64,000 nt of DNA, taken from contig OV121097.1 in assembly GCA_921293015.1 (NCBI GenBank), forward strand, positions 27,749,429 through 27,813,428, in the 5' to 3' direction. This stretch comes from Phorcus lineatus. Its lineage: Eukaryota > Mollusca > Gastropoda > Trochida > Trochidae. Below the pieces are notes generated by a model. The model had not been told where the DNA came from. It did not search any database and was given only the letters and a program-made list of their open reading frames with translations. This document shows, piece by piece, positions 1 to 64,000 of the stretch (position 1 is its first letter; each line of letters begins with the position of its first letter). The translations under genes were made by a program, and so were the position numbers.

Positions 1-2970
1 TCTTAGGGTTAGTTTGTCTAGCGTAAGGGTTGGTGATAATTATAACTAAACTGCAGTACTCCCAATATTGAGACTATTGTTACCACTCGAACTTGGCCTT
101 TACGTATTTGTTGAAATATGGCGTCCTCACAGCAACGAGGGAGGAAGACTACTGTTTCCAAACCACAAACAAACACATTATTTTCATACATTGAAAATAA
201 AGGCAAAGAATCAAAACAAATAGCAACCAGTATCATCAATAACATTTTAGAAAATGTCCACCATAATTACCAGAAAAGACGGCATACCGGAGAAAGGGTC
301 TCAAAAAAGACGATGACTGAATGGAAAAACAAGTTCCCATGGCTTGAATTTTGCGATAAACAAGGGCAGATGGTTATGAACTGTAACATATGTAGAAAAT
401 ATCAAGTATCCCTTCAGCTCACAAATGTGTGGTCCCACGAGGGTACAAATAACATTCAAATGTCGAGCATAACTCGCCATAGAGATGGCATTGAACATAA
501 ACACGCATGTGAAAAAAACACTGCTGAAGTAGACTGTACTGAAAATGAATGTGACGATGACCAAAACATTAGTTCAATTTCACAAAATGAGAAAATATTG
601 TTTAATACTGTATATTATTCTGCTTACTGTGAAACTCCCTCAGTTCGAATAAATGACTTGTTGGATCTCCAAAGAATGAATGGACTTGATGTCAAGTACA
701 GAAACTTGAGCTGGGACACAATATCTGATATTCAACACTGTATATCACAAGTACTGACTACACATGTTGTTACTGATATAAAAAAATCAGATGTGTTTGC
801 TATTATGCTTGATGAAAGCACAGACATAACTGTTGACAAACGATTGTCTGTGTGCGTTAGATACATAAAACACGGTGAAGCACTCACATCTTTTTTGTGT
901 AACACACATCTAGATGATGGCTGTGCCCACACAGTGGTCGGTGGGGTTGTATCGGAATTCAGAAAAATGGGACTAGAATTGAATAAGTGTACTTCCCTAG
1001 CTACAGATGGTGCTGCAGTTATGATGGGGAAGCGCACAGGAGTCGGAAAACAGATGCAAGCCAAACATTCTCCTTTCTGTGTACAAACTCACTGTGTTGC
1101 TCACAGATTGAATTTAGCATGTGTAGATGCTATCAAGAAAATGGATTACTTGCTTAAATTCAGAGAGAAATTTAACAGCTTGTATTTCTTCATAAATGGC
1201 TCAAGTAATAGAACAATTACACTGAAAAAGATTCAGAAACTTTTAGATGAACCTGAACTGACAATCAAGGAAGCACACTCAATTAGATGGCTTGGTTTGA
1301 AGTCTGCAGTTGAGGCTGTGTTTGAATGCTATTCTTCAGTATTAGCAACACTCTCCAAATTTGCAGAAGAGAAGAATCCATCTGCAAAGGGACTATTCAA
1401 ATATTTCAGTGACTATAAAGTTCTCCTGACTGTGGCGTTCATGTTAGATGTACATACAGAACTAGCCATTTTGAGCACTGAACTACAAAAGAAAAACTTG
1501 CTGTTGAGTGAATTTGAGCCTTTGATTGATTCAACCCTTGAGAAACTGCAGTCAATGGAGGAAACTGATGGACAAGCACTTGCAGACATAAAGGAGAAAA
1601 TTACCATGAAAGATGGGGATACATTCTATGGTGAAGACAAGCTTACTCACAGAAGTTCCATGGATAGCGAATTCAAAGGGCTTCAACAGGAGTATATCAA
1701 GAACATTTGCAAAAACATGAGATCTAGATTTCAGCAAGATGACAGACAAATCCTCAGGGATTTCTCACAAGTATTTGATCCTAATTTGGTGAGAGCAGCT
1801 ACATCATCATCTGATGATGCCTTAGCCCATTTGGCTGATTTCTATGGTAGTGAGAAGTCTGTGAAGGTAGTTGAGGGGGACATGCAGCAAGGCTATGATG
1901 AAACTGTTACTGTTGTACAGCCTATCCTCAACAGAACTGAACTTATGAATGAATGGCCTAGGCTACGAGCAATGATGAAAGGGGCTTATTGTAATTACGA
2001 ATTCAGTCAAGTTTGCAGAACAGTGATAAACGTGCACTCTTCTCTTTTGCCAAACTGTGGCATATTGGCCAAAATTGGACTTTGCATGACAATAACAAGT
2101 GTAGAATGTGAGCGTTCCTTTAGCGCACAAAATCGCCTGAAATCAAAATACAGGTCTTCGATTTCAAATGAAAAGTTGGACACCTTGCTGAAGATAAAGA
2201 TGCTTGGTCCCCAGATGACAACCTTTGATTGTTCTCCTGCTGTGCAGATATGGTTGAAGAAGAAAAGGAGAAGAAAGTCACGTTTAACAGCTGACTTTAA
2301 AGCAAGACCTGTCAAATTGAGGAGAGTTTCACCAGAATGCTGAATGAAACAGTGAATGTGTTGTGAAACTGATATACCCAGGAATCCAGTGACTTAATTA
2401 TCCTTGTGCATTCGTGCCTGTCAAAAGTTTCAGATTCACCATAAAAAGCTGATCTGTATTATCTGCATTAAAATGTCCAAGTGGGATAATTGCTTTAGTT
2501 CTTGTAATTTGTCTTTAATAGAAAGATGACAATCTTTTTAAAAAGTAAAAACATGGTGAAATAACAGCAGTGATGAGTGATGCCAAAAATGTATACTGGT
2601 CACAAATAGTTGGGGATATTTACATTTCTGGAATTTATGAATATTTGTATTATTTATAATTGTCACAGTGATAAAATATCAACCATGTGTAAAAACAGAT
2701 GTATTTGTAATTGAAAGTATGAATAATGTTATATTTGATAAAGAATCAATTACAAAATGTAATATCCCTAACTTTTTTGTCAAGTATGTAAACTCAGTTA
2801 CTGATATATATATATACTAATAAAGAAATGTAAAATCCGTAAAATACTCAATTGATCTGACTTTGAGGAGTACAGATATTTTGGTTACTCAAATGAAAAG
2901 GAAAATACCCAATTAAAATTTTATGAAGGAGTACATTACTCAATTAGACAAAAAGTTATCTGTAGCTCTG
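1..2970 (+). mobile_element. hAT transposon, copy 1 (5' end outside window)
   Basis: This is a full-length or near full-length hAT element missing only its left ~510 bp, which lies before the window. It ends at 2970 in TTATCTGTAGCTCTG, the complement of the CAGAGCTACAGATAA terminus seen at both ends of the second copy (46201-49679). The two copies align base for base without a length change over 2970 bp. The element lies in the intron upstream of the first visible HMCES exon (3729), in the same orientation as that gene. It carries one intronless transposase gene (118-2343) and about 630 bp of AT-rich 3' sequence. Confidence 0.93.
118..2343 (+). CDS. hAT transposase, 741 aa, intact (copy 1)
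   Basis: The protein would cut and rejoin the ends of its own element in the nucleus. A BED-like zinc finger lies near residues 70-130 (FPWLEF, then C89-x2-C92 and paired histidines near 121 and 127). The RNase-H-like hAT core follows: first acidic site in MLDESTD (D232), second in ATDGAAV (D297), then CVAHRLNL, the RW motif (SIRWLG) and VECERSFS with the expected catalytic E near residue 665. The C-terminal dimerisation block follows (NRLKSKYRSS onwards), with a basic tail. The length is typical of ZNF862-type hAT proteins. The ATG at 118 is the first in the frame and the same start is kept in copy 2. The reading frame is open throughout. The only protein difference from copy 2 is Q523 here versus R there. 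Overlapping antisense ORFs are shadows. Confidence 0.94.
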   Translation: MASSQQRGRKTTVSKPQTNTLFSYIENKGKESKQIATSIINNILENVHHNYQKRRHTGERVSKKTMTEWKNKFPWLEFCDKQGQMVMNCNICRKYQVSLQLTNVWSHEGTNNIQMSSITRHRDGIEHKHACEKNTAEVDCTENECDDDQNISSISQNEKILFNTVYYSAYCETPSVRINDLLDLQRMNGLDVKYRNLSWDTISDIQHCISQVLTTHVVTDIKKSDVFAIMLDESTDITVDKRLSVCVRYIKHGEALTSFLCNTHLDDGCAHTVVGGVVSEFRKMGLELNKCTSLATDGAAVMMGKRTGVGKQMQAKHSPFCVQTHCVAHRLNLACVDAIKKMDYLLKFREKFNSLYFFINGSSNRTITLKKIQKLLDEPELTIKEAHSIRWLGLKSAVEAVFECYSSVLATLSKFAEEKNPSAKGLFKYFSDYKVLLTVAFMLDVHTELAILSTELQKKNLLLSEFEPLIDSTLEKLQSMEETDGQALADIKEKITMKDGDTFYGEDKLTHRSSMDSEFKGLQQEYIKNICKNMRSRFQQDDRQILRDFSQVFDPNLVRAATSSSDDALAHLADFYGSEKSVKVVEGDMQQGYDETVTVVQPILNRTELMNEWPRLRAMMKGAYCNYEFSQVCRTVINVHSSLLPNCGILAKIGLCMTITSVECERSFSAQNRLKSKYRSSISNEKLDTLLKIKMLGPQMTTFDCSPAVQIWLKKKRRRKSRLTADFKARPVKLRRVSPEC

Positions 2971-3090
2971 TCCCTTCATTCGACTCCTAGACCAAGGTCT
3001 TTTAAAGAGTTGATGATTAGCGTAAAGTCTCACAGATGATGCATGGCTGTAAATATAAAAACGAAACCACACTAACACAATTTGAATGAT
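2971..3090. other. Intron sequence, nothing recognised
   Basis: A short AT-rich stretch between the end of the hAT element and the ACGT-rich repeat. The first bases after the element (TCCCTTCA) are the right-hand target-site candidate; its left partner is outside the window. Confidence 0.5.
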
Positions 3091-3245
3091 CATCAAGCTT
3101 TGACGTCGGTATCACGTCTTTTCAACGTCGTTACAACGTCATGGCTTCAACGTTGAACCGACGTGGAAATGACGTCAGATTTCGACGTCGCCGCAAATTT
3201 CAAATCCAATCAAATTTCAACGTTGATACAACGGCAGATTGCCTG
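3091..3245. repeat. ACGTxG-rich degenerate short repeat
   Basis: The stretch is packed with variants of AACGTYG and GACGTCR (for example TTCAACGTCG, TCAACGTTGA, GACGTCAGATTT), so that it is locally almost self-complementary. It ends in GCAGATTGCCTGCTGGG. Small antisense-like ORFs inside it are by-products. It looks like a decayed interspersed repeat of a type common in marine invertebrates; I cannot name the family. Confidence 0.55.
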
Positions 3246-3456
3246 CTGGGTAGAGTGTTCATATTTGGTGACAGCTTTCAATGGCAGAAGACTCAGATGC
3301 CAGTGGACATTGGTGACCTTGACCTCATTTTCACGGTCACCGTGACACTTTGACCACTGTAATACATTGTTAACGCGATAATATTAATTATGCCAAATAT
3401 CTCATAACAGCGGGGGACATTGCCATGTTAGTGGCAAACACTTGTTTTAAAGTAAC
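3246..3456. repeat. Dispersed repeat (GGGGACATTGCCATGTTAG family), copy A
   Basis: The segment contains GGTGACAGCTTTCAATGG, GGTGACCTTGACCTCATT and GGGGACATTGCCATGTTAGT. The same ordered blocks recur at 38625-38795 and 62218-62386 with substitutions and small indels, which shows an interspersed repeat family. No coding potential. It lies in the HMCES intron, 270 bp before the first visible exon. Confidence 0.75.
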
Positions 3457-3728
3457 ATTTGTTTATGAACCAAATTACCAATTAAAATTGTATAAGGTGA
3501 GTTACCCTTTGACACTGACATGCTAGATTATTTTTGTGTTTGCTATGCTACGCTACCGTCACAATTTGGATTCATAGAGAGAAATGAAACACTAGTGTGT
3601 GGATATGAAAATACAGGGTTTGACAACTTGATTTATTGCATGAAATGAAGAATCTGAAGTTTTACAATTTAATTCTTTTAAGTAGCTGATGAAAATAACA
3701 AACCTTTTTTTAAATGTAAAATTTTCAG

Positions 3729-6700
3729 AAGAAAAACCTGAGATCAAAACTGAGATAAAAAGTGAGTCAAGGCCAGTGAAAACTGAAGTTAAATCGGAAC
3801 CAAATACATCCGTCAAACTGGAGCCTGGCACAGCAGATGTGAAGCAAGAGCCATTGGGAATCAAGCACGAATCTGATGTCAAATTAGAACCTGGGACTTC
3901 CAGAGTTAAAGAAGAAAAAAACCCCGAAAACGTATCTGACATAAAAACTGAAAAATTTGAGGGAGAAAACAACAATGATTGCGGTAAGTACAGATTTCAT
4001 TTTCTCAGCGCCATCCTCAATTCTTCTGCATTAGGCTACACCTTGCAACTCATGTGACTTACTCCTTTTTCCACCCTTGCTTGTTCTGCCATCACACTTT
4101 AAACTAATATAGCAACTGGAAGTCCAAATTTATGATTTATGTTGCTGTGTCATAATCATTTACTGAAAGAATCTATATGAGCAAGGAAGACTAGGATATT
4201 TTATGGAAAGAGTTGTACATCAAACAAATATCCTTGTCTTCCTTGTACTAGCTTGTAACCTTTTAACTTCTAGAATGTCACTCAAACAATTATATGAGCA
4301 AGTATAAAAAAAGTGATAGAGAAGAAACTGTTAAGATTTTGAACCCTTTAGAATTGATATACTGCAATATAGTAGAAAAGTGAAATCGAAAAGTATTTTT
4401 AATCTTATTTAATGTTGTTTGGAAGATATTTATTTATTTTTTTATTTTTTTTTTTCCAGAAGAATCAAGCGGTCCCAGGCTGCTGACAATGGCTGGAGTC
4501 TTTGATGTTTGGAAACCACCAGATGTGAGTATATTAAAAAAATATTGTATCTTGCCTAAAGATTTTCAGCACAGGAAGCTATTTTCTTGTGACTGAATCA
4601 GATATTTATTCATACTAGTGGAGCAGACAAATACTTAATGAAAATATAACTCATGTTTAAAGATAAAATTCTGTATGAAAAATTGTGTTCAGAATTGCAT
4701 CGGATGAATCTGTTTCCTCCTAATAAGAAGGGTAAGTCACTTGGGTGGTGTATTTGTGGTATATTGACATTTTGATGAATCTATGGAAATGAAGTTGCGC
4801 ATTTACATTATAGGGATAACTAGTTAGTGAATAAAATGGGCTATCCAGAACCATCACTTGACATGTAATTTCACTCTGTGAATAAACATTGTTTTAACTA
4901 ATAGAAGCTATATTATATTACTGAAAATGCTGTAGACAATATATTTGATGCTATTTTTGCACATGACATTACTTTCAATCTTGATACATGCATAAAAGTG
5001 GAACTTTTAACTCTGAAATTTTTAAACATAATTGTTTTATGTTTGTGTCACAGGGTGGAGAGCCTCTCTACTCGTACAGTATCATCACCGTGGACGCTTC
5101 ACCAGCCATGAGTTGGATTCATCATAGGATGCCGGTATGTCTTTGTAGTACTTGAGATCAGCGCTACAAAATTAAAAATTTGTAAGTGTCATTAGGTCAA
5201 CAGCCTGTTTAAAATGAACCCTGTTTTGAGGAATCAAAGCTTCAATTTATTGCCTCTACTTGAAAATCTTGTTGGGTGGTTTTCCCTCCACCTGATCTTA
5301 TCATGCTATTTTGGTGCATTTTCTGACCCTTAAAAAGTGAAAACCTAGTCCTTGTCTAGCTTTTAAAAAGATAATCATTTTAAATGCATACAGAACCAAA
5401 TGTCGACAAATGTTATGGTTTTTCATGAAAGGATGGTCAGAAAGGAAAGGAGGACCATGCCCTTTTTTTCTTATACTGAAAGCTTTTATTCAGAGACCTT
5501 GTGATTATGTCAGATTATATCAGACCATGACATGCGTAGGTGGTGCTAACAGATGATTTAACACTGTGCTGTTTAATTTTGGGTCATTTATGGCACGCAG
5601 GTCAGGGGGACATCAACTTCAAGCTGAGTCCCTTAAAAGAGCGTTATGGATCGCTATGTTAATAAAATAAATGATTATTACTCAGATTTAAATGAGATTG
5701 TTACACACATCCTTCTTCTATATGTTATCGAAATCATGGAATGAGCCCATTTTCTGGCAGAGGCAATAATTCAAGTTACAGGCAGGTTGTTATCAGTCAG
5801 ACTAAAAGTACTTGATCTAAAAAAATATAGAAATTTTAACCACCGGGTGGAGAATTGTCTACCCATCTTCAGAAAGAAGTTAACCTTGCTCATAAACATT
5901 TAACAAAACAAAAATGGATTTTTTAAATTATTCTTAGACTTAAATCTTTTAAAGTTTTTATAAAAGTTGGTCTCGTGACCTATGCAGTAACAGTTTGTGA
6001 TGAAGTGGCAGGGTTTGTCATTTTGTGATTCATTTAAGCTTTGGCTATCTTCCCTTTCAAGGCCATTCTGCATACAGATGAAGAAATAGAAACATGGCTG
6101 GACTACAAGAACATCCCATTGAAAAAGGTTTGTCATTAATCGTCATCACTTTTCAGAAGCATAAAGAAATGACGAGTGGATTACTTGATAACCTTAATAG
6201 AAAGTTTTATAGTATTTCAGGAATGTTCTTGTTACCACCCATCCAACAGTCTTGAAACATTATGTACAAAATGAAACTCATCCTTTCAATAAAAATTTTA
6301 TCGGCAGTATTAAGTGCTCAAATCCACTGCTTGATTGACGTCCTTTAATTTTTTTTACCAATTATTATTTTTCTCGAATATTATAAGCCTTGCAGGCTAA
6401 GACTGTAATATAAGCGCATCACTGCATAAAGATCCGTCGAAGGTTTGAGTAACCTCTCCTTGGTTTGGAAATGCAGATTACTTTAAGGGTTGTTTTCTCC
6501 TTATGATATCACCAAAATGTCATTCTGTGTTCATCAGTCATTTTAAAGAGCTGCTTCGTGATTTTAATAACATATTATTTACCTTTGATACCAATATGGT
6601 GATGTAAAATCAAAACATCTTAACTTTTCATGTCCAAAAGACATATATGACAAATACTGTTTTTCCATGAAAATCTAAAAACAGGCTTATAAATGCACAG

Positions 6701-9067
6701 AAGTGTAGATATCACATCGAATATACATGGATACTAGTTATATAACCTAACAAACGCTATCAACTCCTAACTGCCCTCCTGGCTGTTTTAGATAAGTCTC
6801 CAAAATTACATTTGACTATTTGACGTGCGCCACTGTCCGGTTTTCGATCATAATTGTGACGTTGTACCATCAAATGGTCACTGTAAAAAAACAACAAGCT
6901 TTAGAATGTGTCTGCTTGGTAACAGTCGATACTTCGCGATCAAATGACACCATTGATTAATTTTGGCGTATATGACTCCATCAACTCTCGGAATGGCTCT
7001 TTAAGTTGGTTCATGATCATCCACTTGATGGTCACAAACTTATCTGTGATAATATTTCCGTAAGTAGATTCATGAATCATGGAGGACAATATAATGGGGA
7101 AAGTATTCAAGTTTTTCCTGCATTGTCTTGTTTGTAATGAAATGGTATGGTATTCTCAGGCAGTGGAGATGATCAGGCCAACAACTGGCATCACGATGCA
7201 CAAGGTCTCGTCCGTGGTGAACAACTCCAGAAACAAAACACCGGAGTGTGTCAAGCTCTACGATCCAAAGTAAGAATAGAATAAAAGATCTTTTGACTTT
7301 TGTTATAGGATGATTGTTGTCAACCTCCCCACAAAGAATTAGGTTATCCTATCTCAATCACAAGCCTTCCTCCATGTTGACTTTTCCATGCGAGCTCCTC
7401 AGTGCACTGAACCAGCAATGTGCTGCTCGGTGGTCAGGTTTTTTTAATACTGCTTTAGATACCTAGCATGTCTGCATCATGACAAGAATAGATGTGGAAT
7501 ATATCAATATGTTGAATAGTTTATGATGTGACTTGAAATGTGTCATTTGCATCAGTGTATTTGAGTTCATACTAAGATTGTGACAAAATTTGGGATCGAA
7601 GGATCAGCCAAACATGGGGCGACGTTTATCCACGGAGGGTTATGAAGGGAGTGATTAACTGCAAATTACATGGATCCACAAAAGGATGCGGGCAAATACT
7701 GCTAGTGCGGTGAAACATTAGTTAAAATAGGGTGGGGGGGAGGGATGATCGCCAAACATATAAAAGACAGAAGGCACAAGCTTCATGAACAGTGTTTCAG
7801 ATTGTTTTCAGTCAGAGTGAGACAAATGTCTCATGAAGCTAAAAAATGATGAGACATTTTCAAAAACAATGAGTCAAGCATTAAAACAAACAAAACAGTC
7901 AAATATTTTGTTCTGATGTTTGTGACATAAACGTTTCCATCTCCCTAATCCCATTATTAAAGCCGGTCATATAAAGATATATATTGAAAATAACATGTGG
8001 GAACTATGCAGCAGGTGTCTAAAATTGATTTCTAATTCAGTCACTAAAATCATTCTGATTCATTAATTTTCTTAAGAGTTTTTAACTAAACGCTTAACAT
8101 TTCAATGTTTAATAAGCAAGTTTCACTAGTCATTCATTCAGTAAATCACTACTGGGTGTTTAGAATTTTTATTATAACAGCAAAGCAGACGATGTACAGA
8201 TCTATTCATAGACGTAACCGTGCCTTGGTAAAATACTGAAAATATATTACATTGAGTAAACTAAAAGCACTCAAGTTCTTTTAAACATGATTAAGTAGAA
8301 TTATGATGCATATTAACTACTTGACACACACCACGTAATGTTTTGACCCTGTAATGAAAGCCGACAGTGACAATCACCTCAGATATGATATAGGTCGCTG
8401 TTCCTTTGTGCACCCCTTTTAACGCAAGCTCCAAACACTGTGGGCTTGATAAATATCATGCTCGGTCGATGCATGGAGCTTTGTAACCGGAAATTGAAGT
8501 TATTGGAGGGAGGGTATAGTAACAGCATGTAAACAATGAGGACTTGCGATTTCCCGACAGTTTATTATTGTATCCTCTATGAAGATGAGTTAACAGCTTT
8601 TTCAAAATTTAATTGTACAATTAAACAATTACACGCGACAGTTAGTCGCATAAGGCTGAAAACCCATGCGACATTTTTTAGAAATCATGCGAGAATGTCG
8701 CGGTCGCGCCGTAAATCTGAAACACTGATGAATCAGGTTTAGTTTTGGCTCGAAATGTAACTAAACCTGATTCATAAAGCTGGCCCGTAACTAAACCTGA
8801 TTCATGAAGCTTGTGCCTTCTGTCTCTTATAATTTTAGCGATCCCCCCCCTTGCCCAAACATATGAAAGGATTGATGATTGACAACAAAATACTATGTTT
8901 TGTCCCCTTAAAAATGACACTTGTAATTAGTTGAAACACTGTTGTTGTTTTTCAGGAAGCCCAGCAAAACTGCTGCCAGTAACTTCATGATGAGTTGGCT
9001 GGGGAAGTCGAAGAAGTCTGAATCATCAGAAGACAGCTCTCCATGCAAGAAGCAGAAGTTGTCCTGA
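3729..9067 (+). CDS. HMCES: HMCES (SRAP-domain abasic-site shield protein), 3' part, six exons
   Basis: HMCES forms a covalent crosslink to abasic sites in single-stranded DNA at replication forks. Exons by GT-AG sites: 3729-3983, 4460-4524, 5054-5134, 6062-6127, 7160-7269, 8956-9067 (stop TGA 9065-9067); all junction phases agree. Recognisable SRAP blocks in order are [31 protein letters not shown] (the conserved active-site histidine region), AILHTDEE, and [16 protein letters not shown], followed by a short basic, serine-rich tail ending KKQKLS. The N-terminal half, with the catalytic Cys2 and the substrate-pocket residues, lies upstream of the window, beyond the hAT insertion. The tail is shorter than I recall for the human protein. 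The first visible exon is unusual: about 85 codons rich in SUMO-type motifs, inserted between SRAP strands. Introns hold only AT-rich sequence and repeats. Confidence 0.9.
3740..3960 (+). other. Ten-fold psi-K-x-E (SUMO consensus) array in an HMCES exon
   Basis: The exon encodes [36 protein letters not shown] and IKTE within about 75 residues, separated by short Pro/Gly/Ser spacers such as PGTAD and PGTSR. Each matches the SUMO-acceptor consensus (hydrophobic-Lys-x-Glu). The phase-1 donor at 3984 (GTAAGT) joins it to the exon with the RLLTMAG block, so the array lies in the loop before that strand. The spacers are similar but not identical, which suggests expansion of a short coding repeat that has since diverged. 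Confidence 0.8.
7734..8850. repeat. Foldback (inverted-repeat) element in HMCES intron
   Basis: The left arm (7734-7789: G-run, GATCGCC, AGACAGAAGGCACAAGCTTC) is matched in inverse by the right arm ending near 8850 (GAAGCTTGTGCCTTCTGTCT, then TTAGCGATC and a C-run). Next to the right arm, AACCTGATTCAT is repeated in tandem. A smaller element (7790-8727) sits between the arms. It appears non-coding and non-autonomous; I cannot name the family. Confidence 0.65.
7790..8727. mobile_element. hAT-like non-autonomous element inside the foldback
   Basis: It begins CAGTGTTTCAGATT and ends in the complement AATCTGAAACACTG, a 14-bp inverted terminal repeat of hAT style. ATGAA directly flanks both ends (7785-7789 and 8728-8732), a 5-bp target-site duplication candidate. 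At 938 bp it has no transposase-like reading frame. Its position inside the outer inverted repeat means it inserted later than that element. Confidence 0.65.
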
Positions 9068-9989
9068 GCAAGTTGCCTTGTTTAGTCAAATTTTTATGAT
9101 TTTGTTTAAACAGGTATGAGAAAGAGCTTCCTGAATTTTTTAAGTGCCCGTAGGTGCAACCTGTGATCTGATGAAACAACTTTCATTCTGAACAAACTCC
9201 AGCGGCAGCAAATTTGCAAATTCCCTTGACAGCAGCCGAGAAGAGATGCAATTATTTTCTTGTTCCCCATTTATTTGAGTTCTTGTCGTTTTATATTACA
9301 GCAATGACAATGACTCCAGTTACAAGTGGATTATATACGCTTACTTCTGACAATCAGTTTATCGGGATAAATGTTTCAGTTTTTCATCAGTTTTCATCCA
9401 ACTATTCAGAAATAAATAATCAGAAAAAAGTTGAGGAAAAGATGGACTTGGGCAGCTGCATGATAGTTTCATTCTAGTTATTATGCATGTCATAACCTTT
9501 AGGTAGAACAATGAATATCACCATGGTATGTTTTCAAGATCACTGGTGCTGAAAACAGTGTTTCCTTGCCATCATAAAACAATAGATTTTGTTACTATTT
9601 TAGTACAAAGAGTGATGCTTTAGCTATTGAATGTATATTTTAGATAGTTTCCATGAAATTACATTAAAATTTCATGGCAAAATATTTTACCAAACAAGAA
9701 ACTTCAAACCTTGTCCACAAATTTGCTTTAAAATATATTTAAACAATAACAGATAAAAATTGACTTTACTCTTAGGAAATTCTTTACTTGCAACGTCGTG
9801 TGTATTTACCAAACACTGACAAATTATTTGAAAGATTTTTAAACAGCCATTAATATCGTATAAGCTTAAGCGGGGTGGGTTTCCCAAGAAAGGTTCTTAA
9901 AACAATTAAGAACAAACTCATATATTTGACTTTGTGCAAATTAACCCAGAAAGTTACTTAAATTGCATTTGAAAACAACACTAGTTAAA
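9068..9989. other. HMCES 3' UTR and flank
   Basis: No second gene is visible. An AATAAA occurs at 9411 (within GAAATAAATAATC), a plausible poly(A) signal about 345 bp after the stop. The rest is AT-rich single-copy-looking sequence. The small ORFs here show no recognisable motif. Confidence 0.5.
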
Positions 9990-10115
9990 GCGCAGGGCAA
10001 TGCATATCCGCAATGGTGTTGCGGGCTTTCTCCCTGCAATAATACTTGCAGCCGTGATATAAGTGAAATACTCTTGAAAGCGCTGTTAAACACCAACTCA
10101 CCTCACTTCACTATG
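9990..10115 (+). repeat. SINE 3' part (GCGTTAAAC-tail family)
   Basis: GCAATGCATATCCGCAATGG, TTCTCCCTGCAATAATACT and a tail in GCGCTGTTAAACACCAACTC match, block by block, the 3' half of the fuller SINE at 11046-11325. The head with the polymerase III promoter is absent here, as expected of a 5'-truncated copy. Confidence 0.7.
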
Positions 10116-11045
10116 AATAGGATTAACATCTTGGAAATACAGCTAATTGACTTTTCTTAAATAAAGGCTTATATAAAGTTTTACATCATGTATGCTGTCA
10201 GCAGTTTAACCGTAATTATTTCCAGTCATATTTCAACTCCGAAAACTTTTGTCATGTTCCCTCTTTTCCGTGTACGATGTAAGTTTTCTCTTTCGATAAG
10301 GGTAGCTGTTGCATTGGCCTTGATAGACGGGTAAAAGGCCTGTTTTCCTTTTGTGAATCGTTGGAACTGCTTTTTTCATGATTCTCCTCTTTTGCACGAT
10401 TACAAACTCCTTATGTAAATCGATGGAACGATCATGACAGTCCGCAGAGAAATGATCAGAGCAGATGACAGACCTAGAATTTTGGGCTCCACTTCGCTCT
10501 TTTCACACTGACATATTTCGCCCACTTCACAAATTGAAGGGAAACCGCCATAAACTGATAAAGGAGAATAACACCAGTTCTGATGTAGGAACAATTAACG
10601 GCAACGCAGATCAATGGCATGTCTCTTTCGCATATAGTAGGCAGAGTGCTCCATTATTGCATATAGTAGGTAAGGCAGCCATGTTCTACACAACCTATTG
10701 CGCATGGACAGTAGATCTTAACTCGTCTATCCGGAAAAGTGCATTTTAACGACTGGCGCATCTCGCAGATAGAAATGTACCCACTTTGAATTAAATAATA
10801 AACATTAAAAACAAAGCAGAATTTAACACACGATTGGTTTAATTTGTCTGAAGGTCTTGTGACCTCCCTAGATGTGTGCATCGTAATCAGAATCACTAAT
10901 TGCTTTCCTTCTAATATCTGTAGCCTAGGATAATGAGAAATACACAACTGTTTAAGCTTTTGCCTCAGATCTTGCTGAAGTAATCACATTGTTTTTTGCC
11001 ATTTTGCAAGATGCTCATCATTGTATGTTGTTTCCTTATTTTAGG
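10116..11045. other. No recognisable gene
   Basis: Intergenic sequence of ordinary composition. Several short ORFs on both strands lack family motifs, codon structure or splice context. A small local repeat (GCATATAGTAGG twice, near 10629 and 10657) is the only structure I see. Confidence 0.4.
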
Positions 11046-11325
11046 GGGGGCAGGATAGCGCAGTGGTCCGTGGTTCGAGTCCAGCCAGGGACTCTGCAAA
11101 TTTGTCTGCAGTAGAGAACTGTTCTACACGCAGTCGGGTTTGGGTGCAATGCTACACTGAATTTCAGTGCAGTACCACCCATGGTTCGCTAGTTCCAGCC
11201 GATGCTGGCAGGTTTCACCGCAATGCATAGCCACAATGGTGATGCAGCCCTTCTCCCTGCAATAATACTAGCGGCCGGGAAATAAGTGAAAGCGGCGTTA
11301 AACCCTATATCCCCTGACCTCCTGA
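11046..11325 (+). repeat. tRNA-derived SINE
   Basis: The head contains an A-box-like TAGCGCAGTGG and a B-box GGTTCGAGTCC, the internal RNA polymerase III promoter of a tRNA. Here the two boxes are only about five bases apart, so the tRNA middle is deleted. A central body follows (CAGTAGAGAACTGTTCTACA), then a conserved 3' part shared with 9990-10115 and a tail in GCGGCGTTAAACCC. It would be mobilised by a LINE reverse transcriptase supplied in trans. With the shortened promoter this copy is unlikely to be transcribed well. No flanking duplication was found with confidence. Confidence 0.82.
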
Positions 11326-11381
11326 TTTAAGATTAAAGTTACTCGCTAACTTAACAATGTTTATCATGAGATGCATGTAAT

Positions 11382-12660
11382 TCAACCAATTCCGAAGTTA
11401 AAAGCCTCTTCGAGAAGAGCACTCTTCGCAAATAGGCAAAAGACACAAAATTGCCTATCGTTAATGATGTGCGTCAATGCAGACAAAGTCAATGTCCAAC
11501 GCTCGAATCTTCCTGTAGCACTATAAGTATACTTTCGTTTTCTCTGAACTGTTCTCATTATTAACATCTGCAGTTTGATATCCTGTTGTTTCTTAAGGGC
11601 TTTAGATGTTAAGGGAAGTGCAGCATTCTTGGCCTCGGCCATCTTCAGACGTGACGCTGTTGACTTGTGGCTAACTTGACTTGCAGAATCTTCAGGTTAA
11701 TCGCTTGATTTTCCCTCTCCCTCAGGTCCTTTATCTCTTCCTTTAGTTTGTTGTATCTGCCCTTGATCGCTTCACAATAATCATCTACCTGTTGACGTTC
11801 AACTTGGTCATGTGAACTCTATCTAGTGTTTCTTTCATCAGTTCAAGTTACTCTTCTATCGAGGCTAAACTTTGCTCTCCCAACTGTATCATTTCTAATC
11901 ATTTTGTGCAGTATGAATAACTTTTTGCGGTAAATTTTCACTCTGTTAACCTCACCTCCAAGTACACTTGGTTTGGCGTCACCTATTTTCATGGTATCAT
12001 AAAGCAATTGTTTAAGTTTGTCGTTTTAACAAATCTTTCAGTGATATTTACAGTTTAAAGTTAACATTAAGCTGTTGTGGTAGTTATTCATTATTTGCAA
12101 TCTATCCTGCTGGATACTTAAACTAAATCATGTTTTGATTTTTTTGTACAGCTTGAACCTACTTATGAACCTACTTGTGATCCTACAACTACGGAATGAT
12201 CAGAAATTATAACTACTAGTCAGACATATACCTATTCTTCATCATGATTTATTACCTCTACCTATAATCAGAATCAACATCATAATCAAACTTCAAAAAT
12301 TAAGATAACATTGCCCATCAATTTATTCCTACAGTTGGAACAACTGATAAAGCCATTCAAAGAGATCCGGGGGAATATGTGGTCACAAAGTGGTCTAAAA
12401 ATGACAGAATCACCCTAAATTTACCCCAAATAAAGGAGTTTAATTACCTTGCAGGGTTGTTTCCATGTGAAATACACAAGACAGTTTCTTTGAGAAAGTG
12501 AAAATTACATTGTATTCACAGCAGCAATGTTAGAACAATAATTAATAACTCACAAATTATAATAAAAAGACATTGTTCAAATACAGTTTCTTTAACAATT
12601 GTTCCATTATAGCTTCTTTTCAGTCTTTGATTCTCGTAGATAAACTATTTTCACAGGGTT
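11382..12660 (-). other. TE debris, not assigned
   Basis: The minus strand holds an 86-codon ORF (11642-11382) starting MAEAKNAALPLTSKALKK, and a Lys/Glu-rich coiled-coil-like stretch near 11700-11880. The segment near 11477-11560 recurs at 16559-16645 with substitutions (ACAAAGTCAATG, then CTTCCTG, then TTTTCTCTGAAC), so at least part is an interspersed repeat. I do not recognise a protein family. The remainder, 11900-12660, is AT-rich without features. Confidence 0.4.
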
Positions 12661-12699
12661 TTTTTCTTTTTGCAACTGAAGCTTGTCGGTCCTCAGCAT

Positions 12700-13060
12700 T
12701 TGTCCTCTCCTAAGGTTTTCTGTAGGCAAACATGGCCATTTAGGCAGCCTGCTCTTGTTTCTTCTTTAGCATCCTGTTGTAGACGAAGCTCCTTATCGCG
12801 TCTTCTTTCTTCTTTCTCTTCTTTCTTCTGTATGAACTTGCAGCTGTCTGAAAATCCCTTCACAGGTTAGGATGAACTGCCTCATGCTTGACATCACCTT
12901 TCTTGAAATATGATAGTGCTAATTTTGTCCCTTTGAGACTATACCTCACAGTCTGCACTGCACTGAATGTAGCAATGTTCATTCTGGTTGACCTCATGTC
13001 TATTTTATAGCCCATTGTAAACAGCTACGGCATGCAACTGCCATACTTGAAAGGGCTGGA
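12700..13060 (-). pseudogene. hAT transposase relic, C-terminal part
   Basis: Translated on the minus strand, the segment reads MRSTRMNIATFSAVQTVRYS followed by LKGTKLALSYFKKGDVKHEA and a Lys/Glu-rich tail. This parallels the C-terminus of the intact hAT protein at 22537-26455 (there SNMRIDTYSAIQTVKYELMA). The frame has stops. It belongs with the more N-terminal relic pieces at 15294-16560, in the expected order on the minus strand, so the two ends enclose one decayed transposase gene with later insertions between. Confidence 0.65.
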
Positions 13061-13326
13061 TACTTTACACTTGAAATAACAGAATGCTAGCAGGTATCCA
13101 CTTTGTCTCCTTCAGCCAAAACCTTCAGACTTTAATCCACTTGAAACCTATGGATTTCCAGGGAAAGACAGTCCTGTTGTTCCTCTGTGAGGAAGGGCTT
13201 CAGATTTTGCTGTCTGACTGTGTCCACTTGCAGTAGGGTCTACAATAGGGAATACAAATAATTAAACTAGTTACCTGGTTGCTGATTGGCTATCGCTACA
13301 TTACTGACCAATCAGGTGACCCCTAA

Positions 13327-13689
13327 CAGTGTAGGAAAGATGTGGGAAATTCAGCCTGTCCACAGGACTGGCTACTTGAATTTGTTACCAGTCCTTCCAA
13401 AATCTAGCCAGTCCTTCAACCAGAACAAATAGAACACATTTATAGTTGGTTTGTTTGTTTTTATTCAGTAATCAACTTAAAGTCAACTTGTGGAATTCGT
13501 TTAGTCAAAATGCTGAGAGTTACTGGAGTTATCAACAGTTCAAATTATTTTCGTACGATAAACAAGACTTGAAAGATTAAAAATATATTTCCTTAAACTT
13601 TTATCACTATGTCGTCAAACTAACCCGAGGCCGTCCTTAACAAAATAAACCCGTCTCAGATGTTTGGACGGGCTATCTTTCCTACACTG
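13327..13689. mobile_element. hAT MITE, 363 bp
   Basis: The ends are CAGTGTAGGAAAGAT and its exact complement ATCTTTCCTACACTG, a 15-bp perfect inverted repeat starting with the hAT-typical CAG. The flanks CCCCTAA (left) and CCCTTAA (right) look like an imperfect target duplication. There is no coding capacity. Inside, ACTGGCT and CCAGTCCTT occur repeatedly near the left end. It lies inside the decayed hAT gene 12700-16560, so it came later. Confidence 0.75.
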
Positions 13690-15293
13690 CCCTTAAGCAT
13701 TACTTTCAGCCCTCTCAGTCAAACTGGTTGTATTATTTCGCGGTGCTTATTCGAGCTGTAAAATATACCTCGGCCCCCTAAAATTTTCTCCTCTAAGTTA
13801 CACGATTTACAAAAACGAACAAAACATGATAAAATCTAAGGAATTCTGTGAATCCACAGAAAAATCTCATCCCTTACCGGGTGCAGGCTATGGTCTAGAG
13901 AGAAAATTGACCTTTTTTCTCCTTTGACTGTCAGTTCCATATTTTATACCTGACTTTGATTTTGGCCATAGTTTCTTCAAAATATTTGCTTGAAGAAAAC
14001 CAATAGCATTACATCAAATGCTTTAGAAACATATTTAATATCCTTAAATACCTTATATTTATTTATGATTAAAACTTTTACTTTTAAATGAAAGATGAGG
14101 AAGAGTGTAAATAACAATGAGGGAAAAGATTGGTGTCGATGGAGCAAAACTTTTGAAATTAAAAGATTTTCATTCTCGTGAAAAATGGTCATTTGAACAT
14201 TTGTTAAAAATGACATTTAATTTATATTGCTTGATAATTTGTCGTAGGTGTGCCTATGTCTTATTTGATCAACAGAGAAAATCAATTTGACTGACCCAAA
14301 TCACATGACTGATAAAAGGTGACATGACAATATTTCTAGTTCTTCATGCAAATTCTCAAAATTCATGACTGAAACTTATACTTTTTAAACAAACAATCTG
14401 TTTATCTACACAATTCTTACCAGAAAGCACACAAATGTGTTTTGAAAACTGTTCCATACATTGGAACATCCGTTGGCAATCTTATCATTCAAACATCATG
14501 TTTTTATTTGACACCATCTTGAAATCGTCTGCTTGCCCACACCACCTATTTCACATGTTCTGTACACCACAAACAGTGTACGGAGCAACTCCTTTCACTT
14601 TGGTCATGTTCTGAACAACCTGAACATACCTTTCTGTCGACGAAAGGAGTAGCGCCTCTAGTGACATCATGAATAGGCTTTTGGAACACAAACTCTTCTT
14701 CAAAGTACAAGTTATTTAAGACAGAACTGTAGAATATAATTAAAGCATTTCATGCAGGTTGACACATCAAGACTCTTGAAAAATGCTGTCAAATTCTCAA
14801 CCATCATCAAGCCCTACACGATGTTCTCCCAGACACCTTCAATTTTTTAAGCCTTAAAAAGAAATTGCCAGGATACCCAACTTTCTCTTCTTTCAACTCT
14901 TGACCTATAGCCCTTACTCCATGGAAGGAATCTTGCAACAACCATTGTCTCTGCAATGTGTGACCATCACGCTTTCTTCTAATGGCTTTCATTTCAGAAT
15001 TAGAATTTACAGTGAAAATGTCATACAGAAATATGCAACTGCCTACATCGTGGTGTTTTCTGGTGAATGTACTTAGTTATTACTACATTCCTGAAATTGG
15101 GCAGCCCTTGGAATGATGCCTTTTCAGTACTCCCACTCCAGTAAACTTTGAGGGCCAGCTGGTGTGAGAAGCGATCAACAGCGATCAGGAGGGAAAACAG
15201 AAAAACTATGAAAATCTGTACGAGTAACCATATTTTAATGTATTTTATACGACACCAAAACACACTATGATAGAGTAAATCTGTGCACTAATT
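13690..15293. other. Decayed interior, mostly unassigned
   Basis: The stretch lies between the two recognisable parts of the hAT relic. Minus-strand ORFs at 15263-15021 and 14992-14807 could be further remnants but show no clear match to the intact relative. 13690-14800 is AT-rich with nothing I can support. Confidence 0.35.
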
Positions 15294-16560
15294 TTAATAA
15301 ACCGCATGTATATTTTTCACAGTAGTTAAGTTCATAACTGAACAGACTCTTACTTTTATTGTCTTCTCCAACATTGTCTCAAGGCATTCTGCGACTAATG
15401 ACTCCATCTTGACCAAAGTGACGTTCATGTCTGGAAGGAGTTGACACACTGTCCTCAGATCGTCTGCATGACAGTTGAGGGGATCTCTCTGAGGGGAGTG
15501 TACCAATGCGTCTGATGAAGTGAAGTTGAGTAAGGATGAATTAGTTGGAGGTGTTATGTGCTGCCTTCTCGGAGGTGTGATTTGCTGCCTTCTCGGAGGT
15601 GTCATATGCTGGCGTTTTGGAGATTTGCTTTGCTGGCTTCTTGGAGGTGTGCTCTGCTCGCATCTTGGAGGTGTCATATGCTGGTTTCTTGGTGGTGCAA
15701 TATGCTGGCTTCTTGGAGGTGTGCTCTGCCAGATTCTTGGATGTGTGCTCTGCTGCCTTCTTGGAGGTGTGCTCTGCTGCCTTTTGTCCCCTGCCACAAC
15801 GTTGTTCATGTCTTTTCTTAAATCCAAATTCTTCAGCTTCTCTCCAGAGAGTCTGACAATGGCCTCAAGAAATTGTTGGAATGTGTCAAGCTGATGGTCA
15901 TGCACTTGGTGAATTTGTGTATCTTTGGATTGGGACACTTTGACATATACTTGCAACAAGGGTAGGGCAGCAATGAAGAAATGCAGTCAGGCTTGTTTCT
16001 TACTTTGGTAGCAGATCTTGTCTACTATCCTGTTCTTTCTGTTCTTGCCAGCTGATGTTAGGCTCGTCCACTTCTGTGCCAAGGACTTGTGGATCTGTCT
16101 CATACCTTCTTCACTAATGGAATGACTTTCCACGATTCCATAAATGACTTCTTGATAGTCAGACTTGGATGATTGTGGGAGGAATCCAAAGTACAGCATC
16201 ATGTAGCAGTCATAGAATACTTTTGTTGAAAGGCAGACATTGTACACTCACAACCGTCTGTGAGGCACATATTTCTGGGGTACAGTGAACTTGATGTGGC
16301 ATATATCACAAACCTCACTCAGCCAATCCTTCAGGTCAGATGACCGCTTAAAATCATTGAACAAATCAACAAAGAGCCCTTCAATCCAACCATTAAATAA
16401 TGCACAGAATTTTTTACACGCATTATGGATATGGTGACACATTGTCAAGTAGGTGTTGTGCCTTTTCCCTTAGTTTCACTTCAACTCCATTCTTGCTTCC
16501 TCTCAACACACCACAACAGAGTCCATAGGGCAGAAACTAAATTGGTCCATGGAGTTGCAA
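15294..16560 (-). pseudogene. hAT transposase relic, central part
   Basis: Reading down the minus strand, the pieces are CGVLRGSKNGVEVKLREKAQ, then CHHIHNACKKFCALFNGWIE, FTVPQKYVPHRRL, FYDCYMMLYFGFLPQSSKSD, KNRKNRIVDKICYQSKKQA, and (QSKDTQIHQVHDHQLDTF). These match, in order, AVMRGSKKGLETLIRKERAP, CHHAHNAAKRFCKPFEYHVE, YTVPERYVSHRWL and QSKDTKVDKLHDEQ of the intact hAT at 22537-26455. The gene is broken by stops and frame changes. A 24-bp minisatellite (15547-15786) has expanded inside it where the intact relative has no such repeat. Confidence 0.8.
15547..15786 (-). repeat. 24-bp minisatellite, 10 units, in frame
   Basis: Ten tandem 24-bp units of the form GGAGGTGTNNNNTGCTGNCT plus four bases (plus strand) fill exactly 240 bp. 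Because the unit is a multiple of three, the minus-strand frame reads through all of them as variants of the octapeptide RQQSTPPR or RQHMTPPR, giving a Pro/Gln/Arg-rich tract. The units differ by 1-6 bases each, so the expansion is not very recent. The plus-strand Cys/Leu-rich ORFs over it are shadows. Confidence 0.9.
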
Positions 16561-16639
16561 TGCAGACAAAGTCAATGCCCAATCTTCAATCTTCAATCTT
16601 CCTGAAGCACTAATGGGTATACCTTTGTTTTCTCTGAAC

Positions 16640-16766
16640 AATGGCTTGTGATAATATTTTTGAAATTTTTTCCCAACAAATGCAATAGGGCATTCTTAAG
16701 CCGTCTTGGAAGCTGTGTGACAGTACAGCTCCGAGACCATGTATTGATGCATCAGTCGCAGTCCTT
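16640..16766 (-). mobile_element. Ty3/Gypsy-type retrotransposon fossil fragment
   Basis: The minus strand encodes a short match to the RNase H region of Gypsy-type pol (DASIHGLGAVLSH followed by the expected DG-x-x-MP pattern). Only about 125 bp remain; no LTR, capsid or other pol parts are seen nearby. It is an old, broken fragment that abuts the left end of the EnSpm-like element. Confidence 0.6.
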
Positions 16767-17110
16767 CCCATACGAAATATCCTTATAAGAATCTTATAAG
16801 AATCTTATAAGAATCTTATAGGAATCTTATACAATTCTTATAAGATTCTTATAAGATTCTTATAAGTTTCTTATAAGAATTTTGTATGCAAATTAGGTAA
16901 GAACTTATAAGATTCTTATAAGATTCTTATAAGATTTCCTATAAGTTTCTTATAAGATTTCTTATAAGATTCTTATAAGATTTCTTATAAGATTCTTATA
17001 AGATTCTTATGAAGTGTTTTATAAGAATCTTAAACTCAATCTGGTAAGGAACTATAAGATTCCCAGAAACCAGTTTCTAATTGGAATCTTATAAAATTCT
17101 TACAGGATCT
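16767..17110. repeat. Left subterminal TCTTATAAGA array
   Basis: About 15-20 copies of TCTTATAAG or its complement, a self-complementary 10-mer core, occur in 340 bp with irregular spacing. Copies run in near-tandem phase in places and are separated in others, unlike a simple satellite. The matching array at the right end points to binding sites for an element-encoded protein. Confidence 0.85.
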
Positions 17111-18464
17111 AACTATTAATACAAACAAAAGTTCCTGGTCAACCATGCACTGGAATCATAATGGTGCAAATAATCATAAGATAATGAGGTTGAAAGAAAA
17201 CTGTTGAATATCATAATGATTATTCAACTCTTCACATTTGGTAACTTTATTCAGAGGCAGTGGATAAATCTCCTGAAACAAGAAATTTCAATAAACAAAT
17301 CACGATTGAGCAAAAGGTAACATTCATCTTTAATACGAGCACAGTTACAAACAAATGACATATTTATGGTGACAAAGTAAAGAGACTACAAACTTAAAAG
17401 ATCAAAAAAAGATTGTGAGCACTTTTTCATTGCTTTTATTATAATCCTTTATCATTGTGACAAATGTCAAATTTTTATAATTGGTTATGCTCCTTAAAAT
17501 AGTTATAATGAAAAATCCAGGGATACCGACTAATATGTAAAGTTGTTTTTGTTTGTCAAAGTAAGTTAACTATCAGCCTCTTTTTCAAATGAGATGCTAA
17601 ATCAGTGTATCAAGTAAAAAACAATAAACTTATATTGCATGAAATAAGACGTATGTACGCTGTATCAAGATAATTTATATAGATAAACAATTTCCTGACG
17701 ACATATTTGTCTTTTAACAATTATAGATGCCATAGAAACATTGACCTCAGTATGATGAAATTTCATATCCATACATTTTCCTCTTCATTCTCCACAAAAC
17801 GCAATAGTGTTACAGCGTTTGAAAAATTAAAGTTTAATTACTGCAGTGAATACTCAGTACTGATCACATTACATTGGACAGTGCCAAATAATATTTACTT
17901 ACCAAAATCATCCTTGTGGCTAATAATAAGAATCCAAAATTTAAAACATAAAAAAGTCTATGGCCAAAATGAGTTTACTTTTATCCTCTCTATGTATCAT
18001 TATGCAAAGTTATTTACCTATAAAAAATACTGACATTTGTTTTCAAAATATAAACAAGAAAAAGCATTAGTTTATTTTTGTTTGTTTTGTTTAACAATGC
18101 ATTACGGTGACGCTCAAAGTTTACATCAGAAACCAAGCCAAAAAACAAGAATCATCAGAAGATGACATGTCCCACCGGTCCCCATTAAAGTTACGGAGTA
18201 TGTTTAAAATCAAGGAAACGGCCAAAAATCTGAAGAAGTTGATTATTAAATTAAGTTTCCATGGAAGCCTCCAAATTTAAAATCTCAAGAAGTTTAACAT
18301 ATGCGCATGCTGACTAATCCACATACAAAGTTCCATTGAGCTGATTCCAGCAATTTTTTAGTTCTGTTCAGAAAGATGGACAGATTGACAAGGTGGTTAC
18401 CATATCCCATGGTATTACATACTTGTGGGATAAAAAATTATAACAGGGTATTTTTAAATATGAA
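17111..18464. other. EnSpm-like element, left non-coding part
   Basis: AT-rich sequence between the left array and the 3' end of the BEN gene. It includes the probable 3' UTR of that gene on the minus strand. A 108-codon plus-strand ORF (17707-18033) has no recognisable motif and is not called. Confidence 0.45.
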
Positions 18465-21400
18465 TCAAATTTTGTTCTTCATTTTTTTTCTCGAATCGGC
18501 ACACTGGCAATTAATGACTTGAATAACCTCTCTCTCAGTTGTTCGAGGGCTTTTGGTCAGCACAAATCCTGTAAAGATAAAATAAATCGTGCATAGTTGT
18601 ATGAAGATATCAACCAACACAAGTACATTTTGTTCTTTTAAGTAAGTCCATTCACAAGCACACTTACTTATATGAATATATATATGATGCTCAACTTAAA
18701 ATTAAATTTATAGCTATAATAATTTCCATATACCACTCAGATTTCCGAACACACCATGTATATCTCCTAGATATATTCTTTGACATTGACCGGATTCAAT
18801 TTTTATTTTCTTGGTTTAACTGTAAATGCTCAAGGTAACTAACCTTTTATTGCTGCCACTGTCAGGGTTGGCAGGGCAGTCTTGCCCTTTTTGCCCTCAG
18901 CTGAAGACTCCCCAAGCTCTTGGTCCGTAAAATAAGCATGTAAGAGATTTCTTATTAGTTTGGAGGTCGATCCCTTCGCAGAAGAAAGGCAGGCATCTCT
19001 CACCACTCTCTTGATCAGCACTCCATGTCCCAGCTCCACAAAGTCAGGGTCACATGTTGAAGATGAAGTTGTTGAAGTTGATGCCACCATGGAGGCTGAT
19101 GAGGGCTGTGGCAGTGGCAAGGGTGAAGGCAAAGGGGATGGCAGAGGCGATGGTGAAGGGGAAGGTGAGAGAGAGACTGATGGTGAAGGTGGAGGCACTC
19201 GTGCTCTCGGTGGAGAGAATGCACATTCTGGAAGAATTTGGTTTGTTTCTGACTTGGAAAGGGAACAGAGCTGTGCTAAATTCCCTATAAATTTCTGCAC
19301 AGCCTCTGCCCTGAAGTCCTGCCTCAGTGTCGTGTTGCAGGGACAAGAAGGAGGAACTGCTGAGGGAGGAAGGGTGATGACTTTTCCCTCGAGTGCTGAA
19401 ATTTGCTCATTCTTTTCCCTCAGCTTTTGCTTCAAGTTCCTTATCACCTCTTCCTGCTCCAATAAAATGGCATCTTTCTCTTCAATGGTCTTTTGCAGTC
19501 TCCTTACTTCTTCCTTCTCCCCAAACTGCAATGCCAGCATTTCCTCTACCATCCTCTCCTGCGCAGCTATTTGGACCTTCTTCTCTTGAACCTTCATCTG
19601 GGCCTTGCTCTTGGGGTCAGGGGCACTCATCTTTGGTTCTGTCTCCTATAAAATAATTTTTTTTATCATATATGAATAATACTTCAGTGCTCACGGAAAA
19701 AGAAACAAAATTATTTTGTGCTTTTTGTTTGGAACAAACTTGAAATTTGAATTCTAAATATTCGTTCACAATGGTTTTTCCAAACTTTTATTTCAGACAG
19801 TTTTTGTTCTTTGATTGGCATTCTAGAAGATGGTGTGATGAACAATAAGGACAATTCTTCTTTATTCTGTAACAATGAAATAATTATTCGGTGACATGTA
19901 GGATCACCATAAATATTTAGAGGGCCATCAGATAGAATGCTTCTAAAAATTGACAAAAATAAGTACCGGAAGTATAAGTCAATCAGAGAATAATTTTACA
20001 TTGTTCTGTTAGCGTCATTACCAGTATTGTAACATATTTACTTCTAATCAACTGTGGAGAGTTAAAAAATCATTTTTTGGAAAATCTGTTAATAATCAAT
20101 GGACTCTTAGCAGTTTTTGAAAGTAAGTCACTTATTCCTATCAGATAGGTAGTAATTAATTTGAAAAATGTGGAAGTCAATGGCTCTTTTTAGTCAAAGG
20201 TAGAACTAAGTAAATCAGTAAGTTGGACTTACAGACTCTTACAGACCTGCTGTAAAAGTGGTACAGTACCTTGTTAACTTCAGGTTTTTTCTTCTTCACA
20301 GTCTTCTCACTGCTACTTTTTGAAGCCTGAGCGTCCTTGTCAGGATAGGCCTGCTTTAATAAGGCTACCTGTCTTGCTGCTTCCTCTTTATCAGCTGTAC
20401 AAACAAACATTTCCTACAGTGCAATTATTTTTTTTCTTATTTCAATTTAATATTCAAATTACCTATTACATCATTACAGACCAGACGGGTGCAGGTCAAA
20501 ATGGCCACAATGACAAAATGGCCACAGACCCCCTTGTCAAAATGGGTATACTAAAAAGTCAATATGGCCACAGGCTCTAGTCAAAATGGCCATGTAAGAA
20601 ATCTTATTAATTGGAAGAATGTACCCCATAGTCAAAATATATAAGGTTATTCTTATGTGTGTTGAGGTAAACTTCATGCGTTGATGTGTTTATTTTGGTG
20701 GTCAAGTTAACACAGGGCACTGTCATAACCTATATATCTATATTGTTTTTGTTAAATTAAAAGTTATCAATGTACCTCCTTGACATTTTATGATATATGG
20801 TATTTTGGTGTTTTTTTTGGTTTGTAGGTTATGTTGTTTCAGATTATATTCTGTGCTTTATTTGAAAAGTTACATAAACATCACTTACAATCATTTACCA
20901 TCATTTACAATTTACAACATTGCTTATCATTGTTCATTGTTCAATCTGTGCTTTCATTCACATCTTCATCATCATGAGAGGTCCGACTGCATCCAGGAAC
21001 TGCATTGGTGACTTCTCACCACGGCGAAGCTGATCTTTCAGACGAGACAGGCGCTGCTCCTTCTCTTTGTAGATTGCTTTCTTGGGTGGTGGAGCAGCTC
21101 CAAAGTTGATCTGGATGACCTTCGCCTTCTCTCCGTTTTCAATGTTCTTGATCAGTTCAATGAACCTGTAGACGTTGGGGTGTCTGTGCTGCAGTGTCTT
21201 GCCGATCCGGGAGTGAAACCCTTCAAGGTTGTTGTTGGTGCGGGGTCCTTGTGTTCCATGGTGGTTCCAGAGTCGGGGTGGGAACCTGGCATCGTCATCC
21301 ACCCACGTCGCGACGATGTAGTCGTTGAACGCATCTTCAGGGCCCGGTCGTCACTAGGTGGATGGCTGTGTTGTGTTGTTATCTTCACGAAGTCTGTGAC

Positions 21401-24400
21401 GGTGGTACACTTGCCACTGCATGACCTATTAACACACCGCCAGTAAACAGTGTCCCCCTTATCCTTGTTCTTAGCATACAAGTATCCGTCAAGTAACACT
21501 TGTGGAGCACCTTTCTGAGACATCACATATTCTACTTTCCGTAACCCAGCCATTGTGGAATTGGAATGTCTATGCCATGTTTCTAACACCTATATATATG
21601 GAAGTATGAGATTAAAGTTAGAGTATTTTCATATAAACACATGTACCTGGGAGGATTATACTGTTTAACAATGTTTTGATAGAGTGCTGAATATATTGTT
21701 ACAGTGTGTTACTACTCAGTATTTTCATATAAACATATACCGGGAGGTTCATACTGTTGAACATTGACCTGTTGATTCAGTGATCTGCTAATTTGACTGT
21801 GTCGCTCTACTCACTGTCAGAGTGGACCAGTCCATTACTTAATTGAATAGGTGTGACCAGCCTGACAATGAACTTTTCATTTCTGCTAATTGGGATTCTG
21901 CGTTTTGCAGTTCTGCGTTTTGGCAGGATACCAATCTTTTAGGGATTACACTTTGCTCTCCCAGGCTATTTGCATGCTACTGTTCTGTGAGAATACTGAT
22001 GTCTACATAACTGATTTGATTTTTGAAAATGAAAAAGATTATTCATAATATCATGCAGGCATGTGAGCAACCAATTTTCAAGAAAGAGGAAAACTGAAGC
22101 AGGGGGGGTCTGGGGGCATGCCCCCCCAGGAAATTTTTTAAATCTTAAACCTAATTTCCTGCAATTTGGTGCAAAGATACAAGTTTTCTATTCTCTTTTC
22201 AAACCTACAAAACACTACCTCTTGAAAGCATTTTTAAGCATTTATCAACTCAGGGATATGCATCTTTACCAACACAATTATAAAACCCATTATTCTCAAT
22301 TCTAAAAGTACACAAATTCATAAAAGATATGAAACGGTATGTTGTTAATTGTAAACTAAAAGCTGTAAAATAAAACAAAACATACCTGAGTGAATATAAG
22401 GATTTAAATCTCCAAGCTTGCAAAATCCACAGACACACAAAGTCAAGTTCATATCATATGCTATAATACTACTATACTACCTACTATCTTTGAAAATTTT
22501 CCAATAATTTTGTGAGAAACCTAAAGACAAGCAGTCTTATTTGATTTTCTTTCTCTTGCTACTACTGTCACTATGTTGCAGTCTGCATGATTCTGCTTCT
22601 TTTGAAAGAATTTCTTTGAATTTCCTTTTAGACACAGGGGCAGCTTGTGATGGAACAATTCCACATTTTCTATGTTTCTCCCTCATCTCTGTCTGTCTTG
22701 ATTCCTTCACCTCCTGGTACCTCTTGTATGATCCTTGCAGGTTTCTGCACAAGACAGGGTCTACCTTAGCATATTTGGGTTCCTTGTGAAGGAACATTTC
22801 TACCGAAGTAGACCCCTGTGCCATCAATTCATACTTCACAGTTTGGATTGCACTATACGTGTCAATCCTCATGTTTGAAGACGACTCGTCCAGCACTTCA
22901 CCCATTATGCTGAAACTGCTTTCAACTTGGGGTCCATGAAAGCATGAGATAACTCCTTTCACCATCGCTGTCAGGAGAGGATAGCGCCCAGTTCTGTCTA
23001 CTGAAGCCCACCACAGGTCAAGTTTCTCATCTTGGCAGGCAAGGGCACCTGGCAGGTTCTGGTCAACAGTGTAGCTCCTCACCTCCTTGTCAAAGTCATC
23101 CATGCTGTCCTCACTGATGATGTTGGTGGCCAGTGTAGGGAGCTGAAGAAGGTGGTGCTGTGTGGTGGCATGTTGTCTCACAATTGGGTCAAGAGCAGAC
23201 ATGGCTTTCAGCATTGGATTGTTGATTGGCATCTTACTAAGAATGGCAGAGCTGCAACTGATGTAGGCTTCTTGGGCTTTCTGCATGAACTCTGCAACCG
23301 ATTTGTCAGTTGTGGAATTTGCAGAGAGAGCTCTCGTCTTAAATCCCACAAACATGTCCTTTAGTGACAGGTGACAGGCAGGGTCTGATACAGGGAAGTT
23401 GACAAGCTTCTTGGATGAGAGGCCCTTAAGATGTTCTGGCTTGATAAAGTTGGAGAGGAAATGGATGGCAAGTTCGACCTGTTCATCATGTAGCTTGTCC
23501 ACTTTTGTGTCCTTTGACTGGAACATCACTACATATTTCTTTAACTGCCCAAGGACTGCTGAGTAAAACTGAAATTAAAATTCAGAAATATAATACATGT
23601 CATATTTTCATAAAAGTATTATAACACATGCATAAATATATTAATGAAAGTAATTTATGAACTTAAAAATAATTATATTAAATATATCAATGATCTCAAA
23701 ATGAGAAGAGCATGATAATTTGGGCTTGACAAAAATAAAGTACATAGACATAAGCTACAGTAGCTCAATTGACTTTACTTAAATGAACCAAATAAACACT
23801 ATAAAAAACTACATTAATACCTGCATGATCAAACAAGTTTTCTTCCTCTGGAAGAAGAGTTTGTCTACGATGCGCATCTTTCGGTCTTTTCCCTCACTTG
23901 TCAGGGTCTTCTTAAGGATTGGTTGCATTAGTTTTGATATGGCATCTTGGTTGTTCTGACTGATGTCATACTTAGTATGGATGTCAGCTACTATATCCTG
24001 GTAGGTTGAGGCCTCAGTTTTTGGCAGGAATGGGTAGAAGAATAAGGTATAGGCATCAAAAAGCCTTAATGTGTCCACAGTGACATCATAAATAGATAGC
24101 CATCTGTGAGACACATATCTTTCCGGCACAGTGTACTTGACCTTGCCAAGAATGCTGCATATCATTTGAAGGACTTCCCGATGATCCACAGACCACTTGA
24201 AATCTGAGTGGATATCGCAGACGAGTCCTTCAACATGGTACTCGAAAGGCTTACAGAAGCGCTTTGCAGCATTGTGTGCATGGTGACAGGTGTCCCCGTC
24301 AATATCCAAAAGATGTGGAGCCCTTTCCTTTCTGATCAAGGTTTCCAGTCCTTTCTTTGATCCCCTCATGACTGCACATGAGTCCATCAATATGGACATT

Positions 24401-27400
24401 AAATTTGTCCATGGTATATTGTTTGATGTGAACAACTTGTCAATAGTCTGAAACAAAGTTTGACTGTCAACTTTCACAACAGCAATAGAGTCCAAATGGT
24501 GAACAATAACCTCCTGTTTGTCAATCGAGAAGTAGCTCACCATGATAGCCAAAACACGTTGATTGTTTGAGCTTGTAGCTTCATCAATGTTTAGTGAAAA
24601 CTTAAAATTGCGCATGTCATTTATGAGTTTTTCCCTATAGGTGTAGCCAAGACCATGTGTCATCTTGTAAGATGCCGATGTCCGATCCATGGACAGCTGA
24701 TCCAATGCACACTTGTCAGTTGATAATGCCTTTGCAAGGGTGATTAATTTTGGAACTTGTGAAAATGACATGGAATTTTCAGCAACAAAAGACAAAACCA
24801 TTGCTTCTGCATTGTGTACTCTATCCTTGACTGGGGTCTGTGGTTCAACATGTGGCAATGAAGTTGGTGTATCTGTTCCAGTGTCTTTTCCAGATGGCTG
24901 TTTGAACATGCTGAACATCTTCTGCTGACCTGCAATAGTAAATTAATAATGAACATGACATGAATATGATTATCACATTGTAACAGGAAATACAGATGCA
25001 ATATTTGTATCAATCTGATTGACAGTGTTTTGATTGAAAAGCCTTTTTACTTGAAAACATGAATATTATACAAAGAATAAAACATTACTTTCACCATAAA
25101 GGGAGTCTAATTATAAACTTAATTTTAAACAAGTCAAAACATTCTCAGTGAAATGGAAAACAAAATACAGTGTCCATATCAACACGTAAATTTCTTAATG
25201 TTGTAAACTCCAAAACATGCATGAAAATAACTGAGGCCGTTTTAAGTACAAACCAGCTACTAAATACATTATATTTACATCAATGACTTTTGTAGAATTC
25301 ACAATTCAAAGTCGCATCAAAATCTTTTATTTAAATTTGTTTTTTAAATTGATATTATATTTTTCATAAACCAACTTAATAAAGAAAATGGCCAGAGAGT
25401 TAAACAGAATGTTAGAGGAGTTAAACATGCAATGGTTTAGAAAGTTCGTAAACATCTATTCTGAAAAAATATAAAAACGATCACAAACACAAATATTGAC
25501 AAGTGCTGTACCATCACCAATATAATTCATTCATATAACAACTTAAAGGTTTTGTTGCATAACAATTACCATATCGCCAAATGATAAAAGTACTTACTTC
25601 ACATGCATCATGCAACCTGCAAAGTTTTAAAAAAAACAACAAGGATAACAAACAGAAACATCAAAACAATATATCAAGTAAACATGAAAGGAAAATAACA
25701 TAAACAGGATGTGAATTCATAGACGAAATTGATTCAGCAGATTCACTGACATTAAAATAAATAATGAAATCTATTCTCAATGGTTTATATACACTATACA
25801 CATATCGTTTAAGGACTTGTTCGTTTTCAAAAAATACTAGTCTATATAAACATGAGAGAAAAATATATAAGTTTAGTGGAATATTACTAAATAAAATGTT
25901 TGGTCCAAATTAATCAATTTGTTGTACGATTAAACTTTGAATCATATCTAAACTTTTTAAGTTTTTAAATTTTATTATTATTAATAATTACATAAATGAA
26001 ATGAGTATTGTTTTATTTCATATTTGCTGAAAATTTGTCAACGATTCTACAAACTACATTCCAAACACATGCAGTTGAAACGAATCAAGACAGCGGTTTT
26101 TTCATTCATCATCAGCTGATCATAACTCGATCGTTCTTTCATAAACAATTAAACATGCAGATGCACAATAACATAACAATAACATACCTGGTAATGCATA
26201 GTTGGTCTTCTGAATATGAAGAAGTTCCTTGTGCTTTGCCGAAGTGACATGACTTTCAAGCGCTACACAGCCTCGCTTGCCGTAGTTTATTTCTTTTCGA
26301 CAGAGTTTACAGAACGCAAAACCAGCTTTGTTGATCTTGTCGAATGCTGCACCTATTTTATTATCAACTATTTTCTCTAGCCACGACCAACACCAGGTAT
26401 TTTTCACTCCAGCATCGATCTTCGTGACATCGGTTTTCCATGCAACCTTCGCCATTTTTTAGATACGCTTAGCTCTCAGCATTGCCGGTCAGTGTTGAGG
26501 CATGTAACCGAGCGTAATCACACCGCTGTGTTGAGCTTGAAATGGCGCGAAAACATATTTCCGGCGCTTGTTAAAATCCGGAAAAAATATTTTCAGCCAA
26601 TGTCCGGTAATTTTTTTTTTATCCGTTTTATATAATTGTAAACGCGGAAAGGATTTTTTTGGGCGGAATTAAAGTTTGAAATACGCGGAATTCCGCGTTT
26701 TGGCGGAAATTTCACATCCCTGATCATGACAAAATGAAAATAAACAATTTATGATATTCAAGTCTTTCCCAAGTTTAAAGAATAGGATTGTAGGCAATCA
26801 CATGTTTATTTCAGTCATAAGAATAAATAAAAACAAGACACAAGGTTAACACAACCAATCTGTTATTGATTTATGAGAGACTAAAAACTAAATCAAAATT
26901 ATCTAAACAAAGTTAGCTCTTTACATTAATACCTTCAAACTATAATTATTCAACTATTTATCAAGGAAAAAGTGTGTCTTAATTCATTCAAATTGAGTGT
27001 AACAAAACAAAAATGTTAATGTTCTTTAATTATTTCAACAATATTTCATGGCCATTTTGACAATGACTAAAGTCACTTGTGGCCATTTTGACTTTTCAGT
27101 TTGGCCATTTTGACTAGGGATTTGTGGCCATTTGCTCTGTAGCTCATCAGGCTTTACCTTTCATTTTACTTTAGGGTGTGGCCAATGTGATTTCCACCTT
27201 ACTAGTCAAGGAGTCTGTACACAAAGTTAGAGCTTTCTAGGCCTTATGGTTGGGGAGAAGAAGATGAAAATAGGTTTTTAGAGTGTGGCCCCTTTGGCCT
27301 TTATTAGGGGTCACAGGGCAACAAAAGCTACAATTTATAATCCTAATTAGCCAAGGAGTCTATACATAAAGTTTCAGCTTTTAAGGCCTTATGGTTCTGG

Positions 27401-29158
27401 AGAAGAAGTCGAAATTCCACAAATGTACGGACGGATGGACAAACGGATGGACGCCGGACACCATATGCCATGCCATAAGCCCATCAGGCCTTACAGGCCG
27501 GTTGAGCTAAAACGAATTGCAAACAATGAATGGACAAAGCAAGGTGCCATGACGATGGGAAACAATTTGATTGATATTTTACTTGTTTTGCCAGCTAATC
27601 TTTTGTCAATGAAATATCACAAAACTGAATAAAGAAATTGGAAATTCATAGATTTTAAAGAATGTGACAAACAGTCCCTTTTGTCCACTAACCTAATCAC
27701 CTGAGTTTAATAAATTTTGTTCTTTAAAATTACGTTACTTACATCCGACAAAAAGAATCTTGGCCTGGTACATATTTTTATCGCTCCATATGGCCATGCA
27801 GCGATCTCCTTCCTGAAGATTGCCCTCTTGAAGACACATCCCTGTCTCCTCATCCTCTACCTCTGTCCCCTTCAGTACACGACTCAAAAGGCCATCATGG
27901 TATCTCACAACCACCCATTTCACTACAAATTACATAATAAACTATTTAAATAATTAAAATATATAGACCAACAATTGCCCCAAAATCACATAAGCTAAAA
28001 TTAAATAGTCACACATATAAATCTGTTCACAAATATTAATGTTCCCAAATTTTATTAGGTATACAATCAATAATAAAATCTTTTAGTGATGTAAATAATG
28101 TTGTATCATTTATTAAGAGTGTCACTTACTGTGACAGTTGAACATAATGCTTTTACAATATTTCAGCCATTAGCGCCTACATTGTGATTTAACTATAATT
28201 ATTGAGTCAAATTCATTGTCTCGACAAATTAGTCACAAAATAAGAATTGACATATTCATCAACTGTTGCAGGAAAACTTAAAACAAATTTTGGTTTTTGT
28301 AATTTTATCAAACAAAAGTTCAAGACATCAGACACACAGCTACAAATACATATCAGTAATATAATTTACATAAAGATAATGGATGATGATAAAACTGTAG
28401 AATTAAATTTTTTTACAATATTATTGCAGCAATTCTAATATCATTTAAAAATCAAATGAATCATACATTGTATTTAAATTGAATTGGGCCAGAGCCAGTA
28501 CTATACAATAGTTAAACATTCTGATAACCTTAGTCCTTTTCTCAATTTAATAATTATTAATATTTACCTATGCAACGGATATTTAATATTGACAAATCAA
28601 TTCAAAATTGTAACCTAATGATACATGATTTTAGCAAGAACAAACTAAATTAATGAAAAATTTTAATAGAGGCAAAATAACTTGTCTGTGAAGATTAATC
28701 TATTTTTAAAACCTGGAAAATTATCAATTTTATTTTTATCAAAATAAAATTTCAGTTACACCAAAAATGTATAAATTTCTGGAACATCATAATGAGTTTA
28801 CTGATTTCTGCTTGAAAAAAAATTCCTTCACGTTTTTGTTAATTTAAATGAATACGACAGCATGATTACATAATTAACTATCGCTCCCCACAAGGTCTTT
28901 AATATTTTATGCTGCTTAGTTACATTTTGAAATTGTATCTTGAGAAAGATTCAAAGAAACTTTGTGTAAATTCTATTGCGTTTATCAAGTGTTTCAGCAT
29001 CCCCGAAAGCCTAATACTCTATGTCGCTCAAATGAAAGCAGTTAATGTAACTAATATAGGCCAGTAGTGGTACAAGTTTATTAGAGTAATATAACATACT
29101 TACGTTCATCAAAGTGGTAGGTTCTGACACCTCGGCGATCGTTTAACTTCTTGGCCAT
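18465..29158 (-). CDS. BEN-domain coiled-coil protein of the EnSpm-like element, five exons, 421 aa
   Basis: Exons on the minus strand: 29158-29104, 27922-27743, 20394-20270, 19645-18844, 18568-18465. All have GT-AG borders and consistent phases, and the spliced frame is open from MAKKLNDRRG to the TGA. An N-terminal Tudor-like module (WVVVRYHDG, then GDRCMAIWSDKNMYQAKILF) spans about residues 20-80. A Lys-rich linker follows, then a long coiled coil (about 140-215: repeated KVQEKK, EEKEEVRRLQ, LREKNEQISA). A Ser/Pro-rich tract leads to a C-terminal BEN domain (about 322-421: LGHGVLIKRVV, STSKLIRNLLHAYFTDQEL, then REVIQVINCQC). BEN domains bind DNA, often palindromic sites as dimers. It is divergently placed against the transposase gene inside the same termini. 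The long second intron holds the nested MULE and hAT elements. I infer a role in binding the element ends; a host chromatin protein captured by the element is the alternative. Confidence 0.82.
20958..21589 (-). pseudogene. FLYWCH-MULE transposase, core deleted
   Basis: The N-terminal part (from 21589 or the ATG at 21553) is a FLYWCH zinc finger: GYLYAKNKDKGDTVYWRC, then CSGKCTTV and HSHPP. In a different frame, from about 21335 to 20958, the C-terminal MULE block follows: FNDYIVATWVDDDARFPPRL, RTNNNLEGFHSRIGKTLQ, HPNVYRFIELIK. A normal MULE transposase has several hundred residues with the DDE core between these blocks. Here they are joined directly with a frame change, so the gene is an internal-deletion derivative and cannot encode an active enzyme. 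The element would depend on a relative for movement. Confidence 0.8.
22056..26722 (-). mobile_element. Complete hAT transposon, 4.7 kb, nested in the MULE
   Basis: The left end CAGGCATGTGAGCAACC and the complement of the right end CAGGGATGTGAAATTTCC are related hAT termini. ATCATG abuts both ends (22050-22055 and 26723-26728), giving a 6-bp target duplication. Just inside the right end lie repeats of GCGGAATTCCGCG and AAATCCGG type. The left end has a G-run and C-run around GGGGGCATGCCCCCCC, a near-perfect palindrome. The transposase gene (26455-22537) is spliced and open. Confidence 0.82.
22537..26455 (-). CDS. hAT transposase, three exons, 802 aa, open reading frame
   Basis: Exons: 26455-26188, 24929-23821, 23568-22537. 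Donors GTATGT and GTATTA and acceptors TTGCAG and TTTCAG give consistent phases and one frame without stops. Exon 1 encodes a BED-like zinc finger (WSWLEKI, FCKLCRKEI, LESHVTSAKHKELL). Exon 2 carries the first acidic site in FSLNIDEATSSNN, the second in SILMDSCAVMRGSKKG, then CHHAHNAAKRF and YVSHRWLSIYD. Exon 3 has LWWASVDRTGRYPLL and GPQVESSFSIMGEVLDESSS with the expected catalytic E, then a basic tail ending SSSKRKKIK. It is the intact relative of the relic at 12700-16560. Upstream of the ATG lie only element sequences; the promoter is presumably internal. It appears capable of activity. Confidence 0.88.
27139..27510. repeat. Short mollusc-type repeat with inverted ends
   Basis: The unit starts TAGCTCATCAGGCTTTACC and ends CAGGCCGGTTGAGCTAAAA, so its termini are imperfect inverted repeats. 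Inside, a module of AAGGAGTCT, then GGCCTTATGGTT, then GGAGAAGAAG occurs twice, 149 bp apart (27204 and 27353). GGACGGATGGAC-type copies lie near the right end. It directly abuts the right end of the MULE-like element. No coding potential. Confidence 0.65.
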
Positions 29159-30740
29159 TTCTACGATGTTTCTGGTTCAAAAAGATGTTCTAACTGACGT
29201 TAAGTATGCGACACGCGACAAAACATCACTGACGATGGTAAAGCAAATTGAAAAGAACCGCCAACCGGAAGCAATTCCAATAATGTTACTTCCAAACATG
29301 GAACCGGTTAAATATTCAGGAATCGGCATATTGTTATAATCAAATGGAATGTCATTCGAAAGCGTTTCATTATTCGATATCAATAATATACTTGGAGAAA
29401 AAAGTCTCCACCAAGAATTCAAGACTGTAAGGCTATTATTCGATAAAATTGTTGAATCGGCTACACCATTCCGTATCCGAAACCATTCCGGAATTCCTTC
29501 ATTTTGGCGAAGGCTTTATTGCGCACGCACCCTTCAAGACACGTGAAAGACCACACGTGAAACACTTTGGAGCTGTACGGTGTCTAGACTTAAAAGTCCC
29601 TTACACAGATGGATTTGTCAGCACGTTAAAAGGATAAAAGGTAATATTTAAAATATTATGATATCAATTCTATAAATTGTAGTTGTAGACTTATTTCTAA
29701 TCATTTCGCTGAGCGCTAGTTTGATTTGTAACGGTTGTTTTATTCTATATTTTAGAAACGTAAATGTCTGAAGTTCAGTGCAACTGTATTTTATGTATCT
29801 GAGTATTGAGTAACCTCCCTTACGTTCTCAATGCCGGCAAGCATTACATGAAATTACGAACCAAAACGAGAATAATGAACAATAATTTGGTCTCACATTT
29901 AATCTGTAATTTCTTTTGATGTGTCTGATATGTTTTTATATACGTTGTGTACGGGTTGCATACGTGAATGATCAGTCTTTAAATGATAATTGATCGAGGA
30001 TCTAGAATTTCTTGCAAAATCTAATATATTCAACGACTCACATTAGAATGTCAGAAATATTATATATGTTTTTCTTTCAGTATTTTTTAAAAATATTATT
30101 ATGGTAATTAATCAAAAGTTCGGATTTTAGAAATAAAATCTGAGGCGAACTCTTATTTAGTAGAAACCCTTTTCTTTTTTTAAAAAACAAAATTCTGTTT
30201 TATGATCAAAATTAAACATTTGTTATAAGTAATCAAAATAGATAATAATGACCAAAATTTGAAACATTGATAATGAATAAACCTTGAAATTTACAGTATT
30301 TCTATAAAAAAAACCCACCTCAGATATATAAAGAATTATCAACATTGTGTTTAAAAGGCCTATTGATATAAATTAGATGATAACTAAAATGATAATTTGT
30401 CAGCTAACCCAGCAGTAATTATAATGAAATAAAGTTATTGTTGGAAATCTGAATTTTTCAAGTCAAAGTCATGAGATTAGCTGAGTGTGGTATTATGATT
30501 AGATAAATGTAGAATTAATTTGGATGGTGAAGCCAGGTTTATTATCTCTATGATATATATTTGTGACAATGAACAATTGCAGTTAATATTTCTCTCATCT
30601 GTACATGTTTACAAATACTTTATTTTGTATCATATTCCTGCTGACATTTAATTGAAATCATATTTGATATCAATATAAAATATATGAAACTTAGTATATT
30701 TATTGTGATAATTTGGATCCATTTCAGATACATCATTACA
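29159..30740. promoter_or_regulatory. Divergent intergenic region of the EnSpm-like element
   Basis: The BEN gene starts leftward at 29158 and the transposase rightward at 30741, so this 1.6-kb AT-rich segment must hold both promoters. A GT donor at 29641 (AAAAG-GTAATATT) and the acceptor TTTCAG at 30722-30727 suggest a non-coding first exon and a 5' UTR intron for the transposase. Two short palindromic blocks (ATTCCGGAATTCC near 29487-29499; TTCCAATAATGTTACTTCC) are visible. No other gene is seen. Confidence 0.5.
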
Positions 30741-33700
30741 ATGGCAGACTCAACAAGAAAGAGAGTGAGTACATCTTATAAAAGATACATCAAGGAACAC
30801 ACTGGAAGTGAGGGTGTTCCTGTAAGTTCAAAGCGAGCTTTCATGGAAAGTTATAACAAAGTTATCGCAGAAGCAGCGAGCGGTCCTGGTGCAGTGAGTG
30901 TTGATAATGCAAGCAACCATGCACATCTTCAACTCAATTCATGTGAAGATCCCTCTCATTATCACTTCGTAGCTGATGTAAATTTACCTAGCTGTCATCC
31001 AACAAGTGTTGATTCTATGGACTCAGAAGTTCAAGCTGTCATTGGAAACAAAGCAGAACTGACAGATGAGTCAACACAGCTCAGTCAAATATACCACATA
31101 TTATCAAGATTCAAGAACAGAATAACAGGTTTGAATGGAAGTTTATGTACTATCAATACAACCAACAATGATGTTTAGTAGGTTATGCTTTCATTGTTTT
31201 ACTGTTAAAAAAGGTTTGTAAACTTAAGTGATCATTTGAGAATGTTTTACAAAGATATTCTTTGTCATTTCCATTTTACATAACTATGTTTAGCGAATAA
31301 AATTCATCATGCTTTAAAAGCAGTTACAGTTTCTACTATCATTGTGTTTACAATAAAGAGTAAGTTTGTCTTCAAGTAATCATGAGACTGCTTGCTTTAA
31401 CTTTCTTAGATTTTGGCAAAATTCTTCTTTACAAAACATTATAAATTGACCTTTTTAGAGTACAGCCAAACCTCGTTAAACAGATTCATATGGAAACCTT
31501 CTATTTGAGACAAACTCGCCAGTGCACTGCGTTTTGTATTTGTGTAGATTTTAATCTTTAGAATTAAGTGTATTGCTAAGTAAAAGATTTTTTTGCATTA
31601 TTTTCAGTATTGACACTGGTCACTTGGACGACTTAAGAGATGTGGATGAACAATATTCAGATGATGAATCAACATGTTCAAGCACCAATCAGTTTGGTTT
31701 CATTGATGAGGAAGAAGTGGAGCATTCAAGTTGTGAAGAAGATAATGTTGATTTGAATGATCAAGACATTAATAGCTACATTTACAAGGGAGCACAGATC
31801 ACTTTATCCATTAGCATGCTACTGATTTTAACGTTTGCAACAAGACACTCTTTGACATCTGAAGGAATAACAGACTTGTTGCAACTCCTTGCATTACACT
31901 GTACAGCAGGACACTGTCTGCCAAAAACCCTTTATGCCTTCAAGAAATATTTTCAAACTTTTGACTATCCATTGATTTACCACAAGTATTGCTCATTTTG
32001 TTTACTTGGGATTGAGCCATCAAAAGAATTTGATACTTGCCAGAATCCTTTGTGCTCAAAGAAATTGAACGAAGAAGGAAATTTATCAAGTTTTATTGAA
32101 ATACCTATTGAGTCACAATTGCAATCAATGTTTCAACGGCCAGGATTTTTTAATAGTCTAAAAATAAGAAAAGAAATAAGAATAATAACGAAGAGACTAT
32201 CGAAGATATTTGTGATGGATTACAGCATAAAAAATTAGTTTCTGACGGCATTTTGAAGTCAATCTATGATTTGACTTTGACTTTCAATACTGATGGTGCT
32301 AAACCTTTTAGAAGTTCAAAGACAAGCTTATGGCCAATTTATTTAATGATCAATGAACTTCCATACTCAGAAAGAAGAATGCCAGAAAATATGGTTTTAG
32401 CTGGAATTTGGAAAGGGGCCAAGAAGCCATCAATGGCAGGATTTTTAATTCCGTTCATGAAACGCTTAAAATGTTTAGAAAAGGGTTTTTTGGTAAATAT
32501 CAATGACGAAGAAGTGACATGTAAGGCTGTTGTGATAGCAAGTACTTGTGATCTCCCTGCTCGTGCCTGTGTCTGTGGGATGAATCAGTATAATGGTGAG
32601 GCTTCTTGTGTCAAGTGCACACAACCGGGAAAGGTTGTCCAGGTTGGAAAAGGTCACACAAGAGTATTTCCTCCCAACATGGATTGTTTGGATGGTCCAA
32701 AAAGAACTGATGACTCGGTGATAAGGGATTCTTTGCTCGCTGTGAGGATAAAGACCCCAGTTCATGGCATCAAAGGTCCATCGTGCTTTTCATTCCTATC
32801 TTATTTCAGTTTTGTCAATTGCACTGGTATTGACTATATGCATGGTGTTCTCCTGGGAGTTGCAAAACTTATGCATTCAATGTGGTTTGGCACCAAGTAT
32901 AATTCTCATATCTTCAGTGTTTCTGCTGCGATTGATCAAGTCAATAAACGGTTGTTGCAAATAAAGCCTCCTAATTATATTTCAAGATTGCCAAGGTCAC
33001 TTATGGACTCTGATTACTGGAAAGCGTCTGAATGGAAACACTGGATTCTCTACTATGCTCCAACAATAATGCATGATATACTTATGCCTGAATATTACAG
33101 ACATTTTATGCTTTTGTCTGAAAGTATTTTTTTGTTGTTGCAAAATTCAGTCAAGCTGTCAGAAGTCCATCGTAGCAAGATTCTCCTTGCAAGATTTGTA
33201 GCCATGTTTCCAGTTATGTATGTAGAATCAGCAATGACTCTTAATGTCCACCAGTTGTTACATTTACCTGACAATGTTCTAAATCTAGGTCCTCTCTGGG
33301 CTTTTTCATGCTTTCCTTTTGAAGATGCTAATGGCTTTTTGTTGAAGCTTTTTAACGGCACTCAACACATTGATAAACAGATAGCTCATGCAATTGCAGT
33401 TATTCAAAAAATGCCAGAACTAATACCTGCTATTGAAAAGAACAGTGTTGCATATGATTTATACTGTAAGTTGAAAAACAAGTCCAAATACAAAGGTACC
33501 ATGTTGGATGTTGGCATATATTACATTGGTGCTACAAAGTTCATAAGTCAATTATCTCCAGAGTATGACTATGCTGTAAAGGAAAAACATATTGGTTCAT
33601 TTGGTAAACTAGTGATTTTTAAAAGAGTCAAAGTTGATGGAGATGTCTTCTTTTCAGAGGCATATGAGCGTGTGCATTTAAGGAATAGCTGTACTGTAGT

Positions 33701-34007
33701 TTTTGGTACTGAGACATCAGATAGATTTGGCATCATAGAAACTTTTCTGCAAGTTTCTCCTGTATGTCTGTGTAAGACTTTTACCACATGTTCATGTGTG
33801 AGAAAAAACTTTGCCATGATCAGAAACTTGGAAGTCACAGAAAACTTCATGGGTGTTATTAACATCAAGAAGGTTAAGCCAACTGTTGACAAGAAAATAA
33901 CTGCTGTTGAACTGAAGGCTTTGAAACGGAAGTGTGTGCTGATAACATTAAAAGATTCTGGTGCTGTTTTTCTATGCAATGTGCCAAATGTTCTGGAAAA
34001 GGATTAA
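30741..34007 (+). CDS. EnSpm/CACTA-type (TNP2-like) transposase, spliced, probably frameshifted
   Basis: The gene starts at ATG 30741 (MADSTRKRVSTSYKRYI) just after a UTR acceptor. Exon A runs to about 31128 (donor CAG-GTTTGA). The next block begins at 31608 after TTTTCAG and runs on to 34007. Motifs in order are TSEGITDLLQLLALHC, CSFCLLG (zinc-ribbon-like CxxC with NPLCSKK), LTFNTDGAKPF, SLWPIYLMINELPY, MVLAGIWKGAKKPSMAGFL, CDLPARACVCGMNQYNG, IDYMHGVLLGVAKLM and LWAFSCFPFEDANGFLLK. The last three with NTDG carry the acidic residues expected of the CACTA DDE site. Two oddities: the obvious A-to-B splice changes frame, so a small extra exon or other donor is needed. Near 32160, in the A-rich run after FFNSL, the frame shifts by one base before KSIYDLTLTF. 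This copy may therefore be recently inactivated. Confidence 0.8.
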
Positions 34008-34399
34008 TACCAATGGACTTTAAGTGTGTAAAATGATGACTTTGTTCTTGTGCAGTCATTAATAGTTTCTGGAGCAGAGCACTTAAACCTTTTAACTGAT
34101 ATATTTTAAATTGTGATACCATTCTCATGATTGTTTTTCCCTTATTGGGGAAAGGTATTGCTTGATACTGATCAGATATGGACCAGTCAGTTTATTTATG
34201 ATGCAAGGAATTGTGAATGAGTGTAATAGTTAAATTCCTTTTCATGAGAATGACTAATGTTTTAATTATTTAATTTTTTAATTACAGTCAATGAGGATTT
34301 CTTCAAAAATGTTTAATATGTGGACTAATAAAATACATTAAATAACAATATTCATTTTTAACCTCTTGAAATTGTTCATTTCAGATAAGAAAATCATGA
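34008..34399. other. Transposase 3' UTR
   Basis: AT-rich sequence between the stop codon and the right motif array. AATAAA occurs at 34328. No gene. Confidence 0.5.
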
Positions 34400-34621
34400 T
34401 TTTTTATAAAAGATATTCTTATAAGAAATTATCACTGGGAAGAAATATATAGGATTCTTATAAGAAATTTTAGTTACTTAGAAATGTGTAAGATTCTTAT
34501 AAGAAATTTTTGATAGGTTTCTTAGTCTTAACTTTTTCTTATAAGAATCTTATAAGATATCGGCTTCTTATAAGAATCTTATAAGAATCTTATAAGATCT
34601 TATAAGGTAAAATCGTACGGG
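34400..34621. repeat. Right subterminal TCTTATAAGA array
   Basis: About eight to ten copies of TTCTTATAAGAA or shortened forms, densest in the last 90 bp, followed by CTTATAAGGTAAAATCGTAC and GGG. In inverse orientation this mirrors the left terminus at 16767. The array is sparser than the left one. Confidence 0.85.
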
Positions 34622-34942
34622 TAGATAATTCATTAACATTAGATTAACATTAAATATTTACATTGCAAATAATCGCCTTCTTTAAACAGGTTACTTTCAT
34701 GAAATAACTGGTTGTTGAGTTCAGAAATATGAAATACACGATAACTTGTCCTGTTTTCGATCAGTTGGAATTTTAATTTTTTTTTGATCTCTGGTGATAT
34801 TTTAAAAATAAAAGAAGTTGCGTGATAGTACATATTGAAGTTCTTTCCAGGCCAGAACATAGTAAACAAACTGTATTTATTCAATTTATTTTAAACTTTA
34901 CAGTAGTCAAACGTGTGTGTATTGTATCGATGATAAACTTAC

Positions 34943-35432
34943 CGTTGAATGCGTACCCCTTGTTGCACAAGCGGCATATCGCTCTTGATATATCTAATGT
35001 TTTCTTGGAGACTGGTCCTTCTTCATTCTTCCGAAATCCAAAGTGAACCCAAACTCTGGAACGCATTTTTTTCCCAGGATAGTTGTGAATTTTTGCGATG
35101 TCATCGCTGTCCGCCATTTTGATTGTTTGCGCCCCTTAGAACAAAACTAAATATAAACTTGTTTACTTAAACACAACTTCTGGATGGAATTATTATGCAG
35201 AATACAAACAAACATGCTTTTTAAATATATATAGGCAACTTACTTTTACGATTTAAATGTTTTAATGCATGAAATATCTTAATTTATTTTTCGCATCGTA
35301 AGCGGGAGCAAAGGGACGTAACTCCGTGCTTGTACTCGGTTTGTACTCGATCACAGATTTCTTACTCGATTATGTGGTCAAATGGCCCAAACGAGCAATG
35401 CTCGCCGAACTCGATTAATCGGAACACCACTA
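34943..35432 (-). pseudogene. hAT (ZBED-type) 5' end: terminus plus BED-finger exon only
   Basis: The complement of 35413-35432 is TAGTGGTGTTCCGATTAATC, a terminus typical of ZBED-like hAT elements, with TACTCG repeats just inside. The single exon 35117-34943 starts MADSDDIAKIHNYPGKKM and encodes a BED finger (RSRVWVHFGFRK, ICRLCNKGYAFNG), ending in a good donor (G-GTAAGT). The catalytic exons and other terminus are not present to the left, where the EnSpm-like element begins at 34621. It is an orphaned 5' fragment. Confidence 0.7.
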
Positions 35433-35505
35433 TCATAAAGGACTACTGTTTAATCCATAACTTCCTCACATTCCTCACGGGCAACTGGTTGAGGCAGACG
35501 GTCAT

Positions 35506-35971
35506 TTACTGTTCTGGAGGATGGGAGATTCTTGCACAATAGATCAATAGTGACAATAGATCTTTCTTTGTTTTATCAGATATTGGTAGTTTGGAAGAAT
35601 ATTTCTGTCGCTGCTTGGTGAATTTGAGCAGATCCTGATCTGATGGTCGACTCCTCTGTTTTCGTTGATTTGTGTTAATGGTAGTGAAACTATCATCCCT
35701 GTAGTCATACTTAACAAAGATCATCCCTGAATTTTCTTTGCGTACTTGTAGCACTCTTGAGTTTCATCCATTTTACTCTTGATCCAGTTGGGTCGTACAC
35801 CAGATTTCTAAAATTTGAACTTGCATATTCGTGGAAGTCTAAAGATTGTCTGAAGTTCAGAGGCCCTACTGAATAGGGATTTTTCTTTCTTGCCATTTGT
35901 ACAAGTGTTTCCCACTGGCTTGGTTCGAAAACAAATGTTTTCCTTTTAGCATTTTCTATTGCAGCACTCAT
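35506..35971 (-). pseudogene. Unrecognised TE-type ORF pair
   Basis: Two overlapping minus-strand ORFs read FEPSQWETLVQMARKKNPYS, DFHEYASSNFRNLVYD, SRVKWMKLKSA, then (other frame) GMIFVKYDYRDDSFTTINTN and KLPISDKTKKDLLSLL. The order resembles small conserved proteins that accompany DNA transposons in marine invertebrates, but I cannot name the family. There is one frame change between the halves. THAP exons lie upstream on the same strand (36427-37336) and might belong to the same gene. Confidence 0.45.
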
Positions 35972-36426
35972 GGAGTCTCCATCTGAGTGTGATGTGTCTC
36001 AAAAAACTTTTGTTCCACTACTTGCAAATTTGGGATTGTTGTTGCTGCATAGTGTAGTGCTGAGGCAACATATCTGTTATGGTTTTGGCCAGTACAGTTG
36101 TCTGATGACATTGATGAAATTGGGGAAGGCTTTAAATACTCCTTTTACATTAGACCTAAGAAGATATAAACTGATTGGATGACACTGCTTATAACCTGAA
36201 AATGAAATTGTTAAAGTCACAACTTATTCGGATTGGAGGCTATTAAATTTCATAATGAATAAATCATCCACATTCAGTCATCCACATTCATTTCTTTGAT
36301 TAATTTGGGGAATACTGTAAATCATTTATAATTTAGCATAATTTTTTTTTAAATGATATATAAATCCAATTATTTAACTACAAAGTTACCTAGTTCATAA
36401 CAAACAGTGTAAGGATCACATCTGGC

Positions 36427-37336
36427 TTAATTCAGCTTGCGATGCTTTTTTCCTCCTTTAGATTGGACCCAACCAAGGAAACACTCATCTTCAAAATGGT
36501 CTTCACAAACAACCTGTAAATTTTGAACTTGATGAAATTCTACACAACAATAAATTACCAATTTCATTATAATCTTAAATTTGAAAATTAATTATATGAG
36601 ATAACATCATTGAGTTTATACTTATATATAGTTGTTGTTGAAGATTAATTTAGAAATTCATGATTTTATTATTTCAAATGATTGGCCATAGAACTGATTT
36701 TAAAAAAATGAAAAAAATAAAATCTAAATTGATGTAATTTTTTGTAAGATTACAGCGATATTAATGGAAATCAATGGATAAAATAGAAGAACAACATTCT
36801 TTAGTTTATATTTACATACATTAGTTCTCAAGTCTGAATAAACATTTTGCAAACATTTCTGACTATCCTTCGAAATAACAAAACCGCGATCTAGTCACTG
36901 TCTTTCGTAACCAAAACGTTTTTTCGTATAATTCCAAACAAATACCGTGAATCATTTTTCAATACAAAAAAACCCCGTCAAATTGTGTAACACACTTTCT
37001 GGAATTAATTGCTTGATTTAGTAACTCACTTAACTGAATCATCGTCATCCAGCAATAGATCTATAGATTGGGAAATTGGCTAGGAAGTGCATTTAACTTA
37101 CCTGTCATATTTCTTAATCAATTTAAATCCTCAATTACTGTCATTAACAAACATATGTATGAACTTAGTTGGTATGGTTTTGATTATCAATAACTTTAAA
37201 AAAACAATTTATCGTCTTTAACAAGAATGGCGGGGAACTGTACAAACCTTGTGTTGCGCGAACTTAAACGTCTTGACCGTCCATCCTGTACCAATGTCGT
37301 GCAGCCATCTACAACTCAGACTTTTGGTTTGGGGAT
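36427..37336 (-). CDS. THAP-domain exons (partial gene)
   Basis: Exon 37336-37248 reads DPQTKSLSCRWLHDIGTG and onwards to FAQHK. Exon 36513-36427 continues VVCEDHFEDECFLGWVQSKG and stops after RKLN. Joined by a GT-AG intron in matching phase, they give the second half of a THAP zinc finger (Trp-Leu helix, then C-E-D-H-F with the zinc-binding Cys and His). The first half, with the CxxC pair, is not visible. The upstream exon lies inside the 3.3-kb repeat (also near 60850-60940); the downstream exon lies outside it. Probably a transposon-derived THAP gene in decay. Confidence 0.62.
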
Positions 37337-40300
37337 CTGAAAATATGATTTCCCGTAACCGAAACGTCTTTCCCCCAACATTTGGTAAAGTTTGTCAGCC
37401 GCAGTGGCAATTGAAGTGATAGTTTTGATAAGCATGCCTTGACACTTCTGTGCCTTCTTGTCATTGGTTTGAGTCACTGCCCTCTTCAAATTCCAAATGA
37501 GTTCATCAACTCTTGTGGGAACTAGTGAATCACAGTGTTTTTGCTCTCGTAAGCTCGAGAATCCATGGGTGCCGCCATGTTGGCCGCCATATTGGGAGCT
37601 GTGCCCCCTATGCCTCTATACTTAAAAGGTGATTGGATTGAAATAGAAATCTTCTATTTCCCAGTTTGTTTTTTCCCCCAAACTTTCCACTAGCCCCCAA
37701 ATCTTGCACCATCAGCAGTTTACTAATTTGAACCCTTTCAACAAAGTCAGACATCTGACGATAATGTCAACATGAACCTTCAGCTTGTGGCCTAAGTGAC
37801 TGCACAACCACTGAAGCTGTTAACTTTCCAAGTTCATAGCCTGTTGGTGACGTGATCAAGACATGTTCAATTATAATAATTCATTTATATAGCATCTAGG
37901 ACCATCACAATTGTTGCTCACCAGCTCACCAGCTGTGAACTTTGAAGAAATTATCTATTGAATGATACCAATTAAGGTATTTCGGCAAATGATTGTTCTC
38001 CTAAAACCATCAATATACTCTTGATATCTTTAACGTTTATTGTACACAACATAAGACTATGTATACCATGTTACTTAACATGGATTTAAAACTAAATTGT
38101 GTGTTCATATCAAAAGTAGTAAATAGTAACCTACATAAACACTTTGTAAGTTGACACCCTTGACAGGAACATTACAATAATAAGATGATAGAGTCTGAAT
38201 GATGGCTCAGAAAAGTCTCGGAAAGTTCTGTAAAGTCAAATTTTGGTTGGTGTCATTATAGTGATTACTTTTTCCCTCATGAGATTAGAAGTCAGTTTCA
38301 ATCTTCCACACAAAAAATCTGAATTAACCACCAACTCGTGTTTTGTTTGAACCAAAGGAGCACTTTTCACACATTTCTTTGTATGTCTCTGAATAGATGT
38401 TTTTCTCATCCACTCATAACAATGACGGCACGGCCCGTAGTCTTTGCCAGTTCAGATCTGTTGTCGTAGATGACTCCACACAAAAACATGTTGACCCAAT
38501 ACCATATCTGCCATGTTCTTTCCATACAGAAATATGTTATCCCTAACCAATTTTCTTTCAGTAGACTTTGACGACTTTGTAATACATTGTTAACGCAATA
38601 TCTCATAAAGCTTAGCACCTAGAGTGTTCATGTTTGGTGACAGCCTTCAATGGAGGAAGACTCGGACGCCAGTCGACATTGGTGATCTTAAACCTCATTT
38701 TCAAGGTCACCATGACACTTAGACCATTGTGTAATACATTGTTAACGTTAATGGTAGGGGACATTGCCATGTTAGTGGCAAACACTTGTCTTTATTCCTC
38801 TTTCACCTTCTTCTGTTCTTCTGTATATTCCTTCAAGAAATCCTAAGCATTTCTTTTTCTTTTCATTCCCTTTGAGGACTATTGGGATGGTGCTGAGGGC
38901 TCTTTTGAAGTGTGATCTTCAGGTCTGGTAGGCAAACTGGAAAGAACTCTTATTGGCACAACATCGTGTTGGTTTCTTAGAAAGTCCTTGAGTTGAGTCT
39001 AATACTCAAACTCCTTCTTGTTGCAACCAGTTTTGTATTGGTGCTTCTTTGGTGCCTCTTGTACGCTGCAACAAGAGTCTTCCATCCCCCTTCGACCTGC
39101 TGTGAATTACAAAAACATTTATCTCTTCCATATTTCTTATTGTGGCCTGGGGAATCAAACCTTGATTTCTGTCACTGTACTGGTCCACAAGCATCACAGT
39201 TTGCTGTCTGTTCAACAGACTTCTGCAGCTTTCTGCGGGGCTAGTTGGGTTTTTATCCACCTTGTACGCTGCAACAAGAGTCTTCCATCTCCATTGGACT
39301 TGCTTGGAATTACAGGACGTGCCCAGATGAACAGGGTGCTACAGTGCTATCATTCCTTCTTGCATGTGGTGTCAGACAGGCTAGTTATATACACTGCATG
39401 GGGACATTCATCTGGAAGCGAGTCCATAGTCAGATTGTGACAGGCAATCTGCATGGAACCATTTCTCACACACGTCAAATGATAATAGTTATCTAAACTT
39501 TCTCCTCCCCAAATGCCACAGGGAATTTCTGCTGCCATTGTATCTCCAGTCATTTTAGCTTTTCCTTTCCGTTATCCTTTCCCTTTTCCCTTTCCAACAG
39601 TTTGCTTTTTTTGACTGAGTTGACTTTCCCATTGCCCTTTCCTTTTCCACTAGTACTGCTTCCTTCAGCTGGGTAAACTTTTGCTTTGCCTTTTCCAACA
39701 ATTCCACTTCCTTTGACTTGGTTGATTTTCCCTTTGCTCATGCATTCCCTATCCACCAGTTATATTTCCTTTGGCTGGGTTAACATAAGAAGCTTTCCTA
39801 CTTATTTTTATCTCTTTTCTGTGAGCTTCTTTCTTCTTTACCTGCCAGGATTTTAGAGTGTCATTTAGAAACTGATGAGACAACACTCTTGTGAGGAGTT
39901 CTAGGGAGTCATTGTACATTTGTTCAATACATATTACACTGGAAACAACTGTGTCAAGAAAAAATTTGAACATCAGACACTTGGGAGTTTGTTCTGTCGG
40001 TTGATTCAGCATGAAACAGGCTTGTCTACTGTTTGTACAGTTCCTGATCATCTTTCAATTTCTTGGTGACAATTGTATGGATATGACTGTCATATCTATA
40101 GAGGTTTGGTTCTGACTGGAGTTTGAGACATTTCTTTGTGGCTGTTGCTGTGAAACCAAACGTTGAGTCAGTAACATGCAACAGACCCTCTCTTATGTTC
40201 TGTTTCCTCCTAACTTCACTCAGGGACGCAACGTCCTTTGTCTCTTTGAGGATTTGACCCTGAGAACACAGTGCTTGTTGAATGAATCTCTTGTTGGGTA

Positions 40301-40373
40301 CTTCACGATGCACAGTTTCCTTTGATCTCTCACTTCCCTTGAAAAGGTTGTTATTGGTGTTACTTGAGCAATG
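37099..40373. repeat. 3.3-kb repeat, copy A
   Basis: From ACCTGTCATATTTC at 37099 onward the sequence matches 60695-64000 in the same orientation at an offset of about 23.6 kb, with only scattered substitutions and a few short indels (one near 39110 versus 62704). Contents in order: a THAP exon, AT-rich non-coding sequence, the dispersed GGGGACATTGCC repeat, two related blocks with TTGTACGCTGCAACAAGAGT (39059, 39261), and the 3' part of a decayed minus-strand gene. It probably represents part of one large transposon family. Confidence 0.88.
38625..38795. repeat. Dispersed GGGGACATTGCCATGTTAG repeat, copy B
   Basis: Same ordered blocks as 3246-3456 (GGTGACAGCCTTCAATGG, TCATTTTCAAGGTCACC, GGGGACATTGCCATGTTAGT). 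It lies inside the 3.3-kb repeat and therefore recurs at 62218-62386. Confidence 0.75.
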
Positions 40374-40499
40374 TATTAGTGGTTTTCTGAAACAATACCC
40401 AGCCAGATAGCGAATTCTCATTCTTGATGCATCATTTAGATTGTCAGCGTAATTAGAGTACAGTTCCTGCTCATCTGTCAATTTCTTGTTGACAAACAT
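39350..40499 (-). pseudogene. Decayed large TE-type protein gene with PHD-like end
   Basis: On the minus strand the order is NDASRMRIRYLAGYC, GSERSKETVHREV, EVRRKQNIREGLLHVTDSTF, QSEPNLYRYD, QFLNDTLKSWQVKKKEAHRK, a Lys/Gly-rich linker (39756-39550), and a Cys-containing stretch starting CGIWGGE that looks like a worn PHD-type finger. This layout recalls a family of uncharacterised repeated proteins in marine invertebrate genomes; I cannot name it. Frames change several times, so it is not functional. The same relic lies in copy B (63977-62970). Confidence 0.5.
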
Positions 40500-40890
40500 A
40501 TGGATATGACTTCCATATCAACGGAGGTTTGGTTCTGACTGGAGTTTGACACATTTCTTTGTTGCTGTTGCTGTTAAACCAAACACTGAGTCAGCAACAT
40601 GCAACAAACCCTCTCTTATGTTCTGCTTCCTCCTCGCTTCACTCAGGGATGCAACGTCCTTTGTCTCTTTGAGGATCTGACCCTGCGAACGCAGTGCTTG
40701 TTGAATGAATCTCTTGTTGATTACTTCACGATGAACAGTTTCCTTTCACTCTCACTTCCCTTGAAAAGGTTGTTACTGATATTACTTGAGCAATGTAATA
40801 GCAGTTTTCTGAAACAATACCCAGCCAGGTAGCGAATTCTCAATCTTAATGCGTCATTTAGATTGTCTGTATCTTAAATTCAGTTCTTCT
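40047..40890. repeat. Tandem duplication, unit about 423 bp
   Basis: TGGATATGAC at 40078 and 40501 start matching blocks that stay in register for the whole unit (CAACATGCAAC, CTCTTATGTTCTG, AATACCCAGCCAG). The two units differ at several percent of positions. A third, short remnant of the unit's end is at 41575-41700. The duplicated piece is the most N-terminal part of the relic gene above. Confidence 0.85.
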
Positions 40891-41948
40891 CATAGCTGTC
40901 ATCCCCTGAAATGCCCAAGGTGTGAGAAACGTCTGTCCACATCCAGCCCAGGTTAAGGGCAAATCACAAGCCTTTCTGCAATCCAGGTGTACACTCCAGA
41001 CAGTTCAAGTTGTGTCTCTCCTTTCTCCGATACCTCCTCGAGGTACTCCCTGGTGATCTGGACCGCACCTTGGATGAAGTAGACAAAGAGGGTGTATGTT
41101 GGATAGGCGACCTGGAGCGCCTGGGTGAGTGCTCAGGTTAGCACGGAAGCCATATCGAAGAGGTGACAGCCGAGGCAGAGAATACCAGGGCCAGTGAGCG
41201 GCGAGACGGGGAGGCAAACAGTGGATGGGGGAGTGCCGAAGGGACAAATAATGAAGCTGGTGTTGGGCAGCCACTGAGTCAGGTGACTGGTGCTGTGGCT
41301 CCTGCGGAGATGGGCGCCATTCCCAGAAAAGATAGTTGTGCGGAGGGTGAAGTGGCTAAGGGCCTACAAATGTGCTGCCTGGTGATAGGTAGTAAGGAGC
41401 GTCAGTTGGAGGCCTAGAGTCGGTAGACGTCTAGTAGTAAAGCTGATGATGGGCATTGGGAGAGGGACAAGTGGCTGTGGATGATTGAACAGTCCTGGGA
41501 CGTCTGTTGTCAGCTCTTGAGATCGTGTTCCTAGGGATGTCTTCACCAAGAGCCCACTCTCGGACAAGTTCATGTGTACAAGTACAAGCAGTTTTTTGAA
41601 AAAATACCCAGCCAGATAGCAAATTCTCATTCTTGATGTGTCATTTAGATTGTCAGCGTATCTAGAGTTCTTCTCATAGCTGTCAACTCTTGAAATGCCC
41701 AAGGTGTGATAAATCCACTTTAGTTCTTGTGCTGTTGAGATTGTGTTCTAAGGGATGTCTTCACCAAGAGCCCACTCCCGGACAAGTTCATGTGATCTGA
41801 CGATCCAGGATACCACTGACTCGATTAGCTGAATGTCCGGCCCCCCAAGATTGACTCCAAGTTTGAAGTCCTCGTGGGACAAAACTACCTGTTGCCCCTT
41901 CTTTTCCTTAGGGGGAGGCGAAGGTTGACGGACAGGGCGTAGACACAC
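40891..41948. other. GC-richer unassigned segment with internal duplication
   Basis: 40891-41480 is clearly GC-richer than its surroundings and carries short ORFs on both strands without recognisable domains. GGGATGTCTTCACCAAGAGC plus the flanking sequence occurs at 41537 and 41754, each beside a copy of the relic-gene block, so the region grew by local duplication. It may derive from another transposable element; I cannot say which. Confidence 0.4.
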
Positions 41949-42260
41949 AAAACATTTTTAAATTGGTGTAATAACGAATCTTACATTTTCTGATACAGGG
42001 AATCTACTTTAGAGAGTCTTCATAATCCTTTGTAGATGATCCAACTTTGCAGATGATCTCTGGACAGGATCTTGTAGTGAGGTGTGAAACATCTCAACTG
42101 TTTTCTGATAACTGAATACAATAAAACATTTTTAAATTAATGTAATGAGGAATCTTCAATTTTCTTATACAGAGAATCTACTTAAGAGAGTCTTCATATT
42201 CTTAAGTAGATGATTCAACTTAGTAGATGATCTCTGGACAGGATCTTGTAGTGAGGTGCT
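41948..42260. repeat. Tandem duplication, unit about 172 bp
   Basis: AAAACATTTTTAAATT, GAATCTACTT, GAGAGTCTTCATA and GATGATCTCTGGACAGGATC recur in the same order about 172 bp apart. Two units are seen, with moderate divergence. Confidence 0.8.
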
Positions 42261-42559
42261 GCTTATGATGGGGAAGCTGAAGTTAGCAGCGGGTTAGTTA
42301 TTCATGGTTCATACAGCTGCACAAGGTATATTTTTAAGGCCTTTTTAAGTCTTTCATGTACATATTTCAGGCTAATATAAAAGACCCCTTTAACAAAAGA
42401 TGACCAACAATTTCTCATTGTGATGTAATTAAAAATAAAAAACTGAAAGTCAAATGCATCTGTGATTATTACTTATTTTAATCAAACAATAAAGTGTAAA
42501 TTACAAATACTGTAGTCTTGTTGGTCATTCAGACTGTTGGCACTCATTTTTGGCACATG

Positions 42560-44165
42560 TGACTAGCATATTACAATATAAATGTTAAATCACAGCATTA
42601 AACTGTCAATGTAGTGTGACTTAAAGGACAAAATCTCAAATGACAAAAACTAGCACAGGGTTGCATCTAGGATTTTAACAAAGTGGGGCATGTGCCCCAT
42701 CTAACACAGAAAAGGGGGGCATCAGGTTTTTGTTTAGGGGCACTGAAATCAATGACTAAAATGAAGCATTCAGACTGTACCACATAACTGAAATCAGAAC
42801 AAGTCCTTTTAACTGTTGCTAAATGTTTCATTTCAAATTCAATACAAATAGAAAATGAATATTAAATATTTACCCGATCTTGACTGTAACTCACTGGTCC
42901 TCATGGTGATTTTAATCTTCAGGCACAAAATGTCTCAGTCCATACTCCAAAGAATGAATTACTCACTCAGAGAACTCACATACACATAGATTAACACTCA
43001 GTTCAGCAAACTAACAAAGTGGCTGACAAAGTTAAAAACACTTGCAAACAAACAGTAAAAATGTAATAGGTGTCAAGTTACTGTCAACTCATGAACTGTG
43101 AAGATGAGCAATTACTTTCTGAATAATCTTCTATCCTTCTTGCTTTTCCACTTATCCAAGGCTTTGCGAAAGTCAAACTGTCGCAGAGGGGGCCCTTCAA
43201 TGTTCATGATCATCAGGCGATTAAGAGTGTCTCCCTCTAAACGATTCCTTGAAGGGGTTTTGATAATATTCTACTGACTGAAGCCACGCTCACAGTCAGC
43301 AGTGTGAAAAGGCATAACCAGACTCAGAGCCACTAGCTTCAGCAAATTTGGGAAAGTTTCTACATGATGTTAGTACACAAGTTTCCACAATTCCAGCATT
43401 CTGTCCCTTGGGTACATTTCTCTTTTAATAACTGTCTTTGCTAGTTCCGTGGATGAAGCCGATATCGTAACAGTTTGTTCATCAGTATGTCGCGTATTTT
43501 CGATAATATCAACAAATTGGTCGTCATTTTTTTCGCTGTCATCATTTTGGTTTTGAAAGAAATGAAACAACGTTCTGGTTTTCTTTTTCGGCGCCGCCAT
43601 TACTGCCAATGTCACCAGAAAGCATGGTAAGCTCACGTGACCGATTTGGCCAATGAAAATGGCTTTTGTTTATGCTTTGATATTTAGGCCAATCAAAACG
43701 CTTCTCTCAACCAACTTAGGTTAAAAACCGAAAGTGAGAAGTTCTTTAGACTCAAGTTTACCAGTTTTCGTGAGTCACCTGTATCGTTTACAAATTACGT
43801 TTTGCAGACCTATTTTTTAATAATTTGAAGGATGTAAAAAAAAGATCATGATATGCCGTGTTGTTAATCAGAAAATGCGGCATTTACAGTAATTTTGCGG
43901 CACTAGTGGCGCACAATTTCTTTAAAAATGCGTCAATTGAAATATTTTTGCGGGGATGCCGCAATGCCGCACGGCTAGATGCAACCCTGCTAGCATACTA
44001 CAATATGATATTAAATCAGAGCATTCAGTGTGACTTAAAAGACAAAATCTCAAAGACTAGCAATGCATACTATGTTATTGTGTACCAGTCATATTTAAAT
44101 AGATCACAGCATTCACATTATGCAGTGTGACTTAAAAGACGTCACAAAATCTCAAAGTTTAGTAC
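42560..44165. repeat. About 90-bp tandem repeat, three units, split by a hAT element
   Basis: Units containing ACTAGCATATTACAATAT, TTAAATCACAGCATT and GTGTGACTTAAA-GACAAAATCTC occur at 42560-42655, 43990-44063 and 44083-44165. The deleted hAT element 42656-43989 sits between the first and second. The element thus landed in a short tandem array. Confidence 0.7.
42656..43989 (-). mobile_element. Internally deleted hAT element, 1.3 kb
   Basis: The ends are CAGGGTTGCATCTAG and its exact complement, a 15-bp inverted repeat, flanked by CTAGCA on both sides. On the minus strand the transposase start (43597: MAAPKKKTRTLFHFFQNQND) is joined after about 70 codons to the C-terminal hAT block (FPNLLKLVALSLVMPF, HTADCERGFS, then RNRLEGDTLNRLMIMN). 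The catalytic core is absent and there are stops. It is a non-autonomous derivative of another hAT family. Confidence 0.82.
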
Positions 44166-44341
44166 AGTCTGAGCTCTCAAAATATTCAAAGCCTTACAAG
44201 TTGAAGAAGTGTCAAAGACAATTCATACTGAAATGATTTGATTCTAAAATGGATCTTAACACTTCTTCAAATTTTCAACATAAGAATCAATTTTAGAATC
44301 AAGTTCTTTCAGTTGTAAGGTCTTGTCTTTGGCACTTCTCC

Positions 44342-47300
44342 TTAGAGCATTGATTTGCTGACGAAAGTTATCTTTCCAGTTGTTTCTGCTTTTTCTGCCC
44401 ATTCATCAGCAGTTTTGTTCAGACTAACAATGTCATTGTTCATTCGCCTCTTCTTCTTCTTCAGTTCTTCTAATTGTTCCATCACATGCTTTCTTTTGTT
44501 CTTTTCTTGCTCTGTCTTTTTTCTTTCTCTCTCCTTTTCAAGATATTGCTCATACCTCTGTCTTGCCATAGCTGCTGAAACTAGCAATGGTTTGGTGATT
44601 GGAACATTTAGTATCCCCCCAACAGCCTTGACTTGATCACAAATAAGCCTTTGGGCTATCAAGGTGTCATCCTTTAAGTTTTCCACCTCTACTTCCTTAT
44701 TGACAGAGAACCCCCTCTCTACTTGAGCTTGCCCATGGGACAACACTAGCAAAATTTTGAACACTTGCTTTAAATTGGGCATAGTTATCTCGTCACACCT
44801 GGACAGAAGCAGTGTATCCACTCGGTCATCTTCATTAAGACTTCTTTGATTGAAACTCTCAAATTCATGAGAGCCTCCTCTTGGAATCTTATCCAGGTAA
44901 GTGCCATACTGTTGGATGACAATATCGCACTCTTCTTCTTTGACGAGATTGTTTGATGACAACAGAGACACTATCTTTCTAAATCTTGCTCTGCACTTAT
45001 CACCATTGGTGATCATCTCTCTCGGATTCAGACAGGACAAATGTCTCACAAAAGAGTATCCAAGGGGGCATTTGGTGAGAAGTTTGTCCACAACACTCTT
45101 CATAAAATCTTTGCATTGATTTCTAAATTCCAGTACTTTTCTCTCACTTGCACCATCTTTCACTGCATCCTTCAAATGCTTTTCAGTAGTCAATCCAACA
45201 TCCACAGACTTGTAGCCAACAATGTTTTTCTTGTCACTATGTGCAGTTTTCAGTTTATCAAAACAGTCCGCCTCGGAAAGAACTTCACTCTTCATATATC
45301 TTCTCATTAGACTTCTGACGACATCATCCAAGTCCTGTGAAAGGAAACATACCATAGGCCTATCAGTTTGATATGTGGATAGAAAAGGTTGCAGCTGACT
45401 GGCAACACTTTTGAAGACATGAAGTTTTGCCAAGATGAGTTTGTCTTCAACAGCTTCACACACTATCGAAAACGACTTGCATGTAGGCATGTTTACTTTC
45501 TTTTCTTTAACTGCACTAACATAGTTCAGTATGTTTTGGTTTATGTCCAAAGCTCTAGTGCAGACTGGTACATTCTCAAGCCATCTGTGGGCCACAAACT
45601 TTAGAGGCATGAGAGAAGATTCTGAAAATTTCAAGTAATCTTCTTTTCTTGCGGGTGAATCTTTGAAGAGATAATACAATGCTCCAAGAAAATCACTAAT
45701 TTTCCATCCAGAGGCAATTGCACCACTCTTGAAGCTGTTGTGCATGATGTGCAGACCACAGGATCCGATGTTAATGAGAGATGAGCTGTAATCATCAGCA
45801 AGCTTCTTTTCCATTTTCTTCAAAAAAGACCAATTCACATTTGGTCCATCCATGCTGATCTGCACCATCTGCTTTACGTCAAGTCCACTGTCAAGTACGC
45901 CTTCAGCAAAATGCTGCATCATATCGTCAGCGGTTGCATGACCTAGGAAAAAGAATGTAAATAGTGAGAAACTGTGATAAAGTTAACAATTCAGAATAAT
46001 ATTAGCTTGTTGTTGTATTATCATAATGATATCCCTTACATGATGAAAGTGTGTACTGTACACTACTGTAGTAATTATTATTCAAACCAATATTTTAATT
46101 TGTTGTGTTGCCTAGGCTTACTCTTGAGTGTGTGCTATTGATCATTTGCAGTTACATGTAAACCTTCCTAAACATAAGTTCTTGCCATGCAGCTATAAGG
46201 CAGAGCTACAGATAACTTTTTGTCTAATTGAGTAATGTACTCCTTCATAAAATTTTAATTGGGTATTTTCCTTTTCATTTGAGTAACCAAAATATCTGTA
46301 CTCCTCAAAGTCAGATCAATTGAGTATTTTACGGATTTTACATTTCTTTATTAGTATATATATATATCAGTAACTGAGTTTACATACTTGACAAAAAAGT
46401 TAGGGATATTACATTTTGTAATTGATTCTTTATCAAATATAACATTATTCATACTTTCAATTACAAATACATCTGTTTTTACACATGGTTGATATTTTAT
46501 CACTGTGACAATTATAAATAATACAAATATTCATAAATTCCAGAAATGTAAATATCCCCAACTATTTGTGACCAGTATACATTTTTGGCATCACTCATCA
46601 CTGCTGTTATTTCACCATGTTTTTACTTTTTAAAAAGATTGTCATCTTTCTATTAAAGACAAATTACAAGAACTAAAGCAATTATCCCACTTGGACATTT
46701 TAATGCAGATAATACAGATCAGCTTTTTATGGTGAATCTGAAACTTTTGACAGGCACGAATGCACAAGGATAATTAAGTCACTGGATTCCTGGGTATATC
46801 AGTTTCACAACACATTCACTGTTTCATTCAGCATTCTGGTGAAACTCTCCTCAATTTGACAGGTCTTGCTTTAAAGTCAGCTGTTAAACGTGACTTTCTT
46901 CTCCTTTTCTTCTTCAACCATATCTGCACAGCAGGAGAACAATCAAAGGTTGTCATCTGGGGACCAAGCATCTTTATCTTCAGCAAGGTGTCCAACTTTT
47001 CATTTGAAATCGAAGACCTGTATTTTGATTTCAGGCGATTTTGTGCGCTAAAGGAACGCTCACATTCTACACTTGTTATTGTCATGCAAAGTCCAATTTT
47101 GGCCAATATGCCACAGTTTGGCAAAAGAGAAGAGTGCACGTTTATCACTGTTCTGCAAACTTGACTGAATTCGTAATTACAATAAGCCCCTTTCATCATT
47201 GCTCGTAGCCTAGGCCATTCATTCATAAGTTCAGTTCTGTTGAGGATAGGCTGTACAACAGTAACAGTTTCATCATAGCCTTGCTGCATGTCCCCCTCAA

Positions 47301-50300
47301 CTACCTTCACAGACTTCTCACTACCATAGAAATCAGCCAAATGGGCTAAGGCATCATCAGATGATGATGTAGCTGCTCTCACCAAATTAGGATCAAATAC
47401 TTGTGAGAAATCCCTGAGGATTTGTCTGTCATCTTGCTGAAATCTAGATCTCATGTTTTTGCAAATGTTCTTGATATACTCCTGTCGAAGCCCTTTGAAT
47501 TCGCTATCCATGGAACTTCTGTGAGTAAGCTTGTCTTCACCATAGAATGTATCCCCATCTTTCATGGTAATTTTCTCCTTTATGTCTGCAAGTGCTTGTC
47601 CATCAGTTTCCTCCATTGACTGCAGTTTCTCAAGGGTTGAATCAATCAAAGGCTCAAATTCACTCAACAGCAAGTTTTTCTTTTGTAGTTCAGTGCTCAA
47701 AATGGCTAGTTCTGTATGTACATCTAACATGAACGCCACAGTCAGGAGAACTTTATAGTCACTGAAATATTTGAATAGTCCCTTTGCAGATGGATTCTTC
47801 TCTTCTGCAAATTTGGAGAGTGTTGCTAATACTGAAGAATAGCATTCAAACACAGCCTCAACTGCAGACTTCAAACCAAGCCATCTAATTGAGTGTGCTT
47901 CCTTGATTGTCAGTTCAGGTTCATCTAAAAGTTTCTGAATCTTTTTCAGTGTAATTGTTCTATTACTTGAGCCATTTATGAAGAAATACAAGCTGTTAAA
48001 TTTCTCTCTGAATTTAAGCAAGTAATCCATTTTCTTGATAGCATCTACACATGCTAAATTCAATCTGTGAGCAACACAGTGAGTTTGTACACAGAACGGA
48101 GAATGTTTGGCTTGCATCTGTTTTCCGACTCCTGTGCGCTTCCCCATCATAACTGCAGCACCATCTGTAGCTAGGGAAGTACACTTATTCAATTCTAGTC
48201 CCATTTTTCTGAATTCCGATACAACCCCACCGACCACTGTGTGGGCACAGCCATCATCTAGATGTGTGTTACACAAAAAAGATGTGAGTGCTTCACCGTG
48301 TTTTATGTATCTAACGCACACAGACAATCGTTTGTCAACAGTTATGTCTGTGCTTTCATCAAGCATAATAGCAAACACATCTGATTTTTTTATATCAGTA
48401 ACAACATGTGTAGTCAGTACTTGTGATATACAATGTTGAATATCAGATATTGTGTCCCAGCTCAAGTTTCTGTACTTGACATCAAGTCCATTCATTCTTT
48501 GGAGATCCAACAAGTCATTTATTCGAACTGAGGGAGTTTCACAGTAAGCAGAATAATATACAGTATTAAACAATATTTTCTCATTTTGTGAAATTGAACT
48601 AATGTTTTGGTCATCGTCACATTCATTTTCAGTACAGTCTACTTCAGCAGTGTTTTTTTCACATGCGTGTTTATGTTCAATGCCATCTCTATGGCGAGTT
48701 ATGCTCGACATTTGAATGTTATTTGTACCCTCGTGGGACCACACATTTGTGAGCTGAAGGGATACTTGATATTTTCTACATATGTTACAGTTCATAACCA
48801 TCTGCCCTTGTTTATCGCAAAATTCAAGCCATGGGAACTTGTTTTTCCATTCAGTCATCGTCTTTTTTGAGACCCTTTCTCCGGTATGCCGTCTTTTCTG
48901 GTAATTATGGTGGACATTTTCTAAAATGTTATTGATGATACTGGTTGCTATTTGTTTTGATTCTTTGCCTTTATTTTCAATGTATGAAAATAATGTGTTT
49001 GTTTGTGGTTTGGAAACAGTAGTCTTCCTCCCTCGTTGCTGTGAGGACGCCATATTTCAACAAATACGTAAAGGCCAAGTTCGAGTGGTAACAATAGTCT
49101 CAATATTGGGAGTACTGCAGTTTAGTTATAATTATCACCAACCCTTACGCTAGACAAACTAACCCTAAGAGATTGTCGTGAAGGATCAAGCGTTAAATAT
49201 GATAGTCTACAGATATCTTAGGGCCAAAGAATACAGTGTAACTTAAATCCAAGGGATAATTAGCATGAATAATAACGCAGTCAACTGTAGGTAAAAATAG
49301 TCATACTATTTTCACCACTCGAACTTGGCCTTAGTCACATGGTAATAAACTCCTAACTGTGCCGTTAATCAAGTCATGTTTGCTGTATAGGCATCACTTT
49401 CGCGTAACTGACACTGCCTGAGAGTAAGACGTTTTAATGTTGACGATTGCTGTTCTAAAAATAGATGAGAGGATGATATCGGCTCTGAAAATTTCGGGCA
49501 ATAAATAACAAGTACGCAAGTTTGGACTCTTAATTGCTTTGTGTACGCATGATGATGGGAGTTGTTTGAGTTTTTGAAAAATTGTTAGCGTACTTGTACG
49601 CAATAAACTTCAAATGAATTGGGTTTTCACAAAATTATTTGCGTAAATTACGCAAGTACGCAGCTTATCTGTAGCTCTGTATAAGGTAATGCAATGTCTT
49701 CGAATAAATAATTATTTTTTTCAACATATTATTTTTTAAAAAACACTTACCTAAAAATCTGGAATCCAGGTAACGAGTGACCACTTTGTTTCCTTTCCAA
49801 TATCTAACATGAAGATCCATTTGTTTTTTCTGATTCTTGTGATTGAGACTCTCATCAAATAGGATAACAAACGGACTCTTAACATCATAAATCAGAGACT
49901 TCTTGAAAAATGGAGCAATTCCAAAAGTACTCAGATAGGCAGTTTTTCGTTCGCCACAAGAGAATTTCCTAGCTATGTCGCTATCCGGAAACATCCTTTG
50001 AAACACCTGTTTTGTGTTTTCATTTGACTTGTACGAATGATGTTCCGTGATTGATTTCAACGTCCACACTATTTCCGCTGAAGCCACAGAATTTCCAACC
50101 GTAAATTCTGATACACTGCCAGTGCCACTAGCAGTTGCGGTCACAGTCGGCAGTGGAGGTGGTAATAGTAACTGTAACGGAGCGTCTTCAGTTGAGACAG
50201 GCACACTAGTATTCTGCTCACTACAAGCGTCCGATTTTGAAGAAAAGAAACTGTTCATCCCAAAGCGGACACTGCCGCTGGCAGCACAGCTTTTGTGCTT

Positions 50301-50459
50301 TTCGCTTCGTGCATGGGATTTTAGCGCACATTCGCCCATCTTCCCCAAGAATAGTTGCTTCTTGCATGCTGAACAGAAAGCAAAATGTTTGTCACTTTTG
50401 ACTTCCTTCACCCACTGGTATTTTTTGGTCCATTGAATATTGAAAATCGTTTTCCCCAT
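44342..50459 (-). CDS. hAT transposase-like protein, two exons, 769 aa, open
   Basis: Exon 1 is 50459-49751 (donor G-GTAAGT) and exon 2 is 45942-44342 (acceptor TCCTAG); the phase-1 junction restores RFLG-HATADDMMQHF. Exon 1 has a BED-like finger (FCSACKKQLF, LKSHARSEKH), a Ser/Pro/Thr-rich spacer, FGIAPFFKKSL and the first acidic site in VILFDESLN. Exon 2 has QISMDGPNVNWSFL (second acidic site), INIGSCGLHIMHNSFKSG, DSPARKEDYLKFS, FVAHRWLENVP, and GQAQVERGFSVNKEVEVENL with the catalytic E. A Lys/Glu-rich coiled coil follows. It contains every motif expected of an active hAT enzyme. The intron now holds a different, nearly new hAT copy, so expression needs a 3.8-kb intron to be removed. It may be an active element or a retained, domesticated gene. 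Confidence 0.87.
46828..49053 (-). CDS. hAT transposase, 741 aa, intact (copy 2)
   Basis: Identical to the protein at 118-2343 except R523 in place of Q523 (one A-to-G change in the codon at 47485-47487). It has the same BED-like finger, the same DEST, ATDG and CERSFS motifs and the same start. The intact frame and the near absence of differences imply that both copies moved recently from one active source. Antisense ORFs over it mirror those of copy 1. Confidence 0.95.
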   Translation of the reverse strand: MASSQQRGRKTTVSKPQTNTLFSYIENKGKESKQIATSIINNILENVHHNYQKRRHTGERVSKKTMTEWKNKFPWLEFCDKQGQMVMNCNICRKYQVSLQLTNVWSHEGTNNIQMSSITRHRDGIEHKHACEKNTAEVDCTENECDDDQNISSISQNEKILFNTVYYSAYCETPSVRINDLLDLQRMNGLDVKYRNLSWDTISDIQHCISQVLTTHVVTDIKKSDVFAIMLDESTDITVDKRLSVCVRYIKHGEALTSFLCNTHLDDGCAHTVVGGVVSEFRKMGLELNKCTSLATDGAAVMMGKRTGVGKQMQAKHSPFCVQTHCVAHRLNLACVDAIKKMDYLLKFREKFNSLYFFINGSSNRTITLKKIQKLLDEPELTIKEAHSIRWLGLKSAVEAVFECYSSVLATLSKFAEEKNPSAKGLFKYFSDYKVLLTVAFMLDVHTELAILSTELQKKNLLLSEFEPLIDSTLEKLQSMEETDGQALADIKEKITMKDGDTFYGEDKLTHRSSMDSEFKGLRQEYIKNICKNMRSRFQQDDRQILRDFSQVFDPNLVRAATSSSDDALAHLADFYGSEKSVKVVEGDMQQGYDETVTVVQPILNRTELMNEWPRLRAMMKGAYCNYEFSQVCRTVINVHSSLLPNCGILAKIGLCMTITSVECERSFSAQNRLKSKYRSSISNEKLDTLLKIKMLGPQMTTFDCSPAVQIWLKKKRRRKSRLTADFKARPVKLRRVSPEC
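49071..49332. repeat. Internal inverted repeat in the hAT 5' region
   Basis: AAGGCCAAGTTCGAGTGGT (49071-49089) is exactly complementary to ACCACTCGAACTTGGCCTT (49314-49332), 224 bp apart, just upstream of the transposase ATG. One arm is also visible in copy 1 at 82-100. Possibly a promoter structure or a protein-binding pair. Confidence 0.8.
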
Positions 50460-50930
50460 AATGACATCGAAAATTCCTTAGCGTTCCGCCATATTGGTTC
50501 TAACACTGTAAACACGTGTGCAAAACTCATTCGCACCAAGTCGGAAGAAGAATGCCAGCCTACATGGTAACATCGGCTGGCACCGTTAGGCAGAACATCA
50601 TTCGCAACGGAAATTCCCGAAGATTTGCGAAGAATGTGCCGAATGGCAAAGGGAGGTAACTCCGAATCGGAAATATAATCAAAACGAAACTACAACGTTA
50701 CGAGATTGGCGGAAGCAGAAATTCCATTCTTTATTTTGCAAATAAATGGAAAAAAAGTAATAATAACAACATATTGATAATCAGATTACACTTTTGGAAG
50801 TTTATTAAATTCCAGGCCTTTTCAAGGCGTTTGGTTCATTTTCCAGGCCTTTTCAAGGCAATATTGGATTTAAGGTCTTTTTAAGCCAAACATCCACATT
50901 CCAGGCTTTTTCAGGCCCGTGCGAACCCTG

Positions 50931-51070
50931 TATATAGGTTGATCAACGTATCAGAGAGTACACGCCTTTGTTTCTTCAATTTCTTTCTGGTCACAGTGTT
51001 TTTTTGTCCTGGAATTATTCTAGACACATCATCTCGCTCAAAGAATGCACAAATCAGTAGAAATCATGAA
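50931..51070 (-). pseudogene. Displaced fragment of the basic coiled-coil gene
   Basis: The minus strand reads CAFFERDDVSRIIPGQ, then KKLKKQRRVLSDTLINLY without a stop. I read this as the continuation of the protein whose N-terminal part is at 55392-54677; the 3.6-kb inverted-repeat insertion separates the two. It ends at the terminus of the hAT element at 50930. Confidence 0.55.
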
Positions 51071-54000
51071 AAACCCGGACATTTTCGATAACAGACAAAT
51101 TTGGTTTTTAAATGGTCCCTTTAGCAGTGCTGATGAACCATGAAAAACCCAACCAAAATCAACCATGGGCAACATGTATTTTTGGGGCAAAAACCTTAAA
51201 AAATAAGGGAAATTAGGAATTATTTATTTAAAAATATATGTATTGCAGGAAAAACTTTTGAATTGGCTAGAATGATAGATGGTGCAACATTACATGATTC
51301 CCAAGTTCATTTCTGTTGTAGATTTAACGCCATGTCTGTTTTGGGGTGAAAAAGCATAAAAAATGAAAGAAAATTGGAATATTTTATGAGAAGTATTCAT
51401 GTTGAAAAATAAAATGTTGTAGTGATTAGAATGATAGATCATGCAATATTACATACTTTTAAAGATCATTTATGCTCATGGTTTAACATCATGTCTTTTT
51501 TTTTGGTAAAAAATATGAAACATCAAAGAAAATTGGAACATTTAAAAAAAACGTTTATTTATTGAACAAAACACTTATGTGCAATTAATTTAAGATCTAG
51601 CAACAGGACATACCTCCAAAGGCTATTATTACTATTGTCTGCATAACATGTCTTTTTTTAGAGGGGTTGATATAAAAAAATAGGAATCCTTTTACGAAAA
51701 ATATACATTTGTATTTGTTGAAAAATATACTCTTTATTGACATTTCTAGATTACTTTGCATCAGAAATAAGTATTCTTGAATTCACTGCCCCTGACTGAT
51801 CTTCAAAAATGTCTGAATTTCAGATTTATATGAGTCAATTTTCACAATCTCTAGGTATCTCTTATCAAATATTTTTTTAATTTTCAAAATGGAATTAAAG
51901 CTATTCATATGCACATTTTATATTGAGGCACTGAAAAATGTGATTATCCTTCTAAAACCACCAGCATGACAGTTTTCCGGTTCAGATTTCTAAGGCTTTT
52001 CCTGAACTTGAATCTGTAAACTATTCTTAGATATTGTAAATAACTGATGATAAGTATATAGCAATATAGATATACTTGTTATCTACCCCATGCTACAAAT
52101 AGAGAATCTCACCCAAGTGTTTTCTGATATCGGATATATCAACACGTTTCTATAAAAGTTGCTTCGGATATTTTTACTTTTATAGACTCGTGTTGATATA
52201 TTTGATATCAGAAGACACGAAGGTAAGATTATGTTTATCATCCAAAATCATTTTTCATTTCGATTCCGTGTAAAATGTATATTTCTGAACACTGCATTCC
52301 TCTTAGACTCTCATTGCGGTGAAGTCATATCACTGACGTCGGCATGCTTATGAGGTCATAGCATTGTCATGTCATTACTTGATGATGCAAAACAATTGTG
52401 ATGTCATGAATTTGACTGTAACAGGGCTTTGTTCAAAATCTACTGTCAAAACAATATCTACTAGGAAATATCCCTTGATTTTTCAATGAGCGATATCTCC
52501 TGTAGAACACAAGTTTTGGATGATAAAATACAGTTTTTGACAGAGGGTACATTGTCACTTGTCTTTCACAAAGCATACAAAACAGTTTCATCAGATACAG
52601 ATTATTCATTATTCTAACAGGGTTAATAACATTGCACTTGTGATAATGTTTTTCGAAGAATGAAATATTCTAACTTTTTTCCTGGATCCATTAAAATTTC
52701 ATATAATGGTAAAGACATTGATGATTGTCCAGAATCTGCAGAGAATCGTGTACATAAAGGTACTATAGCACGCTTTTTCGCTTCAAATTGGCTCTTTTAA
52801 GGCAAATGATTATATAGGCACTTACTTATGCTTTCAATCGAAGCAGTAAAATACTTATTATTCTTTACAACTGACCTGTAATCAACATTGAAAACATTTA
52901 AGACAGCTGAAGTCGGCTTATAGAGATATTTGAATCTATGGTCAGCTGTGCAATAAAAAATATGAAAAGTTGAACAGCTGAAAACGGCTAAACTAATAAT
53001 GTGTGTAGCTTTGGAATTATTTAAACTCTGAACTGAGAATAAGGGATGAAATATTGTATATTAAAGCAATCTTATAACATAATCAATTTTAAAAATGTAG
53101 TATAAGCATTGTAAATGGATTATGATCGTTAGTAATCGAGAGATATTCATTATCTGTGCATTTGTTGTTTATACGAAATATTGGCGTGCACTTATGCCTT
53201 TAATACTCCATTAGATGCGAAGCACTGAGCACACCGGAGGGAATATCTCCCTGCTTGTTAGATTCACAAATGATGCTGAGAGACGTATGCCTTTCACAGG
53301 ATTAACAAATTATCAGTTTCTCTAAACTATCATACCTTTTCAAATTATTTGAGTGATACTCAGTCAACCATGCATGCTTTGAGTTAAAAAAAATTGAGTT
53401 CAGCTGTAAGGTCTCATTTAATGATAAATGGGGTTCAACCGTTGAAAGACGCTTTGAGATTCATGGTTCTGTAAAAAGCAATTAAAATTTAAGAACATTT
53501 GATAATTGATATGGGGAAAATTATTGACATTTTTGTAGTTTTATTAATCTAAGCAATATGTTCAACATAGAATATTTAATCGTAAATTCTTAGTGTTAGA
53601 TAAATACTGATAGCATTTTTATTATATGTCAGAGCTGATTTGTGCATTTATTAGCAGATCCTAATTAACTTTTGAGATGACGAAGGCCCTGGGCCCATGA
53701 GTTATGAAATTAGTGGGACATTAAATTTTGTCAATGTAGGTTGGTCATTATAAAATACAAGCCTAGGGAGATAAATTTACAGTTAAATGAAAATCATTAA
53801 ATTTCTGTTTATATTTTAATATACATATTTTTTTTGTAACTTTGCATGAATAACCCAAATTGGTATTGTCTAAAGCCGAAATTGACTGACAGAAATATCT
53901 ATAGTTATAACTTATTTATTCTCTAGTTACTATTTTTAGCATTGGAAAGATTAATATATTCAATATAATATTCAAATTTGAGTTGATGTTAACTTCAAAT

Positions 54001-54650
54001 GATCGTAAAAAAGTATCAATCAACAGACGCTTCTTCATAAGAAATAAGTCAGCGAGAAAATAGTATCAGTAGGATGGCATGCTTAGCCTTTTTAGAGGTG
54101 TGTGAACTTATTTGCCCCAATTTATCTATTCAATGTTTCAAAGGAAATTGAATAGATAAATCATATGCTTTAACTTTTTTCTTATAATTACATTAGTAGT
54201 TCATAATAATTTCTCGTAGAAAAGGCTTTTATGAAGATGAAGTAGTCGATTTACAAAGTTAAAATATAGATAATTTAAGCACGAAAAATATGATTATTTG
54301 ATGGTATCTGCATAGACAAAAGCATTTAGCTAACTGTCAAAATACTTTTCCATAAAAAATATTCACAATTTTCATTTTAAAAGTCATAAAATACCGCTTC
54401 TAAACTTTTGTTGTCAACAACAATGTCGGCCATTTTGGCAGTTGCCATGAAGGGAGATAACTCTGGCGATACTAGTCACAACTTATCTTTTATGGAGAGG
54501 CTTCTGCACAACTTTTAGGTACATTTTCAAGAGGCCATAACTATTTTTGCCCATGGTTGATTTTGGTTGGGTTTTTTTCAGAGGGTAAGGGACATGTAAT
54601 CTTTCATTTTTTCAAGTCATTTGTCTGTTATCGAAAATGTCCGGGTTCAC
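51071..54650. mobile_element. 3.6-kb inverted-repeat element, non-coding
   Basis: ACCCGGACATTTTCGATAAC plus AGACAAAT at 51071 is repeated in inverse at the right end (54617-54650). ACCCAACCAAAATCAACCAT is found near both ends in opposite orientation (51140 and 54550), so the ends are about 100-bp interrupted inverted repeats. The interior is AT-rich, with stretches of similar phrases (GAAAATTGGAA, ATGATAGAT) suggesting old internal duplication, and no protein motifs on either strand. It is probably a non-autonomous DNA transposon of unknown family. Confidence 0.65.
52118..52217. other. Long imperfect hairpin
   Basis: The 42-base arms 52118-52159 and 52176-52217 pair with about five mismatches (TTCTGATATC, ATATATCAACACG, CTATAAAAGT on one side), around a 16-base loop. 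An RNA copy would fold into a stem the size of a microRNA precursor. It may equally be a tiny palindromic transposon. Confidence 0.7.
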
Positions 54651-54676
54651 TTAAATTTTGGGAAATTTCGACTGGC

Positions 54677-55392
54677 CTAATGGTGAAGAGACAAGGCACA
54701 TCTCCGTCGCAATCTTGTTCCTGCAAACATTCCAACATCAGATACAAATTTTTGCCGAAATTTGTATTTCTTCAAGATTCCGCCAGCAGCAACTTCGGCT
54801 ATTGATCTTTTGCCATCTTTGTAATTGTGTTTCATCTGACCCATTAGAAAGAAGTGATATGCCAAGGTTTTGCGTAGAGTTTTCTTGCTGTCAGTATTTT
54901 GGCTTCGGAGAATTGTTTTAGTCTTTTTTATTGGTGTACCTTCCAGCTTGACTTGTTCTCTCTGTAATCTCTTCCTATACATAGCTGAACGTTTCCTCTC
55001 AAGCTCCAACTGTTTTTCGAGGACAGACATCTTTCGATGTAACTTCGACTTCTGTCGATTTCGATTTCTCAATGACTGTCTCTTCTGTCGTGACCCACTT
55101 GGCTGGGGATCTCTAACAGGTGGTAGCACTGGTATGTTTGGAGATCCTGGGGGAGTGAGCAAATTTTCAGTCGATTTCTGTCTCTTCTTAACTTCTTGTT
55201 TATATTTGCGCCATTGTCTTTTTTTTTTTCGGTGCTCCCTCGCAGACATATCTTTTACTTGTTTCTTCTTTCCTATTTCTTTGTCTATTTTGTACTTAGC
55301 TTTCTCTCTCTGCAAATAGATTTTTCTTCTTTCAGGATCTGCATCTCGTTTCTGTCGGTAGCGCCATTGTTTCTCGGCGGCTGACAATGCCA
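54677..55392 (-). pseudogene. Basic coiled-coil TE-type protein, truncated
   Basis: The likely start is MALSAAEKQWRYRQKRDADP at 55392, just after an acceptor (TTATTTCAG), so a 5' exon lies upstream. The protein is strongly basic: DADPERRKIYLQREKAKY, AREHRKKKRQWRKYKQEVKK, a TPPGSP motif, a second coiled coil (LEKQLELERKRSAMYRKRL) and TLAYHFFLMGQMKHNY. This family of unknown function is repeated in marine invertebrate genomes. The frame ends at 54677, close to the inverted-repeat insertion, and a plausible continuation is at 51070-50931. I infer DNA or RNA binding from the charge only. Confidence 0.65.
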
Positions 55393-56569
55393 TTATGTCT
55401 GAAATAAAGGAAATCACAATGATTTTTGAGGATATAATCCAACAATATGAGTATCTAAAATTTGTTTGTAGTGTGCCCAACGATTTTACATACAAACATC
55501 GAACTGAGACAATTCAGTAATGTTCTACTCTTCTCAAAGCATCTGGATATTATATATTCCATGAACGGGTTTAAGAAATAACATTTCTTTAATTTACATG
55601 CTATAGTTTCTTCAGAAACATTGATAGGAATGATGATGCTTTAGATATTAGAGTTTATATCTAATTCTGTCCTGTTACTTCTGTTTCTTTCCTGTTACTA
55701 TTTTGTTAACTGATGTAGAAATATATCAATATTTTTAAATTTGTGTTGTTAAATGGGCTAGAAGCAGCATTACAAATAAATTTTTTTTATCAAATTTGTA
55801 GGGGAGAGCGGGGTCAATTGTAACAGTTTTTACAAAACTTGTTGTGTTATGAAAGTAGTACACATATCACCAAATCATTCGGTACCATCTGGTAAATTGA
55901 CATCTCGGCTGTAAATTACAGTGTCTCTAAAGGTTCAATATCACATCGTTACACAGTTATTTCAGGTTACATGCAGTCACTCCAAGTGTTACAATCGACC
56001 CCTTCCAAGGGGCAATTGTAACAGGTGAGTGGGGCAATTGTAACACAAGACTCATAATATTTGAAAGCTCTTTTATTTTTCAATACAATCAAACAAAACA
56101 TGAACAAATAGCAAAAAAAGTAAATGGTCATACAATCTTCGTCATCATTGACATTTTTTATGTATTTTGTGCCTTTAACAGGCAACAAATACATTAAAAG
56201 GAACGATACCAACACTGTTCACCCTTGAAATTATTTTTTGCATAAAGTTTCATAATTGGGGTTTAATTAGAAACAAAATGTCCAACTTCACGATAAATAG
56301 TCCAACAGCATGGTAAACAACCAAGAACTCCATTCGGCTCTGATGAGTACAAATGCAGTAAAGCAGTTTTTTCCCAAAAAACTGTATCAACAGAAAGAGG
56401 AAATAATGCAAATGAATTTTTTATACCAACATTTAAAGCTTATAAAGAACTCTCAAGAGAGCTTCAACGACTAAGAAATTCTTCATGTGGCGTTGTCAGA
56501 AAATATATTAAGTAAACTCCAAAAGTTTGCATAACGCTGTCAACACATAACACTGAACTAGAGGCATCT

Positions 56570-58347
56570 TCAACAATCCTCATCATCCGATTGACAGTTT
56601 TGGCAAATGTAAAAACCTTGTTTTGGCGTGCAGTCTTCATGAGCCCAAAACTTACACGATGAACACTGCAACCATTCTTCGCCTGGGAGACTATTTGTGA
56701 AACTGTCACAACACACTAAGCAAATGTTCATTTCCGAATCTGAATCGTCTTCATACTGGACTGTTTTCTTCTTTTTGAACGTCAAACGTTTCGGTTTCGG
56801 TTTCTTTTTCTCTTTAGCCTGCAGCTTTTCTTCCGTCAATTTAGCTTTGACAGGTGTATCGGTAAGTATTTCAGATTTTTTTCTTTTTCGGCCGCCTTTT
56901 TGTTGTTTTCGAGGTCCTGCTTTAGGGAACGGTTTGACTGCTACTGGAGAGAACTGAGAGCCATCAGTATCAGGACCAGTTTCTTGTCGGGTCGAAGTTC
57001 CAGGGCCAGTTTCTTGTCGGATCGAAGTTCCAGAAGTTCCAGGACCAGTTTCTTGTAGGGTCGAAGTTCCAGGACCAGTTTCTTGCTGGTCGATACTGCA
57101 GGAACTGCTGACGGGTCAACACGGTCAGTAACCTGAGATGGAGCATACTCTATTTCTTGAAATACATCCCGATTGAGAGGAACAATTCCAGTACATCGAA
57201 ACCCTGAGATCACATTGTTTTGTGTAATGGCTAAGGGGAGAGCTTCTCGGAGAATTTCTGGAATGTTGTAAATGGTCATCGTTTGACCAGGATGATTCAT
57301 CATCCATGAATCACAACATCTGCCTGTTGCTCTTTTCAAGGGTCCGAAGACTGTTCTGTCCAGAGGTTGTAGCTTATGGGATGTGTGCGGCGGTAGTGAC
57401 AAAAGTACAATGCCCTTGTCCTTACAGAAATCCAGTGACTTTATCGATCTGTGGGATTCGTGGTTATCCAATATGAGAAGAACCGGCTTTTCGAGGCTTG
57501 GTTTCGTGTGTTTGTGGAAATGCATCAAGAATACAAGAAAGTCATCTTCTTGCATCCAGCCGGATCCATTTGCAGTTCCCGTACAGCCAGGAGGTCCATC
57601 TCTTATGAAATGATCTTTAAAGTTCTTCCTTGGGAAAATCAGCATTGGAGGTATGCTGTTTCCCGTTGCATTAATGGCAACTGCACACGTCACCAGAGTC
57701 CCCCTTTCCTGAGAGGTAAGAGCCCCAACCTGCTTTGTCCCCTTCTCCGCAACGATATGGCTTGGGCGTTGTACCGTGGTGATGCCTGTTTCATCCATGT
57801 TGTAGATGTCATGTGGCGGGAATTGAAATCGACCCAGCACGTTAGAAAGATTGTCAAAGAATTCACTGACAGTAGTTTTGTTGAATGAAGTAGCCCGAGC
57901 CAGACTTGTTGCTTGGGGCTTCCTCAACGTCAGTGTGCTGTTACGCTTCATAAATCCAGTAAACCAGTCTCTGCCAGCCATCTTGCTTTCATTCCATGCA
58001 TCAGGATACCATAACTTATGTTTCACTGCACACTCGTAGGCTAGTTGCCGCACATCTTTTGGAGTTAAACCATAAAAGATTTCAGCAGCACTTTTCAAAT
58101 ATTTCACAAGTATTCTTTCATTTTCACTTGAAAATACTCTATTATGAGGATTATATCCAAATCTATGTGACTTGTCACTGCTATCCACATCAGCTTTTTT
58201 GCAATATCGTGCCAAGGTAACATGACACAGATCAAAGTCTTGGGCTGCACTCCTAACAGATCGACCCTGATCAACAGCCTGTTTTGCTAATGCCAGATTA
58301 TGTAGGCCTTTCCCTCTATCTGTGGTCCTTTTCCTGTCTCGCACCAT
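56570..58347 (-). CDS. pogo-like transposase with C-terminal PHD-like finger, one frameshift
   Basis: The N-terminus is a pipsqueak-type helix-turn-helix (LALAKQAVDQGRSVRSAAQD, VTLARYCKK), then a CENP-B-type DNA-binding region (LTPKDVRQLAYECAVKH, WFTGFMKRN). The DDE_1 core has IYNMDETGI, LLILDNHESHRS and LQPLDRTVFGPLK, the three acidic residues giving DDD. ATG 58347 gives the standard start. The frame from the ATG runs to 56941. Near 57100 the frame changes by one base at the start of a tandem repeat. In the alternative frame it continues SIDQQETGPGTS, repeated, then QFSPVAVKPFPKAGPRKQQK, a basic linker, and a PHD-like finger (CLVC, EEWLQCSSCKFWAHEDC, CQNC) stopping at 56570. Homologues of this type often end in such a finger. 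So this copy probably has a single recent indel. Confidence 0.85.
56963..57100 (-). repeat. 24-30-bp coding minisatellite in the pogo gene
   Basis: Four to five units of AGTTCCAGGACCAGTTTCTT plus a short variable end (plus strand) encode repeated QETGPGTS in the frame that leads to the PHD-like finger. In the frame read from the ATG the same repeats give KKLVLEL. Unit length varies by multiples of three except at the frame change near 57100. Confidence 0.82.
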
Positions 58348-58352
58348 GCTGT

Positions 58353-58761
58353 TCAGGATCTAAGTTCATCAACTAAAGCCTCTATCAAATGGTATTCTTG
58401 ACAAACATAAATGTCATTGCTGTTAGCAAGAGGGGCCAATCGTTGCAAATAAAGTCGAGCACAACGAAGCACAGATAAAGGTTCATATGTGTAGTCATAT
58501 GTTGAACAGATGTCCTTCAACGTTTGAGCACTTACAACCCCAAAATGTGTCTTATCTGTCACAAGATTGATAAGAAGGAAGATTATTTCACACTGCAGGT
58601 CATCATCAGTTTCTGAGAGGAATAGTTTTGACAACGATAGAGTAAGGTAATTGGTTTCAATCTGTCTTGAATCTTTTCTCTGTAACCCTATTTCTCGTTT
58701 GTACAACTGCTTAAAAACAGGTCCTCCACTTACGGCCCAATCTAAGCCATCCACAAGCATC
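58353..58761 (-). CDS. Second ORF of the pogo-like element, 135 aa, unknown function
   Basis: The ORF starts MLVDGLDWAVSGGPVFKQLY at 58760, one base after a splice acceptor (TTGTTACAG). A good donor at 59058 (AAG-GTAAGT) suggests a 5' UTR intron starting near the element end. The protein is leucine-rich and probably helical (YLTLSLSKLFLSE, CEIIFLLINLVT, RCARLYLQRLAPLA), with no motif I recognise. Its stop (58355-58353) is five bases before the transposase ATG, in another frame. The two could be read from one mRNA by reinitiation or from alternative transcripts. It might be a captured host exon. Confidence 0.6.
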
Positions 58762-60305
58762 CTGTAACAAAAGACATTATACTTATGTCAGTTTTAATAT
58801 GTCGAAACAATAAGGGGCAATTGTAACATCAATAAAAATTATGTGGGGCAATTGTAACACTGTGTTACAATTGCCCCTTTGGGTATCGGCCATCTTTCAC
58901 ACCATACCACGAGTTAACCAAGTTTGACAGCTCAACCATTTCTATTTCAAAGTATGGCGCAATGATTCAAGGTATTATGTGAAAAGTTTATCTCATATAT
59001 ATCAAGATTGACTGCATTAAAAAAACTTTTATCAATTTTTCTGAAAAAATTACTTACCTTAGTCAAAAACGGTTTTTTCTCCACTGTAACTTTCGATGTG
59101 TGAGTAGCTCGAAAACGCCCGGATGTTAACAAGAAGAACAAAAAGGGAAGTAACTCTACTCATTTAGACTCTGTTTGAGCACATACATTTCGAGTAATGG
59201 CCCTTGTTACAATTGCCCCGTGTTACAATTGACCCCGCTCTCCCCTACTTTTTGGTTTCTTGAAAACAGTTATACGAAACATATAAGCAGCCAATTCTAT
59301 CCTGTTACCTTTTTGAAAATTACAGAAGATATCCAATTTTAATGGTTCTAAGATGTATATAGTATTGTATTTGTTTTAGAAGCAACCACTACGAATCCTT
59401 TCCCCCCAAATAATACTTGCTTTTTTTCTTTGAAGCTGTTACATTGGTAAAGAGTTAACTAATTCTATCCTGTTACGCATTGTTTCCATCCTGTTACCCT
59501 TTTGTACATTATAGCAACAGAAAAAATGACTGGTTTTGATAAATACATGTTCTGGGAGCAGTCATTACAAATCCCTTCAATCATATGTATTTTTTGGAAT
59601 GTCATAGAACATGGTATGATAATCAAGAGTAAGATAATACTATCCTGTAATCTATGTTGTTTCTGTCCTGTTACCATTTTGAACACGAAAGCAAAATAGA
59701 CCAATAATATTACATTGGGTAGTTAAATGTTCAATAAAACAACTTTATATATCCTGCTCCATCAAGTTTCTACTTACTGGTTGCTTGGAATCTGTCATAA
59801 AATACACAATTAGCAACTTATACTATTCACATATAAGTTATTTCTTTCCTGTTACCACGTTTTGTAACATTGCATTTGTAACATTCTTTCCTGTTACCAA
59901 ATGGGTTCTTTCCTGTTATCAGATACTCAGTAACAGGAAGGAAAGTAACAGGAGAGAATTTTTCATCTTATACCAATCATTATTGAGTGATGGTTAATCT
60001 ACTGTGGAAACATATTGTTTGGAAATTAATCTTAGACCAATGCCACATATAATGAGGTCAATTAAAAAAATTAACCTGCATTAGAAATCCTACATACATC
60101 AGTAACAGGATAGAATCATTTAAAAAGTACTACTCACCTTTTCAACCTTTGATTGTCTGGATTTAAAAATCTACCATTGATTTCTGTCTTTCACTCTGCC
60201 ATGCTGGCCTAACAGGAAGAGACCTTTTTATGACCCACTTCCCTTTTGATTCAGAGGGAGGTTTCATTGTATTGAATGGAATTTACCAAAAAGTAACAGG
60301 AAGGA

Positions 60306-60694
60306 ACATGCTTCATGGGACAAGCATTTCCATCATTTTTTTTCATATTTCCAAATGCAGTTACATAAAACCAACAATAAAACCTCAATAAGAACACCAA
60401 GACTAAATAATAATTACCTGAAATATGGAAATGTATGTGGAATTTGTATTAATTTATCTGTTTCAAAGTTTGAAAAAAAAAATTGGGACATGAGTTTTTT
60501 GCAGTACATGGCATACTGATTCCACACCTGACTGAAAATAAACATGATTAACAATGAAAATGAGATTTTATTCATGTATCAAGATCATACCCAGTATGTT
60601 AAACTTAAAAAATAGTTTAAATGTTGTCAATTTTTTTTCATATGACCATTCCTTATTGCGGGACAGGAATTTTGACATTTTTTGAAAAAGACCC
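60306..60694. other. No recognisable feature
   Basis: AT-rich spacer between the CCTGTTAC motif array and the second copy of the 3.3-kb repeat. A 24-residue-scale ORF is all that is open; no repeats or motifs seen. Confidence 0.4.
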
Positions 60695-63600
60695 ACCTGT
60701 CATATTTCTTAATCAATTTAAATCCTCAATTACTGTCATTAAGAAACATATGTATGAACTTAGTTGGTATGGTTTTGATTATCAATAACTTTAAAAAAAC
60801 AATTTATCGTCTTTAACAAGAATGGCGGGGAACTGTACAAACCTTGTGTTGCGCGAACTTAAACGTCTTGACCGTCCATCCTGTACCAATGTCGTGCAGC
60901 CATCTACAACTCAGACGTTTGGTTTGGGGATCTGAAAATATGATTTCCCGTAACCGAAACGTCTTTCCCCCAACATTTGGTAAAGTTTGTCAGCCGCAGT
61001 GGCAATTGAAGTGATAGTTTTGATAAGCATGCCTTGACACTTCTGTGCCTTCTTGTCATTGGTTTGAGTCACTGCCCTCTTCAAATTCCAAATGAGTTCA
61101 TCAACTCTTGTGGGAACTAGTGAATCACAGTGTTTTTGCTCTCGTAAGCTCGAGAATCCATGGGTGCCGCCATGTTGGCCGCCATATTGGGAGCTGTGCC
61201 CCCTATGCCTCTATACTTAAAAGGTGATTGGATTGAAATAGAAATCTTCTATTTCCCAGTTTGTTTTTTCCCCCAAACTTTCCACTAGCCCCCAAATCTT
61301 GCACCATCAGCAGTTTACTAATTTGAACCCTTTCAACAAAGTCAGACATCTGACGATAATGTCAACATGAACCTTCTGCTTGTGGCCTAAGTGACTGCAC
61401 AACCACTGAAGCTGGTAACTTTCCAAGTTCATAGCCTGTTGGTGACGTGATCAAGACATGTTCAATTATAATAATTCATTTATATAGCACCTAGGACCAT
61501 CACAATTGTTGCTCACCAGCTCACCAGCTGTGAACTTTGAAGAAATTATCTATTGAATGATACCAATTAAGGTATTTCGGCAAATGATTGTTCTCCTAAA
61601 ACCATCAATATACTCTTGATATCTTTAACGTTTATTGTACACAACATAAGACTATGTATACCATGTTACTTAACATGGATTTAAAACTAAATTGTGTGTT
61701 CATATCAAAAGTAGTAAATAGTAACCTACATAAACACTTTGTAAGTTGACACCCTTGACAGGAACATTACAATAATAAGATGATAGAGTCTGAATGATGG
61801 CTCAGAAAAGTCTCGGAAAGTTCTGTAAAGTCAAATTTTGGTTGGTGTCATTATAGTGATTACTTTTTCCCTCATGAGATTAGAAGTCAGTTTCAATCTT
61901 CCACAAAAAAAATCTGAATTAACCACCAACTCCTGTTTTGTTTGAACCAAAGGAGCACTTTTCACACATTTCTTTGTATGTCTCTGAATAGATGTTTTTC
62001 TCATCCACTCATAACAATGACGGCACAGCCCGTAGTCTTTGCCAGTTCAGATCTGTTGTCGTAGATGACTCCACACAAAAACATGTTGACCCAATACCAT
62101 ATCTGCCATGTTCTTTCCATACAGAAATATGTTATCCCTAACCAATTTTCTTTCAGTAGACTTTGACCACTTTGTAATACATTGTTAACGCAATATCTCA
62201 TAAAGCTTAGCACCTAGAGTGTTTATGTTTGGTGACAGCCTTCAATGGAGGAAGACTCGGACGCCAGTCGACATTGGTGATCTTAAACCTCATTTTCAAG
62301 GTCACCATGACACTTAGACCATTGTGTTATACATTGTTAACGTTAATGGTAGGGGACATTGCCATGTTAGTGGCAAACACTTGTCTTTATTCCTCTTTCA
62401 CCTTCTTCTGTTCTTCTGTATATTCCTTCAAGAAATCCTAAGCATTTCTTTTTCTTTTCATTCCCTTTGAGGACTATTGGGATGGTGCTGAGGGCTCTTT
62501 TGAAGTGTGATCTTCAGGTCTGGTAAGCAAACTGGAAAGAACTCTTATTGGCACAACATCGTGTTGGTTTCTTAGAAAGTCCTTGAGTTGAGTCTAATAC
62601 TCAAACTCCTTCTTGTTGCAACCAGTTTTGTATTGGTGCTTCTTTGGTGTCTCTTGTACGCTGCAACAAGAGTCTTCCATCCCCCTTCGACCTGCTGTGA
62701 ATTACAGGACGTGCCCAGATGAACATTTATCTCTTCCATATTTCTTATTGTGGCCTGGGGAATCAAACCTTGATTTCTGTCACTGTACTGGTCCACAAGC
62801 ATCACAGTTTGCTGTCTGTTCAACAGACTTCTTCAGCTTTCTGCGGGGCTAGTTGGGTTTTTATCCACCTTGTACGCTGCAACAAGAGTCTTCCATCTCC
62901 ATTGGACTTGCTTGGAATTACAGGACGTGCCCAGATGAACAGGGTGCTACAGTGCTATCATTCCTTCTTTCATGTGGTGTCAGACAGGCTAGTCATATAC
63001 ACTGCATGGGGACATTCATCTGGAAGCGAGTCCATAGTCAGATAGTGACAGGCAATCTGCATGGAACCATTTCTCACACACGTCAAATGATAATAGTTAT
63101 CTAAACTTTCTCCTCCCCAAATGCCACAGGGAATTTTTGCTGCCATTGTATCTCCAGTCATTTTAGCTTTTCCTTTCCGTTATCCTTTCCCTTTTCCCTT
63201 TCCAACAGTTTGCTTTTTTTGACTGGGTTGACTTTCCCATTGCCCTTTCTTTTTCCACTAGTACTGCTTCCTTCAGCTGGGTAAACTTTTGCTTTGCTTT
63301 TTCCAACAATTCCACTTCCTCTGACTTGGTTGACTTTCCCTTTGCTCATGCATTCCCTATCCACCAGTTATATTTCCTTTGGCTGGGTTGACATAAGAAG
63401 CTTTCCTACTTATTTTTATCTCTTTTCTGTGAGCTTCTTTCTTCTTTACCTGCCAGGATTTTAGAGTGTCATTTAGAAACTGAGGAGACAACACTCTTGT
63501 GAGGAGTTCTAGGGAGTCATTGTACATTTGTTAATACATATTACACTGGAAACAACTGTGTCAAGAAAAAATTTGAACATCAGACACTTGGGAGTTTGTT

Positions 63601-64000
63601 CTGTCGGTTGATTCAGCATGAAACAGGCTTGTCTACTGTTTGTACAGTTCCTGATCATCTTTCAATTTCTTGGTGACAATTGTATGGATATGACTGTCAT
63701 ATCTATAGAGGTTTGGTTCTGACTGGAGTTTGATACATTTCTTTGTGGCTGTTGCTGTGAAACCAAACGTTGAGTCAGTAACATGCAATAGACCCTCTCT
63801 TATGTTCTGTTTCCTCCTAACTTCACTCAGGGACGCAACGTCCTTTGTCTCTTTGAGGATTTGACCCTGAGAACACAGTGCTGTTTGAATGAATCTCTTG
63901 TTGAGTACTTCACGATGAACAGTTTCCTTTGATCTCTCACTTCCCTTGAAAAGGTTGTTACTGATATTACCAAGCAAAGTACAAACAGTTTTCTGAAACA
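60695..64000. repeat. 3.3-kb repeat, copy B (runs out of window)
   Basis: Direct-orientation match to 37099-40373. It includes the upstream THAP exon (about 60850-60940), the dispersed repeat at 62218-62386, the TTGTACGCTGCAACAAGAGT blocks and the decayed gene with the PHD-like end on the minus strand (to 63977). Near 63955 it resembles the second unit of the 423-bp tandem pair of copy A rather than the first. The THAP downstream exon of copy A has no counterpart here, because the match starts at 60695. Confidence 0.88.

Follow-up and report, generated by a model that had tools for sequence, protein, structure and literature searches.

A BEN-domain gene inside a TRC-type CACTA transposon of Phorcus lineatus encodes a candidate partner of the transposase

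We found that a DNA transposon is present in the genome of Phorcus lineatus (957.8 Mb) as three nearly identical copies, which share their ends and each contain a Transposase_21 (tnp2) gene together with a five-exon BEN-domain gene in divergent orientation. One copy (17,855 bp) occupies positions 16767 to 34621 of the window, the 64-kb stretch of DNA that was analysed; the others lie at C15:18009053-18021349 (12,297 bp) and, inverted, at C25:965895-977797 (11,903 bp). Our main reading, to which we give a probability of about 0.6, is a two-gene TRC cut-and-paste transposon whose BEN protein would serve as a TNPA-like partner at arrays of the palindrome TCTTATAAGA, since this palindrome fits published BEN sites, the arrays have a suggestive layout and BEN genes occur independently beside Tc1-type transposases. 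Since the sequences at the three places in the genome agree at about 99.8%, the copies represent a single evolutionary observation of a TRC element with a BEN gene.

The inverted, motif-rich termini around two divergent genes described in the initial annotation were recovered in all three copies. The element reads CCCATACGAAATATCCTTATAAGA at 16767 and CCCGTACGATTTTACCTTATAAGA inward from 34621, and the left (16767..16790, forward strand) and right (34598..34621, reverse strand) terminal inverted repeats are identical at 19 of 24 bases and begin with CCC when read inward, as do all six ends of the three copies. When the whole genome was searched with the terminus pattern, up to two mismatches gave nine matches and the backwards control 22, while the exact matches numbered six and were both ends of the three elements. 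The TNP2-like transposase gene is also present as annotated, with the correction that its frame is broken in the window copy near 32.2 kb, so the tnp2 exon (31555..34007, forward strand) is read as two open stretches that overlap (31555-32238 and 32157-34007). The second of these scores 36.8 bits for Transposase_21 and the C15 copy 36.2 bits (Pfam cut-off 28.6); in the C15 copy the exon has an uninterrupted frame of 817 codons, and in the C25 copy 277 bp of it are missing. An open stretch with an ATG upstream of this exon (30742..31176, forward strand; 145 codons, 142 in the other two copies) is probably the first exon of the transposase gene, joined by a putative splice.

The flanks of the copies differ in how well they preserve a target duplication. 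The C25 copy has AT on either side and four empty sites have a single AT, which establishes a 2-bp target duplication; the C15 copy is flanked by AA and CA, and its empty site was not found; and the window copy is flanked by TT and TA, where another repeat, which begins a single base past the right end, obscures any duplication. Only one of the three copies shows a perfect 2-bp duplication, just as the 2-bp repeat of SmTRC1 is present in only 7 of 14 copies, the duplication in animal TRC elements having been recognized through empty sites in repeats (DeMarco et al. 2006, PMC1636069). Since TRC elements, the animal branch of CACTA, carry a Transposase_21 gene, CCC ends and a 2-bp duplication (PMC1636069), the element belongs to the CACTA superfamily and more exactly to this branch. 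The superfamily assigned initially (EnSpm/CACTA-like) therefore stands, but the CACTA core of plant En/Spm is absent from the ends, which read CCCATACGA and CCCGTACGA.

The BEN gene lies on the reverse strand and consists of exon 1 (29104..29158, with the start codon), exon 2 (27743..27922, with a Tudor-like module), exon 3 (20270..20394), exon 4 (18844..19645, with a heptad-like coiled-coil stretch, a Pro/Ser-rich stretch and the first part of the BEN domain) and exon 5 (18465..18568, with the end of the BEN domain and the stop). All borders are GT/AG, and the spliced frame of 421 codons proposed earlier is indeed open, in all three copies and with 0-2 base differences. The spliced 421-residue protein scores 26.8 bits for Pfam BEN and its last 103 residues 24.2 bits, above the curated cut-off of 23.2; the domain crosses a splice junction, and exon 4 alone gives only 13.7 bits. 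Among solved sequences, the fly BEN protein Bsg25A comes nearest to this domain, although the match is weak (E 0.61). The C-terminal BEN domain of the predicted domain plan is thereby confirmed at the level of sequence, while the match for the Tudor-like module stays below threshold (at most 16.5 bits against a cut-off of 31.4) and its single-sequence model shows strands only, at low confidence (mean pLDDT 60.8). The coiled coil of exon 4 was assigned by visual inspection and through matches to coiled-coil families.

The second intron of the BEN gene measures 7,348 bp in the window copy versus 1,729 and 1,691 bp in the others, so about 5.6 kb of it is later insertion. A stretch at 20885..21930, missing from the other two copies, reflects one or more such events, and a hAT-like insertion at 22060..26732 has CAGG/CCTG ends and ATCATG on both sides, a sequence that is single in C15. 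The earlier description of other transposons inside one intron is therefore correct as to their presence, while their size falls from 7 kb to about 5.6 kb by copy comparison.

These data bear on whether the BEN gene is merely cargo, namely a host gene once taken up that plays no part in transposition. CACTA elements do capture host genes, and we see one lineage of the element, within this species; however, the gene is whole, with promoter side, introns and stop, and open in all three copies, and a recent capture should have left a near-identical host gene. A Pfam BEN search of the whole genome gave 14 matches up to E 10, four of them over the cut-off: three are the TRC element copies, five adjoin DDE_3 transposases and six do not. 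Apart from the element copies, the best matches come from decayed fragments, 44-51% identical, at C16:24.42-24.44 Mb, and the four loci read there (L042, L043, L060 and L061) lack both a motif array and a credible tnp2 match. Capture would also leave the palindrome arrays and the independent pairing of BEN with Tc1-type transposases unexplained, and we consider it unlikely. Our findings support the BEN gene as an integral part of the element, as first suggested: it is present and open at three places in the genome, and among the three copies we met neither a lone, transposase-free host locus nor an element lacking BEN.

The palindrome TCTTATAAGA is concentrated at the ends of the element. All 20 exact occurrences in the window fall within 400 bp of one end of the element or the other, as do 27 of the 30 occurrences with one mismatch allowed, compared to a mean of 0.04 and a maximum of 1 in 50 shuffles of the element. 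The left array (16781..17096) holds 12 exact sites, or 18 at up to one mismatch, with a commonest step of 11 bp, and the right array (34417..34607) holds 8 and 9, respectively. Across the 957.8 Mb, triple arrays occur only at the ends of the three elements, and the backwards control gave none. The palindrome agrees with the published Insv consensus at 9 of its first 10 positions, which 6 of the 1,024 ten-base palindromes do equally well, a figure of 0.6% that is post hoc because knowledge of the BEN domain preceded the choice of the Insv motif. Insv, which has a coiled coil and a BEN domain, binds as a dimer to the palindrome TCCAATTGGA and to variants of the form TCYAATHRGAA, and it forms larger complexes (PMC6911014, PMC6317261). 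The likeness extends to the Drosophila BEN-solo factors Insv and ELBA as a group, which share the coiled coil and C-terminal BEN domain and act as dimers on a ten-base palindrome and as multimers, the correspondence here being one of sequence fit; unlike our protein, they are host regulators outside any transposon, and the central bases of the site differ (PMC6911014, PMC6317261). Other BEN proteins are described as favouring CATG or CpG motifs, and the motifs of Bend4 and Bend5 are unlike that of Insv.

Together, these findings suggest that the BEN protein most likely binds the ends of the element, as TNPA does in plants. Since Insv and ELBA of the fly work as insulators and repressors at short sites, it could instead act on the end arrays as an insulator or anti-silencing factor that shields the element, with no part in assembling a transposition complex, and a Tudor-like module would fit such chromatin contact. 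We give this little weight, as the first array sites lie no more than 15 bp from the cut ends, where transposition factors operate, while the divergent promoters are some 5-12 kb away. Least probable, in our view, is that TCTTATAAGA is recognized by the transposase, which would leave the BEN protein only a part in controlling transcription of the transposase gene or a function elsewhere. Recognition of their own ends is usual among DNA transposases, but in maize it is TNPA, and not the transposase-like TNPD, that recognizes the subterminal repeats of the element.

If the BEN protein is the TNPA-like partner, it would pair through its coiled coil, each pair gripping one TCTTATAAGA palindrome via the C-terminal BEN domain. 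Since the usual spacing of the sites is 11 bp, close to one turn of the helix, the bound proteins might align on one face of the DNA, covering both ends and pairing them before handing them to the Transposase_21 protein. The amount of BEN protein could then decide whether the ends are repressed or exposed, and the N-terminal Tudor-like module may contact chromatin or the transposase. An unrelated domain would thus perform the job of TNPA in the maize element; TNPA is not known to be a BEN protein. Plant elements require both TNPA and TNPD, and TNPA-like proteins are reported to differ between elements. Like maize En/Spm and other plant CACTA elements, ours encodes two proteins, including one with a tnp2 domain, and has numerous short motifs close to each end, but the plant elements have a CACTA core, 3-bp duplications and both proteins from one transcription unit (PMC2613891). 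A BEN-like fold is known to read a transposon end in the DBD1 domain of the Tn3-family transposase TnpA, which parallels the role proposed here, although TnpA is bacterial and its fold lies inside the transposase and not in a separate protein (PMC9579193).

No counterpart of the protein that binds subterminal repeats in plants has so far been known in animal CACTA relatives. SmTRC1 resembles our element in its Transposase_21 gene, CCC ends and 2-bp duplication, but its short proteins PrA and PrB, described as lacking detectable relatives, arise by alternative splicing, while here a divergent gene of its own encodes the second protein, which has a BEN domain; the 2006 TRC paper reports finding no conserved candidate for such a binder (PMC1636069). 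With a candidate BEN protein and a ready palindromic site, the question of the counterpart reduces to a single binding assay. In the available portions of the open-licence literature on BEN domains and transposons or transposases (including PMC9579193, PMC5704228, PMC11075544 and PMC9233729), we found no report of a transposon-encoded BEN partner, and where the BEN domain is named along with CACTA and transposase, the two terms stand apart. Among viral contigs, we found no relatives of the transposase or the BEN part.

Other tnp2 loci in the same genome point away from a general BEN partner, since 14 of 28 carry a different second-gene module, with no match to the window protein; among the other tnp2 families with readable flanks, most have a second-gene exon of another kind. 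A Pfam search in three frames of the downstream flanks of five of these loci (L032, L026, L029, L033 and L015) and of L075, which continues a sixth (L020), gave nothing credible for DUF4806 or BEN, these flanks ending short of the expected domain position. BEN matches were absent from the 9 kb upstream of three other tnp2 families (L048, L049 and L050), a weak test because most families with a readable module have the second gene downstream.

On the other hand, a second, unrelated element type also pairs a transposase with a BEN gene, which is new here. This element, at C16:19117224-19131487, is of Tc1/mariner type, with a DDE_3 transposase (79.1 bits, cut-off 28.6) and inverted ends CAGTGGCGGTCATATGTC and CAGTGTCGGTCATAAGTC, each adjoining TA, both ends being read in the C16 copy only. 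A BEN match lies within 10 kb at 6 of the 8 places where its transposase occurs, in four lineages; DDE_3 and BEN genes are also paired on C1, C41 and C13. If BEN travels with two unrelated transposase types, the domain belongs to transposons and not only to host regulators, a point that would bear on the origin of palindrome-binding insulator proteins. More tentatively, and with distinctly less confidence than in the main reading, we propose that animal transposons have repeatedly taken on BEN proteins as partners that bind their ends. This genome would show two such recruitments at the least, one in TRC/CACTA and one in Tc1/mariner, and both proteins would follow one layout: a barrel-like module at the N terminus, then a coiled coil and a Pro/Ser-rich stretch, and a BEN domain at the C terminus. 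Palindrome-binding host factors such as insulator proteins may descend from transposon proteins of this kind, and the conserved second-gene exon downstream of the 14 other tnp2 loci may encode the front of further BEN-type (DUF4806) proteins. The two elements are alike in enclosing a transposase gene and a coiled coil, Pro/Ser-rich and C-terminal BEN gene within inverted ends, but the Tc1/mariner-type element has a DDE_3 transposase, CAGTG ends with TA on both sides and no TCTTATAAGA array, and identity between the two BEN proteins is only about 14-20% over the aligned domain.

The structure first annotated at 16767-34621, two genes between paired termini with an open BEN frame, proved solid. 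The element belongs to a known kind, TRC, the animal branch of the CACTA superfamily, and its termini start CCCATACGA and CCCGTACGA. The BEN gene lies on the minus strand, divergent from the tnp2 transposase gene, in five exons with GT/AG borders (exon 1, 29104-29158; exon 2, 27743-27922; exon 3, 20270-20394; exon 4, 18844-19645; exon 5, 18465-18568), and runs to 421 codons in all three copies found in the genome. Its copies differ by 0 to 2 bases, every one amino-acid-changing, a number too small for measuring selection. The tnp2 exon keeps an open frame of 817 codons in the copy on contig C15 and is interrupted by a shift in the window copy and by a 277-bp loss in the copy on C25. The initial annotation placed 7 kb of transposons in one BEN intron; comparing the three copies, we found later insertions in the second intron of the window copy only, but they amount to ~5.6 kb. 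A hAT-like insertion with Dimer_Tnp_hAT and DUF4371 matches lies in a BEN intron at 22060-26732, with ATCATG on both sides.

We searched the whole genome (957.8 Mb in 74 contigs; the window is C39:27749429-27813428) with both genes. The tnp2 ORF gave 45 matches, the top ones falling in the window, on C15 and on C25, while the main BEN exon gave five: these same three places (identity printed as 100%) and two fragments on C16 (44-51%). The full elements measure 17,855 bp in the window, 12,297 bp on C15 and 11,903 bp on C25, and their ends are identical. The C15 and C25 copies show 20 differences in 11,896 aligned bases, and the window copy's divergence from each is similar in degree in gap-free blocks. 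Since the three copies are near-identical and have identical ends, they represent a recently active family; as regards gene content, they are a single evolutionary observation. Several decayed BEN fragments, ~44-55% identical to the window protein, lie at two loci (L042 and L043, C16:24.42-24.44 Mb), with no tnp2 found near them.

The joined flanks of the C25 copy matched four other genome places full-length (698 bases each versus 700 in the query). Since AT is single in these empty sites and double at the filled site, the ends of the C25 copy are exact and its target duplication is 2 bp. The four places (L051-L054) hold a near-identical repeat with exon-like stretches, which serves as the empty site. 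The flanks of the window copy (TT/TA) and the C15 copy (AA/CA) lack a perfect duplication, and a genome search found no empty site for the C15 copy. The window copy's target site may have been disturbed, because a repeat at 34623-35432 (also L059; 99.1% like C25:19536188) begins one base past the element's right end. For SmTRC1, a 2-bp repeat is reported in 7 of 14 copies (PMC1636069).

All 20 exact TCTTATAAGA sites in the 64-kb window lie inside the element's end arrays, as do 27 of 30 when one mismatch is allowed. The C15 and C25 copies hold 20 and 15 exact sites, respectively, with none in the middle of either. Among the ten-base palindromes compared, each of which had two or more occurrences in the element, no other was seen more than once in the C15 ends or at all in the C25 ends. 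The TCTTATAAGA triple-array pattern gave 22 strand-wise genome matches, all within the six ends of the three copies, and its backwards control matched nowhere in the genome. Sites in the left array are most often spaced 11 bp apart, about one helical turn. In the maize element, subterminal repeats are bound by TNPA, and TNPA and TNPD are both required (PMC2613891); DeMarco et al. detected no conserved TNPA counterpart in animals (PMC1636069). By analogy, we infer, as the best available reading and with a probability of about 0.6, that the BEN protein would take TNPA's place in the TRC element. Dimers of the BEN protein Insv bind TCCAATTGGA and variants TCYAATHRGAA; the protein requires a dimerising stretch, contains a coiled coil and assembles into larger complexes (PMC6911014, PMC6317261). 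TCTTATAAGA fits nine of the first ten positions of this consensus, a fit reached by 6 of 1,024 ten-base palindromes, in a comparison made after the fact. Since this look-up was post hoc and the motifs of other BEN proteins differ, we regard the fit as a strong lead rather than a test. No report of a BEN partner in TRC elements appeared in the open-licence literature searched.

BEN lay close by at 3 of the 41 tnp2 places listed, all copies of the window element; around the others, no BEN match lay within 40 kb (next nearest 45 kb), with BEN detection being weak. On the other hand, another conserved module, in one exon shortly downstream of tnp2 on the same strand, was present at 14 of 28 other tnp2 loci, spanning seven families (L015-L017, L019, L020-L022, L026, L028-L030 and L032-L034). 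It features a hydrophobic strand, VPxxW and WPP, and has no Pfam name. A profile built from five of the 14 loci recovered each left-out member (E 2e-8 to 8e-14), matched no tnp2-free locus below E 0.07 and, with E allowed up to 3, did not recover the BEN protein of the window element. The module presumably resembles the front of animal DUF4806 proteins. DUF4806 has been termed a BEN subtype (Pan et al. 2023, as cited elsewhere). Since half of these loci carry the other module and BEN lies near the three copies only, a separate second gene is common among TRC elements of this genome, with BEN in that position demonstrated for the window element only.

The Pfam BEN model gave 14 genome matches (E up to 10), and reading around the one at C16:19129971 revealed a Tc1/mariner-type element of 14,264 bp at C16:19117224-19131487 (L074, L069, L063, L070). 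Its ends, CAGTGGCGGTCATATGTC and CAGTGTCGGTCATAAGTC, both adjoin TA; its 372-aa DDE_3 transposase has, by eye, the DD34E spacing of Tc1, and its BEN gene, which encodes Pro/Ser-rich and coiled-coil stretches, lies downstream on the same strand. Between the two, an MSL3-chromo-like module at L069:4349-4627, sub-threshold at 16.8 bits (cut-off 28), is perhaps the front of this BEN gene. Among the 110 transposase matches listed, a BEN match lay within 10 kb in six of the eight places at least 55% identical: the C16 element, C25:~3.366-3.376 Mb, C19:~18.834-18.844 Mb, C1:44.80 Mb, C41:27.48 Mb and C13:7.88 Mb. None lay within 10 kb at C32:13554628 and C41:28527388. Random placement of the eight transposase places and 11 BEN loci (E up to 1e-4, rows merged by us) would give 0.0018 such pairs. 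The Tc1-type copy on C25 shares the right end, and a minimum of 8.4 kb, with the C16 element. Since three of the six pairs are near-identical copies and those on C1, C41 and C13, whose two genes lie tail to tail, are 55-60% diverged lineages, the pairing occurs in four lineages. No report of BEN paired with a Tc1-type transposase appeared in the open-licence literature searched. Since the BEN domains of the TRC and Tc1-type elements align at only 14-20% identity, their comparison suggests that BEN was recruited separately by each. The palindrome TACATGTA occurs 12 times in the C16 element, 11 of these in the outer 3.2 kb and 0.7 kb, compared to once in the 64-kb window and eight times in other loci totalling 92,207 bases. 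The BEN protein NACC1 is reported to prefer CATG-containing DNA, and together with this clustering near the ends we take the preference as a lead only.
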